Below are positions 1-64,000 of a DNA stretch of 64,000 nucleotides, in pieces. The notes under the pieces were generated by a model that was given only the letters and a program-made list of their open reading frames with translations, did not search any database and had not been told where the DNA came from. A program made the position numbers and the translations under genes. The stretch comes from Caballeronia sp. Lep1P3 (lineage in GTDB: Bacteria; Pseudomonadota; Gammaproteobacteria; Burkholderiales; Burkholderiaceae), in NCBI RefSeq assembly GCF_022879595.1, contig NZ_CP084269.1, positions 62,001 to 126,000 of the forward strand, written 5' to 3'. The first letter of the stretch is position 1. Every line of letters begins with the position of its first letter.

Positions 1-1398
1 AACAGCATCGTCCGCGAATTCGCACAGCAGGCCAGTACCGGTGCGATGACCCAAGAGCAAGCGCAAAAAGGTGCGCTGAACGCGATCAGCGGCATTCGCT
101 TTGGCGACAACGGCTATTTCAGTGTTTTCGACTCGCAGGCGAAGGTGCTCGTGCATCCGATGAAGCCCGAATTTGTTGGTAAGACCATGATGGACTTCAA
201 GGACCCGAACGGCGTCTATCTATATCGCGAGCTCATTGATGTAGGCAAGCGACAGGGAGTGGGGTACGCGTACTATTCGTTCGCGAAGCCCGGTACCAGT
301 GAAATCCTGCCGAAAATGTCCTACGTATCCCTGTATCAGCCATGGGACTGGCTCATCACAACCGGCGTATATATCGACGACATCAATGCAGCGTTCTACA
401 CGTCGCTTGAATGGAGTCTCGGTGCCCTCGTCGTCATTGCAACCGTGCTCAGTTTGATCGTGGCGCGGCTCAATCGCGGCATTCTTCGCTCGATGGGCGG
501 CGAACCTGCATACGCAGCCGAAGTGGCCAATCAGATCGCGGACAACAATCTCGCTGTGGACGTGGCCACAGTCGCGGATGACCGCTCCAGCCTCATGTAT
601 TCGATGGCCCGCATGCGCACGCAACTGCTGTCAGCCGTTGACAGTGTGAAGACGTCCGCTAATACGATCGCCAATGCCAGCCGCGAAATCGCCGTGGGCA
701 ACACGGACTTGTCGTCGCGCACCGAGCAGCAGGCAGCGTCGCTCGAAGAAACAGCAGCCAGCATGGAAGAGCTGACGGCGGCCGTGAAGCACAACTCTGA
801 AAACGCTCGTCAGGCAAGCGGCTTGGCCGGCAATGCGCGCGACGTTGCCCAAGAAGGCGCGACGATCGTGACGAACGTCGTTGGCACGATGGCAGACATC
901 GAGCAAAGCTCGCACAAGATCGCTGAGATCATCGGCATGATCGAGGGCATTGCGTTCCAGACGAACATCCTGGCACTCAACGCTGCGGTCGAGGCCGCGC
1001 GGGCCGGCGAACAAGGACGCGGTTTCGCAGTGGTCGCGGGCGAAGTGCGTAGTCTCGCGCAACGGTCTTCGACGGCCGCCAAGGAAATTCGCGAGTTGAT
1101 TGAGGCGTCCAGTTCGCGCGTCCACGCTGGCACCGCACTCGTCGGGCAGGCCGGAGAGACGATGACCAAGATCGGCGCAGCCATCCAGAAGGTCACCGAC
1201 ATCATGGACGAGATCGCGTCGGCTTCCAACGAACAGAGTCGCGGCATCGAGCAGGTGAATACGGCGATTGCCCAGATGGACGAGGTCACCCAGCAAAATG
1301 CAGCGCTCGTCGAGCAGGCAGCCGCCGCTGCCGGTTCGCTTCAAGATCAGGCCGAAACGCTGCGCGCGACGATGGCCGTGTTTAAGACGGAAGCGTAA
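1..1398 (+). CDS. methyl-accepting chemotaxis protein, 5' end outside window
   Basis: Chemoreceptor that senses a ligand outside the membrane and signals to CheA/CheW. The reading frame is open to base 1, so the gene starts upstream; the ATG at 46 is internal. The visible N-terminal part looks like the second half of a Cache-type sensor (a GYFSVFD stretch, then VLVHP). A hydrophobic segment follows near residues 125-145 (counted from base 46), then a HAMP-like linker. The long cytoplasmic helix carries the signature hairpin ([20 protein letters not shown]) and flanking adaptation helices rich in Glu/Gln. No CheR-docking pentapeptide is seen at the C-terminus. Family call is firm; the ligand is unknown. 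Confidence 0.95.
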
Positions 1399-1440
1399 GC
1401 AGGCGTTGGCGAGCGGCTGCTGACGGCTCGGCCTTCTTTA

Positions 1441-1491
1441 AAGAAAGAAGACGCCCCACCCTGCGCGGCTATGTCCGCTTCGCGCGGGGCG
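1441..1491 (-). terminator. probable terminator of the H-NS-like gene
   Basis: On the minus strand a GC stem (CGCCCC/GGGGCG outside, GCGCG/CGCGC inside, with a five-base bulge) spans 1452-1491 and is followed by a T-rich run (1441-1450). It overlaps the last codons of the H-NS-like gene. The bulge and imperfect T-run make it only moderately convincing. Confidence 0.4.
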
Positions 1492-2068
1492 CCTTTGCCG
1501 CGATGGGCGTCTTTGCGGCCTTAGTGGAGCGCGCGGGCGTCGCGTTTGTTTCTGACTTCGGCTTCTTAGTGCCAGCCGCTTTGGTATCAGCAGCGGAGAT
1601 CAGAAACTTGGTTTTGTCCTTCACCGATGCCAACCATCCCGGCGCCTTGCCGCGGCCGCTCCACTCTGCTCCCGATTTGGGATCGCGGTACTTCGCCGGT
1701 TGGGGACCGCGAGGGTAGTTGCCGGTGCGCTTGCCCGAGTCGCTATCGTTGGACTCGACGGCCGCAGAGACCAGGAATCTCGCACGATTCTTAGCGTTCG
1801 CTATCCACGCCGGCGCTCGGCCTCGACCGCTCCACGTTGCGCCCGTTTTCGGATCGCGATATTTGCCGGTCGCAGCTAGCGCAGCGTTGGCCGAGTCCTT
1901 TCCTGCGTCGGCTCTACCTCGACTAGTCAGGTCGTCGATTGTCAGGCCGTGCTCTTTCATGAGCGAATGAATTTTTGCGACGGCAGCAATGGCCTGCTTC
2001 TTTTGAATCGCGTCTGCTCGAGCCTGCAATTTCCTAATCCTTTCTTCGATGTTCGAGAGGGTCGTCAT
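1469..2068 (-). CDS. H-NS family nucleoid protein with two C-terminal DNA-binding repeats
   Basis: Nucleoid-associated silencer of AT-rich and acquired DNA. The N-terminal 50 residues form a charged coiled coil for oligomerisation. The H-NS DNA-binding motif occurs twice: around residues 71-90 (YRDPKTGATWSGRGRAPAWI) and again about 55 residues later (YRDPKSGAEWSGRGKAPGWL). A Lys/Ala/Pro-rich basic tail follows. Duplicated binding domains are known in Burkholderia H-NS-like proteins. The ATG at 2068 has a strong Shine-Dalgarno sequence (GGGGAG) six bases upstream. A plasmid-borne H-NS of this kind may keep the accessory genes here silent (inference). Confidence 0.93.
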   Translation of the reverse strand: MTTLSNIEERIRKLQARADAIQKKQAIAAVAKIHSLMKEHGLTIDDLTSRGRADAGKDSANAALAATGKYRDPKTGATWSGRGRAPAWIANAKNRARFLVSAAVESNDSDSGKRTGNYPRGPQPAKYRDPKSGAEWSGRGKAPGWLASVKDKTKFLISAADTKAAGTKKPKSETNATPARSTKAAKTPIAAKAPRAKRT

Positions 2069-2269
2069 TTTCTCCCCTGGGTTTTCTGACGTTCCGCACT
2101 ATGCCATACGTCTCTTCTTACAGGCTGGGAGACGCAGGCCAACGAACTCGAAACCGCCGTTGGTCGGTTCCGCGTAGCTTGGGGCGGGAGAAGCGAGTGA
2201 CTTGACTACGCGGGGTTATTGGTAAGCTCATAGGCGTTCCAAAAGCCCTGCAGTCGAAGCCACGAACCG

Positions 2270-3007
2270 ATGTCCAAAAGAAATCCGACGAAGTCGCAAC
2301 GCGCCGTGATGGATCTGCTCGATCAGGGGTTACCGGTTGAGCAGATCGCAAACAGTCTCGGCAAGAGTGCCTTGGCCGTGAAGAAGCAGCTAAACCGAAT
2401 CAAACGCCGGGTCCGTGAAGGAAGGATCGACCCTTCGCCTCTGCCGATAGAGCGCGCCGCGAGCGAGCCGCGCATCTACCTCGCGGGCTTCGATGTCTTC
2501 CGGCGCGACGCGAAGGAGCACGGCGAACGCCTGAAGCAGCTCTGCCGCGATCGTGGCTTCGTTGGGCTTTATCCGCTGGACGGCGCGGTCCCCTCGTCTC
2601 TCACACCGCAGGATGCTGCGCGCTACATCTATGCGGCGAACGTCCAATTGATCAGGTCGGCCGATATTGTGATGGCGAACCTCGATGACTTTCGGGGCGC
2701 GGGCGAGCCGGACAGCGGCACGGCTTTCGAAGTCGGCTTTGCGGTCGCGCTTGGCAAGGCCGTGTGGGCATATCGATCCAGTGAAGCGCCGCTGGCTGCG
2801 CGCGTTGAGGCGGCGGCGACCGAAAGCAACGGTGCCTTTTGTGCGCGGGGCTACCTCATTGAGGACTTCGGCCTGAGCGTTAATCTGATGCTCGCGTGTT
2901 CCGCACGAATCGTCGTTGGCGGACCTGCAGCTTGCCTTGACGCCATCGAGAGCGAGATTGCCGCGAGCGCCCCCTCTTTTGGTGGCTCGGGGTTGGCGAA
3001 GCGTTAG
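2270..3007 (+). CDS. nucleoside 2-deoxyribosyltransferase-like protein with N-terminal HTH
   Basis: 245 residues. Residues 1-45 look like a sigma-like helix-turn-helix (SQRAVMDLLDQGLPVEQIAN). From about residue 65 the protein has the nucleoside deoxyribosyltransferase fold: a YLAGFDVF start, a later IVMANLDDF strand, and the GTAFEVGFAVALGK motif that carries the catalytic Glu. Members cleave or exchange the base of (deoxy)nucleosides; several relatives serve in nucleotide-based defence or salvage. The HTH fusion suggests a DNA-linked or regulatory role (inference). It stands alone, 48 bases before the recombinase-like gene, on the same strand. Confidence 0.75.
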   Translation: MSKRNPTKSQRAVMDLLDQGLPVEQIANSLGKSALAVKKQLNRIKRRVREGRIDPSPLPIERAASEPRIYLAGFDVFRRDAKEHGERLKQLCRDRGFVGLYPLDGAVPSSLTPQDAARYIYAANVQLIRSADIVMANLDDFRGAGEPDSGTAFEVGFAVALGKAVWAYRSSEAPLAARVEAAATESNGAFCARGYLIEDFGLSVNLMLACSARIVVGGPAACLDAIESEIAASAPSFGGSGLAKR

Positions 3008-3055
3008 CTTCGCTGTAGGGTATGGGAATAACGTAATTTCAGTATATCTACTTTT

Positions 3056-3976
3056 ATGCCTGATGACCTGTGGCTCGTGGCACCGGAAGACGCCTATGCC
3101 CAATGGCAACGCGAAGAAGCCACCGGCGCCGGTCGACGCGCGTTCGCCGACCAGTCGATCGTCCAGCACCGTTCGATGTTCTCGCGCTTCAACCAGTATC
3201 TGGCCGGCCACCGCGCGACTGTGGCCAGCTACGGAGCGGACCACCTCGACGGCTTCTTTACCGACCTTGCGCAGGACTGTGCGCCCGGGACAACGACGCG
3301 CCTACGCTATCTGAAGCTGATTGACCGGTTCACGCGTCACCTCGTAAATCTCGAGTTGCGCGCCGATAATCCGGCCTCGCAGATGCTCGTCAATGAAAGC
3401 TGGCCAGAGGACGAACCCACGCCGCTCTATCTATCCTCGGACGACGACGCACGGCTTCAGGCGGTCTGCGTTGCGCCGAAGGGCGCGGCCTTCAAGGAAC
3501 TCAGGAACACGGCTATCGTGGCGCTGTTTCTTGCGTCGGGCGTCACTGCGGCGGAACTCCGAAAAATGCGAGTCGACGAGCTGGATATGGATGATGAGCG
3601 CCCTACCGTATTCGTGGAGAAGCACGGGCCTCGCATCGCACGTAGAGTGCCGATTGATGCTCTCGCTTTTGATGTTCTACGTAGGTACCAAGAGGTCCGC
3701 CGAAGCATCCCGTGCGCTACGCAATGGTTGTTCATTGCCACGGCAGGCGGAAAACCGATGCAGCCCTACACGATGTTGAAGTGCGTTCGCCAGGCCCTTC
3801 ACCGCGCGGGCTTGTCCGCGGCCGACGAAAGTCCGCGCTTGCTTCGAAACACATACGGTCGCAGGCAGATCATCGCGGGCAAGTCCAACGAGCAGGTAAG
3901 CAACCTCATGGGCCTGTCTAGCCACCGCACCGCTGCGCGCCTTCGGCAAACCGTTGATGCCGACGCGAGGATGTAG
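3056..3976 (+). CDS. tyrosine recombinase-like protein, catalytic residues lost
   Basis: 306 residues with an N-terminal SAM-like core-binding domain (about 30-105) and a C-terminal tyrosine recombinase fold (about 125-300). The fold is recognisable: IVALFLASGVTAAEL matches box I and LLRNTY...NLMGLSSHRT matches box II. Yet box-I Arg is Thr164, the His of HxLR is Arg261, the LGH His is Leu287, and no Tyr occurs near the C-terminus where the nucleophile should be (Arg295 there). Only Arg264 is kept. It is therefore unlikely to cut DNA and may be a DNA-binding relic or a structural partner. The reading frame itself is intact. Confidence 0.8.
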   Translation: MPDDLWLVAPEDAYAQWQREEATGAGRRAFADQSIVQHRSMFSRFNQYLAGHRATVASYGADHLDGFFTDLAQDCAPGTTTRLRYLKLIDRFTRHLVNLELRADNPASQMLVNESWPEDEPTPLYLSSDDDARLQAVCVAPKGAAFKELRNTAIVALFLASGVTAAELRKMRVDELDMDDERPTVFVEKHGPRIARRVPIDALAFDVLRRYQEVRRSIPCATQWLFIATAGGKPMQPYTMLKCVRQALHRAGLSAADESPRLLRNTYGRRQIIAGKSNEQVSNLMGLSSHRTAARLRQTVDADARM

Positions 3977-4068
3977 CGAGTTCTGGCGGCTTTCGAGTCA
4001 ACGAACAGTCACTTAGCTTGTCGTCTCGGGCACGGTTTCAAGGCAACGTTCATCAAAGGAATCCAGCA

Positions 4069-4512
4069 ATGGCCGTCACGTCGAAATTCGAAGTCGCATG
4101 TGAGCTACTCAATGAAGCCTTGCGCCTTTTTCTCGAGGGAAAGTCGTACTTCGCCTCGCTCAACCTGGCAGGGGCTGCCGAGGAAATCCTCGGCAAGTTC
4201 ATTGAGAGCAACGGTGGTGTCCCCGCCTTCAAAAACATGAGAGACACCGCTGTGCTCTTCTTGCAGCGGGATGACGATGGTGAGTCGGCTCCCCATGGAG
4301 ACGCGCAAAAAGATATCGCGGATCTCATAAATAGCGCGAAAAACAGCACGAAACACGGCATCACCGACGTTAAATTTGACCCAAAAGAGGAAGCGCAAGA
4401 CCTAATCGACCGTGCCATTGAGAACTACTACACATTGCAATCGCAGTTCGATCTGCGTCAGATCGACCAGTTGCATCAATATCACGAGATCCGCGATCGA
4501 AGAGAATTGTAG
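4069..4512 (+). CDS. small helical protein, HEPN-like, function unknown
   Basis: 147 residues from the ATG at 4069, which has AAAGGA eight bases upstream; a TTG at 4018 would add 17 unlikely residues. The protein is all-helical in appearance, with SLNLAGAAEEILGKF near the start and SAKNSTKHG towards the end, a layout seen in HEPN-like proteins (a late N/R...H motif after a long helix). The canonical RNase motif Rx4-6H is not clear, so nuclease activity is doubtful. It converges on two further HEPN/Abi-like genes, which supports a defence-related guess but does not prove it. Confidence 0.6.
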   Translation: MAVTSKFEVACELLNEALRLFLEGKSYFASLNLAGAAEEILGKFIESNGGVPAFKNMRDTAVLFLQRDDDGESAPHGDAQKDIADLINSAKNSTKHGITDVKFDPKEEAQDLIDRAIENYYTLQSQFDLRQIDQLHQYHEIRDRREL

Positions 4513-4644
4513 CTAGGCCCCTAACGAGGCCGCTGTGGTGTCCGCGACCGGCCACCTCGACCAGTTACGGTGCTTCCCTACCTACGCCATCAGCGTGAGT
4601 CTCGTGTTATCGGTTCGGTCGCACAGGCTCATGCTGGTGGCCTG

Positions 4645-5346
4645 CTATTGCGTTGCATACTTTGCCTGGATGGCCGCATCGATATCTTGGAAGTGCTTCT
4701 TGAAAATGCTGAGAGTATGGCTGAGGAAGTTGCCGCCGATCATGACTTCATGCCGCGTATTCAGGCTGAGGTCGTTACATGAATTGATGTAAGCGAGTTC
4801 GGCCTTCCGCTGTGTATTCACTCGCCCATCCGCATGAACGAAGAGGTTGCGGATACTCTGAATGTTTTTTATTTCCATCCGGTGAGGACTATCACGCTGC
4901 ACCGGTAGCTGAGCGACCTTCTCCAAAAAGAGAGTGGCTCGCTCCAGCCCGTTACCTCTGACATCTTTTAAGCTCAAAGTCAGCTTCTCGGCTCGGTTGA
5001 ATCGCTGGCAGAGCGAATCAAGCTCGTGCTCGTAGAAAGAGAACAGAGTGATGAAGGCTGAGCGACGCTGGAGATTTGGAAAGAACGCTTCGAAGATTTC
5101 GTTCAGATCCCAGGTCTGGTCGTCCAAGCCCAGATGATGTTCAACGAAGACGTTGGCAAACTCTTCTTCATGGGGGTTCACCACGTCGACCACTTTCTTC
5201 TCATGGAAGTCTTGGATGCCTTGTGCTACCTGGGTTTCTATATTCTTCGCGAAGGTGTCCATCAACTCCATCTCGGGTTGCATGTGGGAGTCGAACCAGT
5301 GGCGGGGATGGAACATGTTCTTGAGCATTGTCTTATTTTTTACCAA
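4645..5346 (-). CDS. HEPN-domain protein with Rx4H motif
   Basis: 233 residues, no signal peptide. A C-terminal helix carries SIRNLFVHADG (Arg166 to His171), the Rx4-6H signature of HEPN ribonucleases found in toxins and abortive infection effectors. The N-terminal half is helical and acidic. It overlaps the end of the upstream Abi-like gene by seven bases, so the two are surely one operon; an internal ATG seven codons later is another possible start. I infer an RNase or RNA-binding role in phage defence or stress. The exact family is not recognised. Confidence 0.65.
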   Translation of the reverse strand: MVKNKTMLKNMFHPRHWFDSHMQPEMELMDTFAKNIETQVAQGIQDFHEKKVVDVVNPHEEEFANVFVEHHLGLDDQTWDLNEIFEAFFPNLQRRSAFITLFSFYEHELDSLCQRFNRAEKLTLSLKDVRGNGLERATLFLEKVAQLPVQRDSPHRMEIKNIQSIRNLFVHADGRVNTQRKAELAYINSCNDLSLNTRHEVMIGGNFLSHTLSIFKKHFQDIDAAIQAKYATQ

Positions 5347-6221
5347 TTGTTGGTGTCGGCTTCTTTCGTCTTGAGTATGCCCTTTTTCTGCTGATAGTCC
5401 TTCGTCTCAAAGAGGAAGTCAGCCAAAGTCTTCGCAGAGTTGACGGCAAGCTTTGCGTGGTGCCGCTCGGGGCGGTAGGTCTTCCCGTGGCTATCCGACA
5501 TCTTGTTTCTCATCGCAGCCAGCCCCATGACGATGGACGACAGTCCATTTATGACCTGCTTGAGGCTGTCCGAGATATCCTTTCTGCTCGCATCCATGTT
5601 GAGCAACGTTCGCACGCGATTGAAGAGCTTGGGAAGTTCCCCATCAAAAGTTGCTGGAGCTTGGTCGCTCAGTTCGGCCTCAATGGCAATAAGCACGTGT
5701 TCTATGAGAGAGCGCGCGTTTGTGATTGCCCCGTCATAGTCCTCGGAATCGATCTTCTGCCGACACTTGACGATTTGCTCTCCAATGAACATTGCCGTCA
5801 GCTCGGGAAATGTCGTGGGCATGGACTCCACGGTGATGAGCGAGCCGGATGTAAAGACGACCTTGTGAAAAATGCCTTGCCTGCCCATCGGAACCACTTC
5901 ATAGCTGTCAAACGCAAGAAGGTTATTGAGCCTATCTAGGCATTCCTTGGGAGTATGCAAGACGGGCTGCTCCAGCTCGATCCAGTTGGCTGGGCTCACC
6001 AAGTCACAGATGAACCTCTCCATTGCTTCTTGAGGAGCCAATTCGGTGATCTTCTCGCGAGCAAAGGCGGTTCGTGACGAGGCAGAGTATGGATACGTCT
6101 CTTTGAAGCCGTATCGATTGAAAAGGGCGATCAAGGCTGAACCCGTGCGATACGGCCAGCCATTGCCGCCTCCGCATGTGAAATCAGCGAGTATTTCGAT
6201 CGTTCTAGCGGTGAGATTCAT
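5340..6221 (-). CDS. abortive infection family protein (Abi C-terminal domain)
   Basis: 293 residues from ATG 6221 (an upstream in-frame ATG at 6305 is possible; neither has a good ribosome site). The C-terminal half matches the Abi_C family: GAITNARSLIEHVL near residues 164-177 and MRNKMSDSHG at 237-246, the conserved R-N-x-x-S-D-x-H motif, which is itself a HEPN-type active site. The N-terminal half is a variable sensor region. Proteins of this family abort infection when phage is sensed. The overlap with the HEPN gene downstream suggests the two products act together. Confidence 0.78.
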   Translation of the reverse strand: MNLTARTIEILADFTCGGGNGWPYRTGSALIALFNRYGFKETYPYSASSRTAFAREKITELAPQEAMERFICDLVSPANWIELEQPVLHTPKECLDRLNNLLAFDSYEVVPMGRQGIFHKVVFTSGSLITVESMPTTFPELTAMFIGEQIVKCRQKIDSEDYDGAITNARSLIEHVLIAIEAELSDQAPATFDGELPKLFNRVRTLLNMDASRKDISDSLKQVINGLSSIVMGLAAMRNKMSDSHGKTYRPERHHAKLAVNSAKTLADFLFETKDYQQKKGILKTKEADTNNW

Positions 6222-6461
6222 AGTGTCACGGGGCGGAAGAATCGGCCTCAAGTTTACAGGTGTAGCGTCGTTAAGTCGTGTGAGCCAACAGAACAACGAC
6301 AACATAGTTTCTTTTCTTCACCTCTTGTGCTGCATCCATTAGGACTGGGCAGGTCAACGGCTATGCTGGCACGATGAGTAGTTCGCCTTCATGGCGCACG
6401 TTGTTCACGTCGCGACTGACCTCGTGACTTGACTTCCGCAACCGAAAGGTAAGGTCACAGC

Positions 6462-6950
6462 TTGAACCGCGACGGCCTGTCGTGGATAGACGCTGGAGCC
6501 AACGTGACCTATAAAGGCAAGTTCAAGGACGCAGTGTTTGCAAGCGCCGATCGCGAGGCGCGCGTTGCCCGCTACCGGCTTTTGCTGACCGATACAGACG
6601 GACGCGTCTCTGCAGTCATTCATCTTCGTCGTGCGAAGCAGCCGCGCACCTACCAACTTAGCAGTGAGCGTGAGTTCGACGTTGCGGTCAACAGGATCGT
6701 CGACACGGAACTTCGCGGCATACGCGTCGATTCTATGCGTCTTGTGGTCGAGTCCGACCAGTCGTCCATCGAATACCCGCTCGATTTCAACGCAGCAGAT
6801 ATTCCGGCCCGCCGAACACGTCTGAAGCCGTGGCTGGATGCGGCCGACCTCCGGTCGCGCGACATTGTGGGCGGCCGCGTTGCGCTCTTCGTGGACGTCG
6901 ATGCCGGTCGGCCTGCTGACGCGTGGCTCACGGAACTATTGCGCGACTGA
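6462..6950 (+). CDS. hypothetical protein
   Basis: 162 residues, TTG start at 6462 with AAGGT about nine bases upstream. The predicted pattern is alternating beta strands (KGKFKDAVF, YRLLLTDTDGRVSAVIHLRR, MRLVVESD) with a short basic stretch in the middle. No motif, signal peptide or membrane segment is seen and I do not recognise the family. Codon use matches the surroundings. It stands alone between the Abi-like operon (other strand) and two further unknown genes. Confidence 0.6.
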   Translation: MNRDGLSWIDAGANVTYKGKFKDAVFASADREARVARYRLLLTDTDGRVSAVIHLRRAKQPRTYQLSSEREFDVAVNRIVDTELRGIRVDSMRLVVESDQSSIEYPLDFNAADIPARRTRLKPWLDAADLRSRDIVGGRVALFVDVDAGRPADAWLTELLRD

Positions 6951-7034
6951 TTAGAGGAGCACGCCTGTTAGGCGAACTCTTAAGAATGGCCGTTTTCAGC
7001 CGCTAATAGGGTCTACTGTAAGACGCTCACCGCC

Positions 7035-7439
7035 ATGTACCAAGAAGAACCAGTGCTCTCCGAATTCATTGCTGCCGGTGACGAGATCAACCTCGCGCTG
7101 CTGGAGATCGATTCCAGAAAATTCGCTACTGCTGAGGATCGCAATCTCGCGCAACGAGCAGTGTTTACTGACGTGATGGCTAAACGTGGCTTGCGAGATC
7201 GTCGGGAAGCGATGCTATGCCACGAGATTAGCGCCCTAGTCGCGAATCGGCCAATAATGACTAGCCTCTTCGACTTCATTGAGTTGAAGGCGTTGTGCAT
7301 GCTCCGGGTTGCGCCTTCGCTTGTCGACCGGTTCATCGCGGTAAAACGTGAAAATCCAGCGTTCGGCCTAGGCGAGATCATGGCGGTGGCCATCGAGGCG
7401 CGCGAACGCCACCAATGGGGACACTATTGGCAGGAGTGA
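7035..7439 (+). CDS. hypothetical protein, first of a coupled pair
   Basis: 134 residues, mostly alpha-helical, cytosolic, slightly basic. ATG at 7035. No recognised domain. Its last codons overlap the start of the next gene, so both products are probably made together. The phrase FAVE/MAVAIEARERHQWGHYWQE at the end is rich in Trp and His but forms no known metal motif. Confidence 0.6.
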   Translation: MYQEEPVLSEFIAAGDEINLALLEIDSRKFATAEDRNLAQRAVFTDVMAKRGLRDRREAMLCHEISALVANRPIMTSLFDFIELKALCMLRVAPSLVDRFIAVKRENPAFGLGEIMAVAIEARERHQWGHYWQE

Positions 7440-7831
7440 AGCAACGATATGCGGTCGGGGAGTGGGACTCTTTATGGGCCAGCGACCCGTACATGAAGCA
7501 CCGGTTCGTGCTCGACCTCGAATCGCGCACCGTGATCGCCGGCGAAGACCGCGTTCGCCGTCACTGGTGGTCGATGCGTCTCGAGCACGTCGCCTATATG
7601 CAGCAAATCCTCAACGAGACGTTCGATTCCATATGGGACGAGCCCGAGGAGTTCGGCTTCGTTCGTCAGACCGAGATTCCATCGTGGGCGACTGGAGCTT
7701 GGCCGTGGCCGCCGTTGCCTGAGGTGGAAGAGGTCGAGAAGCTGCTGGACGGTCCGGACGTTCCGCTTGAGCGCGATGACTTGGGCCGTATTGTCTTTCC
7801 GCCCCGGTTCGCCGCCGACGGACGGAAGTAA
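7415..7831 (+). CDS. hypothetical protein, second of a coupled pair
   Basis: 138 residues from ATG 7415, which lies 25 bases inside the preceding gene. A GTG at 7436 that overlaps the preceding TGA stop would give a more usual translational coupling and a product seven residues shorter; the sequence does not decide. The protein is rich in Trp, Pro and acidic residues (EVEEVEKLLDGPDVP) and has no signal or membrane segment. Family not recognised. Confidence 0.6.
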   Translation: MGTLLAGVKQRYAVGEWDSLWASDPYMKHRFVLDLESRTVIAGEDRVRRHWWSMRLEHVAYMQQILNETFDSIWDEPEEFGFVRQTEIPSWATGAWPWPPLPEVEEVEKLLDGPDVPLERDDLGRIVFPPRFAADGRK

Positions 7832-7909
7832 CAGCGGAGCACCGCGCGGCTGGACGTCAGTCGAACTTGCGGCTCTTCAACGTGCCGAAGACCGCTTTCG
7901 GACGAACGG

Positions 7910-8494
7910 TCAAGCCGCTTGTGCTTGCAGAGCGGCGTCGCGCTCGAGCGCTGCTTTCGCGGCCGCCTTGGTCTTGCCTGCGCGCGACGGCGGCTGGCAG
8001 ATGCCGCACACCATCGAATGCGACGGCTCGTGTGCGTGCGCGACGAACTTTCCGCGGCAATGCGTGCAGCCCGCGAGACGGAGGATTCCGGCGTCCTTGA
8101 AACGGATATACGTCCAGGCGCGCGTCAGGTCCATTTGCAACGCCTCCCCGTTCATCGTGAAGTGCTCGGCATACAGCGCATAGGCGCGCGTCAGCAAGTC
8201 GACACGATCCAGCCCTTCGGTATTCGCTTCGAGGAAGGCATAGACGTTCGCGAACATCGACGTGTGGATGTTCGGCGCCCACGTCAGGTACCAGTCCTCC
8301 GAAAACGGCAGCATGCCCTTGGGCGGCGATGCGCCCTTCACTTCCCGGTACAGGCGAATCAGGCGCTCACGCGAGAGCGTCGGGATTTCCGACTCAAGAA
8401 CCTGCATGCGAGCGCCGAGCTTGATCAGCGCAATCGCGCGCATGACCTGAGCAGCTTCCGCAGCGAGGCTTTTCGAAGGCGTGGTCGTGGTCAT
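7910..8494 (-). CDS. flhC: flagellar master regulator subunit FlhC
   Basis: 194 residues. FlhC pairs with FlhD to form the hexameric activator that turns on class II flagellar promoters. The conserved body is present (IALIKLGARMQVLESEIPTL, LRLAGCTHCRGKFVAHAHE) and the four zinc cysteines appear as CxxC at about 149-152 and CxxC near 169-172. The C-terminal tail is Ala/Lys-rich, as in betaproteobacterial copies. It starts two bases after the flhD stop, in the same operon. No flagellar structural genes lie in this window, so this is an extra or accessory copy (inference). Confidence 0.95.
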   Translation of the reverse strand: MTTTTPSKSLAAEAAQVMRAIALIKLGARMQVLESEIPTLSRERLIRLYREVKGASPPKGMLPFSEDWYLTWAPNIHTSMFANVYAFLEANTEGLDRVDLLTRAYALYAEHFTMNGEALQMDLTRAWTYIRFKDAGILRLAGCTHCRGKFVAHAHEPSHSMVCGICQPPSRAGKTKAAAKAALERDAALQAQAA

Positions 8495-8496
8495 CT

Positions 8497-8796
8497 TTAG
8501 GCCGCCAGAAGGGCGTCGTGAGCGACGGCCGACGTGTCAGCTTCGCTGCTGCGGCCGGCGAGGCCCGCCAGCATTGCATCGGTGCTCATGCGAAAAAAGC
8601 ACAGCACTTGTGACGACGATGCAAGCTTCTGCGTCTGCTCAGGCGAGAGCTTGAGCAGCAGGTCCGCCATGTCCACCGAGAGCCCCAGATGCGACTGTGC
8701 TGCTTCCCGGTCGGACGCCAGAACGCGCCGCGCGAGCGTGAGGTACGACAAGTTCAAGTCGCGGATGGAAGCAAGGTCGTGGCTGGCGTGTGTCAT
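8497..8796 (-). CDS. flhD: flagellar master regulator subunit FlhD
   Basis: 99 residues, close to the 105-120 usual for beta-proteobacterial FlhD. The diagnostic helices are present: IRDLNLSYLTLARRVLASDR at residues 11-30 and the LSVDMADLLLKLSPEQTQKLA region. FlhD supplies the dimer core of the FlhD4C2 activator. The upstream region (8797-9200) is long, as is common for flhDC control regions, and is shared with the divergent SOS operon. Confidence 0.93.
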   Translation of the reverse strand: MTHASHDLASIRDLNLSYLTLARRVLASDREAAQSHLGLSVDMADLLLKLSPEQTQKLASSSQVLCFFRMSTDAMLAGLAGRSSEADTSAVAHDALLAA

Positions 8797-9202
8797 GGCT
8801 GGCGTACCGAAGTGGCTGTGACCGTAGTGAGCGTCGGGAGCGCCTAGGGACAGCGCGAGCGAATTGTCTGCTTAAAAAGGGGGGCGTCTGCAACAAAAAG
8901 TTACAGTCGCAAACCTTTGCCGCACCAACTATCGCCGTCGCAAACGTCGGAAAATGCGGTGCGCTTCTGAGCGCGCGTCGACGCTACGCGGGCCACGCAC
9001 ATGTTTGCAGCGAAAAGACACCTCTTTTCGCTCAATCAGTGCATCGCTTGGTTCTTTTTTGCGGGGGATTGCAGCTGCATTGAATACGTAACACTTACCT
9101 CGTTACGGTTTTACCGCGGCTATTGGGCGACAGTGTTACCACCGCTTAACTTTGTCCGATGGATATGGTGGGACTAAAGCGCCGCCGCAATGGTGTAGAC
9201 TA
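8797..9202. other. divergent control region between flhDC and imuABC
   Basis: About 400 bases without a convincing gene. The left part should hold the flhD promoter and leader, the right part the imuA promoter next to the LexA box; a possible minus-ten (TAGACT, 9196-9201) touches the LexA box. Some stretches are less GC-rich (8871-9070) than the neighbouring genes. No strong repeat or hairpin was found. Confidence 0.5.
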
Positions 9203-9218
9203 CTGTACAAACATACAG
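9203..9218 (+). promoter_or_regulatory. LexA (SOS) box upstream of imuA
   Basis: CTGTACAAACATACAG fits the LexA consensus CTGT-N8-ACAG exactly at both half sites. It ends 13 bases before the imuA ATG and overlaps the probable minus-ten region, so LexA binding should block the whole imuA-imuB-dnaE2 operon until DNA damage. Confidence 0.92.
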
Positions 9219-9231
9219 TACGGGGTTGAAC

Positions 9232-9939
9232 ATGGGAGCGTTGGCCCTCGAAGACCTGCATCCATCGATTTGGCGCGGCTCGCAACTGTCGTCTGCTCGC
9301 GTCAACGTCGTGCCGTGTGGATCTGAGACGCTTGCCGCAGAACTGCCGGGCGGCGGTTGGCCCAAAGGCGCGCTGACGGACTTGTTGGTGCAGCAGCCGG
9401 GCGTTGGAGAAATGCGATTGCTGCTGCCAGCGCTGAAGGCTGTCGCCCAACGGCGCATTGCTTTCCTGCAGCCCCCTCATCGCTTTCAACCCGAAGCGGC
9501 GGCCTACTGGGGCCTGCCTGAGACGTCGATCAACGTCGTGCGCGCCCAAAAGACCGCCGATGCGCTGTGGGCGGGTGAGCAGATCCTTCGCGCAGGGACG
9601 TTCGGCGCGCTGCTCTTCTGGCAAACGCATGTGCGACCGGAAGCGCTACGCCGCCTGCACCTTGCCGCGCAGACCAGCGAGTCGCTGTTCTTCATGCTGC
9701 GGCCGCTCGCTGCTGCGAGCGACACGTCCCCTGCGCCGCTTCGCATTGCTGTGCGCCCTGCGCGTGACAGCGTTTCATTGGAGTTTGTTAAGCGCCGCGG
9801 CCCCGCGCGTGACGAGCCGCTTGTCGTTGGACTGACCCATTCGCCTATCCTGTTGAATCGCCATGCAAGTGTGGATCGGCGTGTATCTGCCGCACCTCAG
9901 CCGAGAAGTCTTCCAGCCGAACTGGTCGTCCACGAGTGA
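9232..9939 (+). CDS. imuA: SOS mutagenesis protein ImuA (SulA/RecA-like)
   Basis: 235 residues from ATG 9232 (GGGG six bases upstream; a TTG at 9226 adds two residues). ImuA is a RecA-fold relative that works with ImuB and DnaE2 in error-prone synthesis across lesions. The typical start LAAELPGGGWPKGAL (about 35-50) and the RRIAFLQPPHRFQPEAA region are present. The last 77 bases overlap imuB, a common arrangement in this operon. Expression is expected to be LexA-controlled through the box at 9203-9218. Confidence 0.92.
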   Translation: MGALALEDLHPSIWRGSQLSSARVNVVPCGSETLAAELPGGGWPKGALTDLLVQQPGVGEMRLLLPALKAVAQRRIAFLQPPHRFQPEAAAYWGLPETSINVVRAQKTADALWAGEQILRAGTFGALLFWQTHVRPEALRRLHLAAQTSESLFFMLRPLAAASDTSPAPLRIAVRPARDSVSLEFVKRRGPARDEPLVVGLTHSPILLNRHASVDRRVSAAPQPRSLPAELVVHE

Positions 9940-11350
9940 GGCTGCCGGCTTCGCCTCGAGCTTAGGCTTGGTCGTGCTCGACCATGAGCGTGTCGTCGCG
10001 CTCGATCAGGCAGCGCACGAGGCGGGTGTTCGAATGGGCATGCGCAAAGGCGGCGTTCTTACGCTCGCGCCCGATGCGCGCATTCACGACAAGGACGAAC
10101 TCAAGGAGCAGCAGGCCGTCGCGGACGTCGCTACCGCCCTCATGCAGTTCAGCCCGCAGGTTGCGATCGCTGAGGAGCAGACGGTATTGGTCGACGTGTC
10201 GGCGAGCTTGCGGCTATTCGGTGGCGTGCGCGCGCTTAGACGCGCGATCCGCGCCTCGCTCGCGGCTTTCGGCTTCACGGTCCGGATGAGCGTCGCGCCC
10301 ACCGGCCAAAGCGCGTGGCTGATGGCGCGTTATCGCGGCGGTCACCGACTTTCCATTCGCTCGCTCATGCGCCAGTTGCCGCGCTTTCCCGCGCTGTTGG
10401 TACTCGAAGCCCGGCGCTATGCCGACTGGTTCGATGGCCTCGGATGCACGAGCGTGGCGGACCTGCGGCGCTTGCCGCGCGCCGGTCTGAAGAAGCGCTG
10501 CGGTACCGCGCTGCTGGATACGCTCGATCGCGCAGTTGGCGAAGCGCCCGAACTGTATGAATGGGTCCAGACGCCCCCGTCCTTCAACGCACGTATCGAA
10601 TTGCCCGATCGCGTCGAGCATGCGGAAGCCGTCCTCTTTGTCGCGCGGCGGCTTATCGTGCAATTGACCGGTTGGCTCGCCAGCAAGCAACTGGCGCTGA
10701 CGCGCTTCTCGATCGAACTCGAACATGAGCGCGGGCGCGCGGCGTTGCCACCAACGACGATTGAGGTGGCGCTCGCCGAGCCGACATGGCACGAGGAACA
10801 CCTCACGCGCTTGCTCAAGGAACGGTTGGGGCGCGTCGAGCTCGCGGCCGCGGTCATCGCCGTGCGTCTAGAAGTGAATGACGTCGAAGCGGCCGAGCCG
10901 CCGTCCGACACCCTATTCCCCGAGCCAGGCGGCAGCGCAGCCGACCATAACCGGCTGATGGAGTTGCTCGTCGCGCGTCTTGGCCACGAGAATGTCTTGC
11001 GCGCCGCGCCCATGGCCGACCATCGGCCCGAGATCGTGTCGAACTGGGTGCCGGTGACAAGCGACGTCAAAGGCTGCCCTCTGCCCGGCGACCAGCCGCG
11101 CCCCTCGTGGTTGCTGGAGACGCCCATCCAGTTGATGACGCGCCAGCACCGGCCGTTCTACGGCAGTCCGTTGCGCACGGTATCCCCCGGCGAGCGCGTC
11201 GAAGCGGGATGGTGGGGCGGCGAGCTCGTCACGCGCGATTACTTTGTCGCGGAAGCCGACGATCACACCTGCTACTGGATCTACCGCGAGCGCGTCGGCA
11301 GCCGCGCCGAAGAAGATCCTCGGTGGTTCCTGCACGGTCTGTTCGGCTGA
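9863..11350 (+). CDS. imuB: ImuB, inactive Y-family polymerase scaffold
   Basis: 495 residues. A Y-family DNA polymerase relative that recruits DnaE2 to the sliding clamp. It begins IGVYLPHLSREVF where active polymerases have the first metal-binding Asp, and VLVDVSASLRLFGG where they have the second acidic pair, so it should not polymerise. The palm, fingers and little-finger regions follow in order; the C-terminal part has the usual ImuB tail. It overlaps imuA at its start and ends four bases before dnaE2. Confidence 0.93.
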   Translation: MQVWIGVYLPHLSREVFQPNWSSTSEAAGFASSLGLVVLDHERVVALDQAAHEAGVRMGMRKGGVLTLAPDARIHDKDELKEQQAVADVATALMQFSPQVAIAEEQTVLVDVSASLRLFGGVRALRRAIRASLAAFGFTVRMSVAPTGQSAWLMARYRGGHRLSIRSLMRQLPRFPALLVLEARRYADWFDGLGCTSVADLRRLPRAGLKKRCGTALLDTLDRAVGEAPELYEWVQTPPSFNARIELPDRVEHAEAVLFVARRLIVQLTGWLASKQLALTRFSIELEHERGRAALPPTTIEVALAEPTWHEEHLTRLLKERLGRVELAAAVIAVRLEVNDVEAAEPPSDTLFPEPGGSAADHNRLMELLVARLGHENVLRAAPMADHRPEIVSNWVPVTSDVKGCPLPGDQPRPSWLLETPIQLMTRQHRPFYGSPLRTVSPGERVEAGWWGGELVTRDYFVAEADDHTCYWIYRERVGSRAEEDPRWFLHGLFG

Positions 11351-11354
11351 AGCG

Positions 11355-14300
11355 ATGGACGTGTACACCTCCATGCTGCCCGGCTATGCCGAGTTGCAGT
11401 GCTTCTCCAACTTCACGTTCCTGCGCGGCGCCTCGCACTCGGAAGAACTGATTCTGCGCGCTGAGCAGCTTGGCTATCTCGCGATCGCCATCACCGACGA
11501 ATGCTCGCTCGCGGGCATCGTGCGTGCGCATGTCGCCGCGAAGGAAGCGAATATCCGGCTCATCGTCGGCGCGCATTTCCAACTCATGAACCCGGACGGG
11601 ACGCCCGCCCTTGCCTTCACGGCGCTGGCCATGAACCGCAACGGCTATGGGAACCTGTCGGAACTCATCACCCTGGCGCGCACGCGCACATCGAAGGGCA
11701 CGTATCTTCTGACGCCGAGCGATCTCGCGTGGCCTCAAGCGCCCTATGACCACCTGACGGGTCTGCCCGACTGCCTCGTCATCCTGTCGCCCGAGTATCC
11801 GGCAAAGGAGGAGCGACTGGATGCACAGATGGAATGGCTCGCGCGCACGTTCGAGGGACGCTGCTGGGCGGCGCTGACACTCCACGCCCGCGCGATGGAC
11901 GACATTCACCGCGGCATCGTCGAATACGTCGCGGATAAACATGGTGTCCCGGTAGTCGCCACCGGCGGCGTCACCATGCACGTCCGCTCGCGCAAGCCGC
12001 TGCAAGACACACTGACGGCTGTGCGTCTGAACCGGTCGATTGCCGAGTGCGGGTTCGAACTGGCTCAGAACGCCGAGCAACACCTGCGCGCCCGGTTGCG
12101 GCTCGCGAATCTCTATCCGGAACGGGCGCTCGCCGAGACGGTGACGATCGCGAGCCGCTGCACCTTCTCGTTGGATGAACTGCGCTACGAGTACCCTGAC
12201 GAACTGATTCCCGAAGGCACGACCCCGACCGCCTACCTGCGACAGGAAACCTATATCGGTGCGCATCGACGCTTTCCACAAGGCATCCCGCACAAGGTGC
12301 AGACGCAGATCGAGCACGAACTCGCGCTCATCGCTGACCTTCGGTACGAGCCGTATTTCTTGACCGTGTACGACCTTGTGCGCTTCGCGCGCAACGAAGG
12401 AATCCTGTGTCAGGGGCGCGGGTCGGCGGCGAACTCAGCCGTCTGCTACTGTTTGGGCGTAACCGAGGTCGACCCCGCGCGCAGCTCGATGCTCTTCGAA
12501 CGTTTCATCTCGAAGGAGCGCGGCGAGCCGCCCGACATCGACGTGGACTTCGAGCACCAGCGGCGCGAAGAAGTGATCCAGTACATCTATCGCAAGTACA
12601 CGCGCACCCGCGCGGCGCTCGCGGCTGCCGTCACGACCTACCGGCCGAAATCTGCACTGCGGGATTCGGGCAAGGCACTGGGCGTCGATCCGATCATCGT
12701 CGACAAAGTAGCCAAGTCGCACCACTGGTTCGACTCCAGTGCGGACCTGCTCAACCGTTTCGTTGAATCCGGCCTCGACACGTCGACACCCATCATTCAG
12801 CAGTGGGCGAGCCTCGCGTCGCAATTGCTGAATTTCCCGCGTCACCTCTCTCAGCACACTGGCGGCTTCGTCATTGCGCGCGGCAAGCTCTCGCGACTGG
12901 TGCCGATCGAAAACGCCGCAATGGTCGATCGCAGCGTGATCCAGTGGGATAAGGACGACCTTGAAGCGCTCGGGCTTCTGAAGATCGATGTGCTCGCGCT
13001 CGGCATGCTGTCGGCTATTCGGCGCACGCTCGACCTGATCTCTAAGCAGCGCGGCGAGCCGTTTGAGTTGCAGGACATACCGGCAGAAGACGCGAAAACC
13101 TACGAGATGATTTGCCGCGCCGATACCGTCGGCGTGTTCCAGATCGAATCTCGCGCGCAGATGAGCATGTTGCCGCGCCTGCAGCCGCGTCAGTTCTATG
13201 ACCTCGTGATCGAAGTCGCGATCGTGCGGCCGGGCCCCGTTCAGGGCGGCATGGTCCATCCATACCTGCGTCGGCGGCAAGGACTGGAAGCTGTGTCGTT
13301 CCCCTCGCCCGAAATGGAAACGGCGCTCGCTCGCACGCTCGGCGTGCCGATCTTTCAGGAGCAGGTGATGCAGGTCGCCATGCTTGCCGCAGGCTTCACC
13401 GCCGGTGAGGCCGACCAGCTCCGCCGCGCAATGGCCGCGTGGAAACGAAAAGGCGGACTGCAGCACTACTACGACCGCATCGTGAACGGCATGCTCGATC
13501 GTGGCTACGACCGCGAGTTCGCTGAATCCATCTTTGCGCAGATTCAGGGCTTCGGTGAATACGGCTTTCCGGAGAGCCACGCGGCGAGCTTTGCTCTCCT
13601 CGTCTATGCAAGTTGCTGGCTCAAGTGTCATGAACCAGCGGCATTTCTGTGCGCAATGCTCAATAGTCAGCCGATGGGCTTCTACTCGCCGTCGCAGCTC
13701 GTACAAGACGCAAAGCGCCATAAGGTGCGCGTGCTCCCGATCGACGTCACCATCAGCAACTGGGATTCGTATCTTGAAGGCGACGGCTCGATGGCGCGGG
13801 TGCGGCTCGGAATGTCGCTCATACGCGGCATGCGGGATGAGTCGGCTGCTCGCATTGAGGCCGCACGGGCGGTGCGCCCTTTTGAATCGGTCAACGATCT
13901 TGCCAACCGTGCACGGCTCGATCGTCGCGACCTCCAGTTGCTTGCGGACGCGAACGCCCTTTCCGCTCTATCGGGAAATCGGCGCGAGGCTCTCTGGCAG
14001 GCGGTGGCAGCCGTGCCCGACAAGGACCTGCTGCGCGCTACGACGCGCGAGGAAGAACTGCCGCTGCTTGCCGCACCTAACGAGGCGCAGGAGATCGTGA
14101 GCGACTATCGCTCGACGGGCCTGACGTTGAACCGGCACCCTCTCGCGTTGCTGCGCGAACGGCTCAACGAGAAGAAGATCTTTGCGGCCTCGAAGCTCGC
14201 CACCTATCCCAACGGGCGGCTTGCCAAGGCGTGCGGGATCGTCACCGTGCGTCAGCGTCCGGGCACAGCGAACGGAGTGTTATTCATCACGCTGGAAGAC

Positions 14301-14498
14301 GAGACCGGCCAGATCAACGTGATTGTCTGGCCGTCCTTGGTCGAGAAGTTCAGGAAGGAAGCGCTCGGCGCTTCCTTGCTCGGCGTCTATGGCGTTTGGC
14401 AAAAGGAAGGCGAGGTAAAACATCTCGTTGCCAATCGACTTGTCGACATGACGGCGCTCCTTGGCACCCTTGCCACGACGAGCCGAAACTTCCACTGA
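11355..14498 (+). CDS. dnaE2: error-prone DNA polymerase DnaE2 (ImuC)
   Basis: 1047 residues, usual for DnaE2. Start at ATG 11355, four bases after imuB; upstream in-frame codons lie inside imuB. Order of domains: PHP domain (AELQCFSNFTFLRGASH, AITDECSLAGIVRA), palm with the catalytic triad around PPDIDVDFEHQRREEV, thumb/fingers (NFPRHLSQHTGGFVIARG, FGEYGFPESHAASFALLVYA), and a C-terminal OB fold (GVLFITLEDETGQINVIVWP). It performs lesion bypass and SOS mutagenesis with ImuA and ImuB. No frameshift; all key acidic residues appear present. Confidence 0.96.
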   Translation: MDVYTSMLPGYAELQCFSNFTFLRGASHSEELILRAEQLGYLAIAITDECSLAGIVRAHVAAKEANIRLIVGAHFQLMNPDGTPALAFTALAMNRNGYGNLSELITLARTRTSKGTYLLTPSDLAWPQAPYDHLTGLPDCLVILSPEYPAKEERLDAQMEWLARTFEGRCWAALTLHARAMDDIHRGIVEYVADKHGVPVVATGGVTMHVRSRKPLQDTLTAVRLNRSIAECGFELAQNAEQHLRARLRLANLYPERALAETVTIASRCTFSLDELRYEYPDELIPEGTTPTAYLRQETYIGAHRRFPQGIPHKVQTQIEHELALIADLRYEPYFLTVYDLVRFARNEGILCQGRGSAANSAVCYCLGVTEVDPARSSMLFERFISKERGEPPDIDVDFEHQRREEVIQYIYRKYTRTRAALAAAVTTYRPKSALRDSGKALGVDPIIVDKVAKSHHWFDSSADLLNRFVESGLDTSTPIIQQWASLASQLLNFPRHLSQHTGGFVIARGKLSRLVPIENAAMVDRSVIQWDKDDLEALGLLKIDVLALGMLSAIRRTLDLISKQRGEPFELQDIPAEDAKTYEMICRADTVGVFQIESRAQMSMLPRLQPRQFYDLVIEVAIVRPGPVQGGMVHPYLRRRQGLEAVSFPSPEMETALARTLGVPIFQEQVMQVAMLAAGFTAGEADQLRRAMAAWKRKGGLQHYYDRIVNGMLDRGYDREFAESIFAQIQGFGEYGFPESHAASFALLVYASCWLKCHEPAAFLCAMLNSQPMGFYSPSQLVQDAKRHKVRVLPIDVTISNWDSYLEGDGSMARVRLGMSLIRGMRDESAARIEAARAVRPFESVNDLANRARLDRRDLQLLADANALSALSGNRREALWQAVAAVPDKDLLRATTREEELPLLAAPNEAQEIVSDYRSTGLTLNRHPLALLRERLNEKKIFAASKLATYPNGRLAKACGIVTVRQRPGTANGVLFITLEDETGQINVIVWPSLVEKFRKEALGASLLGVYGVWQKEGEVKHLVANRLVDMTALLGTLATTSRNFH

Positions 14499-14562
14499 AC
14501 TTAGCGCCGCTGAGGGAAATCGACCCGTAGCCTCCTTTCGTGGCCATATCTCGCCCCCCGCC

Positions 14563-15132
14563 TCACCGACTTAAATCCCAGTATTCCTCGACTTGGTACA
14601 GGGGCTTGCCGGCCATCAGCAACTTGATCGCGTCTATGTGCGCCACGTAGTCAATCTTAGTGAACGTAGTCCATTTTGAATTGCGATTTTGCGCTGCGGT
14701 GAATGCCGACCACGCCTCACCCATCGCCGTGTGGTTCTTCGACAGAAAACTGCGTATCCCTCCGAAGAGCTCGCGGTCTAGCGGCGGATGGAGCAAGGCA
14801 ACGCTCGGATGTCGGTGGTGCCCTCCGCATACGAGCACCGTTTTCAAGTAGATGTTGACTAGCTTTTGAGCACGACCAAAGGAGAAGCCGCTCACGCCGG
14901 ATTGCAAAGCCGCGGCCTCGATCGTCTCCATAAAACTCATCTGCCATTCATCGACATTCTGGCCGATGTGTTCTGGCCCGGTTACCTCGCTTAGGCCACT
15001 TCCTTCTATCAATTCGAAAGCCAAGGAGTTGTTTGCGCCGGGTAGGCCACGGCGATACGCGGCGGCCGCGCACCACTTCGCGTACATGTGTTTGTGTTTC
15101 TCGATGGAATACTGGGTTACAGGCGCAGCCAT
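14563..15132 (-). CDS. hypothetical protein
   Basis: 189 residues, ATG at 15132. Helical, basic at the N-terminus (SIEKHKHMYAKWCAAAAYRRGL), with FSFGRAQKLVNIYLKTVLVCGG in the middle; this central stretch is hydrophobic but too polar for a clear membrane helix. The HHRHPSVALLHPPLDRELF segment is histidine-rich. I do not recognise a family. It is convergent with dnaE2 and stands alone on its strand. Confidence 0.65.
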   Translation of the reverse strand: MAAPVTQYSIEKHKHMYAKWCAAAAYRRGLPGANNSLAFELIEGSGLSEVTGPEHIGQNVDEWQMSFMETIEAAALQSGVSGFSFGRAQKLVNIYLKTVLVCGGHHRHPSVALLHPPLDRELFGGIRSFLSKNHTAMGEAWSAFTAAQNRNSKWTTFTKIDYVAHIDAIKLLMAGKPLYQVEEYWDLSR

Positions 15133-15266
15133 GTAGTTTTTTGCTCACGAATGGTTGAGCGGCTTTCCTCTGAGCAGCCTACTCATAGGCCCCGGAACGT
15201 CGGCTATTGGGCCGATTGGCGCAGTTGGCGACTCCACAGGCGTGCGGCCCGGACCGGGGGCGGCAG

Positions 15267-15668
15267 TCACCCCGGATAATCGCAGTTTCCTTTAAGTAGC
15301 CACCAGCCTGTACGGTCTTCAGCGATATAGCGGTTGCCGCGCTTCAGGATGGTCGGATTGCCAAGGATGCGACATCCGCCGGCATCCGGGTCGCCCGTGG
15401 TGTAAATGTGAATCTCAACGTCGCCCGGCGCAACGTGCATTGGATCTTCCGCGACGTCCTCTCGCGTTATCGGGCGAATGTAGATGCCACTCACGCCCAT
15501 CCCGCCGGCGGAGAGGCGTGCACCAAGGTCGGCGCGAAATGCTGGAACGCCGTGAACAATGCGGCTAATTTCGACCGGGTCCTTCACCTCTCGCGCAATA
15601 TCGCCTTTCCCGACGGCAAGCAGTGGGACAGCGGCCAGCGCCAGTGCGAATTTATTCCTAGAGTTCAC
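15267..15668 (-). CDS. small exported hypothetical protein
   Basis: 133 residues from GTG 15668, which has AAGGA seven bases upstream. The first 20 residues (NKFALALAAVPLLAVG) look like a signal peptide. Two cysteines in the mature part (about 109 and 129) may form a disulphide. The middle has ISGIYIRPITREDV-like beta strands. Not a lipoprotein, since no lipobox Cys follows the signal. Function unknown. Confidence 0.6.
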   Translation of the reverse strand: MNSRNKFALALAAVPLLAVGKGDIAREVKDPVEISRIVHGVPAFRADLGARLSAGGMGVSGIYIRPITREDVAEDPMHVAPGDVEIHIYTTGDPDAGGCRILGNPTILKRGNRYIAEDRTGWWLLKGNCDYPG

Positions 15669-15750
15669 GTGTGGTCCTTTTTAATTCTGAAAGATCGTGC
15701 ACGCGCTTAAGCGGCGCGATCCAATAAAAGATAACCAGATAGGCCGTCAC
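15658..15750 (-). CDS. possible 30-residue membrane peptide
   Basis: A short frame with GTG start at 15750 gives a hydrophobic segment (AYLVIFYWIAPL) followed by a charged tail. It lies between the small membrane protein at 15759-15875 and the exported protein, overlapping the start of the latter by 11 bases. There is no Shine-Dalgarno sequence, so this may not be translated. Confidence 0.2.
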   Translation of the reverse strand: MTAYLVIFYWIAPLKRVHDLSELKRTTREL

Positions 15751-15758
15751 GCCGGAGG

Positions 15759-15875
15759 TCAATGCGCGAAGTACATGACCATCGCAAAAAAGAACGCGGC
15801 AAACCACAAAGGAACGAAAATGATCTTTTGCCGCGCTGTCAGGTGGTACTTCGCTTTCTTTCGTCGTCTAGCCAT
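15759..15875 (-). CDS. 38-residue single-span membrane protein
   Basis: ATG at 15875, stop at 15759. Product: a strongly basic start (ARRRKKAKYHLTARQK) followed by one membrane helix (IIFVPLWFAAFFFAMVMYFA). This positive-inside layout is typical of real small membrane proteins. The ribosome site is weak (GAG ten bases upstream). It follows the DUF805 gene on the same strand, 63 bases away, and may belong to its transcript. Function unknown. Confidence 0.45.
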   Translation of the reverse strand: MARRRKKAKYHLTARQKIIFVPLWFAAFFFAMVMYFAH

Positions 15876-15938
15876 ATGGACTCAGTCGTGGCACGCATCG
15901 TTGAGACAAAGACATGTGGTCTGAGGACCGTACACCAA

Positions 15939-16472
15939 CTACTTGGTGTTATCCCCAGTCACTGCGGTCAGCAGCTTCGCCTGGCCATCAGCATATGCTT
16001 CCGCAGTCAACAATCCTCGATCGAAAAGCGCCTTGAGCCGACGCAGCCCTTCCTCAAGTGACTCGTCGGATGTCCCCTTTGTCGGACATGACGACCAGCT
16101 CGGTTCTTCTTGCACCTCAAATTGTTCACCTGGGCCGTCGAAGCGGTTGTACCCGTCCGTCCCCGGGCGAAAAAGCAAGACTAGCCCCATGATGATGTTC
16201 AGCACCGGTATCCACAAAAGAATTAACCACCAGGCAGATGTGTTGAAGTCATGGATGCGCTTCACCGCCGCGAACATCTGTGCCGATACCAAGAAAAGCG
16301 CTACAACGACTAGGACGACTGCGCCGGACGGCCCGGCAATCAACTCACTGAGCAGTGCGGCGAAGGCGTAAAAACAACTTAAGCCTAAGATGGTCAGAAA
16401 GTACCGCATCCGCCCAATGCGCCCATCAGAGTTGAAAAGCTCTCGCACGAAACCCTGCCTATTCGCCACCAT
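15939..16472 (-). CDS. DUF805 membrane protein with SHOCT-like tail
   Basis: 177 residues. The N-terminus has the DUF805 hallmark (SDGRIGRMRYF), then four membrane segments between about residues 25 and 105, with the conserved VKRIHDFNTSAWWLIL after the second pair. The cytoplasmic tail ends in a short SHOCT-like motif (LKALFDRGLLTAEAYADGQAKLL). DUF805 proteins are common inner-membrane proteins of unknown function. Confidence 0.85.
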   Translation of the reverse strand: MVANRQGFVRELFNSDGRIGRMRYFLTILGLSCFYAFAALLSELIAGPSGAVVLVVVALFLVSAQMFAAVKRIHDFNTSAWWLILLWIPVLNIIMGLVLLFRPGTDGYNRFDGPGEQFEVQEEPSWSSCPTKGTSDESLEEGLRRLKALFDRGLLTAEAYADGQAKLLTAVTGDNTK

Positions 16473-16590
16473 GGTCGCCTCCGACTCCTGAAGGCCTTAC
16501 TAACGACCACTTTGCGCGCTTCTTTAGGGCAGGTGCCGCATGAGCGCTCGAAAAGGCAGTAGTAGCTCCGGCGGCTCCGGTGGTATCTCG

Positions 16591-17745
16591 TCAATCTTGT
16601 CGATAAGTATCTTGCAGACTAGCGGACGAGCGCTGCGGAAAACGTCCCTCGTCGAACCACCAGCGATATGTGTATGCAGTCGCCGAAGGTAGCGCACGCA
16701 CCCATTCGGGCTTGAATACGGCTTCGGTGGCAAACTCCGTTTGAGCCTCAAACGCTGACTCAAAAAACCTTCCCTGCAATGCATCGCAGTGGACGCATCC
16801 ATTCGATAAGTACGTTTCAGAGGCGGCCTTGCTCGACCGAGGCTTCACTACGCCTATTCCATGTCGCATAAGGACAGATGGTGGAAGGATTGACATTACC
16901 TCCGCCACCCCGTCCGGCATCTTCGCCATGTCGTGAATCGATGTATGGAAGTCGTCGAATCGAGGGAATATGCGGCTGGCCGCGAAGGTCAAACCAGCGA
17001 CCACACCCGTTTCTTTTTTACACCTCCAGCACCGAATTCGGGCAATATCCACGTCGACCGGCATCCGACAGCCGAGAGTTGGCGCAAACCGCAGCCGGCC
17101 CTTTAAGGCACCCTTTATGAAAGTTTGCAGCGGGATCGTCTGACTCCATAGAAGGTCGTCGTCTTTGCTGATGCTTACCCACTTCGGATCGTAGTAGGCC
17201 GATGGGATGAGCACATTGAACAGCCCCGCGCGTTCGTCGAACATCAACCTGAAAGACGGGATGTCCTTTCGCGACGGGAAGTTTTTTTGCCTGAATAGCC
17301 ACAAACCGCGTACGCCGGCTTCTGCGTACCTCGACTGTCGCCGTTCAGTCTCGTCGGTATCCTGTCTGCTCCATTGGATTTCGATGGCGACTCTCGCGTT
17401 GCCTTTGACTGCTAGCACGTCGGCCCGCCATTGGTGACCGGTCGGTGTACTCCCAGCCTGCTCAGGTATCGCATCCCACTCCGTGCCCTCCACTGCGTCG
17501 ATGACGGCCATCTTCGCCAACAGATGCTCGGCCGTCTCCGGAGCCGTTTCGCACGGGCCACGTCTCGCGTGGGCGAAGTGCCTAGTTCCCAACTTGCTCG
17601 TTCGTAGTACTGCGCCGGCCCCGCAGCATGCCATTCGCAGAGTTTTACGATCTTTCGCTCGGTGACGAAGCGCTAGCCACTCTTCGGTGGACCTGAATTG
17701 AAAGGCGAAGATCTCACGTTCGCCGTCGAGGCATTTCAGCGGCAT
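16591..17745 (-). CDS. CoiA-like competence nuclease
   Basis: 384 residues. Resembles CoiA: an N-terminal part with HFAH (56-59) and the CETAPETAEHLLAK helix, then a PD-(D/E)xK nuclease core with Asp109 (WRADVLA) and Glu122-x-Gln124 (AIEIQWS). Two CxxC pairs, at about 239/242 (CWRC) and 317/320 (CVHC), could bind zinc. CoiA acts on incoming DNA during transformation in Gram-positives; in proteobacterial mobile DNA its job is not established. It precedes a small gene by a few bases on the same strand. Confidence 0.78.
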   Translation of the reverse strand: MPLKCLDGEREIFAFQFRSTEEWLALRHRAKDRKTLRMACCGAGAVLRTSKLGTRHFAHARRGPCETAPETAEHLLAKMAVIDAVEGTEWDAIPEQAGSTPTGHQWRADVLAVKGNARVAIEIQWSRQDTDETERRQSRYAEAGVRGLWLFRQKNFPSRKDIPSFRLMFDERAGLFNVLIPSAYYDPKWVSISKDDDLLWSQTIPLQTFIKGALKGRLRFAPTLGCRMPVDVDIARIRCWRCKKETGVVAGLTFAASRIFPRFDDFHTSIHDMAKMPDGVAEVMSILPPSVLMRHGIGVVKPRSSKAASETYLSNGCVHCDALQGRFFESAFEAQTEFATEAVFKPEWVRALPSATAYTYRWWFDEGRFPQRSSASLQDTYRQD

Positions 17746-17752
17746 GTCAGCG

Positions 17753-18043
17753 TCACCCGGCTAACGCGCGCCCTATGAGCCGGACCTGTTTCGATCCAGA
17801 AATGCGCTCCCATGCAGTTTCGATTGCAACTTTGAAGAAGGCCCCTACCGCTTCACTAGCGCACTCTGCGGTCAGTACACCGCTGTCGTTATGAAGTCCG
17901 GTGATAGCGAGGCCAAGCGGAGGTGGCGCGCCGTCCGCTTGTTGCAAGGTCGCCATGAGATATCCGACGAGCACGAAGACCTGTTGTTTCCCCCACTCGT
18001 TGTCGGACACGGTTGCGGTCACGCTTAAATTCGGCGTTGTCAT
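17753..18043 (-). CDS. hypothetical protein upstream of the CoiA-like gene
   Basis: 96 residues, ATG at 18043. The stop lies seven bases before the CoiA-like start, so the two are probably co-transcribed. The sequence is neutral and Ala/Gly-rich with an FVLVGYLMATLQQA helix; no transmembrane prediction is clear. Family not recognised. Confidence 0.6.
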   Translation of the reverse strand: MTTPNLSVTATVSDNEWGKQQVFVLVGYLMATLQQADGAPPPLGLAITGLHNDSGVLTAECASEAVGAFFKVAIETAWERISGSKQVRLIGRALAG

Positions 18044-18094
18044 AGTAGTCTTGGGTTTTCCGTTTAGCGTTTGAAGGTGTCTTTGTAAAGCAAT

Positions 18095-18226
18095 TCAAAA
18101 TACGACACGCTTAACCGCGTTCGCGGAATCAGTGATGTCCCGCCCGAAACCGGCGACCGTATTACAAGCTGTCAAGCCGACAACCGCGGAGACAAGTGCG
18201 AACAAAAGTGCAAAACGCCCGACCAT
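18095..18226 (-). CDS. entericidin-like small lipoprotein
   Basis: 43 residues from ATG 18226 (a GGAAG precedes it). A membrane-leader (FALLFALVSAVVGL) ends in a lipobox LTAC, and the short mature part (NTVAGFGRDITDSANAVKR) matches the entericidin A/B pattern. Entericidins are tiny envelope lipoproteins linked to stress and cell lysis control. A longer in-frame start at 18292 is unlikely because it would mask the signal peptide. Confidence 0.75.
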   Translation of the reverse strand: MVGRFALLFALVSAVVGLTACNTVAGFGRDITDSANAVKRVVF

Positions 18227-18537
18227 TTCCCATCTTCCATGTGCAGTGAATGTCAAAAACGCGCGCCGACTACCCGTCGTTGAGTCCTTCATCTGTCGGT
18301 GCGCCGGTTAGATACGTTTATCGGCCGGCCGGACCAGTCACTTTAGTAAGTGTCCGCTCATGCACGCAGAAACGCCGAAGGCAGCGGGCGCTAGTCAAGC
18401 CAACCGCGGGCGGCGCTCTTCCAGAACAACAGCCAACGTTATTTGCGCTGTCCGATTAGGTTGTCTTGGAATCTAGGGCAGTCAGCAGTTCCGGCTCCTT
18501 ATACAATTGCCGCGGCGACAACATCCGGGAGTGGGAG

Positions 18538-19203
18538 ATGGCGCAGGAGTGGATGGCGGAATTAGTGAAGAGCGGTTGGCTGGACATTGCGAAGGTGGTT
18601 CTCCCGTCGAGCGCGATCAGTTCCTTGATGACGATAGGATGGAACAGCTGGAGGGACGCAAGGCTGCGCAGAACCGACAGGAAGGATACGGCGCTGTCGG
18701 TCGCTCTTTCCTTAGAGAGCTACGCTCGCACGTGCAGGAAAATGATGCACCGTGCAGAGTGGGCGTCCAATAGTGCGATGCAGACCCAGAGCTACGACTC
18801 CATTCGTAGTGTGGAGCTCCCCGTCTTTTCATTTCCCGAAAAGCTGGAGTGGAAGTGGCTGAGCACTAAGGTAACTTCGGGGCTCCGGGAATTCCCCGCC
18901 GTGATTCACTCGACCCGCAATTTTCTGGATTCAGTGTGGGAATATGGCGATCCGCTTGAGTTCTGTGAGGAGGTGGCCTTCGAAAGCGCGAAGGCCGCGA
19001 AGCGAGCGCTGGAGCTGGCGCGGATGACCCGTCGCAAGTATGGGGTGGTGGCTTGGCAGCCTGGCGGCATCGACTCGAACCTGCACAATGAACTATCCGA
19101 ACACATTTCACGGACAGAGGAAAGTCGCCGCAAACTACGCGAGCGCCGTGACCAATTCATGTCCGATCTGAAGGCGGAAAAAGCGTTGGTTGAGAACAAG
19201 TGA
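18538..19203 (+). CDS. hypothetical protein, helical
   Basis: 221 residues from ATG 18538, with GGGAG about six bases upstream; the longer frame from 18466 adds 24 residues without a ribosome site. The start (LVKSGWLDIAKVVLPSSAISSLMTIGWNSW) could be a membrane-associated helix, then a long helical, charged region rich in Arg/Glu that ends in a coiled coil. No family recognised. Region 18227-18537 upstream holds only its probable promoter. Confidence 0.6.
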   Translation: MAQEWMAELVKSGWLDIAKVVLPSSAISSLMTIGWNSWRDARLRRTDRKDTALSVALSLESYARTCRKMMHRAEWASNSAMQTQSYDSIRSVELPVFSFPEKLEWKWLSTKVTSGLREFPAVIHSTRNFLDSVWEYGDPLEFCEEVAFESAKAAKRALELARMTRRKYGVVAWQPGGIDSNLHNELSEHISRTEESRRKLRERRDQFMSDLKAEKALVENK

Positions 19204-19393
19204 GCAATTCAATGGACGTCCGCTCTTGGCGGACACCTAACGTTTTGATTGCGGCGAACCGCGAAGCCTCAGGGTAATGCCGCTCGGACGGCCCGTAGAT
19301 CATGGCAAGCGCCTTCGCCGCCGCACCTATATGGTCAACCAGAAGCTGGCCTAGCCCCTCGACGAGACGGGCATAAGCGTCGCGGTTGTCCAT
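19157..19393 (-). CDS. possible small hypothetical protein
   Basis: 78 residues; ATG 19393 has AGGAAA six bases upstream. The first 50 residues are helical (YARLVEGLGQLLVDHIGAAAKAL). Its 3' end overlaps the convergent gene at 18538-19203 by 47 bases, which weakens it. Function unknown. Confidence 0.4.
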   Translation of the reverse strand: MDNRDAYARLVEGLGQLLVDHIGAAAKALAMIYGPSERHYPEASRFAAIKTLGVRQERTSIELLTCSQPTLFPPSDRT

Positions 19394-19459
19394 GGCACTT
19401 TCCTGTTTAGGCGCGAAGCAACATCGTTGTCTTTCGCATCATCATGTTTTCCAGTGCGT

Positions 19460-19927
19460 TCAGCAAAACAGTCGCGGATCGAGTCCAAACGCCTCTTGAC
19501 GAATGACTTTCAGTTCGCGGTAGTCGCTGTGAAGAGGGTTGAGGATAAGGTTCCAGTCAGCCGGACACACTACAGAAGGCACTTTCATCGCGACCGACGT
19601 TCCTTGCATAAGCCAATGGCGGCCGACGTCGACGGTCGACGCAGGTATTGGCAACGCGGTCCAGTCTGCAGGCAGAACTGGTTCATAGCCCTCGTCAACC
19701 AGATGATCGGAGATTTCTAGCTCCACGAGAAACAGGTTTCCCGCCGGAGGAATGCCCGACGCATGCACTCGCACCTCAAGGACCGCCGTTGCCGCATTTA
19801 GACTCGTGTACAGGGCGGGCATTCCGACCGGATTCCAGCGTCCGGCAGCTATTGCAGCGCCATTGCCGCTCAGATCGTCAGCGCGATATTTTCCGGGCTT
19901 ATCCTTGGCCAAACGAAAAAGCCTCAT
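19460..19927 (-). CDS. RES-domain NAD-degrading toxin
   Basis: 155 residues, the full length of the RES family. RES toxins cleave or phosphorolyse NAD+ and arrest growth. Conserved features: GRWNPVGMPALYTSLNAATAVLEVRVHA near residues 29-56 (the Arg, Tyr and Ser/Glu of the active site lie here) and GLDPRLFC at the end. It overlaps the antitoxin by four bases (ATGA), so the two are translationally coupled. Confidence 0.92.
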   Translation of the reverse strand: MRLFRLAKDKPGKYRADDLSGNGAAIAAGRWNPVGMPALYTSLNAATAVLEVRVHASGIPPAGNLFLVELEISDHLVDEGYEPVLPADWTALPIPASTVDVGRHWLMQGTSVAMKVPSVVCPADWNLILNPLHSDYRELKVIRQEAFGLDPRLFC

Positions 19928-20379
19928 ACGCCGACGCCGAACTCAATCCGCTGGAGGATTCTCTGCACTTCATCGTACCCGGCCTGCGTGTCTAGCATCG
20001 AGACGGGACTTTCGCCGCCCAATTCCGCGTGGGGAGTCTGCATCCATTTTGCAGCAAGCTCGCCGCTTTCGAATACGTCAGCGGCGTGTGCGTGGATCAG
20101 GATGACTCTCGACACGCGATCAGACTCTCCGCTACTCAGGCGGTCGCCAGCGGCAAGCTTTCGCGTCACGGTGCTCGACGGAATACGCAGGCTTGCAAGC
20201 AACGATTGGATGCTGGTGTTCAAGACCTCGGAAGCGACAAGACCGATGATGTTCGGCTCCAGCCCCAGCCGGATCTCGCGGCTTTGCGCTATCGGGTCGA
20301 GTTGAATAAACGCGGCCAGTCGCGAAGCGCGTTCGCCGCTTGGCGTGCCCTTGTTGGGCGAGGATCGAGTTGCAGGCAT
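19924..20379 (-). CDS. Xre/MbcA/ParS-type antitoxin of the RES pair
   Basis: 151 residues from ATG 20379, with GGAG five to six bases upstream; a TTG at 20391 is less likely and lies inside the operator. The N-terminal half has an Xre-like HTH (SIQSLLASLRIPSSTVTRKLAAG), the C-terminal half the DUF2384 toxin-binding domain (AADVFESGELAAKWMQTPHAELGGESPVSML). It neutralises the RES toxin and should repress the shared promoter by binding the repeats at 20388-20434. Confidence 0.92.
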   Translation of the reverse strand: MPATRSSPNKGTPSGERASRLAAFIQLDPIAQSREIRLGLEPNIIGLVASEVLNTSIQSLLASLRIPSSTVTRKLAAGDRLSSGESDRVSRVILIHAHAADVFESGELAAKWMQTPHAELGGESPVSMLDTQAGYDEVQRILQRIEFGVGV

Positions 20380-20387
20380 CACAGTCT

Positions 20388-20440
20388 CCAAATGGGTATG
20401 GCCATATGCCCATTATGGCGAATTGCCCATTTGGTGTCAA
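20388..20440 (-). promoter_or_regulatory. promoter and operator of the RES/Xre operon
   Basis: On the minus strand TTGACA (20435-20440) and CATAAT (20412-20417) are 17 bases apart: a near-consensus sigma-70 promoter. It is wrapped in repeats: CCAAATGGG at 20388-20396 and its exact inverse CCCATTTGG at 20426-20434, plus TGCCCATT twice, 17 bases apart (20407-20414, 20424-20431). The antitoxin HTH is the likely ligand, giving autorepression. Confidence 0.8.
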
Positions 20441-20709
20441 GGCGACTATCAAATGAGCAAAACGACATGGCACCGGCGTTCGTCAGCTCTCGGCGAAAGG
20501 CGCGCGAAAAACCTCTGCTTTCGGCTGCGCAACAATCCGCTTTCTGTTCACCATGGTTCTGCTGTTCCGGGCAGGCGTGCGCAACTCGCATCGGGCCGCA
20601 ACGCGCTGGTTCCCGTGCACTATTCCGTTGCCTTGACAAGACGCTTCTCGGACAAGACTGGTTTGTAACGACCGGCTCGTCTATGGCGGGTCGGTGAATA
20701 GAAAAAACG

Positions 20710-21858
20710 ATGAAAACGCCTGCTCAGGCGTCCACGAACATAACGAGGTCTGGTTTGAAACAGTCGTCTGTATTGCCGTCCATCCGCCTTTCCGCTTTGA
20801 CGGCCTTGACCGTCGCCGTGCTCGCCGCATGCGGCGGCTCGGGTTCCTCCGATTCGAACAGCACAGGAAGCTCGACCGGCACCGGAGGCTCAAACAACAC
20901 AGGGAGCCAGAGTGGCACGCCAGCCGCGTCGCAGAAAGCGAGCTTCCTGCCACCGGCATCCACGGCGCAGAGCGTTGTTGCCACAGGCGACCCCATCGCC
21001 GACAGCGTCGCATACCTCAACGCCATACGGCATAACGTCGGCTACACGACCGCGCTGTTGGTCGATAAAGGGCTAACGACGTCGTCGCAAAACCATGCTG
21101 TTTATCTTGCGGACAACTCGATTTTGAGCCACAACGAAACGGATGGTCAGCCTGGATTCACCGGTGCATCCCCGGGAGTCCGCATCAACGCACAAGGCAG
21201 CTACACGACTTGGGGCGAGGTCACAAGTGCCGGTGATGCACGCGCATTCACCGACTCTCTGGTGGGCGTCAGGGGCCTGTTCGACGCGCCCTATCACCGA
21301 GTCATCATGCTCGACAACTTCGCCAGCATGGGGGTGGGCAGCGCCTCCAGCTCGACGTGGGGGGCGTTTAACATCGACTTCGGCAATCAGACCTCGGCCC
21401 TCAGCAGCACGCAAGTCATCGCTTATCCGTACCCGAACGAGACGGACGTTCCGACTGATTGGTATGTCAACGAGATCCCAAGCCCCTTCGCCTCCGCCCC
21501 GCAGTACGACCAGACGTACACCGGGTATCCGATCACCATTCAGGGGAGCATGTTTTCCAAGTTGAGTTCCGTGAGCTATACGGTCACGGACAGCGGCGGG
21601 AATGCCGTGCCGTGTCAGCTTCAAACTTCAGCCAACGATACCGCGCTGACGAACGCCGCGATGTGCGTTCCTTTCAAGCCGCTCAACTCAAGCGCCACGT
21701 ACACGGTGCATGTCGTCGGCGTTCTAACCGCGACGGGCGTGACCGGAACGCAGAACAGTCCGCTCGATCTCACATGGTCGTTCACCACCAAGGCTGCGAG
21801 CACAGCGAAGGCCCAGGGGCTGAACGGTGGCGGTGTTCGTCCGCCCGCCGTCCTGTAA
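20710..21858 (+). CDS. CAP-domain lipoprotein with C-terminal Ig-like domain
   Basis: 382 residues. A signal peptide with lipobox LAAC (Cys near residue 40) is followed by a Ser/Gly/Thr linker, a CAP/SCP-like domain (about 95-235: YLNAIRHNVGY, AVYLADNSILSHNETD, SMGVGSASSSTWGAFNIDFG) and a Big_5-like beta domain (TYTVHVVGVLTATGVTG). CAP proteins of bacteria are exported and of mostly unknown role; some bind sterols or lipids. It probably sits on the outer membrane. Adjacent to a DUF2726 gene. Confidence 0.85.
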   Translation: MKTPAQASTNITRSGLKQSSVLPSIRLSALTALTVAVLAACGGSGSSDSNSTGSSTGTGGSNNTGSQSGTPAASQKASFLPPASTAQSVVATGDPIADSVAYLNAIRHNVGYTTALLVDKGLTTSSQNHAVYLADNSILSHNETDGQPGFTGASPGVRINAQGSYTTWGEVTSAGDARAFTDSLVGVRGLFDAPYHRVIMLDNFASMGVGSASSSTWGAFNIDFGNQTSALSSTQVIAYPYPNETDVPTDWYVNEIPSPFASAPQYDQTYTGYPITIQGSMFSKLSSVSYTVTDSGGNAVPCQLQTSANDTALTNAAMCVPFKPLNSSATYTVHVVGVLTATGVTGTQNSPLDLTWSFTTKAASTAKAQGLNGGGVRPPAVL

Positions 21859-21950
21859 GAGCCGCCTTGGCAAATTCACGGCGTTCAGCGAGGCCCACAG
21901 CAACCGGCCTCCTGCTTGCCGTGCTCAACCTATAACCGCATCGAGGGCAC

Positions 21951-22451
21951 ATGCAAAGCCACATTGCGCCAGTTGTAGTCATCGCCCTATTGGTTGGCAT
22001 CGTCGCAGTCATTGCCAGCAAGGTGGCCGCGAAGCCGCGATACAAGGCCGTTCCTCTGCTGACCGCCAACGAGAAGGAGTTCTTCGAGCGGCTTCGCCGC
22101 GCGCTTCCCGAGGCGTTGATCTTTCCGCAAGTCGCAATGTCAGCGATCATCCAGCCGATCTCCAACGGAAAGCAGCGCACCATCGACTTCCGACGCATCT
22201 CGCAGAAGCGCCTGGACTACGCGGTCTACGACAGACAGCTTGCTCTCGTTGCTGTTGTCGAGCTCGACGATAAAACGCACGACGCCGCGCGTGACGCCGT
22301 GCGCGACGGATATCTCGCAAGCGCGGGCATCCGGACCATCCGTTTCCAGTCCAAGGCGAAGCCGGACGAAAACGGTATCCGGTCCGCGCTATTCCCCTCC
22401 GAGACGCGCGTCCACGCAAGCGAAGGTTCCTCTCTGTTTTCTCGGGTCTGA
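21951..22451 (+). CDS. DUF2726 nuclease-fold membrane-anchored protein
   Basis: 166 residues. One N-terminal membrane helix (VVVIALLVGIVAVIA), then the DUF2726 domain: PLLTANEKEFFERLRRALPE, FPQVAMSAIIQP, DYAVYDRQLALVAVVELDDKTHD. The Asp and Glu of the last motif resemble a PD-(D/E)xK core. The cellular role of DUF2726 is not established. The 93-base gap before the gene holds nothing notable. Confidence 0.8.
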   Translation: MQSHIAPVVVIALLVGIVAVIASKVAAKPRYKAVPLLTANEKEFFERLRRALPEALIFPQVAMSAIIQPISNGKQRTIDFRRISQKRLDYAVYDRQLALVAVVELDDKTHDAARDAVRDGYLASAGIRTIRFQSKAKPDENGIRSALFPSETRVHASEGSSLFSRV

Positions 22452-22546
22452 CGCGGCGGCAGGTTCCTTGACTTCGCGGTGGTGTCGATAGGCTGGGTTG
22501 TGACGCGAACGAATTCGCGTCGCTATCGTCACCTAAGCGAGGTCCC

Positions 22547-23488
22547 ATGGAACCCAACAAGAAAGAACCCGTCGACGCGATTAAGCTGGTCAAGTCGCTC
22601 ATCGACGTCATTCAAGCATCCTTTGCGACCGCGTGGAAAGCGGTCCTCCTCCTCGGCGGTGCTGTCTTGATCGCCTACTGCTATTTCGAAAGCATCGTGC
22701 CCGAGGGTTTGTCGCTCGGTGATGCCTTCTTCCTCGCCTCCGCCGCGTTCTCATTCACTTGCATTGCGCTGATTGGCATCGGCTTCGGTGCCTTCGCGGC
22801 GTTGTGGGTGCTCAAGCTTGTCGTCGTCGCAAACAACTTCCGCCTCAAGCGCCGCGGGGAGCCGCCGGCAGCTTCGCTACATCAGGTAGTCGATAACGGA
22901 GCAATGGTCTTCATGTCGTTGATCGCAACGCTCGCATTTGCCTCCGCGTTGGTCTTTTTGAAAGATCAATCGCCCGATGCGCGCATGCACGCGACGTTGC
23001 TGTTCTTCGCGGCTGCTGGCCTAATCGGCGGGATCCTCCTGCTCATCGTCCCCACCACGGCACAGCGACCCAGCATTCGCCTGACCGTGAGTTTTCTTGC
23101 GATGACGATCTTCGGTTTGCTCGTCGCTACCCGGCCCGCGTTGCTCAATCTGGCAATGGTCAACCTTGGCGTGCGCTCGGCGCCCGGTCAAGTCGTCGTC
23201 TTCTCCGACGCCGAACACACGCAGTTGGCTGCGATCGCGACGGCGAGCGCAGTGAAGGTGCAGTTCTGCAAGCTTCCGACCACTGATAAGTGGGGGACGC
23301 GCGATGCCCGCGCCGTGTGGCATGGCGTGGGCGGCAGTTCCTACGTTCGGCTCTTCGACGAAACGAACGGGTCACGAGACGTTCTTGTGCGGGCGAACCG
23401 CGCGGATGTTGAGGTGATCCGCGGCGAGCGGACCGGCTTCGACTGCCCTCCGAAGGTGGCCGCTGCTTCGGTCGGGAAGTCGTCATGA
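22547..23488 (+). CDS. multi-span membrane protein, unknown
   Basis: 313 residues. Predicted membrane segments near residues 32-48, 65-90 and 120-140, 155-170, 185-205, then a soluble C-terminal domain of about 105 residues with AVWHGVGGSSYVRLF and a single Cys pair. No family recognised. It is followed by a small gene whose ATG overlaps the stop (ATGA), so the two are coupled. Confidence 0.65.
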   Translation: MEPNKKEPVDAIKLVKSLIDVIQASFATAWKAVLLLGGAVLIAYCYFESIVPEGLSLGDAFFLASAAFSFTCIALIGIGFGAFAALWVLKLVVVANNFRLKRRGEPPAASLHQVVDNGAMVFMSLIATLAFASALVFLKDQSPDARMHATLLFFAAAGLIGGILLLIVPTTAQRPSIRLTVSFLAMTIFGLLVATRPALLNLAMVNLGVRSAPGQVVVFSDAEHTQLAAIATASAVKVQFCKLPTTDKWGTRDARAVWHGVGGSSYVRLFDETNGSRDVLVRANRADVEVIRGERTGFDCPPKVAAASVGKSS

Positions 23489-23667
23489 CTCGCATCTACG
23501 CGACGCTGAGAAAGCGCTACACCACCGAGGCATTGAAAGCCATGGGTTTCGTCAAGGACGGCGGGCTGATGGTGAAGCGAGGGGCGATGCGTCGCATCCG
23601 TGCGCAGGCATCAAGCCTCGACGGAGTGTGGTGGCGCGTGACGCCCTTGGAGCGCCGATGGCGTTAG
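23485..23667 (+). CDS. small basic protein coupled to the membrane protein
   Basis: 60 residues, ATG 23485 overlaps the upstream TGA by four bases. Strongly basic (RIYATLRKRYTTEALKAMG...RRIRAQA), so it may bind nucleic acid or membrane. No known family. The coupling is the main support. Confidence 0.5.
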   Translation: MTRIYATLRKRYTTEALKAMGFVKDGGLMVKRGAMRRIRAQASSLDGVWWRVTPLERRWR

Positions 23668-23985
23668 CGGTCGGCGAGACGGAAAAGAGCATCAAAAAGA
23701 CGCCTCTTTCCAGTCCTGCCATCGTTTCTCGGTCGGTAGCCTTGATATCGCCTTGGGAGGGTTGGCGCCGCGTCGCCAATGACCTCCCCGGCACGTAGCA
23801 CCCCTGCCCCTTGACTCCCGGCTCCAGACGGCGGGCGACACTTCCCTAAACGCGCGCAGGACCCGGCTCGCTGGAGCGAGCCGGTGTAGTACCGAATTCT
23901 GGGAGCCTTCGCACTCCGCCGCTGCCCTGGCTGACACACGACGCCAGACACGCTGATCGAGATAGCGAGGCACCGAAGTGGTTTT

Positions 23986-24014
23986 TATAAAGGTCCGTTT
24001 GGCATTGATGCCAA
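23986..24014 (+). promoter_or_regulatory. probable promoter region with 16-base palindrome before the CsgG-like gene
   Basis: TATAAA at 23986-23991 could be a minus-ten element, but no good minus-35 is seen. Just downstream, TTGGCATTGATGCCAA (23999-24014) is a perfect palindrome with a two-base centre, 35 bases before the ATG: a candidate operator. The rest of 23668-23985 holds nothing I can support. Confidence 0.4.
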
Positions 24015-24048
24015 TACAAAGGACCACACGACACAACAACGAGGAAAC

Positions 24049-24870
24049 ATGAAGCTCAAAATGATCGGCGTGGCCGCCCTGTCCGTTTTCGCGCTGTCCG
24101 CTTGCTCACAGATGCAGCCGGGCGCGCAATCCGCCAAGACGGCGGCGACCGGTTCCGCTGCCGGCGAAGCGTCGCAGAACGCCAACGCAGGCCTGCAGCA
24201 CTGCGCGGCGCCGCTCGGCACCGTGGCCATCGTCGAAGATACGGAAGCGCCGTGGTACGGCCTTCTCACCGGTCAGTACCAGCTCGGCTCGACGGTTCCC
24301 GTCCTGAAGTTGCTCGTTCAGCAAAGCAACCGCTTCGTGATCGTCGATCGCGGTCGCGCGCTCGGGACGGCGATGGGCGAACGCGCCCTGAACTCGTCGG
24401 GCGAACTGCGCAAGACCTCGAAGATGCACAAAGGCCAGATGGTCGCGGCCGACTACACGATCAGCCCAAGCGTGACGTTCAGCAACCGCGACGCGGGCGG
24501 CGGCGCAGCGGGCCTGCTGGCCTTCGTGCCCGTGGTTGGTGGCGCCCTCGCGGGAGTCGCGGGAACGATGAAAGCACAGGAAGCCTCGACCATGCTGACG
24601 CTCGTTGACAACCGGTCCAGCGTCCAGTTGGCGGCCGCCGAAGGTTCGGCGCGCAACGTCGACTACGGCATGCTCTCAGGCGTATTCGCTGGCGGCTTCG
24701 GCGGCGCAGGCGCTGCGGGCGGCGGCGCCTACGCACGCACGGCGCAGGGCAAGGTCGTGGTCGCGGCGTTCACCGACTCGCTCAACAACCTCGTCGGCGC
24801 AGTTCGCCAGTACCGCGCACAGAACGTCAAGGGCGGCCTCGGCAACGGCGGCGCTCTCGTCGTCAACTGA
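24049..24870 (+). CDS. CsgG-like lipoprotein
   Basis: 273 residues. Lipoprotein signal (MKLKMIGVAALSVFALSAC), then a CsgG-like domain: VAIVEDTEAPWYGLLTGQYQLGSTVPVLKLLVQQSNRFVIVDR. CsgG forms the curli secretion pore; many distant relatives are outer-membrane lipoproteins of unknown role. The Gly/Ala-rich stretches (GGGAAGLLAFVPVVGGALAGVAG) may be membrane inserted. ATG 24049 has GAGGAA six bases upstream. No other curli genes are nearby. Confidence 0.78.
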   Translation: MKLKMIGVAALSVFALSACSQMQPGAQSAKTAATGSAAGEASQNANAGLQHCAAPLGTVAIVEDTEAPWYGLLTGQYQLGSTVPVLKLLVQQSNRFVIVDRGRALGTAMGERALNSSGELRKTSKMHKGQMVAADYTISPSVTFSNRDAGGGAAGLLAFVPVVGGALAGVAGTMKAQEASTMLTLVDNRSSVQLAAAEGSARNVDYGMLSGVFAGGFGGAGAAGGGAYARTAQGKVVVAAFTDSLNNLVGAVRQYRAQNVKGGLGNGGALVVN

Positions 24871-24968
24871 TCGAGCTAGGGCGGGAGACTGACGCCATTC
24901 CGCCCAGTTAAGGATCCATTTAAGTGAGCCGTTATTACGGTCTCATCGAACCAACAAAGGAAGCTCAC

Positions 24969-25163
24969 ATGCGCCTCTTTCTCGCCATCATCATTCCGTG
25001 GCTCCAGTTCTTCACGATCGGCCGCCCGATCGCCGGGATCATCTGCCTGCTCTTGCAGCTCTCGATCATTGGCTGGCTCCCCGCAGCAATCTGGTCCGTC
25101 TTTGCGTTGGGCCAGTATAAGACGGATCGCAAGATCGAACGCGCACTCGCGAGCCGCGCCTGA
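24969..25163 (+). CDS. PMP3/YqaE-family membrane protein
   Basis: 64 residues from ATG 24969 (AAGGA just upstream). Two hydrophobic segments (LFLAIIIPWLQFFTIG and IAGIICLLLQLSIIGWLPAAIWSVFA) and a basic tail match the small PMP3 family, which stabilises membrane potential under ionic stress. The larger frame from 24924 lacks a ribosome site. Confidence 0.8.
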   Translation: MRLFLAIIIPWLQFFTIGRPIAGIICLLLQLSIIGWLPAAIWSVFALGQYKTDRKIERALASRA

Positions 25164-25242
25164 GATAAAGACTCATCGCCGCCGACGCTTGCCTCGCTCG
25201 GCGGATGCATGCCATCAAAGCACAAACCGAATTCAAACAACG

Positions 25243-25896
25243 ATGAAGCAAAAGTTGATTGCACCTGCCATCCTTGCGTGCCTCCTCGCGGCCTGCGGGT
25301 CGCCGAAAGAAGCCAGCAACTCCAACTTCGAAAAAGCGATCAACAAGCACTACGCGAAAGACTGCATAACGATTCATCCTTTCGCCGCGTCGGCTGACGG
25401 TCGTAGCTACCCGATCACCGTCGCGCTACAAGAAAAGGCGCCCTATCAGCAGCAAGCGCAGGTTGACCAAAGCAACGCGCTGACGACTAGCTCGTTTGAC
25501 GCCCTCGTTGATGCGGGCGTGCTGTCAGTCGCCACGGGCACGAAGCAACGAAAGGCGTGGTTGAGCGAAAAAGAATTCACCGTGCCAGCGAAAATCTACT
25601 CATTGACGGATGCGGGCAAGAAAGCTTTGGTTCAGCCTGACGGCGCCGACCTCTGCGTTGGTCACTACAAGGTGGACGACGTGACGCGATTCTCCGAGCC
25701 TAGCAATGCGCTTGGCCATACCATTTCGGAAGTCGCCTTCACGATGAGCGCCGTCGATGTTCCCGACTGGGCGAAGAACGACAAGGTCGCGAAGCAGTAC
25801 CGCCTTGACCAAGCACTTGCACCGCATATCAAGGGGAACCGGACGCTGGTGCTCGCAAGCGACGGCTGGATCGACTCGGCCGACTTCAGCAATTAA
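25243..25896 (+). CDS. lipoprotein of unknown function
   Basis: 217 residues from ATG 25243. The leader ends in lipobox LAAC (MKQKLIAPAILACLLAAC). The mature part is a globular domain with paired beta strands (CITIHPFAAS, KIYSLTDAGKKAL, FTMSAVDVPDWAK) and no known motif. Close to a PMP3 gene on the same strand but separated by 79 bases. Function unknown. Confidence 0.65.
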   Translation: MKQKLIAPAILACLLAACGSPKEASNSNFEKAINKHYAKDCITIHPFAASADGRSYPITVALQEKAPYQQQAQVDQSNALTTSSFDALVDAGVLSVATGTKQRKAWLSEKEFTVPAKIYSLTDAGKKALVQPDGADLCVGHYKVDDVTRFSEPSNALGHTISEVAFTMSAVDVPDWAKNDKVAKQYRLDQALAPHIKGNRTLVLASDGWIDSADFSN

Positions 25897-26054
25897 ACGC
25901 GTTACCGCGGCCGTCACCTGCAACGGCGGCGGGGCGTGGGCCCGCGAGGCGACGCTTTAGTCGCATCACTCGCTCCAGTCGCCGATCTAGTGTCCAGCTT
26001 TCGTTGCCTAGGCCACACTTCCCGGCCTACTGGTCGATAGATGCAGGCCGCGAA

Positions 26055-26327
26055 CTATTTGTCCGCGCCGAACAAAAGACCTGATTCGCGACGTTTAGTC
26101 CCACGCCGCTGTTCCATACGGTAGTCGTCGCGCCATCTATTGGCACCGCCTCCCCGATGGACGCCATGCTGTGGCCTATCAAAAGGTTGGCCCGCCGCTC
26201 GCGCCCATAGCCGCGCCCACCTACCCGCTTCGGCTTTCTGCATGGGGGTCGTTGCCACGATCAACCGATTGACCGCCTTGTCGAGGTGGCGCAGCGCATA
26301 CGCTTGGTGTGGGATGCGTCTAGGCAT
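26055..26327 (-). CDS. possible small hypothetical protein
   Basis: 90 residues; ATG 26327 with GGAG nine bases upstream. The first 55 residues look natural (ALRHLDKAVNRLIVATTPMQKAEAGRWARLWARAAG), the Arg-rich tail less so. No domain. Between it and the lipoprotein gene (25897-26054) I see nothing. Confidence 0.42.
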   Translation of the reverse strand: MPRRIPHQAYALRHLDKAVNRLIVATTPMQKAEAGRWARLWARAAGQPFDRPQHGVHRGGGANRWRDDYRMEQRRGTKRRESGLLFGADK

Positions 26328-26394
26328 GGCGTGTCGCTCCAGTTTGCCCCGTGCTAGCTAATCTTTCGCGTAATCAACTCACGCAGGAGCTTCG

Positions 26395-26526
26395 CTATTG
26401 TCGCGCCTGTCTTGCTTTCAGCATAAGTTCGTCGTCAGTGAAACTGGACTGAACCTTCGCGTCAGCAACACGGAATCCGTTTAAACCGGCTTGCTGCCGG
26501 ACATACGCGGCGCGATAGGTAGCCAT
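26395..26526 (-). CDS. 43-residue hypothetical protein
   Basis: ATG at 26526 follows GGAGTAAGGAA, a good ribosome site. Product begins MATYRAAYVRQQAGLNGFRV and ends in a helical, charged tail (DDELMLKARQARQ). Too short to assign. Its stop lies in a gap before the small gene at 26055-26327 on the same strand, so the pair may share a transcript. Confidence 0.42.
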   Translation of the reverse strand: MATYRAAYVRQQAGLNGFRVADAKVQSSFTDDELMLKARQARQ

Positions 26527-26556
26527 TTCCTTACTCCCGTTTCGACTCAGCATTGC

Positions 26557-27267
26557 TCAGCCGCCGTCGTCCGCAAGCAGGGACGCTTGAGCCAGATCGA
26601 GGTTGGGCATCGCTTTAGGCTTGGCGCTGCGCGGCGGCAGTGGGAACGGCTCTGCGCGCATCGCCTCAACCGGATAGAGCTGCAGGAACGAGCGCGCTTC
26701 GTCCGTGCTTTTGCAAGACAGCCAGTCCTCGTATTCCGTCGGCGGGATGATGACAACCGACCTCTTTTCCGCTCCCGGCCTATGGAACCGCTTCATCAGC
26801 GGGTGATCGTCGGCGTTGACCGTCAACATCGTCATCGAAAGGCTCATTGAGCTATCGGCCGGATCTTTCCATGCACGCCAAAGCCCAGCGATCGCGAGCG
26901 GCGCGCCATCGGCCATGCCGATTCGCCAGCGCACTGCCTTCCCAGTCTCATAGTCCGGCTCGTAGAACCGGCGACAGGGGATCAGCGCGAATTGCAGCTT
27001 GTTCCAGGCGGTGCGAAAACTCGTCTTCTGGCCGACTGACTCGGAGCGCGCGTTCATCGTATCGAATGCTTTCACGCCCTGCGGGATGAACCTGCGCGGG
27101 ACCATGCCGAACGTCGCGGCGTCAGTCAAATACTCACCATCGACGCGGCGGAAGATCGGCGCAGCATAGTCCTTGTAGATTTCCGGCTTGTAATCGAAGT
27201 TCGGCACCGGGAACAGACTGAAGACGTCAAACGCGTCTTTCGGATTAGACTCGTAGCTCGTGCACAC
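26557..27267 (-). CDS. SRAP/YedK-type abasic-site crosslinking protein
   Basis: 236 residues. HMCES/YedK proteins shield abasic sites in single-stranded DNA by a covalent link through Cys2. The start is GTG at 27267, with GGAGGG seven bases upstream, so the product begins Met-Cys: the catalytic Cys becomes residue 2. Conserved regions: TFGMVPRRFIP, FDTMNARSES, CRRFYEPD, LAIAGLWRAW and MLTVNADDHPLMKRFH with the active-site His/Asp. It is divergent from ku, in keeping with a DNA repair cluster. Confidence 0.95.
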   Translation of the reverse strand: MCTSYESNPKDAFDVFSLFPVPNFDYKPEIYKDYAAPIFRRVDGEYLTDAATFGMVPRRFIPQGVKAFDTMNARSESVGQKTSFRTAWNKLQFALIPCRRFYEPDYETGKAVRWRIGMADGAPLAIAGLWRAWKDPADSSMSLSMTMLTVNADDHPLMKRFHRPGAEKRSVVIIPPTEYEDWLSCKSTDEARSFLQLYPVEAMRAEPFPLPPRSAKPKAMPNLDLAQASLLADDGG

Positions 27268-27457
27268 TTTTTTGCCCTCCGTTGCCGAAAATATACACGG
27301 AGGCGCAGCGTCGCCCGCCTTGCCGTTGCCGCAACCGGGGTCAGCGGCGTGGCACCCGGTTTGCACAGAACGCCCGTTGGCCTTGCCGCGTGACTGCGTT
27401 GTGCCGCCAAGAGCGGCATCGACTGTGGCCGGCCAGATAACCTACGCGAGGTTTCCT

Positions 27458-28408
27458 ATGGCTGCCCGCTCGATCGCTTCAATGACGCTGAGTTTCGGTC
27501 TCGTCTCTGTGCCGGTGAAGGTCTACACGGCCACCGAGAGCAAGTCCGGCGTCGGTTTCAACCTGATGCATAAAGAGTGCGGCACCCGGCTCAAACAGCA
27601 GTACGTCTGCCCGCAGGACGGGAAGGTCGTCGAGCGCGCCGATATGGTCAAGGGTTACGAGTTCGAGAAAGAGAAGTACGTGATCTTCGAAAAGTCGGAG
27701 TTGGAAGCGCTGGAAGCAAGCGCGAGCCACACGATCGACATCGTGTCGTTCGTGCCGACGGAGGCAATTGACCCGATCTACCTCGACAAGCCCTACTACC
27801 TCGCGCCCGACAAGCGGGGCGGAAAACCGTACCGGTTGCTGCAGGAAGCCATGAAGGACAGCGGCACCTGCGCGGTAGCCCGATGGACGTGGAAGGGCAA
27901 GCAGCACATGGTGCAGGTGCGCCCCGGCAACGACGGCTTGATCCTCCAGACGTTGCTCTACGCCGACGAAGTCCGCTCCCAAGCCGATATCGGCATCGAA
28001 GAAACCGACATCCAGCCCACGGAACTGCAGCTCGCCGAACAACTGATCGAGCAGTACCGCGTAGACAGCTACGACGCGACGGCCTACAAGGACGAAGAGA
28101 AGGAACGCATCCTCGCCGAGATCGACAAGAAAATCGCGGGCAACAAAATCACCGCCGCGCCCGCCGTCGAACAGCCCGGCGCGCAAGTAATCGACCTCGT
28201 TGAAGCCCTGCGCGCCAGTCTGAAGAAAAAGCCCGCCGCAGCGGACCAACCGACGGCTGCACCGCGCGCCGCACGGAAGACAGCCCGGGCCGCCGCACCG
28301 ATTCCTGAACCGGCGCAGGAAGCACCGGTTCAAAAACGCCGCTCGGTTCGCCGCGCGGCCACCGAAGATCAGCCCGCACCAGCACGCAAGACCGGCACAA
28401 AGAGGTGA
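27458..28408 (+). CDS. ku: Ku, non-homologous end joining protein
   Basis: 316 residues from ATG 27458 (GAGG six bases upstream). Bacterial Ku forms a homodimeric ring on double-strand ends and recruits LigD. The core is complete: SMTLSFGLVSVPVKVYTATE at the start, VVERADMVKGYEFEKEKYV, YYLAPDKRGGKPYRLLQEAM and TLLYADEVR. A long Lys/Arg/Ala-rich tail (from about 240) likely binds DNA and LigD. It is followed two bases later by a MerR-TPR gene. Confidence 0.96.
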   Translation: MAARSIASMTLSFGLVSVPVKVYTATESKSGVGFNLMHKECGTRLKQQYVCPQDGKVVERADMVKGYEFEKEKYVIFEKSELEALEASASHTIDIVSFVPTEAIDPIYLDKPYYLAPDKRGGKPYRLLQEAMKDSGTCAVARWTWKGKQHMVQVRPGNDGLILQTLLYADEVRSQADIGIEETDIQPTELQLAEQLIEQYRVDSYDATAYKDEEKERILAEIDKKIAGNKITAAPAVEQPGAQVIDLVEALRASLKKKPAAADQPTAAPRAARKTARAAAPIPEPAQEAPVQKRRSVRRAATEDQPAPARKTGTKR

Positions 28409-28409
28409 C

Positions 28410-29237
28410 ATGCCCGACCATGGCTACAGCCTGCGAGAAGTCCAGCGCATGCTGGGCGTTTCCCGAAGCGTCGTAGAAAAGCTGGTTGCGGCCGGCTTTG
28501 TCTCGCCGAGCGGCGAGCGGCGCGACTGGCGTTTTACCTTCCAGGACGTCGTCATGCTCCGGACCGCACAGGCGTTACGCGTGGCCGGAGTCACGCCTTT
28601 GAAGATCGTCCGCGCGCTCGATCATTTGCGTAAGAGCTGGGGCCACGAAGGGTCGCTTACCGGTGTGCGCATTGCGGCAGTCGGCGACCGTGTCGCGGTC
28701 AGGGATGAGGCCAGCCATCAGTGGGATGCGGAGACCGGCCAACTGCTTTTGGACTTCGACGACAAACCCGCCGCGTCAAACGTCGCTTCGCTGCAGGCGC
28801 CGCTGGCAAAAAAGACTCGTGAGGCGGCGACCGACCTCTTCTACCGCGCCCGGTCGTTGGAAGACGAGGACATTGACGCCGCCGAAGCTGCATATCGGGA
28901 GGCGCTTGCGCGTGCGCCCGACTATACCGACGCATCGTTGAACCTTGGCGGCATCCTCGTCGACACCGAACGGTTCGACGACGCGATAGCGATCTACCGC
29001 GACGCGCTGCGCTATCGACCAAACGACCCGGTGTTGCTCTTCAACATTGGCGTCGCGCTGGAAGACTCGGGGCGCTTTCGCGAAGCACTTCGGTCATACG
29101 AGCGTTGCGTGGCGCACGCGCCCGACTTCGCGGACGCCCACTTTAACGCTGCGCGCATCCATGAAGAACTCGGTGAAGCGACCAAGGCGATTCGCCATTT
29201 CAATGCGTACCGGGTAATCATGAAGCGCCAGGATTAG
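28410..29237 (+). CDS. MerR-type HTH protein with TPR repeats
   Basis: 275 residues. N-terminal winged HTH of MerR type (YSLREVQRMLGVSRSVVEKLVAAGFVSP, to about 75), a linker, then tetratricopeptide repeats from about 145 (DASLNLGGILVDTERFDDAIAIYRDAL, NIGVALEDSGRFREALRSYERC). Co-transcribed with ku: stop and start are one base apart. This pairing with ku is known in Burkholderia-type bacteria; its role is not settled but regulation of end joining is plausible. Confidence 0.88.
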   Translation: MPDHGYSLREVQRMLGVSRSVVEKLVAAGFVSPSGERRDWRFTFQDVVMLRTAQALRVAGVTPLKIVRALDHLRKSWGHEGSLTGVRIAAVGDRVAVRDEASHQWDAETGQLLLDFDDKPAASNVASLQAPLAKKTREAATDLFYRARSLEDEDIDAAEAAYREALARAPDYTDASLNLGGILVDTERFDDAIAIYRDALRYRPNDPVLLFNIGVALEDSGRFREALRSYERCVAHAPDFADAHFNAARIHEELGEATKAIRHFNAYRVIMKRQD

Positions 29238-29264
29238 CGTCCGAGCCGCTGCGGACTGTCGCGG

Positions 29265-29825
29265 TCACTTGTCCGGGCTGGTCGGCGTCCAGCCGAACAC
29301 CGACTCGAACCGTTCTCGAAACGGAGTCCTCAGACCGGGTGGCGAGTGACGAATGTAGCTTTCAGCCCGGCTCCAGTCGTCATCAGTCAGCGAGTGCAGA
29401 TACTGCACAGCCTCGTCAACGCTGGGCAGGCGACCGTTGCGGTCTCGCGACTTGGGCGGTAGCGCGGTCCACACAACCGCGTCTGCACCATTGCTTTTCA
29501 ACCATGCGGCCATGGCCTCCGAGTGCAGGTAGTCGATGCCGTTGGGTTGAGGAATGCTCCCTACCCACTCGGTCGCGTGATTCCGCACATCCTCCCGCTC
29601 ACGTAACGCTTCTCGCGCTGCATCGAGTGTCTCGACAGCGACAGGTGCCCAAAACGTTGGTTGTAGCGGACCGTCCTCCATCAGCACAAGACTGACGATC
29701 TCACCGTCCGAATGGCGAGCGAACTCAAGGGGCAAAAGCGGACCGCCTTCCTGCCATTCACCGACGATAGGAAAGCCTTTCAAATCCCACAGAAGCGAAC
29801 CCCAAGCTACACATACGACTTTCAT
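29265..29825 (-). CDS. GGCT-like hypothetical protein
   Basis: 186 residues from ATG 29825 (GGAGG upstream). VVCVAWGSLLWDLKGFPIVGEWQEGGPLLPLEFAR has the look of a gamma-glutamylcyclotransferase-like start (xYGSLLWD) and the body follows with a beta-rich middle. Catalytic activity is uncertain because the later Glu cannot be placed with confidence. It is convergent with the MerR-TPR gene. Confidence 0.5.
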   Translation of the reverse strand: MKVVCVAWGSLLWDLKGFPIVGEWQEGGPLLPLEFARHSDGEIVSLVLMEDGPLQPTFWAPVAVETLDAAREALREREDVRNHATEWVGSIPQPNGIDYLHSEAMAAWLKSNGADAVVWTALPPKSRDRNGRLPSVDEAVQYLHSLTDDDWSRAESYIRHSPPGLRTPFRERFESVFGWTPTSPDK

Positions 29826-29986
29826 AAAGTACCTCCTCCCTTACCTTATGCGTCAGCAGAAGGCGTGCCGTTGCCTGAGAACCGCTCGCGCGCCAAGGCC
29901 GTGCTAGCCCAGGAGAAGCGCGCGAGACGGTGCTTCGTGATTGGAACGGGCCTTGCTCGGTGCTATTAAAACTGAAAGGAGCCAAC

Positions 29987-30196
29987 ATGGCAGAGCAACA
30001 CAAGCCCGGTGAGAAGGTGCAGACCTCGGGCATCTACAAGGTGGTCAAGGAAGGCGACGGCGCCTCGGGGTTTGAGGTGACGTGCGTGGAAGGCGAGCAT
30101 TTTCCGCCGACGAGGAGCGGCAAAGGCGCTCACTATGAACTCGTCCATGCTGCCACGCATTCACACAAGCACAGCGAGCTCGGCAGCGGCGACTGA
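29987..30196 (+). CDS. YjzC-like small protein
   Basis: 69 residues from ATG 29987, with AAAGGA seven bases upstream. The pattern KPGEKVQTSGIYKVV...GFEVTCVEGEHFPPTRSGKGAHYELVHAA matches the short YjzC family, found mostly as an orphan small protein of unknown role. The longer frame from 29930 has no ribosome site. Confidence 0.7.
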   Translation: MAEQHKPGEKVQTSGIYKVVKEGDGASGFEVTCVEGEHFPPTRSGKGAHYELVHAATHSHKHSELGSGD

Positions 30197-30211
30197 TTGC
30201 AGAGGGCCATC

Positions 30212-30523
30212 GTGGGCGCGACACACAAAAACATGCTGCTTGGCTTCGCTTCAGCATGCCTGCTTGCCGGATGCGCCGTCGGCGAGATGCCGCCGCCAGG
30301 AAGGCACCTCACTGACGGCGAGTGCCGCGACCTAACTGCATTAAAGACAAATGCGAACCCCACGATGGCTCAGCACCAGTCAGAGTTAGCCGCGCTTCGC
30401 AAAGCGGGTTACGACCCATCTCCCTTCTGGGACGACCCCTACTATCCCGAGGACCTGCAGGCTGCGCAGCGCCTTGTTGACTACTGGTTCCAGACCGAGT
30501 GCGCCTCAGCGCAAACCCAGTGA
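30212..30523 (+). CDS. small lipoprotein, DUF4148-like
   Basis: 103 residues from GTG 30212, which has AGAGGG five bases upstream; ATG 30233 and TTG 30197 are alternatives. Lipobox LLAGC ends the leader. The tail (QHQSELAALRKAGYDPSPFWDDPYYPEDLQAAQRLVDYW) resembles DUF4148 proteins, short exported proteins common in Burkholderia. Follows the YjzC-like gene by 15 bases. Confidence 0.6.
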   Translation: MGATHKNMLLGFASACLLAGCAVGEMPPPGRHLTDGECRDLTALKTNANPTMAQHQSELAALRKAGYDPSPFWDDPYYPEDLQAAQRLVDYWFQTECASAQTQ

Positions 30524-30616
30524 CGTCAGCACCGTTTAACCTAGCTCAATCACTCGCGCACCCTTCGCCGCGTGCGCACGACCGCCCGCGGCGCTCGTAC
30601 TAGCCACGGAGTATCA

Positions 30617-31726
30617 ATGACCGAGCAAGACATCAAACCAGGCAAGTCGCAGCGCATTGCTTTCGCGATGCAGGGTGGCGGCGCCGTTGGGGCTTTTCAG
30701 GCTGGCGTGCTCGAAGCTCTGCACGAAGCCAACGTTGAAATTGACGCGTGTTGCGGATCGTCGATCGGCGCGATCAACGCAGCGATCTACTTTGGCAATA
30801 CACCGTCGCGTCGCATTGATCGTCTCAGGGAGTTCTACGATCGAGTCTCAGTGCCCGGTACGGCGATGCCGGATCAGATGCTTGCCTTCAACGGCGCAAC
30901 GATACTTGGGGGCGACGACTTCCGCCGGGTGCTCGCCGAAGCCGACCAAAGCTATGCGATGAGCGCAGGACTACCTGGGTTCTTTACGCGCCGACTAGCG
31001 GTGCCATGGACAAACGGCACCGGCGCGCCCGAACTGGCCAGCATCATGGATCTTTCGCCGCTCTACCGGACCCTTGAGAGCGTGTGCGACTTTGAAGAGC
31101 TAAATCGGAGCGGGACGCACGTGAGCGTCATCGCGACAAACGTGGCGACGGGCAAGGCACACTACTTCGACAATCGCGGAGGCCGCCTAGTTGCCCCGAT
31201 GATTGTTGCGTCGGGCAGCTTGCCGCCATGGTTCGCCCCAGTCCAGGTCAACGATGAGTGGTACTGGGACGGCTCGCTGGTTTCAGCTGCGCCCCTGCAC
31301 CGTCTCATTGAGACTGCCCCGGCAGACGTCGAGACGACCATCTTTCGGGCCGACTTGTGGACCCCGGACGGCCAGGTGCCGGACAACGTGAGTGATGCGG
31401 AGATCCGTCAAAAAAACATCGAGCACGGAAGTCGCGCTGCGGCATACCATGAGACGCTCGATGAGTCACACCGCTTAAAGTCGCTACTCGCCTACGCGCT
31501 GAACTGCATCGACCCGGCGCAGCGCCAATCTGATCCGCAACTGATGAACGCGGCTGCAATTGCCAGCGTTAAGCCAATCCGCATGGTTCCGATGGACTAT
31601 GAGTCGTCGCAACAGGGATCCCACTTCAAGGACGGGCAGTTCAGCCCGGCGGCCATCAAGACTCATTGGAGTTACGGTCGCGAGGCGGCGAAAGCCGCGC
31701 TCGAGCGAATGAATGGTACGGCATAA
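30617..31726 (+). CDS. patatin-like phospholipase
   Basis: 369 residues from ATG 30617 (CGGAG just upstream). Patatin hydrolase: oxyanion loop GGGAVGAFQAG, nucleophile elbow CGSSIGA (about residue 50), and the second catalytic residue in WYWDGSLVSAAP near 220, where the usual DGA/DGG is DGS. Cytosolic; no signal peptide. A C-terminal region of about 100 residues follows the hydrolase. Likely acts on membrane lipids; similar proteins include effectors and defence effectors, but no partner here points to either. Confidence 0.9.
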   Translation: MTEQDIKPGKSQRIAFAMQGGGAVGAFQAGVLEALHEANVEIDACCGSSIGAINAAIYFGNTPSRRIDRLREFYDRVSVPGTAMPDQMLAFNGATILGGDDFRRVLAEADQSYAMSAGLPGFFTRRLAVPWTNGTGAPELASIMDLSPLYRTLESVCDFEELNRSGTHVSVIATNVATGKAHYFDNRGGRLVAPMIVASGSLPPWFAPVQVNDEWYWDGSLVSAAPLHRLIETAPADVETTIFRADLWTPDGQVPDNVSDAEIRQKNIEHGSRAAAYHETLDESHRLKSLLAYALNCIDPAQRQSDPQLMNAAAIASVKPIRMVPMDYESSQQGSHFKDGQFSPAAIKTHWSYGREAAKAALERMNGTA

Positions 31727-31730
31727 CGCG

Positions 31731-32126
31731 ATGAGACAAGTCGACGAAGCCCAGCCGCGGAACGTCCTAGAGCGTCCGAAACTGCGTATCGTCGTCAGCA
31801 GCGCGAGCGTGATCCCAGGCATGCCAGCGACGGTCGTGATCGTGCTGAAAAACCCGTGCGACTGCGACTTCGAGGTCGTCAGTAGCGCCTTCGAGGTCAA
31901 GCGCACGCCGATCGGCGCACGACATTCCCTGCCCAAAGCCGGATGGGGTTACGCCGTGACCGACGCGGTGAGGCCCCGGACGTGGCTGCCGGCTGCCGAA
32001 CGATGCCGCGCTCAACAAGGAAGGCGCTGTCGTTTTTCAAGCTGCCTGATCCGGCGCTCAGCCGCTCGCGTCCGCCCACCGAACTGCATCTCGGTGGGCG
32101 GCAAAGCGGTAAAAACAAAGCGGTAA
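31731..32126 (+). CDS. hypothetical protein, probably frame-disturbed at the 3' end
   Basis: Starts with ATG 31731, five bases after the patatin stop. The first 80 codons look natural (LRIVVSSASVIPGMPATVVIVLKNPCDCDFEVV). The rest of the frame, from about 31970, reads like non-coding. In the +1 frame a short natural-looking end appears (NDAALNKEGAVVF, around 31999). A single indel between 31970 and 32000 would explain this. No family recognised. Confidence 0.35.
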   Translation: MRQVDEAQPRNVLERPKLRIVVSSASVIPGMPATVVIVLKNPCDCDFEVVSSAFEVKRTPIGARHSLPKAGWGYAVTDAVRPRTWLPAAERCRAQQGRRCRFSSCLIRRSAARVRPPNCISVGGKAVKTKR

Positions 32127-32225
32127 AAGACTGGCGCGGACGACTGCAACCGGCACAAGTCACCCCAAGGTATGGCGATTGCCGTCGGATGAGCAACCAC
32201 GTTGCCCTTACTAACTGGAGACTCG

Positions 32226-32486
32226 ATGCGTGATAGCCAATTCACCCGCTCGCTTGAAGCAGTGCTCACGGCTGCTGCGACTCTGTGCTTTGTCACAGGT
32301 TGTGCAACTGGCGCAGACGACTCGACGCGCGCACATGTGCAGAGGGATCTCGCGACGTATCGCTGCGCCGGATTCGATCCGGTCGCCGACGAAATCACTT
32401 ATCCGGCCGACGTTGAGAGAGCTGAAGCCCGCGTCGCCGCGGGAAAAGGCTGCGTTGCTGATCAACATCCGCCGACCCGCCCATGA
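32226..32486 (+). CDS. second small lipoprotein, DUF4148-like
   Basis: 86 residues from ATG 32226, GGAG five bases upstream. A leader ends in FVTGC and the mature part has RDLATYRCAGFDPVADEITYPADVERAEARV, the same pattern as the protein at 30212-30523 but only distantly similar. Repeats of this protein class around the patatin gene may be coincidence. Function unknown. Confidence 0.55.
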   Translation: MRDSQFTRSLEAVLTAAATLCFVTGCATGADDSTRAHVQRDLATYRCAGFDPVADEITYPADVERAEARVAAGKGCVADQHPPTRP

Positions 32487-32568
32487 GGAGGAGGTCCATC
32501 TCGAGGCCAAGGTCGGGCGCCAGCAATGCCGCCGTTGGTGACGTGAGCTAACTAGCGGCAATGCAGTA

Positions 32569-32847
32569 ATGGGCAGCGCATACCTTATTGACCCGTTGGC
32601 ACGGACTGTCACCATTATCGAGCGCGAAGACCGAGCGTCGCTTTCATCGGTCTACGCGCTTCTCAAGTGCGCGAGCGTAGCGCGGTACTCCTTGGGAGGC
32701 GGAGACCTGCTCTATGTGGACGAACACCGCCCGGCGGGCGGCGGCGCATTCACGTGTAAGCTGTACCCAGACACCGCGTTTTTCGGCCGCGCACTGTGGG
32801 TCGGGTCAAGCGCCGCAGGAGAGGAAAAGCCCCCGATATGTCGCTAG
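32569..32847 (+). CDS. hypothetical protein, DUF3846-like
   Basis: 92 residues, ATG 32569, poor ribosome site. AYLIDPLARTVTIIEREDRASLSSVYALLKC resembles the start of DUF3846 proteins found in mobile DNA; the later GDLLYVDEHRPAGGGAF fits that family too. Function unknown. The gap 32487-32568 holds nothing visible. Confidence 0.5.
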   Translation: MGSAYLIDPLARTVTIIEREDRASLSSVYALLKCASVARYSLGGGDLLYVDEHRPAGGGAFTCKLYPDTAFFGRALWVGSSAAGEEKPPICR

Positions 32848-32954
32848 ACGTCGCGTCCGAACTGATCGTTTTCGTTAGCGGTGACTATCTTGATCAGCCG
32901 CCCGACTGACTGCCGTATTTACAGACTGACGATGGGCGCATATCGCTACCTTGT

Positions 32955-33167
32955 GTGCGATGCAGCGAGCTCTGGACGACGTTCGAGGCGGACAGGCGCA
33001 CCAAATTTCATCGAGCCGTCCCAGCGAGCGCCCCACCTTCCAATGAGCCGTACTACGACTTCGCTGGACGCCTGCTGTACCGGCGGTTTCGCGGCGAGGT
33101 GATCGAGACCAGCTTCTATCGTAGGCTCTGCATACGTCATGCCGTGGTCGCGGGCTTGTCACGTTGA
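32955..33167 (+). CDS. possible small protein, zinc-ribbon-like start
   Basis: 70 residues from GTG 32955. Upstream in the same frame, natural-looking codons continue to a CTG at 32910 (PYLQTDDGRISLPCVRC), so the true start may be there. Only one CxxC is visible (CVRC), so a zinc site is not shown. The rest reads YDFAGRLLYRRFRGEVIETSFYRRLC. Support is only the look of the sequence. Confidence 0.35.
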   Translation: MRCSELWTTFEADRRTKFHRAVPASAPPSNEPYYDFAGRLLYRRFRGEVIETSFYRRLCIRHAVVAGLSR

Positions 33168-33287
33168 TCGCGTTCAATACCGTGCGAACTTGCAGCAGGC
33201 GAGTCAGGACCAAGGTTTGCAAACACGGCACACCGGCGCGTCGCGACAGACGCTGCCGCCTTAGGCGCTAAACCGGAAGAGCAACAG

Positions 33288-33575
33288 ATGAACACAGCAA
33301 CGAAATGCATCGTGACGACCGCTTTTGCGTGGGGCCTTTCGACCGCCGCGCTCGCCCAAGGAAACGCCGGCGGCATTGCCGGTGGCAACGGCGCGGGCCG
33401 TGGAGGTGTCGGCATTGCCACGCCCAACGGAAATGGGGAGACCGGTACGCCGGGCGGGCCGACCAGCAAGCACTCCACGCTCCACATCAAGCCGCATCAC
33501 AAGGCTAAGAAGCAAAGCTCGGCTGACGCCAGACCGGTCAGCGCAGACCGACCGCCTTCCGCATCGCCGCAGTAA
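33288..33575 (+). CDS. small exported Gly-rich protein
   Basis: 95 residues. Clear signal peptide (ATKCIVTTAFAWGLSTAALA, cut after ALA) followed by a Gly/Asn-rich stretch with GGIAGGNGAGRGGVGIATPN and a basic tail with HIKPHHKAKK. Small exported proteins like this are common in Burkholderia with no known role. The 3' end overlaps the convergent ligD by 38 bases. Confidence 0.65.
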   Translation: MNTATKCIVTTAFAWGLSTAALAQGNAGGIAGGNGAGRGGVGIATPNGNGETGTPGGPTSKHSTLHIKPHHKAKKQSSADARPVSADRPPSASPQ

Positions 33576-35484
33576 TGCCTTGCCGCGTGCGGTGAAAGCC
33601 CTTCCAAGGGTCGGCTTTCAGCGAATGCATGCGCTGCGCGGCTGTCTTGATCGTCCACTGATCGGCGCGGCCGATGTCGCTCAACTCGTCCCACGCGATC
33701 GGCATCGACACGCCCATGCCCGATCGGGCGCGTGCCGAGAACACGGCGACGGTGCTCGCTCCTTTGCTGTTGCGCAGATAGTCGATGAAGATCTTCTTCA
33801 CCCTGTTTTTGGGCCCGAGGACGGCGGAGAAGCGCTCGGGCATCAGTCGCGCCATGTAGCGCGCGACCGCGTGCGAGAATTCTTTCACTTCGTCCCATTG
33901 CTGCCGACGCGTGAGCGGCACGACGATGTGAAAGCCCTTGCCCCCGCTCGTCTTGATGAAGCTTTTGAGTCCGATCTCGTCGAGCAACACTTTCGATAGC
34001 GTCGCGGCATCGACCATCATATGCCACGACAGCTCGGGGTCCGGGTCCAGGTCGAGGATGAAGCGGTCAGGATGATCGAGGTCCGGCTGCACGGCGTTCC
34101 AGCTATGCAGTTCGACGACGTTCATCTGGGCAAGGCCGATGAGCGCTTCGTGACGATCGACGACCAGCAGCGGCGGGTGGCGAGGATGCAGTTCGACCGG
34201 CAGCCGGGTAATGCCGGGGATCTTTGAACGCTCCTCGTGCTTCTGGAAGAATAGCTCGCCGTGGATGCCTTCCGGCGCGCGCACCAGCGACACCGGCCTA
34301 TCCTTCAGGTACGGCAACGCAAACTCCGCGATCTCGTCGTAATAGCGAACAAGGTCGATCTTTTTCATGCGCGTCACGTCGTCAATGACGCGCTCGGCGT
34401 TGGACACTTTCACACCCGCGATGACGAGTGTTCCAGCCCGGCCGGGTGATACCCGCGTGGTTCCCTTCGCTTGAGGCAGGCTCTCAGGTTCGTCAACGTC
34501 GACGACCGTCTCTTCCGTCACGGCTGTCGCGGGCTTGTCCTCACGCATGCCTTGGAAAACAGAATGGCGCGCCTCGCCAGCAGGCGTCCATTCGAGGAAT
34601 GACGCTTCAACGACGAGTTCGGGAGCCAGCCACACGAAGTCGCGATCTTTCTCTCGCGGGGGCGGGTTGTAGAACGGCGGATCATCGCGAACGAGCTTTA
34701 CCGCCTTCTTTTCGAGCTTGGCCAGCGGGCGCGGCTTCAGTTCCGCTTTCACGGTGCCGGCGAAGCGCAGGCTGCCGTCGCGCTCGTGCACGCCGAGCAT
34801 CAGCGATCGCATCCCGCTCTTTGCGCCGACGAGTCTTGTGTACCCGCCGACGACAAACTCTTGGCGCTGAAGGCACTTTAGTTTTATCCAATCGGTCGAG
34901 CGCCCAGAGCGGTACGGCGCATCCGCGCGTTTGCCAATGATGCCCTCCAGTCGCATCCGGCACGCGGACGCGAGTAACGATTCAGGGTCTTCGGTGAAGG
35001 ACTCGCTAAAACGGACGCGCTCGCTCGACGTCTGAGCGATCAGCTCGCCGAGCAGCTCTCTGCGCTGGGCAAGCGGCACTTCCCGCAGGTCACGTCCGTT
35101 GAGAAACGGCATATCGAACGCGAAAAAAGTCAGCTGCGCCGTGCTGCGACGGTCAAAAGCATTCTGCAGCGCGTTGAAGTCGGGGACGCCGCTGTCCGTC
35201 AATACGACCACCTCTCCGTCCAGCCACGCGTTGTCGACCGGCATGTCCTCTATCGCGGTCGCGAGCGTTCGCATCTTCGCAGTCCAGTCGTGTCCTCCCC
35301 GCGTGATGAGCTTCACTTGGCCCGCGCCCAGCCTGCACATCAGGCGATAGCCGTCGAACTTGATCTCGTAGAGCCAGTCGCCGCTCGCGGGCGGCCGGCG
35401 CGCGAGCGTGGCGAGTTGAGGCGAGATCGAGTCGGGTAGCGCATCGCTGGGCGGTGCGCTTGCGTGGTCGGGACGCTTGGCCAT
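33538..35484 (-). CDS. ligD: LigD, ligase-polymerase form
   Basis: 648 residues from ATG 35484 (GGAGG eight bases upstream). Domain order: ATP-dependent ligase first (nucleotidyl Lys42 in YEIKFDGYRL, later EGIIGKRADAPYRSGR and DWIKLKCLQRQEFVVGG), then the primase-like polymerase (ILDLDPDPEL with the metal Asp pair, GLKSFIKTSGGKGFHIVVPL). It seals and fills in double-strand ends held by Ku. The N-terminal 3'-phosphoesterase domain of Pseudomonas-type LigD is absent. The upstream in-frame ATG at 35553 is unlikely. Confidence 0.95.
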   Translation of the reverse strand: MAKRPDHASAPPSDALPDSISPQLATLARRPPASGDWLYEIKFDGYRLMCRLGAGQVKLITRGGHDWTAKMRTLATAIEDMPVDNAWLDGEVVVLTDSGVPDFNALQNAFDRRSTAQLTFFAFDMPFLNGRDLREVPLAQRRELLGELIAQTSSERVRFSESFTEDPESLLASACRMRLEGIIGKRADAPYRSGRSTDWIKLKCLQRQEFVVGGYTRLVGAKSGMRSLMLGVHERDGSLRFAGTVKAELKPRPLAKLEKKAVKLVRDDPPFYNPPPREKDRDFVWLAPELVVEASFLEWTPAGEARHSVFQGMREDKPATAVTEETVVDVDEPESLPQAKGTTRVSPGRAGTLVIAGVKVSNAERVIDDVTRMKKIDLVRYYDEIAEFALPYLKDRPVSLVRAPEGIHGELFFQKHEERSKIPGITRLPVELHPRHPPLLVVDRHEALIGLAQMNVVELHSWNAVQPDLDHPDRFILDLDPDPELSWHMMVDAATLSKVLLDEIGLKSFIKTSGGKGFHIVVPLTRRQQWDEVKEFSHAVARYMARLMPERFSAVLGPKNRVKKIFIDYLRNSKGASTVAVFSARARSGMGVSMPIAWDELSDIGRADQWTIKTAAQRMHSLKADPWKGFHRTRQGITAAMRKAVGLR

Positions 35485-35580
35485 GGGGTGATCCTCCGAC
35501 GACCGAGAGCAATCTCTGCTCCACGCAAATGCTGTGAGGGCGCGCACGAACACTGCTCTCCTGTGAGGAGGAGGCTTCTT

Positions 35581-36024
35581 ATGCGTGACATCGTGTTATT
35601 CGATTTGGATGGGACGATCGGCCTCATCCAGCACCGCGAGCATTTCATTCAGGGCAAACGGCGAAATTGGCGCGCATTCTTCGCTGCGTGCGGGGACGAC
35701 CTTCCCAATACGCCGGTGATAGAGACACTGCACGCCCACGCGGCCCGTCGTCAAATCTGGATTGCGTCGGGCCGCAGCGACGAAGTGCGCGCCGAAACGG
35801 AAGCTTGGCTCGACTTGCATGTCGGAATGCAGCATATCGAGAAGATTCTTATGCGACGCGCAGGAGACAGGCAGGCGGACGACCGTCTAAAACGGGGATG
35901 GCTGCTGGACGGATCCATCCCGCGGGAGCGGATACTCTGCGTCTACGACGACCGGCAGCGCGTCGTTGATATGTGGCGTTCCGAAGGGCTCGCCTGCTTC
36001 CAGGTTGCACCCGGTGACTTTTAG
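35581..36024 (+). CDS. HAD-family phosphatase, polynucleotide-kinase 3'-phosphatase-like
   Basis: 147 residues, ATG 35581 with a strong GGAGGAGG. HAD motif I is DIVLFDLDGTIGLIQHRE, motif II IWIASGRSDEV, motif III near LKRGW, motif IV DDRQRVVDMWRSEGLACFQVAPGDF. The layout resembles the phosphatase half of T4 polynucleotide kinase, which removes 3'-phosphates from DNA ends. It is divergent from ligD and 96 bases away, so a shared end-healing job is likely (inference). Confidence 0.85.
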   Translation: MRDIVLFDLDGTIGLIQHREHFIQGKRRNWRAFFAACGDDLPNTPVIETLHAHAARRQIWIASGRSDEVRAETEAWLDLHVGMQHIEKILMRRAGDRQADDRLKRGWLLDGSIPRERILCVYDDRQRVVDMWRSEGLACFQVAPGDF

Positions 36025-36063
36025 TGTCGCAAACCAGCCGCCCGCGTAGCCGACGAGCGCTCT

Positions 36064-36279
36064 TCAGAAGTTCTCGTCGAGCCAGGCTTTTGCCCACGTG
36101 ATCGCCCGCTCGTGTGCAGCTCGCTCAGTATCGAAGTAGCCAATGTCCGAGAAATGGAAGATCTGGCCGTCGTCCTCGTCTTCCCAGGGCGGGCGCTCCA
36201 CCTCGCACCAAGAATGCCAATGGTGGCCGATTTGCTTCGGGCGGGAATCAATCGTCCATTCTCGGTGCTCAACCTTCAT
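36064..36279 (-). CDS. small hypothetical protein
   Basis: 71 residues from ATG 36279. Overlaps the end of the upstream small gene by 11 bases. Aromatic and acidic (HHWHSWCEVERPPWEDEDDGQIFHFSDIGYFDTERAAHERAITWAKAWLDENF). No family recognised. Confidence 0.55.
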   Translation of the reverse strand: MKVEHREWTIDSRPKQIGHHWHSWCEVERPPWEDEDDGQIFHFSDIGYFDTERAAHERAITWAKAWLDENF

Positions 36280-36574
36280 TTCTGCGGCGTCCTCCGGTAA
36301 TGCGGTTTTGTGGCCAAAGCGCGTCGCGGTCGTACGAGTAGACGCTGTTGTTAAGCGCGTCGTAATCGTCGCTGCGAGCGGCCACGATGGCGCGCAGCAT
36401 CTTGATAACGGCGTCGACCGCACGCAGGTTTTGGACGATGACACGGGCGGTGCGCAGCGACACAACATGAACTGTCGCAAGCACCGAATCGCCATCGATT
36501 CGAAACCGGAAGCGATGCAGCTCGAGCGGGGAGTCCCGAGGCGGCGGGCCCTGAGAAATAATTGTCGCTTTCAT
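36269..36574 (-). CDS. small hypothetical protein
   Basis: 101 residues from ATG 36574; an earlier ATG at 36628 is possible. Beta strands LHRFRFRIDGDSVLATVHVVSL are followed by a helix (ARVIVQNLRAVDAVIKMLRAI). Shares the transcript with the gene downstream. Function unknown. Confidence 0.5.
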   Translation of the reverse strand: MKATIISQGPPPRDSPLELHRFRFRIDGDSVLATVHVVSLRTARVIVQNLRAVDAVIKMLRAIVAARSDDYDALNNSVYSYDRDALWPQNRITGGRRRNEG

Positions 36575-36849
36575 GGCTTTCTTCGATATGCCGGCCGTCT
36601 GCGACAATTCGAGCAAGATCCGAACCACAAAACTGTGACAGGGTTCGGTCCGCGCTACGTGTTGTTTAACGCTCGATTCAAGAGCTGGCCTGTCAAGCCG
36701 TAAACACCCGCAAGCGGTTTGCTTTTGTGTCGCGCCGGCGTGCCCAGCCGCAGCTACATACGGCCTAGGCGGCAGTTCATTCGCCTAGTCGCAGTGCCTT
36801 TCGCCATCGCCGCACAGCGGCACCCGTCGCCTATCACATACCCTCGCCG

Positions 36850-38267
36850 ATGCAACCTTCGCTGATCCACCTGCAATCCAGTCCGCGCCACCGCCTCACC
36901 GCCGGTATCGCAGCAACGTTCGCGATCGTCGCCGCAGTTCTCGTGTGGCCCTATGCAAAGGAAACGGGGCCGATCATCCAGCCCTTCCTGCCAATGTTTG
37001 CGACGTGGGTGAGCTTGACCGAGGGACTGACGGCGCTCCTGCTCTGGACGCAGTACGGCATCTCCGGACGGCTGCTGTTTGCGGCGCTCAGCGGCGCGTA
37101 CGCGTTCACCAGCGTCATCGCCGTGATCCAGTTGGTGGTCTTTCCGGGGGTGTTTTTTCGCCTACCGGCCTGCTCGGCGCTGGGCCCCAGACAGCGGTGT
37201 GGATTTGGGTGTTCTGGCACGGCGGCTTTCCCGCTCTTGTCACCGCGTCCCTGATCGCCCGCTCGGTTCCTCCGAGCCTGACTGGTCGTGCGAAAGGAAG
37301 GCTAGCCGCCGTTGGCGCGGTCGCGTTGGCAGTTGCCTTGTGTGCGCTGGCCACTGCCGGTCAGTCGTACCTTCCCACGTTCGTCGCGAAATCCGGTTCG
37401 TATGCGCAGCTATCACAGAGCCCTGCGGGACTGATCGTCGAGGCGATTTGCCTTGCGGCGCTCGGCATGCACGTTTCCACGACACGCTTGCGTTCGTTGA
37501 TGGACCTGTGGCTGGCTGTGGCGCTTCTCGGTGCGCTCATTGACGCGACGCTCACCCTGTCGGCGGGCGCCCGATACAGCGTTGGCTGGTACGCCGCGCG
37601 TGTGGCCTCCATTGTGTCGTCAAGCGCGGTACTCGGGATGTTGGTCTACGAAACGACGGGTCTGTACCGGCAACTGTCCCAGACGCACCGAAAGCTGGTC
37701 GAGACCTCGGCACGTGATGGTTTGACAGGCGTCTTCAACCGCGCGTATTTCGACGAACGCTTCGCCGGTGAGCTTTCGCTTGCTAGCTCGACGAGCCAGC
37801 CGTTTTGCGTGCTGCTTATCGATGTCGACCACTTCAAACAATACAACGACACGTTCGGGCATCTGGCCGGCGACGACTGCCTCAAACAAGTGGCGCACGC
37901 CCTCGCAAGCAGCTTGCAACGGAAGGGCGATTTCGTTGCGCGCTACGGCGGCGAAGAATTCGTCGTTGTTCTGCCCGGCTGCGAACCGGCGGCAGCACTG
38001 CGCGTCGGGGAGTCGGTGAGGGCGGCAGTCGAGAACCTCGGGATTCCGTCAGCATCGACAGGCGGAGCACCCGTCACCGTATCGGTCGGTCTTGCCTGCA
38101 CTTTCCCTACCCCGCCTGAGTCGGCGCCCGCGCTGCTGAACCTCGCAGACGCCGCCTTGTACCAAGCGAAGGCGCGCGGCCGCAACCGCGTAGTCGATGC
38201 GGTTGACGTTGTTCAACGCGCGATCGCCTCGAAGACCGACAGCAACCGGTATAGCTTCGGTCGCTAA
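36850..38267 (+). pseudogene. diguanylate cyclase with membrane sensor, broken by one frameshift
   Basis: Two overlapping frames make one protein: 36850-37158 encodes the first membrane part (IAATFAIVAAVLVWPYAK...SLTEGLTALLLW), and from 37159 another frame continues SPTGLLGAGPQTAVWIWVFWHGGFP, a MASE4-type sensor, then a GGDEF domain with ARYGGEEF and an RxxD inhibitory site (RKGD) five residues before it. The break is at a run of six T (37153-37158); seven T would restore the frame. If real, the gene is dead or slips at the T-run; a sequencing error is the other reading. Product would make c-di-GMP. Confidence 0.85.
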
Positions 38268-38539
38268 ACAGCCTTTGCCCGGTGCGCGAACTGACGCAAC
38301 TCTATCCGGACTGGCCAGTCTGGAAGCGGCGGGTCACGGTGGTCGACGTCTGCCATTCCGCAGGCAAGCGCGTATTGCCTAGCGGATAACGCGCACGCGA
38401 ATTGTCCGAGCGCACCACTGGCTCGTTGTTCGCCGTCGGGCGTGCCGATGATCACCATCGCGGTGTAAAACTCCCCGTCGCCGAATGCAATCGGCGACAG
38501 GGTGCAGCCTTTGTAGCGCACTTCGTACTCAGCTTCCAT
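38264..38539 (-). CDS. small hypothetical protein
   Basis: 91 residues, ATG 38539 with a GAGAG sequence upstream. Beta-rich start (AEYEVRYKGCTLSPIAFGDGEFYTAMVIIGTPDG), helical middle. Its last codons touch the diguanylate cyclase end. No family recognised. Confidence 0.5.
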   Translation of the reverse strand: MEAEYEVRYKGCTLSPIAFGDGEFYTAMVIIGTPDGEQRASGALGQFACALSARQYALACGMADVDHRDPPLPDWPVRIELRQFAHRAKAV

Positions 38540-38634
38540 ACTGCTTCTCTCTCAGGTCTAGTGTTATATGAACTAGATATTAGACAAAAGCAGCGGTAAG
38601 TAATACGTTTATTTGAGCACGCTAAGTAACTTCT

Positions 38635-38904
38635 TCATACACAACCGCTAGCGTGTCGACGGTCGTCGCTGGATCCTGCGTCATCTGTTATTTCCGGTGG
38701 CTCTTTGGCGGGCGGAAGTTGAGCGGCTATATACGCCAGCTTGGCCCAAGCGAATGCGTCCGAGCCGACTTTTGCCGGATCGCAGCCTGAATATGCGCAA
38801 AAGTGTTCGAAGTTATCGAGCGCAGTGTGACCGTACTGATCAGGCTCCAGTCGCCGCACGTTCAGTATGTCCGCTAGCATCTGTTGCGGGTTTCCGTAGC
38901 ACAT
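38635..38904 (-). CDS. small hypothetical protein
   Basis: 89 residues from ATG 38904, GGAGG five bases upstream; the longer frame from 39039 reads into the histidine kinase end and is not supported. NPQQMLADILNVRRLEPDQYGHTALDNFEHFCAYSGCDP has a mixed helical look. Located just downstream of the hybrid kinase on the same strand and may be co-transcribed. Confidence 0.5.
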   Translation of the reverse strand: MCYGNPQQMLADILNVRRLEPDQYGHTALDNFEHFCAYSGCDPAKVGSDAFAWAKLAYIAAQLPPAKEPPEITDDAGSSDDRRHASGCV

Positions 38905-38992
38905 TCGAGCCTCCGGTCGTCTCAAGTGCTCGAAAAACGAGCAAGGTGCAGTCCACAGGACAGGTGCGTGCGCCGCAGACTTGTGCCTCCAA

Positions 38993-40912
38993 TTAAACAG
39001 CTGCGACCGCGCTCTCGATTGCGCGATTGAGCTGACCAACGTCGACGGGCTTCGTGAAGTGGAAATCGAAACCGGCGTCCGCTGTCCTCTCCCGGTCGTG
39101 AGGCTGCCCCCAGCCGGTGATCGCGATCATCGTGACGTCCTTCGTCGCAGGCGTTAATCGAATACGCCGCGCGACATCGAGTCCACTCATGCCGGGCAAC
39201 CCAAGATCGAGCAGGACCACTTCGGGGCTGTAGTGACTGAGGATGTCGACGGCTTCCTCACCGGAATAGACCGTGCGTACTTCGTGTCCCTCTAGCTCGA
39301 GGAGCGCTGTTAGCGCGTCGGCCGCATCGACGTTGTCATCAACGACCAGAACTCGACGTTTTTCGACGGATGCTGCAACGGCCGGTACATCGCGCGTTGA
39401 CACCGGCTGGGGCACCACCCTGCATTGCGCCGGGAGATGAATGGAAAAGCAACTCCCTCGATCTTTTCCAGCGCTTGACGCGGTCAATCGGCCCCCATGC
39501 AACTCGATCAGCGACTTCGACAGCGCGAGTCCGATACCGAGCCCGCCCTCGCGGTGATGATCCGGGTTCACCTGCGAGAACATCGAGAAGATCGCCGACA
39601 GCTTGTCGGGTTCGACGCCGATGCCGTTGTCAGCGACTGAGACTACGATCTCAGCGTCGTCCGCAGTCCCGGCCAACTCGATGCGCCCGCCGGGTGGCGT
39701 GTACTTCGCGGCGTTCGTCAGCAGGTTGCCGAGTACCTGCGCGAGCCGCAGACGGTCCGCCTCGATATGCAATGGCCGGGCGGGCGGCTTGATGACAAGC
39801 TCGTGGGCCTTGCCTTCGAAGATCGGCCTCGCGATCTCAACCGCTTCATCGACCACTTCTCGGAGCGCAACGGCTTCTTTGCGCAGTGTCAGCGCTCCGC
39901 GGGTGATCCGCGACACGTCCAGTAGGTCGTCCAGTAGAAGCGCCATCGCAGCCGACTGCCGGCGCAGCACTGTGATGCACCACTTCCTGCGCTCGTCCGT
40001 CAGTCCGGGTTGCTCCAGGATCTCCGCGACCTGCCTGATCGGCGCGAGCGGGTTGCGCAGCTCGTGCGCAAGCGTAGCGAGGAACTCGTCCTTGCGACGG
40101 TCGGCGTCTGAAAGCGCCTGCTCGGCGCGCACGCGGGGCGTGATGTCACCGAACCACGCCACGACCGCCCCTTCCAGCGACGCAGCCACGACGTGAAACC
40201 ACTGCTCGCCATGCTCGCCTTGCACCCGTACGTCAAAGGCATCGCGACCCTCCTGTTCGGCAAGTGGCGCCAGGCGCTCAAGCAGAAGGTCGGCGTCCCA
40301 GCCCGAGGGGCGTACATAGGAAGTCGAGCTGCCCACGACGACCCCTGCGGCGGGGCTGAATAACTGCGCGGCCGCCTCGTTCAGGTAGTCCCAACGCAGC
40401 TCTGTGACGTGGCCTTCTCGCACGACCGGGGTGACGACGAAAAACGGCACGCCGGCACTGTTCAATGCGACGTCAAACCGATGACGGGCGTCGCGCTCAA
40501 ATTGCAAAAGGCGCTCCGCCGCTTCCCGTGTAGCCGCTTCAGCTCGTCCCGCCCGCCGAGCCACCTTGGCCAGTTGCTGTCCTGCCACCACCAAAAGAAC
40601 GCCGACGACCACATACACCAGCAGCACGATCCGGTCGTCCGGCTGCTGTACAGCCAAACTGCCAATCGGCTTCATCCATAGCACCCCGAACACAAACCCG
40701 GAAACTAGCAACAAAGCTCCCGACGCTTCGCCAAATAGTACGGTGATTAGGGGAAGCGAAGCACTGATTAGTAGGAAGGTCAGCCGACCATGGGCAATCC
40801 ATGTCAGCAACTGCTGGGCTAATAGGACGCCTGCCGTGGACGCAATGCCATATAACAGGCGCTTTCTCAATGGGAACTGTGCGATGCGAACGATCATGTG
40901 CAGGGACTCCAT
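38993..40912 (-). CDS. hybrid histidine kinase with C-terminal receiver
   Basis: 639 residues (ATG 40897 is a near alternative start, with GGAG nine bases upstream). Four membrane segments (about 20-115, DUF4118-like), a PAS domain (about 150-260), HisKA with AHELRNPLAPIRQV (phospho-His), HATPase with NLLTNAAKYTPPGG, NGIGVEPDKL and GLGIGLALSK, and a receiver domain with LLDLGLPGMSG (phospho-Asp) and FTKPVD. Signal and output partner are unknown; no separate response regulator gene lies next to it. Confidence 0.93.
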   Translation of the reverse strand: MESLHMIVRIAQFPLRKRLLYGIASTAGVLLAQQLLTWIAHGRLTFLLISASLPLITVLFGEASGALLLVSGFVFGVLWMKPIGSLAVQQPDDRIVLLVYVVVGVLLVVAGQQLAKVARRAGRAEAATREAAERLLQFERDARHRFDVALNSAGVPFFVVTPVVREGHVTELRWDYLNEAAAQLFSPAAGVVVGSSTSYVRPSGWDADLLLERLAPLAEQEGRDAFDVRVQGEHGEQWFHVVAASLEGAVVAWFGDITPRVRAEQALSDADRRKDEFLATLAHELRNPLAPIRQVAEILEQPGLTDERRKWCITVLRRQSAAMALLLDDLLDVSRITRGALTLRKEAVALREVVDEAVEIARPIFEGKAHELVIKPPARPLHIEADRLRLAQVLGNLLTNAAKYTPPGGRIELAGTADDAEIVVSVADNGIGVEPDKLSAIFSMFSQVNPDHHREGGLGIGLALSKSLIELHGGRLTASSAGKDRGSCFSIHLPAQCRVVPQPVSTRDVPAVAASVEKRRVLVVDDNVDAADALTALLELEGHEVRTVYSGEEAVDILSHYSPEVVLLDLGLPGMSGLDVARRIRLTPATKDVTMIAITGWGQPHDRERTADAGFDFHFTKPVDVGQLNRAIESAVAAV

Positions 40913-40994
40913 TGTTCCGGACGGCTTTCTTCTGCATTATGCATTCCTCGTACTTATGGGAATGCGAATCAGTTCGTTACCGCGGACGAATAAA

Positions 40995-41019
40995 GTCCCG
41001 GGGTTGTTGGCCCCGGGAC
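40995..41019 (-). terminator. terminator at the end of the 41-51 kb block
   Basis: On the minus strand GTCCCGGGG and CCCCGGGAC form a perfect nine-base stem with a seven-base loop, followed by TTTATT. It begins 22 bases after the stop of the DndC-like gene and so ends the long minus-strand operon. Confidence 0.75.
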
Positions 41020-41041
41020 GTATTCGAGCTTACTTTCGCGG

Positions 41042-42850
41042 CTAGGCCGCTTCAGCAAAAAGGCTTAACTGCGTTGGGTCGAATCCCAACAGCGCGTCAT
41101 GTGCGTCGTCGCCAATCGCGTTCCCGATCAGATGGGCATCCAGCTCGGCCGGCGTCAGATTCAGACGCTGAGCGAGTCGTGAGAAGTACTGCCCCCGCTT
41201 GGCCATATCCTGATACCGCTGGGCCATGCCGGTCGGCAACTTCACGATGCCCTCGTTCAGCCAGAAATGCGCTGAATCGATGGCGTGGCGATGCTGCGTG
41301 TGCAGCATGAAGGCCGTGTCGTACGTGCAGGTGACGAACAAACACGCTGCTTGCGCATCGACGCTGAACTGCGAGGTCTCCTCGAAATACACCGTCTGCT
41401 CACCGCCTGTCGTCCTCGCATACCGCCCTGGCCGACCGGGATGCCGGTACGGATTCCACTGCTCGGCATCGAATGAGCGCAGCCCGACCGACGGTGCTTC
41501 CCGGTCGTACTGCCCGACCGGATACCAGCCGTGCAGGATGATGTCGGTCTTCGGCAAGCCGTCGAGCTTTCGAACCGGATAGCGACGGCCGAGCACGTTC
41601 ACATCGTGCCAAACCGCAAGCGCCGGGAACGCGTGCGGCGCATAGTGATGCATCGACAGGAAGAAGTCGATGGCCACCAACTGCTGCGGCGTCACGAACT
41701 CGAACTGCGGCTCGCACAGCAGCCGATTTTCTTCGGTGTCGGGAATCGATCCAGTCGCCAGTGCCCCCGAGTGCGCTTCGGCACGGTCGCGTTCGGCCGC
41801 GTCGATACTGCAGAGCTTTTTGAGAAAGTCGACTCGCGTCGCGAAGCTGTAGGTGTCTGCCTGGATGCGCGTGTAGCCGGCATCGCTCAGCGAACGTCCC
41901 ACCAACTCCCGGCGCGACATGTCCCACTGGATCGCAAGCAGATAATTGCGAAAGTCGTTCAGCGGACGAAGATGCCCGTACTGTTCATCCTCGATGATGG
42001 CCTCGAGTGACTTGTCGCGGTCACCCGCGACGCAACAGAATGCACACCCGAACCTGCTACCGCAAGCTGCACGCGCACCCGATTCGCCCACAACGACACC
42101 GCACATTCCTCCATTGCCAGCGCGGTAGATCTCCGACAGGCGGTGGATCGTGCTAGGTGCCAATGGCGAAAGAAACGTCAGGTTCCGAGCATCGGCCAGC
42201 AGCGCGAGCATCGTCCAAACATCATCGGACGTCCAGTCGCTGAGGGGAGAGATCGTAAGCGCCCCTGTTCTGCTTCTAACCGCATGATCGGCGCTATCGC
42301 GTCTCTCAGCCATTGCGACCGCACGGGAGGTGCTCTCGTCCCTGCGCAGCCCCAACACCGTTAAAACTTCGCGAGCACCGTCATCCGCCGCCCGTCGTTC
42401 AAGCAGTGTTCGAAGCCGACCTCCCGGCCGTACCTTCCATTCGTCGGCGCACGCTCTCGTTCGTCTACCGTCACGCACGCCATTCTCAGGCGTACGTACC
42501 AAGGTGCCGCGTCCGATCGTCGAGACGACAAACTGACTTGCTAACGAAGGTGTCGTCACGTGAACCTGTACGGCCAACGCCGACGCTTCGATATACAACT
42601 GCAGCTCCTCCAGCACTGAGTGCAGGAAGTTCGCGATCGTTGGGTTTTCGATGGTCGTGTCGGCCGACTGCACATGGTGTGTGATCGTCGTGCCGCCCGA
42701 ACGGCGAATCGCCTCAAGCATCAACACCAGCGTACACGTGCTGTCCTTGCCGCCCGAATAGGCGCAGCTCAAGCTATGCCCAAGTTCGATGTATCGCTGC
42801 ATGACGCTGATCGCAGCTTCCATCTTCGAGAAAATTTCCTGTTCCATCAT
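41042..42850 (-). CDS. DndC-like ATP pyrophosphatase (PAPS reductase family)
   Basis: 602 residues. PP-loop SGGKDST at 32-38 binds ATP. Cysteines at about 250, 263, 269 and 272 (CGSRFGCAFCCVAGDRDKS) match the iron-sulphur site of DndC, which activates DNA for sulphur insertion in phosphorothioate systems. The long C-terminal part (about 300-602) is not known to me. No dndB, dndD or dndE is nearby. The nearest genes are a TGT/DpdA-like protein and SbcCD-like proteins, so it may belong to a DNA modification set. Start ATG 42850 is preceded by GGAGCGAGC, its site hidden in a hairpin. Confidence 0.85.
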   Translation of the reverse strand: MMEQEIFSKMEAAISVMQRYIELGHSLSCAYSGGKDSTCTLVLMLEAIRRSGGTTITHHVQSADTTIENPTIANFLHSVLEELQLYIEASALAVQVHVTTPSLASQFVVSTIGRGTLVRTPENGVRDGRRTRACADEWKVRPGGRLRTLLERRAADDGAREVLTVLGLRRDESTSRAVAMAERRDSADHAVRSRTGALTISPLSDWTSDDVWTMLALLADARNLTFLSPLAPSTIHRLSEIYRAGNGGMCGVVVGESGARAACGSRFGCAFCCVAGDRDKSLEAIIEDEQYGHLRPLNDFRNYLLAIQWDMSRRELVGRSLSDAGYTRIQADTYSFATRVDFLKKLCSIDAAERDRAEAHSGALATGSIPDTEENRLLCEPQFEFVTPQQLVAIDFFLSMHHYAPHAFPALAVWHDVNVLGRRYPVRKLDGLPKTDIILHGWYPVGQYDREAPSVGLRSFDAEQWNPYRHPGRPGRYARTTGGEQTVYFEETSQFSVDAQAACLFVTCTYDTAFMLHTQHRHAIDSAHFWLNEGIVKLPTGMAQRYQDMAKRGQYFSRLAQRLNLTPAELDAHLIGNAIGDDAHDALLGFDPTQLSLFAEAA

Positions 42851-42904
42851 GCTCGCTCCGAAAAAAATAGGAGCGACCCTTTCGGGATGCGCTCCCGAAA
42901 GGGT
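42851..42904 (-). promoter_or_regulatory. structured leader of the DndC-like gene
   Basis: On the minus strand: ACCCTTTCGGGA and TCCCGAAAGGGT form a perfect 12-base hairpin (42876-42904, five-base loop), then TCGCTCC (42870-42876) pairs with GGAGCGA (42853-42859) around a T-rich loop. The second stem hides the GGAG that sits five bases before the ATG. The hairpin loop end (GGAGCG) could also pair with the same CGCTCC, giving two exclusive states. Confidence 0.6.
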
Positions 42905-42924
42905 TCAAAGGGTCAATGGCTGAA

Positions 42925-43740
42925 TCAAATCAAAAGGTCAGCCGTCGCACGTTGCGCCTCTTCCAGACCGTCGTGCGCTGCGGCAAACATGTCTGCTTGC
43001 CGTGTTGCTCTATCCAGCCGAGGAAGCGTCTTTGCATACCGGCTCACGCTAGTACCGTCGAAGCTATCCGCACCGGCGGCCGCGCAGATGCGGATGCGCC
43101 GCGCCGAGTTCACGCGACCGACGTGCAAGTAGCAGTGACGCCGTCGCGCGAGGGACCCCCACACGTGCGCCGTCTGCTCTTTCCACTCTGTCGAACCGCC
43201 AATGAAGATGCCGACAGCAGGCGACAGAAGTGATGCGAGGTCATCGACCTGCATACCGTTCTGAACTGCGATCAGCATCCGGCACGGCATCCCGCGAAGT
43301 CGTTCCAGCCACTTCAACGAGTAGTCGAGCGAGGCCATGCCGCCCATGACGATGTCCGGAAGGACAAGCCAATCGGCCCGCTCGCGAAGCCGTTCGACAG
43401 CAACAGAAAACGCGTGCTCGTCGAAGGGCAGGCCCTGCTGGTAAGCGGTCCATGCGCCGTTATCCAACGCATAGCGATCGAAGCCCTCGGTACGCAACTC
43501 GCCCTTAGCCGAGACCAACAAGCGCCAGTCGGCACCCTTGAGTGCGGCCAGGTTGCGGCGGGTACCCGTGCGACTCGCGTAACCGACGAGCGGCTGCCGA
43601 TGCATGGCGATCCGCTCTTCAATTTCCGGGTCATCGTCAGCAGATCCATCGACTCCATAGTAGTCAGCGTACGCCATCAGGGCTTGTGCGTAGCCGGTCC
43701 TCTGGCCACTGGCGTATTGCTCCAGCCACGGCGGCGTCAT
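42925..43740 (-). CDS. TGT/DpdA-like transglycosylase
   Basis: 271 residues from ATG 43740, coupled to the gene upstream by an ATGA overlap. Resembles tRNA-guanine transglycosylase and the DpdA family that inserts 7-deazaguanines into DNA: ALDNGAW with Asp93 (the DSGGF site), VLPDIVMGG with Asp129, VQNG at about 159, GIFIGGSTEWK at about 177-187, and GADSFDGTSVSRYA with Asp228 (nucleophile). All three Asp are kept, so it should be active. It is shorter than bacterial TGT and lacks the zinc site seen there. Target, RNA or DNA, is open; the company of nucleic-acid enzymes favours DNA (inference). Confidence 0.7.
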   Translation of the reverse strand: MTPPWLEQYASGQRTGYAQALMAYADYYGVDGSADDDPEIEERIAMHRQPLVGYASRTGTRRNLAALKGADWRLLVSAKGELRTEGFDRYALDNGAWTAYQQGLPFDEHAFSVAVERLRERADWLVLPDIVMGGMASLDYSLKWLERLRGMPCRMLIAVQNGMQVDDLASLLSPAVGIFIGGSTEWKEQTAHVWGSLARRRHCYLHVGRVNSARRIRICAAAGADSFDGTSVSRYAKTLPRLDRATRQADMFAAAHDGLEEAQRATADLLI

Positions 43741-43922
43741 TGACGCACCCCGCTTTGGGGTTGCACTCTGCCGCCGATGATCAGGAAGACCTTCGTATCG
43801 ACGTCGCGGACCCACGGTCGAACTTCGCCCACGTGCGTCGCGGTTCCGGCAATGTAGCCAATCGCCGCTTCGAGGTTGGGAAACCGCTCGGGCGATGCAC
43901 CCAGCTTGGCTGCTTCAAACAT
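43737..43922 (-). CDS. small hypothetical protein before the TGT-like gene
   Basis: 61 residues from ATG 43922 with GGAG seven bases upstream (within a structured leader). Sequence FEAAKLGASPERFPNLEAAIGYIAGTATHVGEVRPWVRDVDTKVFLIIGG; a compact helix-strand protein of unknown role. The stop overlaps the TGT-like ATG. Confidence 0.6.
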   Translation of the reverse strand: MFEAAKLGASPERFPNLEAAIGYIAGTATHVGEVRPWVRDVDTKVFLIIGGRVQPQSGVRQ

Positions 43923-43981
43923 AAAGACACTCCACACAAAGAATGCGGAGCGACCCCAGCGGGTCGCCTGCCCGCAAGGGT
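43923..43981 (-). promoter_or_regulatory. structured leader of the small gene at 43737-43922
   Basis: Minus strand: ACCCTTGCGGG and CCCGCTGGGGT form a hairpin (43953-43981) with two mismatches, then CGCTCC (43947-43952) can pair with GGAGTG (43928-43933), the ribosome site. Same order as the leader at 42851-42904. Confidence 0.5.
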
Positions 43982-44013
43982 TGAGAAAAAAAATTAAACG
44001 GCGTTTTTGCCGC

Positions 44014-44401
44014 TTACTCGATCAGCTTGACGCGTTGCCACCAGCGACCGCCCGAAGGCAGGTCCCTGACGAAAGCGAAGTTCTCCGCTTCATCGCGCGT
44101 GAGCTCGATCACGCCGCCCTTCAATATCGCCGTCTGGAGATAGACGACATTCGCGAGGGCGAGCGCGCCATGCTGTTCGGCGATGGCGGTCAGTGTTTCG
44201 ACGGCATCCAGCAGTTCCGCATGGAACTGCTTCGCGTCAGCGGCGAGGCGCAGCGACACGTCCGCGTCGCTAATCGCCCCCAACACCGCATCACACTGAG
44301 CTTGCGGTTCGTCAGGCCCGTACTGCTCGGGCTTGATCCAGCTTCGGAATCACCATGTCGTTGAGTACGTCGTCGACGAAATCAGTGCAGGAATAGGCCA
44401 T
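44014..44401 (-). pseudogene. small hypothetical gene, frame broken by a one-base indel
   Basis: ATG 44401 (GGAG six bases upstream) starts MAYSCTDFVDDVLNDMVIPK, which reads into a stop at 44312. From about 44330 another frame continues SWIKPEQYGPDEPQAQCDAVLGAISD and on to 44014. Removing one base in GGG at 44329-44331 joins the two into a natural 128-residue protein. A real mutation, a programmed shift or a sequence error are all possible. Confidence 0.55.
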
Positions 44402-44441
44402 GGAAGGCTCCAGTCAAGAAGTGGAAGACAAAAAGCCGGTG

Positions 44442-44621
44442 TCAGATGCGACGCAGACGGCCGTTATCAAACGCAGATGCGCGACGCAGGTACGGCGGGC
44501 GCGGCGGCTGCGATTGAGCAGTAGCCGGTGCAGCTTCCTGCGCAGGCGGCTGGTGCGGCGCCGCTTTCGAATGGGACGGGCTGCCGGCTGCCGCGAGCAG
44601 CAGCATGAGAACGTTTGCCAT
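44442..44621 (-). CDS. possible small Pro-rich exported peptide
   Basis: 59 residues from ATG 44621. Starts MANVLMLLLAAAGSPSHS, a possible signal, followed by a Pro/Ala/Gln stretch and a basic end. The leader upstream (hairpins at 44672-44699 and a GCGCC/GGCGC stem) shows no clear ribosome site, so it may not be expressed. Confidence 0.35.
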   Translation of the reverse strand: MANVLMLLLAAAGSPSHSKAAPHQPPAQEAAPATAQSQPPRPPYLRRASAFDNGRLRRI

Positions 44622-44671
44622 AGAGATAGCGCCGGAAGGCGCGAGACAGGAGTCAGAAAGACGAGAAGCGC

Positions 44672-44699
44672 CCCTTGTGGGGGCGACTCCCCACAAGGG
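44672..44699 (-). promoter_or_regulatory. hairpin of the repeated leader type
   Basis: CCCTTGTGGGG and CCCCACAAGGG form a perfect 11-base stem with a six-base loop. It lies 13 bases after the stop of the SbcC-like gene and before the small genes, in the same place and with the same outer bases as the other leader hairpins. It lacks a T-run, so it is not a classical terminator. Confidence 0.5.
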
Positions 44700-44711
44700 T
44701 TAATAGAAAGA

Positions 44712-47033
44712 TCAGGCGGCAAGCGCCTGTACGTCGATGACTGCGTCGGCCTCTGCCACAAGGTCGGGCGTCTGTGAGATGAAGAACTCCCGTTGATACC
44801 CGCCTTGGCGCAGCACTTCGCGTTTCATGCGCATGAACTGCACTTTGCGCTCGGGATCGAGCGGGCCGTCTGACTCGTCGCTGAACAAGGTCCGATACGG
44901 CTGACCGGTGTTCTGCGCGAGATAGAGCGCGATGCCCCGCGTGAGGCACTCGTTGATCCAGACCTTCTGACCGCCGGACATGACGGAGACCGACTTGCTG
45001 CTGTCGGACTCGGCGTCGTGAACCAAAATCTCGAAGCCCTCACGCAGTTCGCCGCTTGCGAGCGTGCGCTGCGTGCGGATCTCCACCGTGAAGCGCATGC
45101 CGTAGCACGCGAGCAATAGCTCGTTGACGGTGTGCGTCAGCGCTGGACCCGCGTCATCGATGGTCAACGCGATCACCCCGTCGTTGCCCAAGCCCTTAGC
45201 CAGCAGCTTCCATTGCGCGATCTCGTCGGAGAGGCGATCGGCACGCATCTGCGTGGCCGAGAACTTCTCCAACTCCAACGCCAACGCTTCCGCTTCGGCC
45301 TGCAAGACACTCTGCGCGCGGATCGATTGCTCGATTCGACCATCCAGTGCCGCGACGGTCTCCCGGTTCGCTGCAATGTCGCGGCCCAGCTTCGCAACGG
45401 CGGCTGTCACATCGACGGCGGCCAGTCGCCCGACCTCCTCGGTAATGCGAGCAAGCTCCGCTTCAATACGCGTCTTCTCAGACTGGTACTTGGCGGTACG
45501 TGCGGCACTTTCCTCGGCGATCGAACGCAACTCAGCTTGCGCGGCTTCAAGTCCCGATACGGCGGCCTCCAGCAATGGCTTAGTGGCGGCAAGCTCTGCC
45601 GCCGCCTGCAAGGCACGGCGCAATTGCGCCGCCGCATCGGTGATGGCGAGCATCTCGACACGCTTCGCCGCCAACTCAGCCGGCACAAGCGCCAAGGCTT
45701 CGGCATGCGCTTTTTTCTCGCGATACTCCGCGCGAAGATTCGCCACCGAAACACGCTGCACTTCCGCTTGCTCTTTCGCCTGGAACGCTTGCGCGAGCAG
45801 CGGACATTGCGCATGCATCGAATGACCGACGCACGGCACTTGGTCCGCAACAGCCGCCTGCTTGCTCAGCGTCTCGAAGTGCGCGGCTTTCGTCGTGCCC
45901 TGGTTCATCAAGCTGGTGAGCGTCGCATCGAGCGTCGTCAACGTCGCGCGTTTGACCTCCAACTCGGCAATGTCGCGCTGCAAAGGAGCAAACCTCGCTT
46001 CCTCCCGCGCAATCGCCAATTCGGCTTCCTCGCGTTTCGCCGCCGCACCGAGGATCGCCTCACGGCGAGCCAGCGTTGCTTGGTGCGTGGTCACTGTTCT
46101 ACTCAGCACGGAAACGCGCTGCTGACAGCGAACCGCCGCTGCCTGCTCGTCGTCGGCCGCGCTTCTCAGGGCACGCCCCAACTCGTCGCGGCGCACGCCC
46201 AGCTCTCGAAGGCGCGCCTCGGTCGTGGCCGATTCACTCTGCTTGGCCGCAAGGGTCGCGCGCTCTTGAGTCAGCTTGCTCGCATGCTCAAGCGCGGCAT
46301 CGCGTTGCTCCCGAGCGGCACGCAGGGTGTTGCCCTGCGCGACGATCGACCGCTCAGCGTCGGCTTTACGTTGCCGCTTTCCTGCAAGCGCGCCAAGCTC
46401 AGACTGGATGCCTTCTAGCGACTTGCCGAGCACCTTCGCGACCTCACCGGCTTTCGCCGACAATGCCTTCAGGTGGTCGATGCCAAGGAGTTCGGCCAGC
46501 AGCGTCTTGATTTCGCCCGCACCGTAGGACGCGAGCGGCCGCCGGTTTTGAGCCGAGAACACGCTCGTGAAGAACGTCTCCAACGAACCGTTGATCGCTT
46601 CGACACAGCGGTTATACGACTCCGCCTTGCCGTCCGACACCGTTCCGTCAGGCAGCGACACCGGACGCCACGTACCGTCGACGCCGCGATAAGCAAGGTA
46701 ATACTCCGCCTTGCCTGTCTTGCCGGGCTTGCGGAACGCGAAGGACGAGCGATAGCGGATGCCGTCGTGCTCCCACTCGAGTTCCTTCAGCGCACTGGTG
46801 CCCCCGATGTGATCCCAGTACGAAAAGGCGTCGACCGACAGCTTCGAGGCACGCGACGGCATGATCGGATACGGATGTAAGTTGTCCATGATCGTGGTCT
46901 TGCCCGCCCCGTTAGGGCCGGTCAAGGCGATTAGGCCATCCGGCAACGCTTCCAGATCGAGCGTCACGCTCTCGCGCTTCATGCCATCGCGCACACCAAC
47001 GAAGCCTTCCAGTGTCAGTTTCAGAGGCCGCAT
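44712..47033 (-). CDS. SbcC/Rad50-like ATPase
   Basis: 773 residues, shorter than SbcC (about 1050). Walker A GPNGAGKT (39-46); long coiled coil; signature VSVMSGGQKVWINECL; Walker B-like RTLFSDESDGPLD near 725. The hook region has CVGHSMHAQCPLL instead of the usual CPLC, so zinc joining is unsure. With the SbcD-like nuclease it should process DNA ends or hairpins. It overlaps the preceding gene by 13 bases. DndD of phosphorothioate systems is a relative, but the SbcD partner points to SbcCD. Confidence 0.85.
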   Translation of the reverse strand: MRPLKLTLEGFVGVRDGMKRESVTLDLEALPDGLIALTGPNGAGKTTIMDNLHPYPIMPSRASKLSVDAFSYWDHIGGTSALKELEWEHDGIRYRSSFAFRKPGKTGKAEYYLAYRGVDGTWRPVSLPDGTVSDGKAESYNRCVEAINGSLETFFTSVFSAQNRRPLASYGAGEIKTLLAELLGIDHLKALSAKAGEVAKVLGKSLEGIQSELGALAGKRQRKADAERSIVAQGNTLRAAREQRDAALEHASKLTQERATLAAKQSESATTEARLRELGVRRDELGRALRSAADDEQAAAVRCQQRVSVLSRTVTTHQATLARREAILGAAAKREEAELAIAREEARFAPLQRDIAELEVKRATLTTLDATLTSLMNQGTTKAAHFETLSKQAAVADQVPCVGHSMHAQCPLLAQAFQAKEQAEVQRVSVANLRAEYREKKAHAEALALVPAELAAKRVEMLAITDAAAQLRRALQAAAELAATKPLLEAAVSGLEAAQAELRSIAEESAARTAKYQSEKTRIEAELARITEEVGRLAAVDVTAAVAKLGRDIAANRETVAALDGRIEQSIRAQSVLQAEAEALALELEKFSATQMRADRLSDEIAQWKLLAKGLGNDGVIALTIDDAGPALTHTVNELLLACYGMRFTVEIRTQRTLASGELREGFEILVHDAESDSSKSVSVMSGGQKVWINECLTRGIALYLAQNTGQPYRTLFSDESDGPLDPERKVQFMRMKREVLRQGGYQREFFISQTPDLVAEADAVIDVQALAA

Positions 47034-47569
47034 GACAGGTCCTCCGACACAGTCATCGAAGCCGACATAGCGGCCATCTGCGAGTAGAACGCGTCGTCAT
47101 CCTCGTTGGGAAACGGCTCGTTCATCACGACAGACGGCACAGACTGCACCGCTGCTTTGGGCGCGTGGAGCGTTCCGTCTAGTGCGGCCGCCACGTTGCC
47201 GCAGACTCTGCCGAACTCGCGACGCGCGTTCGTCAGAAGCTCGGACCAACCGCTATAGCCGGTCAGGCTACGGATCTCGGCAGCAGACCACTGACTTGCA
47301 TAGCCTTCCTGGTAGGACCAGAGAAGGTGCTGCATTTCGACCGTGGGCGTGACTGCAACTTCGCACGCGCCGGGCGTCGTGGCGATCAGCAACAGCGTCT
47401 GACCGAACTGCGCCAGCACTGCGCCGCGGTACTGGCCGAACGGCTGATGCTGGATTGCAGCGGTAAAGCCTGCCAAATCGACCAACGACTTTTGAAGATC
47501 ACGCGATGAGCAGTCGCCCACCGCGAACGTGCGGACCCAGGTCGGGCCAGCGGGATAGAGACCAAACAT
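47021..47569 (-). CDS. hypothetical protein between SbcD- and SbcC-like genes
   Basis: 182 residues, ATG 47569, site GGAG within a stem. Globular start (MFGLYPAGPTWVRTFAVGDC), then helices and an acidic, low-complexity end. Family not recognised. Its fixed position between sbcD- and sbcC-like genes and the overlap suggest a role in the same complex or its control. Confidence 0.6.
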   Translation of the reverse strand: MFGLYPAGPTWVRTFAVGDCSSRDLQKSLVDLAGFTAAIQHQPFGQYRGAVLAQFGQTLLLIATTPGACEVAVTPTVEMQHLLWSYQEGYASQWSAAEIRSLTGYSGWSELLTNARREFGRVCGNVAAALDGTLHAPKAAVQSVPSVVMNEPFPNEDDDAFYSQMAAMSASMTVSEDLSCGL

Positions 47570-47630
47570 GATGCACTCCGTTATGGTGGGCGGAGTGCGG
47601 CCCCGGTAGGGATCGCTCCCCGCCAGGGTG
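47570..47630 (-). promoter_or_regulatory. structured leader of the gene at 47021-47569
   Basis: Minus strand: an imperfect hairpin (ACCCTGGCGGGG with CCCTACCGGGG, 47601-47629) is followed by GCACTCC (47592-47598) and, after 12 bases, GGAGTGC (47573-47579), a perfect seven-base stem that contains the ribosome site four bases before the ATG. Confidence 0.6.
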
Positions 47631-47796
47631 AAAGAAGAAATGAACTGCTAGAGAAAGGCCCTGCCACTACGAATCGATGCGTCAAAGACGCGGTGAAACC
47701 TCTGTTTCGATAGCGACGATCAAAATCGGCTATCGGAACACGGCTCGCGTGTCCAAGCGAAGGAGCCATACTGGCCTCCTCTGCATGAGCGGCTAC

Positions 47797-49221
47797 TTAC
47801 GCCGCGAACAAATCATCGTTGAGCCACGAAAGCTGACTTGCCGAAGCCGACTCGACGATTTCCACCGTCGCATCGGGCATCGGTAGAGCGTCGCCGACAT
47901 CGTCACTCGGAGCTTCTTGGACAGTCACCGGCGAAGGCTCGGATATGCTCGACAATGCGGGCAGCCCGTCATTTGCGAACGGATGCGCCGGCTCTGCATC
48001 GCTCAGTCGAGCCAGCACGCCAGCAGCGATTGCGTCCGCGTCCCCCGTTTCCAGCAACTGCAGCCGGTCAAGCAAGGGCGCCGGATCGACATCAGCGTGT
48101 TCGCACCAGCGCTCGATCTTCCGATCAATCGACGTTTCGAGGCTGATGCCTTGCGCGCGTGATCGCACGACCGGAAGAATGCGAGCTTCGACCTTCAGCT
48201 CGGCCGCGTTGCCGAACAGCGCCGCGATCGCGTCGCGGTCCACTGACTGTTTGTGTTCTTCGTCGACCTGCCAACGAATTCGCACGAACTTGTCGGTTGC
48301 ATCGAGCGCGATTGCCGTCAGGCGTTCCATGTCGGGCGGTCCGTCAAAGTCGACGCAGATCGTCTGCCGAGACGGCGTCACGACCAGATCAGCTTGCGCG
48401 CTTCCCACGTCGACATTCCACATGAGGAAGCCCTTGTCGCCTTCCTCGCCGTAGTGGAATCGCCCGATCGAACCGGGATACGCCACAACGCGCCCCGCTC
48501 GCTCCCACTGCTGTGCTTTATGGATGTGCCCAAGCATGAACGCATCGCATTCGGCCTCGAATAGACTGCCAAGCGAAAACTCATGATCGAACCCCGCCAT
48601 CGTCACGCCGTGCTCGGTCGTACAACCGTTGACCGTGCCGTGTGAAACCCCGACAGTCCGTATGCCTGCGGCACGAAGCTGCTGGTTGACGCGCCCTGCT
48701 GCGGCGAGATAGTCGCCCAGCACGGCTTCAAGACCCGTCCCGGCTTCCTTGGCACCAACAGCGACCGCCAGCGCCCCCTTATTGACCGTGGGCAGACACG
48801 TGAACACGACATCAGCGCCGATTGCCAGAACCTCGCGCAGCTCGTCGTCCGAGAACACCGGGCCGTCCGACGGGTAGAACCGCCCCTCGTGGAGGCTTAC
48901 CTGCTGCACGCGTTCCGCAAGATAGATTTGATGCGTCGTTGCCATCAGTTCGAAGTTGCGCAGCGTGCCCGGCGGCTCATGCGAGAACGTGCCCTGCAGC
49001 ATCAGGACCGGCATGCTGCCGCTCAGACCGTTGATGCGGCGTGCGAGGCGGTTCAACGACGGCGCGTGTGCGTCGAGACGATGGTCCGTCGCATCACCCG
49101 AGATGACTGCCACGTCGGCATGGGCCAGCACCGCATGGTCGATGCCGAAACCGAAGCATCGGTCCGACTCTTCGATGTTGCCCGGCGCGTAGTGCAGGTC
49201 AGAAAAATGTGCGATCTTCAA
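47797..49221 (-). CDS. SbcD/Mre11-like nuclease
   Basis: 474 residues from TTG 49221, chosen because AGGAGG lies five bases upstream and the product then starts LKIAHFSDLHYAPGN, the first metal-binding motif (DLH). Further motifs: VAVISGDATDHR, LMLQGTFSHE (where Mre11 has GNHD, here GTFSHE), VGVSHGTVNG, FMLGHIHKAQ. The GNHD change removes the usual Asn/His/Asp, so the nuclease may be altered. C-terminal 150 residues are unlike SbcD. Partner of the SbcC-like protein. Confidence 0.85.
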   Translation of the reverse strand: MKIAHFSDLHYAPGNIEESDRCFGFGIDHAVLAHADVAVISGDATDHRLDAHAPSLNRLARRINGLSGSMPVLMLQGTFSHEPPGTLRNFELMATTHQIYLAERVQQVSLHEGRFYPSDGPVFSDDELREVLAIGADVVFTCLPTVNKGALAVAVGAKEAGTGLEAVLGDYLAAAGRVNQQLRAAGIRTVGVSHGTVNGCTTEHGVTMAGFDHEFSLGSLFEAECDAFMLGHIHKAQQWERAGRVVAYPGSIGRFHYGEEGDKGFLMWNVDVGSAQADLVVTPSRQTICVDFDGPPDMERLTAIALDATDKFVRIRWQVDEEHKQSVDRDAIAALFGNAAELKVEARILPVVRSRAQGISLETSIDRKIERWCEHADVDPAPLLDRLQLLETGDADAIAAGVLARLSDAEPAHPFANDGLPALSSISEPSPVTVQEAPSDDVGDALPMPDATVEIVESASASQLSWLNDDLFAA

Positions 49222-49243
49222 ATCGCCTCCTATAAATGAAAAT

Positions 49244-49261
49244 GGCCACCCGAAGGTAGCC
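49244..49261 (-). promoter_or_regulatory. hairpin in the leader of the SbcD-like gene
   Basis: Minus strand GGCTACC-TTCG-GGTGGCC: seven pairs (one G-T) closed by a UUCG-type tetraloop, very stable. It sits about ten bases before AGGAGG. Differs in sequence from the other leaders but has the same hairpin-spacer-ribosome site order. Confidence 0.5.
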
Positions 49262-49302
49262 AGTATTTGCCGACGCACCGCTAGGGCGCGCTAAGAAAGG
49301 GA

Positions 49303-49785
49303 TTACGTTGACAGCGTGTCGCGGACTTTCATCAGCGCCTCGCCCAGAAGGTTCTGGCCGCGCCACTTCGATTTGTCCGTGATGTCAGGATGATGCTCGC
49401 CTAAGCCAACGCCCCAGATCAGATCGTAGGGACTGGCTTCGACAAGCTCGGTCGGTGCCGTTGCGAGCAACAAGGTCCGAAGGCCCGGATGCTGTGCGAA
49501 CTTCTCACGGCATCCGACGTAGACGATCGACTCGCGCTTAGCCTTCCAGGTATCGAGGTCGAAGCCCCTGACCTTCCGGCCAAGCGCTTTCTGCTCTTTC
49601 GGTAGATGCGTGGCAAGTACAGCTTCGGCAATGTCCTCGTCACCGAAAAGCTTGGCTTTCGAAAACATCATGAACTGCTCTACCGACCGGAAATCGACGT
49701 CATGGTAAGTAAAGCGGCACGGGTGCCAGTTACTAAAAGCGTCCTCCGCGCCGAAGAACAGCGTGAAGTTGCCGACTCTACGCAT
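49303..49785 (-). CDS. NADAR-domain protein (YbiA-like)
   Basis: 160 residues from ATG 49785. NADAR signature: FFGAEDAFSNWHPCRFTYHDVDFRSVEQFMM (about 9-40), KAKLFGDEDIAEAVLAT, LDTWKAKRESIVYVGCREKFAQHP and IWGVGLGEHHPDI. NADAR proteins are N-glycosidases; some remove ADP-ribose from guanine in DNA and act as antitoxins to DarT-like enzymes. No ADP-ribosyltransferase gene is seen in the window. It sits inside the DNA-processing block. Confidence 0.88.
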   Translation of the reverse strand: MRRVGNFTLFFGAEDAFSNWHPCRFTYHDVDFRSVEQFMMFSKAKLFGDEDIAEAVLATHLPKEQKALGRKVRGFDLDTWKAKRESIVYVGCREKFAQHPGLRTLLLATAPTELVEASPYDLIWGVGLGEHHPDITDKSKWRGQNLLGEALMKVRDTLST

Positions 49786-49922
49786 TGGAAGCTCGTTCGC
49801 GTGAACAAGTAGATGGGCCGCCGAAGCGGACGGATTCGATGCGCAAGTGCAGCGCGGTCGAAAACATTTGAGCAAGCGGTTCTTGCTGAAATGCTCTCAT
49901 GCGCGAGTGTAGAAGAAAGGAT

Positions 49923-49945
49923 GCCAGCCCCCGAAGGGGACTGGC
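49923..49945 (-). terminator. hairpin after the phage-like zinc protein gene
   Basis: Minus strand GCCAG-T-CCCC-TTCG-GGGG-CTGGC: nine pairs with one bulge and a UUCG loop, followed by a pyrimidine run (ATCCTTTCTTCT). It lies six bases after the stop at 49951. May be a terminator or an mRNA-stabilising hairpin between operon members. Confidence 0.5.
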
Positions 49946-49950
49946 CAAGG

Positions 49951-51276
49951 TTAGACGTAGGCGGCTTGTGCAATCGCGTCCTGAATTTCGACGTCGAGCG
50001 AGGAGGGATCGTCGAGCGCATTCTTGAGACGCGCATTCATCGCATCTACATCAGCGATGCGTTCGATCCAACCGCGACCGTAAGTCTGGTGCGCGTACTT
50101 GCGAAAGCCGTTCTGTCGTTCCGGCTGACTGAGGCCCAGACGATGCAGCAGGTCCGACATGCGGTGACGCTTGTCTTCCAGCGTCTCGTCGGGATCCGGC
50201 GAGTCGTCGTCGTGACCATCAGCGCCGTCGATGCCCGATGATGCGCCATCGCCTGTCAGTGCTTCCCCGGTCTGCTGCTCTGGCTGAAGGAGCGGATCGC
50301 CCATCGACTGTACCGTTCCGTCCGACTCCAGCAGCGCCACTGCACGACTGGCAGCATCGAGCGCCGGTTGAGCCTCGTCCGCGCCATCCAGCAGCGCGCC
50401 TAGGTCGATGTCCGCATCGAGCACCGTCAACATCTGCTTCTGACGCACGGCCTGGCCATTGTCGTCAATCCGCGTGATGTCGAACTCTTTCTTCGAGAGC
50501 CAGAACCGCGTGCCGGTGAGCCTGCCGCGCGCCAATGCCACGGTCTGCATCGCCGAATACGCCTTCTGCAGCACGTAGATGGAGTTGGTCGGCAGCTCGA
50601 TCAGCCCAAGCCCCTTCACGTCGGGAACTGCAAACAAGAAGTTTGCGGTCAGGTTGCACTTGCGGTCCTGATACTGCGGACAGACGTGAGGATCACAGAC
50701 GCCATCGGGAATGTCGTCGTCTTGCCGGTGAACGACCAGTCGGCCGCCGAAGGATCGACGCGCCCGCTGTGCACGTGCGTTACGCTCGACCGGCGCGTAC
50801 GTCTTGCAATAGCGTTTGCCGTCGCGGTCGTACTCCGAGAAGTACTGTCGCCCGGTAGTCGTGTACGCGGCCATCTGATTTGGCACGTTGCGCAGCCAGT
50901 CGTCGAACGCAAACATGATCGGGAAACGGTAGAGCCGCAATCCTTGCCCGCGATCCTCGCCATACAGCCGCAGGATTTCGTCGGCCGTGTCCGGATTGGA
51001 GAAGTCGGAGCGTCTGCAAACGAAGTAGTCGACGTTTCGCGGAATCAGCGCGTTGCGCAGCTTCAGCGAAGTTTCGAGCAGCTTGCCGATGGCTTCGAAC
51101 GACTCGCCCGCTGCCACCATGTCGTTGTACAGCTTGACCGCTTTTTCGTTGGACTGGTGCGCCCGCGTGAGCACTTTGATGCCGGGCCGAATTTTGCCGA
51201 TCGTAGGCGGGCGAATAGCTCGTTCTTCAACGAGGCTACGCGGCGCGTGATCGAACATCTGAACAACTGCATTCAT
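49951..51276 (-). CDS. phage-like metal-binding protein (recombination directionality factor-like)
   Basis: 441 residues from ATG 51276, coupled by ATGA to the gene upstream. Conserved look: VCRRSDFSNPDTADEILRLYGEDRGQGLRLYRFPIMFAFDDW, YTTTGRQYFSEYDRDGKRYCKTYAP, then a cysteine group (GVCDPHVCPQYQDRKC) that likely binds zinc, and FWLSKKEFDITRIDD. Such proteins occur in phages and mobile elements near recombination genes and are sometimes named recombination directionality factor. The C-terminal 150 residues are acidic and disordered except for the end. Confidence 0.65.
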   Translation of the reverse strand: MNAVVQMFDHAPRSLVEERAIRPPTIGKIRPGIKVLTRAHQSNEKAVKLYNDMVAAGESFEAIGKLLETSLKLRNALIPRNVDYFVCRRSDFSNPDTADEILRLYGEDRGQGLRLYRFPIMFAFDDWLRNVPNQMAAYTTTGRQYFSEYDRDGKRYCKTYAPVERNARAQRARRSFGGRLVVHRQDDDIPDGVCDPHVCPQYQDRKCNLTANFLFAVPDVKGLGLIELPTNSIYVLQKAYSAMQTVALARGRLTGTRFWLSKKEFDITRIDDNGQAVRQKQMLTVLDADIDLGALLDGADEAQPALDAASRAVALLESDGTVQSMGDPLLQPEQQTGEALTGDGASSGIDGADGHDDDSPDPDETLEDKRHRMSDLLHRLGLSQPERQNGFRKYAHQTYGRGWIERIADVDAMNARLKNALDDPSSLDVEIQDAIAQAAYV

Positions 51277-51542
51277 GACAGTTTCCTTGCAAGAAAGAAG
51301 ATGGCGTTGGTCCGCAGTGATTCGGCCTGAGATTGCATCTCTCGGGCTGCCGCACTGCCGCGACGTTCGCTGATATGGGAAATGAAGACAGAGCGCTCTG
51401 CGTCGCTGAACATCGCGACCCGAGCTACTTCGCACCGCTCACGCCAAACGGGGGACGTGGTGTCCGCCTGCTCGCGCTCGGTATTGATTTGATGCGTGAT
51501 GGCCTCGGCGATACGTTGATTGAGGCGGTCGGGCAACAACAT
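51273..51542 (-). CDS. small hypothetical protein, first gene of the block
   Basis: 89 residues from ATG 51542, GGAGGT eight bases upstream. Helical, basic: LNQRIAEAITHQINTEREQ, FSDAERSVFISHISERRGSAAA. Possibly a DNA-binding or regulatory protein; family not known. Promoter-proximal gene of the minus-strand operon. Confidence 0.6.
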   Translation of the reverse strand: MLLPDRLNQRIAEAITHQINTEREQADTTSPVWRERCEVARVAMFSDAERSVFISHISERRGSAAAREMQSQAESLRTNAIFFLARKLS

Positions 51543-51591
51543 AGAACAGCACCTCCGTTGAGAAATTTCCGGCCGCAGGAAGCGACAGGCG

Positions 51592-51623
51592 AAAAAAAAG
51601 CCCGCTCCCGTGAGGGAGCGAGC
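51592..51623 (-). terminator. strong terminator or attenuator in the leader of the 41-51 kb operon
   Basis: Minus strand GCTCGCTCCC-TCAC-GGGAGCGGGC, ten pairs (one G-T), followed by eight T (51592-51599). A classical intrinsic terminator, but it lies 50 bases before the first gene of the operon and there is no gene upstream on this strand. So it must end a non-coding transcript, or control entry into the operon. Confidence 0.85.
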
Positions 51624-52182
51624 TTCTTGAAATCGATATAGAGACCTACGCGCCACGTCCCTTCCGGGGACGTGGCGTGCAGGGAGCGGCCGGCATAAGC
51701 CGGTGTCGCTCGGTCAGAGAACGTAACGTCGTTCTCGCGCAGCATGGTCACGCCGCGCAACAGCCCTTTTCGGATTTACTTCCGCCGCAGGAATCACGGA
51801 TCAGCCAACTTCGATCGTTCTACCCAGATCAGGCTCTGGAGAGAGAACACCCGAAAACCCGGGTTCGAACGATGTACCGGCGCAAATGAATGCGGCTCAG
51901 GTACGAGTATCACGGCTGAAATTGGGGAGTGTGTAGCGAGCACACTCAGCACAAGAAGATTTCCACACCGGTAGCTATCCGGTCGGAGCATGCCAACGCG
52001 CGAGGCGGGCACGACTTGCAGAAAAAAGATGGACTCCGGGCTTGGAGTCGAGGTCGATGCGTCGGTGACGCGGGGAATGGAGTTGAGTATCCGGGTTATC
52101 GACGCGAGCGTGCGGGTGAAAGCTCACGAATTTGACCTAGCTTTCGCCGTCTTGACTCTTGCCTAAACAATGAAAATCTTAT
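51624..52182. other. hairpin-rich non-coding region between divergent operons
   Basis: No convincing gene. Perfect inverted repeats: CGCCACGTCCC/GGGACGTGGCG (51651-51677), GAGAACG/CGTTCTC (51717-51736), AACCCGGGTT (51856-51865), GAGTGTG/CACACTC (51927-51947), GACTCC/GGAGTC (52032-52049) and GCGTC/GACGC (52059-52071). The terminator at 51592 closes the left side. Could be a structured RNA, a regulatory leader, or an origin of transfer. Confidence 0.5.
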
Positions 52183-52215
52183 GTGAGAGAGAACACAGAC
52201 ATACCGAAACCGATC

Positions 52216-52812
52216 ATGGCTGGTACCGACATGGAAGCACCTGAAGACGGATTAAGACCAAGCTCACCTCCGGTCGCGCCGACTGGCGAGAGCGGTCTTC
52301 GGCGGCTCGACCGCCTGACCAACGACAGCCGGCTCGCGCGAATCCATGCGGATACACTGGCTAAGACCGAACTGCCATACCACTCGGGATTCGCACGTGA
52401 GTTTTTGCGGGGCGACTTCAACTTTGCAGCAGCGAAGATGACCGTCGCTCGCGGCGGCAAGCTCATCGCTATCGAATCTGAATTTCGAGTGGCCGAGGGC
52501 TGGTTCCGCAAAGCAATGTCTTGGGCCAATGAACTGCCCAAGAGGCAGACTGCGACGTATCCGGAGATAGTGACGCTCGAAATCAAGCACGCGATGTCTG
52601 GACGATTGGTACGCCTGCTGACTATCTATGACCAGCTCTTCTTACTGACGATGGGCGCACTTATCGCTCGATCGTTGGGCTCGGAAGCTCGCCAGAGCAC
52701 CCTCGATGCCGCTCAGACGCGGATTCGCAAGATCGCCTATCTCTGTATTTTCGACAACGATCGCTTTGCCCCCGAAGGTGTGTTGCTTCCCGACCCTGGT
52801 CAAGCCCACTAA
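52216..52812 (+). CDS. mobile-element protein, DUF1845-like
   Basis: 198 residues from ATG 52216 (GTG 52183 and ATG 52231 are alternatives; none has a strong ribosome site). After a disordered start, helices dominate: ATYPEIVTLEIKHAMSGRLVRLLTIYDQLFLLTMGALI, the pattern of DUF1845 proteins found next to conjugation genes. Role unknown. First gene of the rightward transfer-side operon. Confidence 0.55.
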   Translation: MAGTDMEAPEDGLRPSSPPVAPTGESGLRRLDRLTNDSRLARIHADTLAKTELPYHSGFAREFLRGDFNFAAAKMTVARGGKLIAIESEFRVAEGWFRKAMSWANELPKRQTATYPEIVTLEIKHAMSGRLVRLLTIYDQLFLLTMGALIARSLGSEARQSTLDAAQTRIRKIAYLCIFDNDRFAPEGVLLPDPGQAH

Positions 52813-52901
52813 ACCGTCTTGAGCGCGCGCATGCGCTCTCTGTCTTGACTAGCGGCAGCGCTGGTTACGCTCGACCTAATGCAACGACGAGAGGACCTCA
52901 C

Positions 52902-53753
52902 ATGGACCTACGCGATATTCAGCGACTGCACGCACAGTTCGCACCCGACTCAATGACCATCGATCTGCCGCGGCAGATTGCTGCGCTTCCGGCGCCGGCG
53001 GACTTGGCGTCTCAGGACAAGGCGCCCTCTATGAAGGTGCGCCTGCCGAAGGCAGCGCCCACCGCCCGCCAAACGCTCGTTGCGGTGGCCGTCGCCGCTG
53101 TGGTCGGTATGGCAGGAATGGGAGCCGCTTCCCTCTTCAAGTCGTTCGGCGCACCGTCGGCCCACCGCGCCGCTCGCTCGGATTCCGGTGCAGGCAAGCT
53201 CGCCGGAACCGAGCAACCAACTGCAACAACGACGCGTCCGATCGACGCGGAACCGCCTCATCCGGTTGCCGTGGCACCGATGCTCACCGCGAAGGACCTC
53301 GCTCCGTCGGGGGTTGGCTTGACGGCTGACCAGTTCAGAAATTCGCTCGGAAGCAACGCTCCCGCCGTTGGCGCGACCCCTTCTAAGTTGGCCCCGGTTT
53401 CGACGGAGGAGCAGCGAGCGGCGGTGTCGCCGATTCATCAAGCCCGTCGTGACGCGGACACGACACAGCAGCCTGCAGCCAACTCCCTCGCGATGAAGGC
53501 GGCCGCACCGGCAGCGCAAAGCGCTGCGCAGCAACCGACGACGTCGGCCACGACGGCAAAGCCCGCCGCGACGACGCAAGCCACAGACGGCGCGACGACC
53601 GAGACCTCCACGCCGTCGCACTCGCACAGCTACCGCCACCACGCAAAGCGCGCGCGCGACGAGCAGACCACGGACTCCGACGGCGCAGCCGCATCGAATA
53701 AGAAAGCGGCACCCGCGACCCGCGGCGGGTCGAACGAAGTGCAAATGTTCTAG
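52902..53753 (+). CDS. membrane-anchored low-complexity protein
   Basis: 283 residues from ATG 52902, GAGG seven bases upstream. Cytosolic start of about 60 residues, one membrane helix (LVAVAVAAVVGMAGMGAASLF), then 190 residues rich in Ala, Thr, Pro and Gln with a His/Arg-rich end. The layout suggests a bitopic protein whose outer part spans the periplasm, as in some transfer proteins. No family recognised. Confidence 0.6.
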   Translation: MDLRDIQRLHAQFAPDSMTIDLPRQIAALPAPADLASQDKAPSMKVRLPKAAPTARQTLVAVAVAAVVGMAGMGAASLFKSFGAPSAHRAARSDSGAGKLAGTEQPTATTTRPIDAEPPHPVAVAPMLTAKDLAPSGVGLTADQFRNSLGSNAPAVGATPSKLAPVSTEEQRAAVSPIHQARRDADTTQQPAANSLAMKAAAPAAQSAAQQPTTSATTAKPAATTQATDGATTETSTPSHSHSYRHHAKRARDEQTTDSDGAAASNKKAAPATRGGSNEVQMF

Positions 53754-53766
53754 GAATCGACACACC

Positions 53767-54219
53767 ATGAAAACCGAACTCAACATCACGCTTATCGCGC
53801 GCGGCTGCGCCATCACCGGCGACATGGTCGTGGATCACGGCATTTCGTCTTTCGGCCTGCTCGACGGCGGCATCATCTCCACGCAGGGTCTGCTGCACAT
53901 CGGCGAAGGCGGCCTCGTTAAGGGCAGCGCACAGGGCGAGCACGTTCGCATTGACGGGCGCGTTGACGGCGATGTGCACGCGCGTGGCTCGCTGGAAATC
54001 AACGGCCAAGTCTCGGGTGACATCTTCTACTGCGGCACGATCCGCCTCGGTCCGCGTGCGTCGCTCAACGGCACGCTCAAGCGCGTCGCCAGAATGCTGA
54101 CGATTGAGGCCGATTCGACGCCGGACGAAGGGCCTATCGCCGGTCCGCGTTTGGACGACACGAAGGGCCAGGAACGCACGGAATCGAACGTGACGGAGAT
54201 CTCGCGCGCCATCGCCTGA
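53767..54219 (+). CDS. bactofilin family cytoskeletal protein
   Basis: 150 residues. The DUF583 beta-helix core is clear: NITLIARGCAITGDMVV, LHIGEGGLVKGSAQGEHVRIDGRVDGDVHARGSLEINGQVSGDIFYCGTIRLGPRASLNGTLK. Bactofilins form non-nucleotide filaments on the membrane and position partner proteins. Here it follows the membrane-anchored protein by 13 bases, so it may organise the transfer apparatus (inference). Confidence 0.9.
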   Translation: MKTELNITLIARGCAITGDMVVDHGISSFGLLDGGIISTQGLLHIGEGGLVKGSAQGEHVRIDGRVDGDVHARGSLEINGQVSGDIFYCGTIRLGPRASLNGTLKRVARMLTIEADSTPDEGPIAGPRLDDTKGQERTESNVTEISRAIA

Positions 54220-54278
54220 GCCCTGAATAAGCGTGATGATTTGCCGATAACGGGTCAAAGTCCCTAAGAACCCTGATA

Positions 54279-54482
54279 ATGAAACCCGTCGAACCGATCT
54301 TCGATTTCGTCACTAAGACGTGGGACGCGGCAGCGCAAGAAGCCGCGTTCGAAGGCCATTGCTTTTGCATGCTCGACACTGGCCGGCTTGTGAACAGCCA
54401 TGCGATGACAGCCGGCACGCCGCACTGGAACCGGCCCGCGTACAAGTCCGTCGTGACGTACAAGATGGCTATGCGCCAATAA
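54279..54482 (+). CDS. small hypothetical protein
   Basis: 67 residues, ATG 54279. KPVEPIFDFVTKTWDAAAQEAAFEGHCFCMLDTGRLVNSHAMTAG, with a CxC. The strong terminator that follows within 60 bases supports a real transcript end. Function unknown. Confidence 0.5.
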   Translation: MKPVEPIFDFVTKTWDAAAQEAAFEGHCFCMLDTGRLVNSHAMTAGTPHWNRPAYKSVVTYKMAMRQ

Positions 54483-54536
54483 CCGTAGGGTTTATACTGA
54501 TCACGTCTCCTCCATGTCTCGACCGATATGGATTGC

Positions 54537-54562
54537 AGCCCGCCTTGAGCGGGCTTTTTTTT
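54537..54562 (+). terminator. intrinsic terminator of the 52-54.5 kb operon
   Basis: AGCCCGC-CTTGA-GCGGGCT followed by eight T. A perfect seven-base stem and T-run on the plus strand. Confidence 0.92.
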
Positions 54563-54692
54563 GGCTGTAGCCACGAGAATCAGCGTTTCATCTGACGTTG
54601 AGCGACTATGCGGATATGCCGACCGCTTTCGCCACGGCGTGCACATGGACTGCAAGCACTTTCACTCTTCGACTTCACTGACTGAGGCGACC

Positions 54693-54968
54693 ATGCCTGA
54701 CACCGTCCCGAAGCCTGAGCACGAGTTCCTCAACGCGCTCCGCAAAGAACACAAGCGCGTCTCAGTTTTCCTGGTCAATGGAATAAAGCTGACAGGCCGC
54801 ATCGAGTCCTTTGATTCGTACACGGTCTGTCTGAACGCGGCGACGGGCCCGCAGGTGATCTTCAAGCACTCCATCTCGACGGTCAGCGAGGACCGCGGTC
54901 GCCCTCAGAACTCTGAGCGCCACGAGCGCCCTGATCGGCGCCCACGCCCCGGGCAGAAGGTGCCATGA
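54693..54968 (+). CDS. hfq: Hfq RNA chaperone variant
   Basis: 91 residues from ATG 54693, GAGG six bases upstream. Sm1 motif [30 protein letters not shown] and Sm2 IFKHSISTV are present. Compared with E. coli Hfq, Gln8 is Glu, Tyr25 is Phe, Gln41 is Ser and the rim Arg16-Arg17 pair is reduced (RKEHK), so RNA choice may differ. A basic tail with RPRPGQK follows. Plasmid-borne Hfq paralogues are known in Burkholderia; it may tune expression of the transfer or leader RNAs here (inference). Confidence 0.92.
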
Positions 54969-55043
54969 ATAGACACGGCACCGAGAGTAGCCGAGGCGGA
55001 TCAATCGGCGCTCGAGAACCGTGGCAACAGCCCAATCACACTC

Positions 55044-56768
55044 TTAGGCCGCCGCCGCTACTTGCTGAAGTTGAGCTTCGACGACAAAACGAGACTCGAA
55101 ATTTTTGGACGTGCCCGAGATCATCAGGGATTCACGTGCGCGCGTCATCGCGACATAGAACAGACGACGTTCCTCCGGCTCCGTCGACTTCGCATCAGGG
55201 ACGATCGTCTCTTCGCTGCGCGCGATCCACACGTGATCCCACTCCAGCCCTTTGGAGCTGTGCATCGTTGTGAGGATGAGCGCGCCGGGCGTCGGCTCGT
55301 TGTTATCCTGACGCAGGAAAAGAAGCCGCTCAGCGAAGCTGCCCGACAAGCGACAGAGGACTTCATTCGTCGCCTCGATCGCGCGAATTGCAGAATCCTT
55401 CTTCGCGTACTTCAGCATCCATTCAGCGACGCCTGAGAGCGTCAGCGAATAAAACTTCCGATCGCACAAACTTTGCCATTCCGCCAGCCGCTTCATGAAC
55501 TCACGGTAGTTCGTCGCGACGTCCTCGGGCAATCCCAGCTCGACTAACTCGGCGCGGCCCTTCTGCGTCAGTTCCGCGCCGATCTCGGCATGCAATGCGC
55601 GCAAATGCTGCGCGGTCAGGCCCAGGTGTGCGAGAACGGCGTCAAGACCGGTGTCCTTGATGCGCTCGACAATCTCGAGCAGGTTGCACATGAGCGCGCC
55701 CTCGGGGCGGCTCAGCACCGATGCGCCGGATGCGCGGTAATACTTGATGCCGTGAGAGCGGCAGACGGATTCGAGCGGATCAAGGATGCGGTTGGTGCGC
55801 GCAAGGATGGCGCACGATTGTCCTTTGGCGAGCAGTGGCCCCAGCACCTCGACTGCAGCGGTCGCTTCTTCGTACTCGTCCGGGTGCCGCGATGTCAGGA
55901 CGCTCCCGCCCGGCCCCTTCTCGGCGCGCAGCACCTTCGCAATCCGGTCGACGTTATTGCGGATCACTCGGTCGGCCGCGCCGAGAATCTCGGCACGACA
56001 GCGATAGTTGCTGCCGAGCACGACCGGCTTCGCGTCAAACGCTTCGATGAACGATTCCATGCCGCGATAACCCAGCGCCTCGCGAAACGCGTAGATGCTC
56101 TGGTCATCGTCGCCGACGACGGTCACGATCGAACCGGCCTTTGCATGAAGCTCGATCCACCTGTATTGCAGCGGGTCGGTATCCTGAAACTCGTCAACGA
56201 GCAGATAGGTGAACGCGTACGGGGCGATGGTTCCGTTTTCCATCCCCTCCACGGCGAGGCGCAGCATGTCCTGGAAATCAATCTTACCGTTGCGGGCAAG
56301 CGCGTCCTGATAGGCGTGGTACAGCTCGCCGTCGGCAGTGTCCGGATCGCACCGCCCGAAATTGGTTTTGATCTTCTCGATCGTTGGAATGAGGTCTTCT
56401 GCCTTCCCGTCGCGGCCGAGTTCCTGCATCACGCGGATGAGCATACCGAGCCGGTCACCATCCGAGGCGATATCGAGCGCACGTGCACCGGGGCGCTTCA
56501 GTTGCTTGAAGGCGAGCGAATGGAAGGTGCCCGCGATCAAGCGCTTCTTCACGGATTCGCCGGCGGCCGCCAGGATGCGCTCCCGCAGTTCGAGCGCGGC
56601 GTCCTTGGAGAAAGTGACGGCGCCGACCGTCGCGGCGCTGTCTTGCAGCAACAGGGCCGCTTTCGTGGCGATCGTTTTCGTCTTGCCCGCGCCCGGGCAG
56701 GCGATCGCCACGCAATGCTGGCGCAACTGGGCGACTTCCCGTTGCTGGGGATTGAGTTCGGCCAGCAT
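55044..56768 (-). CDS. UvrD/Rep-type DNA helicase
   Basis: 574 residues from ATG 56768 (AGGAGG upstream). Superfamily 1A motifs in order: LNPQQREVAQLRQ (Q), ACPGAGKTKTI (I), VTFSKDAALELRER (Ia), VDEFQDTDPLQYRWI (II), VVGDDDQSIYAFR (III), VVLGSNYRC (IV), TTMHSSKGLEWDHV (V), LFYVAMTRARESL (VI). Unwinds DNA with ATP. Last gene of the transfer operon; may help strand displacement in conjugation or repair. It is shorter than UvrD (about 720) and lacks its C-terminal tail. Confidence 0.93.
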   Translation of the reverse strand: MLAELNPQQREVAQLRQHCVAIACPGAGKTKTIATKAALLLQDSAATVGAVTFSKDAALELRERILAAAGESVKKRLIAGTFHSLAFKQLKRPGARALDIASDGDRLGMLIRVMQELGRDGKAEDLIPTIEKIKTNFGRCDPDTADGELYHAYQDALARNGKIDFQDMLRLAVEGMENGTIAPYAFTYLLVDEFQDTDPLQYRWIELHAKAGSIVTVVGDDDQSIYAFREALGYRGMESFIEAFDAKPVVLGSNYRCRAEILGAADRVIRNNVDRIAKVLRAEKGPGGSVLTSRHPDEYEEATAAVEVLGPLLAKGQSCAILARTNRILDPLESVCRSHGIKYYRASGASVLSRPEGALMCNLLEIVERIKDTGLDAVLAHLGLTAQHLRALHAEIGAELTQKGRAELVELGLPEDVATNYREFMKRLAEWQSLCDRKFYSLTLSGVAEWMLKYAKKDSAIRAIEATNEVLCRLSGSFAERLLFLRQDNNEPTPGALILTTMHSSKGLEWDHVWIARSEETIVPDAKSTEPEERRLFYVAMTRARESLMISGTSKNFESRFVVEAQLQQVAAAA

Positions 56769-56777
56769 CGCGCCTCC

Positions 56778-57614
56778 TTAGTTGCCGCGGACCGTCGTCA
56801 TCAGCTTCAGGTGCGTCATGTACCCGCGAATGCCGAGCGGATTGAAGCGCTTGAGGAAGTTGACTGCCTCGTCGTCCACGTCGGACTGGTCGCGGATGCC
56901 GTTCCAGACCATGAAGTCGAAGTGATCCATCGTGCGGTCGAACTTCATGATGGCGCTCAGCACGCGCATCGAGAAGCGCGAGTACGCCTCGACCTCGATG
57001 TCCATTGCGGGCATCGGAATGGTGGGCTCGAACACGAATTCCTTGTTGGCGCGAAGCTCCGCTTCCTTCTGCTGCCGGAAGCCTTCGGCGACGCGCAGTT
57101 GCTCGTCCACGTAGCTCTCGATGCCTGCGAGCAGCTTTTCGAGCGCACTGTTGACCACTTCCTTGTCGCTCTCGCCGAACGTCGAGCGGCCGAAACGCTG
57201 CATGTTGATGCTCATGCGGTTGATGTACGGCCACCACTGCTCGAACAGCGGCTTCAGGCGGGTATGGTTCAGCCGCACACGGGCGGTCACGACTGCTGCG
57301 CCGGAAAGCTGGCGGTCCAACAACTGACGGCCGATCTCACGGCGGCGCTTGATGATCGCAATACGCTCGGCCGCAGGCAAGTCGCGAAACAGCTTGCGCG
57401 TCTTCGCCACTTCCGCGCGCTTCATCTGCGCGTCGTCGGACGAGATCACGCCTTCCTTCTGGAGGCGATCCGCATCCGCCTCCATCTGCGTCAACTCGCG
57501 CTCAAGCTCTCCGTCGTCCGCGCCGTCGGTCGTGAGCGGCGCGTCGACCGTACCTTGTTCAAGTGCGCTCAGCGCGACTTTCTCTTCACTGCCGGGTTCG
57601 ACAACCGTGCTCAT
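56778..57614 (-). CDS. conjugation-linked protein, DUF1845-like layout
   Basis: 278 residues from ATG 57614 with AGGAG eight bases upstream. Acidic start, a helical middle with ESDKEVVNSALEKLLAGIESYVDEQLRVAEGF and the segment IEVEAYSRFSMRVLSAIMKFDRTMDHFDFMVW, similar in layout to DUF1845 proteins and to the gene at 52216-52812. Ten bases separate it from the helicase gene. Function unknown. Confidence 0.5.
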   Translation of the reverse strand: MSTVVEPGSEEKVALSALEQGTVDAPLTTDGADDGELERELTQMEADADRLQKEGVISSDDAQMKRAEVAKTRKLFRDLPAAERIAIIKRRREIGRQLLDRQLSGAAVVTARVRLNHTRLKPLFEQWWPYINRMSINMQRFGRSTFGESDKEVVNSALEKLLAGIESYVDEQLRVAEGFRQQKEAELRANKEFVFEPTIPMPAMDIEVEAYSRFSMRVLSAIMKFDRTMDHFDFMVWNGIRDQSDVDDEAVNFLKRFNPLGIRGYMTHLKLMTTVRGN

Positions 57615-58014
57615 TCGCCATTTCTCCTGTCTGGACCGCATGGGTCCCGTTTCATCGTGGGTGATCAGGCAAGCAAAGCGCGTTGCCTATGGGGTCCATT
57701 GTTGCGGTCTGGGGCACCGGTCAACGTCCGAAACAGCGACTATTTCGCGCGCCTTTTCGACGACGGACGCTAGTGGGGAGCACGTTTGCGCGCAGTGCCC
57801 GGTAGGGCATACACGCACGATACGGTCATCCGCGCGTTCAAGAATGGAGGTCGGTGAGAGCAAAGACCGGCCGGCTCGGGGCGAGACGGCGCTTCCCGGA
57901 GGGAGCGCTCAGGAGGGAGTGCTGGTGGCTGGGGACCGTATCATGATGAAGCCCTTTCCCCACAAAGACGCTGTATTTTGCGAGCTTTCCGGGCTTCGCC
58001 TTACTCTTTGCTTT
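57615..58014. other. non-coding gap in the transfer operon
   Basis: 400 bases without a gene between two minus-strand genes, so it may hold a promoter for 57614-55044. A near-exact 12-base direct repeat, GGAGGGAGCGCT and GGAGGGAGTGCT, lies at 57898-57909 and 57912-57923. Otherwise nothing was found. Confidence 0.4.
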
Positions 58015-58629
58015 CTACCGCGCAGATTGGAACGACTCCGCTGCTTTCCACAGTAGTGCGCCTAGCAGCGCTGCGGCCGCGACCCAGTATCCCGCCAGCA
58101 CGGGTAACGGGGCAACGAGCACGGCCAATAGCGTGCCGAAAACCAGCAAGAGGCCGTGGCTGGCGAGGTGGAAAGACAGTGGGCTGACGAAGCCCGCCGC
58201 CGAGGCTTTGATCTTTCGCCTAGCGGTGCCATCGATGAACATTCCGATCGCAAAAAGGATTGTGCCCACGATCCACAGCTTCATCACCAGCGCTCGAAAG
58301 ACGATTCGATAGACGAGCAGCCAGAAATTCTCGGTCCACGTATCCGCGAAGCTGGAAAAGCCTCCGTCGTTCATTCCGCCGACGCTCCCCGACGCATTCA
58401 ATGTCCGGTGAAGCAGGCCTGTATCAACGAACGCATGGCGAAATATTCCGTTTGCCCGGCTCACAGCGGCATCAACCTTCTGCTGCCCAACGGTAGCCAC
58501 CAACGACTGAGTCTCGACGTCCGGCACCTCGAATAGCTTCCGGTCGGGCACCGCAGGCATCACGGCGATTGCCAACACCGGGACCAAGAGAAACCAGATC
58601 TTCAGGTGCGAACCGAAGCGGCTAGCCAT
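58015..58629 (-). CDS. DUF4400-family transfer membrane protein
   Basis: 204 residues, ATG 58629 with AAGG seven bases upstream. Membrane segments near 10-25, 110-130 and 150-195; the middle IVFRALVMKLWIVGTILFAIGMFIDGTARRKIKASAAGFVSPLSFHLASHG matches the DUF4400 family, which lies next to traD in SXT-type elements (TraJ-like). It overlaps the preceding gene by eight bases. Needed for transfer in relatives; role unclear. Confidence 0.78.
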   Translation of the reverse strand: MASRFGSHLKIWFLLVPVLAIAVMPAVPDRKLFEVPDVETQSLVATVGQQKVDAAVSRANGIFRHAFVDTGLLHRTLNASGSVGGMNDGGFSSFADTWTENFWLLVYRIVFRALVMKLWIVGTILFAIGMFIDGTARRKIKASAAGFVSPLSFHLASHGLLLVFGTLLAVLVAPLPVLAGYWVAAAALLGALLWKAAESFQSAR

Positions 58630-58876
58630 GTAGCACCTTTACTGCCGCCAACACGGGTATCAGAGCTACGGCGAACAGCCCGCACCAAAAGAGCGCGGGG
58701 CGATACTCAGCGATGGTCGCCAGTGCGTAGCAACGCGCTCCGGCGCCATGGGTGAACTCTTCGGGCACGGCAGCGTTCGCATCGCCGTCGAATGCCATGG
58801 CGGTCTCGAGTGCTCGCTTTGCCGTGCGGAAATCAGTCTGCGACAACTTCGCTATTATCGTAACGGTGAGCGACAT
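58622..58876 (-). CDS. small single-span membrane protein
   Basis: 84 residues from ATG 58876; GAGGAA six bases upstream. Soluble start of 50 residues, then a membrane helix (PALFWCGLFAVALIPVLAAV). Overlaps the preceding gene by 44 bases and the DUF4400 gene by eight. No family recognised; clearly part of the transfer operon. Confidence 0.6.
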   Translation of the reverse strand: MSLTVTIIAKLSQTDFRTAKRALETAMAFDGDANAAVPEEFTHGAGARCYALATIAEYRPALFWCGLFAVALIPVLAAVKVLHG

Positions 58877-59351
58877 CGTATTCCTCGAAGTAGCGGCGGA
58901 ACGTCTCGCCGTGCAGCACGCGGGATGCGAGCTGGAATGCTGCGGTACGCTGCGTGATATGGTCCGGACAGCGCTCGTCGACCATTTCAAGCTCGTGGTC
59001 GGGATGGCGCTGCTCAAACGCGGTGATCGCCTCCACCATCGGGCACCACACTTCAACCTTCTCGCCACGGCGCGCAATGTAACGACGCGCGTAAAGTGCC
59101 TGGGCCGGCTCAAAGAGACCTTGCATGAATGCCACGTACGGTTCGCCGTTGCGCTTGGCCCGCCTGTAGCTGTCGAGTGCCGATTCAATCATCTCAGCAG
59201 CCAACGGCCGCTTGTCTCCCATGAATCGTTCGCCGATGAAGTCGGCAACGCGGGAGCACGCGAGCTCGAGATCCGGCGACACGTTGAACACCGGCATGAG
59301 CCGGTGCGACAGCTTGTGATCGCGGATGATGTGTTTGTATGCAGCGGACAT
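58833..59351 (-). CDS. hypothetical protein after traD
   Basis: 172 residues from ATG 59351 (weak ribosome site), ten bases after traD. Helical with many charged residues (YKHIIRDHKLSHRLMPVFNVSPDLELACSR, RPLAAEMIESALDSYRRAK). No family recognised. Position between traD and the DUF4400 gene points to a transfer role. Confidence 0.55.
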   Translation of the reverse strand: MSAAYKHIIRDHKLSHRLMPVFNVSPDLELACSRVADFIGERFMGDKRPLAAEMIESALDSYRRAKRNGEPYVAFMQGLFEPAQALYARRYIARRGEKVEVWCPMVEAITAFEQRHPDHELEMVDERCPDHITQRTAAFQLASRVLHGETFRRYFEEYDVAHRYDNSEVVAD

Positions 59352-59361
59352 AGTTTTAGGT

Positions 59362-61233
59362 TTAGCCTTCGATGATGGGAATTCGACCCTGATACACGGC
59401 ACCTCCCGAGATGCGCATGAAGTACTGCAAGTTCGGCAAGCTATGGAGGAGGCGAACCGGGATCAATGGCACCTTCTCAAGCTGAAGCGAGCGCGATTGC
59501 GAGCCGCTGAATTCCAGTGCATGCGCCTCTGTAGTCGTGTTCAAGCTGTTCGAGACGTTCACCACGCGGATCGCGGTTTCGCCGACCTTGTCGGAGAACC
59601 ACTTAGCAGTATCTGAGTCCTCCAGTCTGAGGACAATCTGGTTGTTCAGGTTACCCAAAACCTGCAGCATTTTTGCTGCGTTTCCGAGTTTTGCTTCTAG
59701 GTCGGCGCGCGCCTGAAAAGCGACAAACGCCTTGAACCCGGCCCCGCGTCCCTTGTTGAGGATCTGAATCACCTGCTCGTTGATGGCCTCGGCGATCTCG
59801 TCGATGATAAGCACGACGTCGGGCTTCTCCGCGTAGAAGTTGTAGATCGCACCGCACACCGCCGCGACGTCAGACAGCGCCATTGAGGCGATCGCTTTCT
59901 GCACGATGTTGTTCGACAGGGAATCCAGGCCCATGTAGAGGACCGCCTTCTGCTTGATGATCTTGTCGATGTCCCATATTTCACGCTCGTCCTCGAAGTC
60001 ATCTGCCTTCGGTGCGAGCATCAACCCGGTTTCCCCAGTCGCCAGCATCTGCAGCAGCGGCAGCGCCGAGGCGATGATTTTCATATAGTGCTCGCGGTCG
60101 TGGGTGTGCGTCGCGATCAATCCGTCGATCGTCTCGTGCCCGCGATCGTGAGCGGCAAACCGGTCGAGATAGAGCTTGACCATCCCGTCGACCATTGACG
60201 CGTCGTTGCGACGCTGAGCGTCTTTGACCGTCGCCGTGACTGTCAACTCTTCCCAGTCCGTCAGCCCGTTTTCGATGAAGAAGCGACGCAGCCCGCGCTC
60301 CAGAAGGTTGGAAATCCCCGACTGCGCGTACTTGAGAATCGATCGGAGGTTGGGCTTGTCGCCGACGTACAGCTCGCCCTTCACGGCGCGGTCGATGAAC
60401 AGAAACGCGAAATCCCGGAACTGGCCTTCCTCCATCAACTGCGCAATCCGCGACGGAATTTCAGACGGCTGCGACCAGTTTTCCAGCGGGTTCAGGCGAA
60501 TCGACTCGTGCGGTTTGGCCTGATTGAAGTAGAGGAACTTGCGGCCGGTGCGGGCGCACTCCTTCTCGACGCGCTTTTTCCACTCGTCGTCGTTTTTGGG
60601 GTCGACGATGATAAGAACGTCTTTGGGGTTATGGATCACCTGCGTGGAAATGACTTCATACGTCCGGGTCTTGCCCGCGCCCGTTGTACCGGCCACGAGC
60701 GTGTGACCGCCCATTGCCTTGTAGTGAAACGGCACCTTCACCTTCTGCGGCTCCATGCCGTGGATCCACGATGATCCCTGGGGCATGCGATCCCGGATGC
60801 TGTCGCTCGGTCCGAACAGCCGTTCAATGCGCGCCTCGACGGTCCGACCGATCTCGGTTTTGGGCAGCCACTTGGGCAACGACGGAATATCCGTCACCGG
60901 CATGCGAAGAATCTCGTGGGCGATCTGCGTATGCTTCTGCGTCCATTCGTAGCCCGTGCCCAAGTACATCGAGTCCGCTTTTTGCCGCATCGTCTTCTGC
61001 GTGGCGAGCAGCTTGTCGATATGGATCTTGCTGAGCCACTTCGTGGAAATCGCCATTCGAAAGCTCAGCGCCTTCCAGATTTGCAGTGCGCGTATCGAAA
61101 GCAGCAGCACACCCGCCAGAGCGAATGCCCAGCCGTACGGCATCCCCGAGACTAGGATTCCAACGATGACCACCGGCCAGACGACGAATGGCCTGAACTC
61201 GTAGATGGGTCGGAAGTGGTTGACGTAGCTCAT
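59362..61233 (-). CDS. traD: TraD-type coupling protein
   Basis: 623 residues, SXT/TOL type. Two N-terminal membrane helices (VVWPVVIVGILVSGMPYGWAFALAGVLLL), then a RecA-like ATPase: Walker A GTTGAGKT at 182-189, Walker B VVLIIDEIAEAINEQV, and a later QARADLEAKLGNAAKMLQVLGNLNNQIVLRL motif. Couples the relaxosome to the type IV pore. Overlaps the TraI-like gene by four bases (ATGA). Confidence 0.93.
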   Translation of the reverse strand: MSYVNHFRPIYEFRPFVVWPVVIVGILVSGMPYGWAFALAGVLLLSIRALQIWKALSFRMAISTKWLSKIHIDKLLATQKTMRQKADSMYLGTGYEWTQKHTQIAHEILRMPVTDIPSLPKWLPKTEIGRTVEARIERLFGPSDSIRDRMPQGSSWIHGMEPQKVKVPFHYKAMGGHTLVAGTTGAGKTRTYEVISTQVIHNPKDVLIIVDPKNDDEWKKRVEKECARTGRKFLYFNQAKPHESIRLNPLENWSQPSEIPSRIAQLMEEGQFRDFAFLFIDRAVKGELYVGDKPNLRSILKYAQSGISNLLERGLRRFFIENGLTDWEELTVTATVKDAQRRNDASMVDGMVKLYLDRFAAHDRGHETIDGLIATHTHDREHYMKIIASALPLLQMLATGETGLMLAPKADDFEDEREIWDIDKIIKQKAVLYMGLDSLSNNIVQKAIASMALSDVAAVCGAIYNFYAEKPDVVLIIDEIAEAINEQVIQILNKGRGAGFKAFVAFQARADLEAKLGNAAKMLQVLGNLNNQIVLRLEDSDTAKWFSDKVGETAIRVVNVSNSLNTTTEAHALEFSGSQSRSLQLEKVPLIPVRLLHSLPNLQYFMRISGGAVYQGRIPIIEG

Positions 61234-62615
61234 GCCGCTGGCCGCTCCATGATGAGACGCCCTGCTCGCTCAACGATGCAGATATCGGTGCCATGAGCGC
61301 GCATGAGTAGCTGCCGCTTCTTAAGTTGCTCGACGAGCGTATCGCTCGTCATGCCGTACGCGCCGACGAGGCGCTTTTGCACGGCAAGCCCTTTTTCTTC
61401 CCAGGTGACCTTCGCCTTTCCCGATGCGACGTCGCCCGCGAGTGCCTTGAAGAACTCTTTCATCATCGCGGCACCCGGCCCCAGCACCTCCGTTAGTTCC
61501 TCGTCTGACGGCCCGGTTCGGCTGCCGGTGCCACGGCCGGTATGAGCTACCGCAGGATCGATCGCTGCCGGGCGTTGTGGCGCAGGGGTCGGGCGTGTGG
61601 AGGACTCATTCGTTGCGGCTGCATCGCCCGGTGCTTGGCCGCGCTCCAACGCGTCACGCAGCGACTGAGACAATTTAGGCGGCACTCCCGAGACCTGCTG
61701 GTCAGCCGAGTTCGTTGCGGCGGCGCTAGGCCTCGCGGCCGCGCTGGGCGTTGTCGAAGCCGGGGCAGTTGAGGCCGCCATGTCGCCGGATTCCGGCGCT
61801 GGCTGCCGATGTGTCTCGTTCGGAGACGTCTCGCTGCCTGCCGCGGTCATCGATTGAACAAACTGCGGCTCGAGCGCGAGGGCGACATGCACGGCGGACG
61901 GAACATCGTATTTGACCGGCGCAAACACCGCCTTCTGCGCTTTGCGCTCAAAGTCCACGGCAACGTCCATCGCCTGCCGTACCACTTTATGAACGAGCGG
62001 CTCGTAACCTTGCGGACTGCGCTCAGGATTGATCGCGTTGAAAAGGTCGTCAAGCACCCCGATGTCAAACCCCGAGAGCAAATCCGGCGCGATGACAGTC
62101 TGGGCGAACATCGCGGTGCGCATCCGCTCGTTCTTGAGCGGCGCTGCTCGCCGTTCCACCGTGTATTGGCCGCCGCCGAGCCACGCGCCGAATGCGCCGT
62201 GTGCCGCCGGATTCCACTTCGACCGGTCGGACAGGCGAATCATCTCGAAATGACGGAATGGCTCGTCAAGCAGAGAACACGCAGCCGCCAGGAAGACCGC
62301 ATAGTTGTATTGCGGCTCGAGCCGCCGCCGCTTGTCGGACGTGAGGTCCGCGGCGAACTTCTGCGCACCGGCCAGCCGCATCGCATAAAACGTTGACTCG
62401 ATCGTCGCCCGGAAAGCACCGCCCGGCTCACAGTGCAGCTCCGGCGTGAGCGGCATGGAGGAGAACCAGCTAGCGCAGCGGCGCAAGACGGACACCCACT
62501 TCCGTGCGAATTCCGCTTCCGTGCTCTCATTGGCGCACTGGCGAACGAGCTCAATGCGCTTATGGTGCGTCGCGAACAAGTCTTCGATCGCGATAGCTTC
62601 GTGAGCGATTGTCAT
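61230..62615 (-). CDS. TraI_2-family relaxase-like protein without HD residues
   Basis: 461 residues from ATG 62615. The TraI_2 (MOBH) pattern is recognisable: CEPGGAFRATIESTFYAMRLA at 62-82 aligns with the GGLLxHSLEVAL motif and NYAVFLAAACSLLDEP at 104-119 with AVFLAALLHDIGKP. But the first His is replaced and the HD pair is Ser114-Leu115, so the metal site is gone. A Pro/Ala linker and a TraI_2_C winged domain follow (AMMKEFFKALAGDVASGKAKV). Likely a non-catalytic paralogue or auxiliary; another relaxase may lie outside the window. Couples with both neighbours by ATGA. Confidence 0.72.
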   Translation of the reverse strand: MTIAHEAIAIEDLFATHHKRIELVRQCANESTEAEFARKWVSVLRRCASWFSSMPLTPELHCEPGGAFRATIESTFYAMRLAGAQKFAADLTSDKRRRLEPQYNYAVFLAAACSLLDEPFRHFEMIRLSDRSKWNPAAHGAFGAWLGGGQYTVERRAAPLKNERMRTAMFAQTVIAPDLLSGFDIGVLDDLFNAINPERSPQGYEPLVHKVVRQAMDVAVDFERKAQKAVFAPVKYDVPSAVHVALALEPQFVQSMTAAGSETSPNETHRQPAPESGDMAASTAPASTTPSAAARPSAAATNSADQQVSGVPPKLSQSLRDALERGQAPGDAAATNESSTRPTPAPQRPAAIDPAVAHTGRGTGSRTGPSDEELTEVLGPGAAMMKEFFKALAGDVASGKAKVTWEEKGLAVQKRLVGAYGMTSDTLVEQLKKRQLLMRAHGTDICIVERAGRLIMERPAA

Positions 62616-63631
62616 GGAATGAATTTGCTCGCCAGCTTCAAAGCGCCAGTACCGGTCGCCGTCGCACCGCCACCGAAGATCGTTGCCAGCTTCGGAATCT
62701 CGAAGGACAGCAGCAGCACGAACACCGCCAGGTCGAAGACATACGCCCCGTTGACGGTGGTAGATCCGCCTACGTGGGTCGCCTTGCTCACCGCGTCTGA
62801 AATGGACGTCCCGACAAGCTTTATCAGGACGGCCACCACAACGGTGTACATCCCCGCGCTGATCATCCAATCGAGCCACTTCTTAAAATAGCTGCGCGTG
62901 TACGACGAGAAGCCGAGCGCAATCGCAATCGGGCCAAGGACGATACCGACGGCGGCCTGAATCTGGCCAATCGCGGTGTAATAAACGAATATGATTGATG
63001 CGAGAACCATGAGCATCCCCGCGAAGGCGAGAACGATGACATCGGTCAACAGCGCAGGAATGTCCCACAGCTTGACCGTCTTTAGCTTCGCCGTGAGCGC
63101 GTCGATGATGGTCCCCGCTAGAGAGGCCATCTGGGAGCCCACCGACCCGTTGTCGGAATCGCTGATATGTGCCGCCAACTGCTCAAACCACGTCCAAAAG
63201 CCAGCCGCCGACGACGTGTAGCCAAGGTACAAGGCGACGAAGATGCCGAGGACAGCCACTTCCTCGAACAGGTCGACCCAAGCGGAAATCGGATGGTGGG
63301 TTCCGGCGAACCTCACTCCGACGAGAACTAGCGAGATAACGCCCAGGCCCCACGCGAACTTGTTGGCCTCGCTCATCACGTTGGAACTTGCATCCACTGC
63401 CGTCGTGACGACGTTGCCGAGCAGGACATGGATCTGCTGTGCGGCGCTGCTTGCCCCCTTGCTAAAGTCGCCCGCCTGGCTTGCCAGCAGTGCAGCCGAG
63501 CTAGTCGACGACGCCGGCACAGCGGGGGCCGCTTGCGCCATTGCGCGGCTAGAAGTAAAGCCGATGCAGCAGATCACCGCCAGAAAGACGAGGAGCGACC
63601 TCATGAGCGAAATTGCTGATCGCTCCATCAT
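62612..63631 (-). CDS. TrbL/VirB6-like type IV secretion membrane protein
   Basis: 339 residues, ATG 63631 overlapping the upstream stop. A cleavable signal peptide-like start (LLVFLAVICCIGFTSSRAMAQA), then about six membrane segments between 90 and 330 (FAWGLGVISLVLVGVRFAG, LLTDVIVLAFAGMLMVLASIIFVYYTAIGQ, GIVLGPIAIALGFSSY). This layout fits TrbL/VirB6, the inner-membrane channel part. Family fit is by topology and the TrbL-like motif LGPIAIALGFF/SS. Confidence 0.75.
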   Translation of the reverse strand: MMERSAISLMRSLLVFLAVICCIGFTSSRAMAQAAPAVPASSTSSAALLASQAGDFSKGASSAAQQIHVLLGNVVTTAVDASSNVMSEANKFAWGLGVISLVLVGVRFAGTHHPISAWVDLFEEVAVLGIFVALYLGYTSSAAGFWTWFEQLAAHISDSDNGSVGSQMASLAGTIIDALTAKLKTVKLWDIPALLTDVIVLAFAGMLMVLASIIFVYYTAIGQIQAAVGIVLGPIAIALGFSSYTRSYFKKWLDWMISAGMYTVVVAVLIKLVGTSISDAVSKATHVGGSTTVNGAYVFDLAVFVLLLSFEIPKLATIFGGGATATGTGALKLASKFIP

Positions 63632-64000
63632 TGCCCCAGCACCTTCGAAGATCCGATTTGCGCGTCGAATGCAGCGCGTTCCCTGTCCTGTTGCGCCTTG
63701 ATGGCCGCCTGACTCGCGTTGTTCGCCTTCTGATCGGCGACTGCCGCCGAGTCTTTGACAGCGTCGTTGCGTTGCTTGGCCGCCATCATCGTCAGAAGGT
63801 CGCTGTTCTGACTGGAGATGATGTCCAGCATGTGCGTGGTCAACTGAGCGGTGGCCTGCATCGTCGGCGACATGTTCAGTTGGTCCTGAATCTCCTGCCG
63901 GCGCTTGGCGAGCGTGCTCACATGCGAGATGACGTCGTTGCCCTGTTGGAAAAGTTGCTTCGCCGTCTTGTCGTTGTTCTGCAGTAGCGTGTTTTGGTCC
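63628..64000 (-). CDS. TrbJ-like transfer protein, 5' end outside window
   Basis: The frame is open to base 64000, so the start is missing. Visible part is helical with heptad-like repeats (VISHVSTLAKRRQEIQDQLNMSPTMQATAQLTTHMLDII...DRERAAFDAQ) and no membrane segment. In P-type systems a TrbJ/VirB5-like pilus protein precedes TrbL, and this fits. Ends four bases inside the TrbL-like start. Confidence 0.6.
   Translation of the reverse strand, partial: DQNTLLQNNDKTAKQLFQQGNDVISHVSTLAKRRQEIQDQLNMSPTMQATAQLTTHMLDIISSQNSDLLTMMAAKQRNDAVKDSAAVADQKANNASQAAIKAQQDRERAAFDAQIGSSKVLGQ

Follow-up and report, generated by a model that had tools for sequence, protein, structure and literature searches.

Does the run of minus-strand genes from position 51542 to 41042 in a stretch of a Caballeronia sp. 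Lep1P3 plasmid (the window, 64,000 nucleotides in all) encode a single undescribed DNA-modification or anti-defence system, as the initial annotation proposed from the sequence, and if not, what might its genes do? The run is present with the layout listed there, and it forms, on a large plasmid of soil bacteria, a conserved DNA-repair block headed by a structured RNA, with a slot of exchangeable content behind it. This gene set as a whole was not found in print in the open-licence literature.

The gene run and its RNA leader

Ten genes of the plasmid locus were scanned against four profile libraries (Pfam, PHROGs, PADLOC and NCBIfam), which establish the gene families given here; all genes of the run are on the minus strand. 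The run opens with a small DUF7696 protein (89 aa, 51273..51542; PF24751, 2e-16 on the longer ORF), whose start was set by its homologue in Caballeronia pNK84 and whose gene overlaps by 4 bp that of a Gp3-like protein (441 aa, 49951..51276; PF18897, 7.2e-41 on the longer ORF), started at an internal ATG close to the start of the pNK84 homologue. Next are a NADAR family protein (160 aa, 49303..49785; PF08719, 2.9e-49; TIGR02464, 161.1 bits with a cut-off of 73.7), an SbcD/Mre11-like phosphoesterase (longest ORF 47797..49278, start uncertain; phrog_100, 4.9e-9; PF12850, 2.3e-5, under the curated Pfam cut-off), a 182-aa protein (47021..47569) with no family match at E 0.1 in the four libraries, and an SbcC/Rad50-like ATPase (773 aa, 44712..47033; phrog_77, 1.2e-39) whose gene overlaps the preceding one by 13 bp. 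The scans thus uphold the earlier NADAR, SbcD-like and SbcC-like calls, and the “phage-like zinc protein” of the same annotation is the Gp3-like one. Phosphoesterase and ATPase are encoded together, with the 182-aa gene between them, as an SbcCD-like (Mre11-Rad50) pair whose Pfam Metallophos and AAA_23 scores lie under their cut-offs. Relatives of the ATPase occur in 58 plasmid records and those of the 182-aa protein in 46 (E 1e-3; Cupriavidus, Burkholderia, Paraburkholderia, Caballeronia and Robbsia). The neighbours of NADAR are the Gp3-like and SbcD-like genes and the scans of the ten genes returned no DarT family, so the arrangement is not that of a DarT–NADAR toxin–antitoxin pair.

Two small ORFs come next, one of 90 aa (44014..44286; an ORF only, with a weak phrog_17586 match, 0.093) and one of 66 aa (43737..43937) that overlaps the start of the TGT-like gene by 4 bp, as a small gene does in pNK84. 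The run ends with the TGT-like protein (271 aa, 42925..43740; phrog_15826, 4.1e-47), a predicted DpdA-type DNA guanine transglycosylase, and a DndC-like PP-loop ATPase (602 aa, 41042..42850; PF01507, 8.7e-13; PADLOC DndC, 1.7e-41). Gene order is kept on pNK84 and on one Paraburkholderia sabiae plasmid, and dN/dS values across the eight genes tested are 0.03–0.25 (with no ratio from two TGT comparisons, owing to saturation).

Upstream of the run is an sbcD RNA (Rfam RF01757; 51642..51791, minus strand; 111.5 bits, gathering threshold 40, E 1.1e-20), a class described in PMC2864571. The initial annotation had not listed this RNA. A terminator-like hairpin and a T8 run lie directly downstream of it (about 51590–51625), and folding of 51590–51900 gives a z score of −6.07. 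It resembles its class in that score and in its place upstream of a Burkholderiales run with an sbcD-like gene; unlike the Rfam model, its conserved structure reaches about 300 nt further 5′. Within this conserved 5′ extension (51927..52105, minus strand, 23-row alignment) mean identity in 25-nt bins is 0.81–0.95, the corresponding values being 0.43–0.72 for eight AcaB-like coding bins and 0.77–0.88 for the first small gene. A hairpin at 51927–51947 covaries, its GAGTGTG/CACACTC pairing becoming GAGTCTG/CAGACTC, GAATCTG/CAGATTC or GAGCGC/GCGCTC in relatives; this helix was picked post hoc, since it was spotted by eye in the alignment before a script check found 12 of 160 gap-free cells unpaired, and RNAalifold did not draw it. 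A described but unexplained RNA is thus tied to a defined plasmid gene block, with conserved structure that outlasts the model. The divergent gene beyond it (52183..52812, plus strand) has no Pfam match itself and was linked by phmmer to AcaB-family genes in two related loci, its homologues being annotated as AcaB family or DUF1845 regulators.

The TGT-like protein and its viral relatives

Structure comparison identifies the TGT-like protein as a TIM barrel of the TGT type (other TIM barrels are also among the best 50 plain Foldseek rows). Residues D93, D129, Q160, G181–182 and D228 are conserved, and we take these to be the catalytic Asp pair and the base-binding Asp, Gln and Gly residues. 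Alignment of these motifs to host TGT, host DpdA and phage 9g DpdA is in each case of low overall probability, D129 lacks pairwise support, and profile comparison probabilities are 0.7%, 1.4% and 2.7%, respectively; kinship with TGT and DpdA therefore rests on fold, motifs and neighbours. The protein has no Pfam and no PADLOC match, and a PDB sequence search with its profile returned two M-protein matches alone (best 0.0032), which were taken as chance. Its family, phrog_15826, comprises 3551 proteins at E 1e-5 among 7997 candidates scored, so that a testable function can be offered for a large PHROGs family marked unknown.

The neighbours were read in 50 viral TGT-family records (30 others were left out). 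QueC is found in 14 of these and lies within 415 bp of the TGT-family gene in 14/14, which links the viral relatives to preQ0 synthesis as in DpdA; no QueC was seen in the other 36, many of which are fragments. Beside the plasmid copies no QueC occurs in the loci read, and the scans of the ten locus genes agree with the earlier remark that dpd partners and queCDEF are missing there; elsewhere in the genome are two strong QueC matches and one Dpd cluster.

Exchange of guanine for a 7-deazaguanine in DNA is known from phages and from one bacterial defence system. The TGT-like protein resembles phage DpdA and DpdA2 in fold, motifs and the QueC adjoining its viral relatives, but it differs in family (9g DpdA matches phrog_887 and phrog_7068, and one viral relative of the TGT-like protein has a weak phrog_887 match, 0.0062), in length (about 205–271 aa) and in lacking QueC beside the plasmid copy. 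According to PMC6884629, E. coli in which phage 9g dpdA was expressed on its own had dPreQ0 in its plasmid DNA, and singleton DpdAs occur in phages. Bacterial Dpd restriction-modification, whose DpdA carries an FD[GS]TS motif, is a further likeness, and a chromosomal cluster of the same genome is such a system, with DpdA alongside DpdB/C/D and further dpd genes; the ten scanned plasmid-locus genes, in contrast, match no Dpd model at E 0.1. Among 58 genomes of the genus Dpd occurs in 4, the TGT-like gene in 25 (fragments included) and both in 3 (p 0.31), so an association, with the plasmid protein as partner or antagonist of chromosomal Dpd, is not supported. The initial annotation had suggested “chemistry on DNA”, to which the fold and the QueC link add guanine exchange, whereas for the DNA substrate and the base we depend on inference: the enzyme probably replaces DNA guanine with a 7-deazaguanine, the alternative substrate being tRNA.

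Slot contents and the single-system reading

The DndC-like protein resembles the DndC, SspD and BrxP PAPS-reductase family in its PP-loop (GKDS), its conserved Cys set (134, 263, 269 and 272 are invariant in alignments) and its DndC profile matches; unlike these, it is plasmid-borne and lacks their named partners in the loci read. A PDB search with its profile gave weak PP-loop matches only. The gene is broken or partial in 12/26 Burkholderiales loci, and in 9 of those 12 the TGT-like gene is open. The breaks lie near residues 67–69, 135, 208 and 339 and therefore do not mark one insertion site.

The possibility that the slot has simply amassed the TGT-like and DndC-like genes as unconnected phage or plasmid accessory genes, with no part in DNA protection (acting, for example, in tRNA modification or sulfur metabolism), is favoured by the variable slot contents, by the frequent DndC-like interruptions and by DndC-like relatives on 2547 plasmid records, two of the plasmids read having no TGT-like gene. 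We nonetheless consider it unlikely, given that QueC adjoins the TGT family in viruses, that DNA-methylase genes lie close to the DndC-like or TGT-like gene in several loci, and that the TGT-like gene is under purifying selection (dN/dS 0.04–0.12).

Four or more of the genes do occur together, which was expected to speak for one system: of 61 genome loci with the TGT-like gene, 27 have an SbcC-like gene, and 25 of the 27 add a DndC/PAPS-family ORF no more than 300 bp away. The 61 include 34 Burkholderiales loci, and in 27 of the 34 such an ORF lies within 300 bp of the TGT-like gene; on Paraburkholderia aromaticivorans pBN4 the two are paired apart from the block (the TGT-like gene annotated shorter); and PAPS-family genes flank the TGT family in one Pseudomonas and one Sphingobium locus and lie 1.5 kb from it in two viral loci. 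These observations favour an undescribed modification system in which TGT-like base exchange is followed by DndC-like sulfur transfer, with NADAR and SbcCD-like partners. Against it, the TGT position is taken by a PLD gene in the Burkholderia cenocepacia plasmid that was read, TGT, DndC and NADAR genes are all absent from the Cupriavidus pHG1 stretch, 6 of the best 23 of the 2547 DndC plasmid records have the TGT-like gene, and synonymous divergence from Caballeronia relatives is larger for DndC (0.51–0.87) than for SbcC (0.22–0.31). The viral TGT-family records also argue against it, with PF01507 in 5/50 over its cut-off (7/50 at E 0.001) and NADAR in 0/50, and a NADAR–TGT link in viruses was rejected on this count; a pattern search found full-length DndC relatives in two loci of viral contigs. 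The nine-gene system was set aside in view of the variable slot and the independent decay of DndC, and we regard any joint system of this kind as quite improbable. Slightly less probable again is a plasmid-borne operon for entry and survival, led by the RNA, in which the two enzymes jointly make an undescribed base (a 7-deazaguanine carrying sulfur, for example) as a shield for the transferred DNA, and in which the NADAR and SbcCD-like proteins reverse the recipient's ADP-ribosylation and repair the broken ends it causes.

Incomplete phosphorothioation, in which the DndC-like protein, a host cysteine desulfurase and unseen partners would put sulfur in the DNA backbone, has the slimmest chance. 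The DndC profile matches and conserved cysteines accord with it; against it, the score is far under the NCBIfam DndC cut-off (TIGR03183, 140.1 vs 290.4 bits), and the annotations read near the DndC-like gene include no dnd or ssp gene. DndE and DUF4007 (SspB) searches of the genome gave no match, and their controls were likewise silent.

The plasmid setting and a proposed role

We prefer to read the block as an “entry and survival” stretch within a plasmid family with transfer genes, and estimate the probability of this at about 0.6. The sbcD RNA leader stands ahead of a proposed backbone module for DNA-end processing (the Gp3-like, SbcD-like, 182-aa and SbcC-like proteins), and behind this lies a cargo slot, which would hold a DpdA-type enzyme and an independent DndC-like one. 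The former would exchange DNA guanine for host-made preQ0 or a derivative, by which plasmid DNA may resist restriction; the latter would probably add sulfur to, or otherwise modify, nucleic acid, and the block might be regulated together with transfer. If so, plasmids with transfer genes, beyond phages, may swap DNA guanine for a 7-deazaguanine, in one case alongside Dpd in the host genome.

The transfer setting that had been claimed is supported by DUF4400, TraD and AcaB-family genes near the block; it tells against the preferred reading that several related plasmids are typed MOBP and “mobilizable” only. NADAR joins the backbone module in many plasmids of Burkholderia, Paraburkholderia and Caballeronia. 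With the same three genes beside the block, the setting resembles that of IncC and SXT-type conjugative elements, which we assume to be its kin. PAPS-family genes are found no more than about 15 kb from exonuclease or bet genes on one Halomonas plasmid and one Salmonella island, whereas here it is SbcCD-like genes that stand near the PAPS-family gene, and these may replace the bet/exo of such elements.

A maintained gene run with a changing slot

The minus-strand run from 51542 to 41042, which the initial annotation had put forward as one undescribed DNA-modification or anti-defence system, is present in the window, and the gene families named there were recovered in profile searches of the run; the 182-aa protein (47021-47569) had no match in four profile libraries. 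Coding starts of the first small gene, the Gp3-like gene and the NADAR gene were placed using annotated homologues in Caballeronia pNK84, and that of the SbcD-like gene is uncertain. The genes of the run are maintained, since the eight tested (window versus up to 18 relatives) have dN/dS values of 0.03-0.25; two comparisons of the transglycosylase-like (TGT-like) gene were saturated and gave no ratio. The component parts of the block are of known kinds, and what is new, as far as literature searches go, is a plasmid-borne DpdA-type subfamily apart from QueC, the place of its gene in a conserved plasmid slot, and a longer sbcD RNA region.

The Gp3-like, SbcD-like, 182-aa and SbcC-like genes are the stable part of the block, because these make up the stretch found on Cupriavidus pHG1; the Gp3-like, SbcD-like and SbcC-like genes are also seen on a Piscinibacter plasmid. 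NADAR is found in many other loci and is absent from 22B1P and from two further loci, L073 and L079. The contents of the slot behind the SbcC-like gene differ among loci: TGT-like plus DndC-like in pNK84 and the P. sabiae plasmid, PLD plus DndC-like on the B. cenocepacia plasmid, and elsewhere PLD plus TGT-like with DndC remnants, or PLD alone. Among the best 23 DndC-like plasmid records, at least 15 have an SbcC-like gene within 10 kb (a count that rests on 50 of the 58 SbcC-like plasmid records) and 6 carry a TGT-like gene anywhere on the record. Of 61 TGT-like genome loci, 27 have an SbcC-like gene, 31 a PAPS-family ORF within 300 bp of the TGT-like gene, and 25 both, these 25 not being independent since all are from Caballeronia or Paraburkholderia relatives.

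The TGT-like family and the likeliest role of the block

The TGT-like protein (42925-43740, minus strand) is called DpdA-type mainly because QueC adjoins some of its viral relatives. Of 80 viral records fetched, 50 with the TGT family were searched; QueC was over cut-off in 14, each time between -31 and 415 bp away from the TGT-like match, PF01507 was over cut-off in 5 (1.5-7.2 kb away), and NADAR in none of the 50. One viral locus, L130, has TGT-like, QueC, a DNA-methylase-like frame (a weak phmmer match) and PAPS reductase in a row. No QueC adjoins the plasmid TGT-like copies in the loci read. A stretch of Sphingobium (L099:10010-13142) holds TGT-like, PAPS reductase and C5 cytosine DNA methylase genes in a row with overlapping frames.

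The host genome (G000) has two strong QueC matches, one of them inside a chromosomal Dpd defence cluster (DpdC, DpdB, DpdA, a second DpdB, QueC, DpdD and DpdJ; G000:C1:3056000-3075000), and a second, interrupted TGT-like match that is split in two, with an in-frame TAA inside one piece (G000:C6:169298-169916). Among 58 genomes of the genus, Dpd occurs in 4, TGT-like (fragments counted) in 25 and both in 3, which shows no association (p 0.31).

The gene families, their conservation, the fold and the viral QueC link are computed results, and the substrate, product, timing and benefit of the block's activities are inferred: after transfer, DNA ends would be handled by the SbcCD-like module and ADP-ribose marks taken off by NADAR, and the DpdA-type enzyme would exchange guanines for host preQ0, blunting restriction. 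This combination is the most likely account of the block. One paper on the leading regions of plasmids reports that they hold orphan DNA methylases, and searching its text by term found none of NADAR, transglycosylase, SbcC or phosphosulfate.

In alignments of the DndC-like protein (41042-42850, minus strand), GKDS is invariant over 36 rows and above 90% over 54 rows, and both alignments keep C134, C263, C269 and C272 without exception. At 1e-5, 2547 plasmid records match the protein, of which 1999 reach 80% coverage and 2540 are below 60% identity; a pattern search of viral contigs gave two loci, neither full length. A DNA methylase lies near it in several loci read. Among 26 Burkholderiales loci with a match (Pseudomonas L088 and L090 being left out, the latter one long open frame), it is one open frame in 14 and broken or partial in 12, with interruptions at several different residues in Caballeronia (within the set L062-L091); TGT-like is open in 9 of those 12, the others being L068, L072 and L076. 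Synonymous divergence from Caballeronia relatives is higher for DndC-like (0.51-0.87) than for SbcC-like (0.22-0.31), which suggests separate exchange. A joint reaction of the TGT-like and DndC-like proteins is thus possible but tenuous.

A longer sbcD RNA region upstream of the block

Over 23 rows, the 25-nt bins upstream of the block, from 52100 to 51750, have a mean identity of 0.81-0.97; eight bins inside the AcaB-like frame reach 0.43-0.72, and those of the first small gene 0.77-0.88. The Rfam sbcD RNA, listed in 2010 as a likely Burkholderiales RNA with a question mark against its regulatory role (PMC2864571), matches at 51642-51791 (minus strand, 111.5 bits). The conserved region is longer, about 530 nt (51580-52110, minus strand) against 155 nt in the Rfam model, and includes an extra covarying hairpin at 51927-51947, formable from differing sequences, every one of the 23 loci allowing between 5 and 8 pairs, and a terminator-like hairpin followed by eight T between the sbcD RNA and the first gene. 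A 311-nt fold of the region has a z of -6.07, and RNAalifold on 23 loci gave 126 pairs, 15 changed on both sides, with a covariation term of only -3.4. The region may act as an RNA leader that controls the run, as a small RNA in its own right, or as a DNA element that works in single-stranded form during transfer.

Plasmid surroundings

The window is G000:C5:62001-126000 in a 6.18 Mb genome of six contigs. LigD lies left of the block, and to its right are a UvrD-type helicase, a family-less frame (an ATPase according to its homologues), DUF4400, TraD-type and TraI_2 proteins. Six homologous plasmid stretches were examined; those of B. cenocepacia and B. vietnamiensis pBVIE02 are on plasmids typed MOBH and MPF_T, and those of Caballeronia NK8, Paraburkholderia sabiae, Paraburkholderia PGU19 and 22B1P on plasmids typed MOBP and "mobilizable". 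In five of the six, the divergent neighbour gene carries the annotation AcaB family or DUF1845. A bactofilin gene (53767-54219, plus strand; PF04519, 6.1e-15) adjoins the transfer region, and related plasmids have "polymer-forming cytoskeletal protein" annotated at this position. The plasmid also encodes an Hfq protein (54561-54968, plus strand; PF17209, 2.7e-21), and directly 5' of its longest frame is a match to RF02278, a Betaproteobacteria toxic small RNA (54504-54562, plus strand; 54.6 bits versus a gathering threshold of 50).
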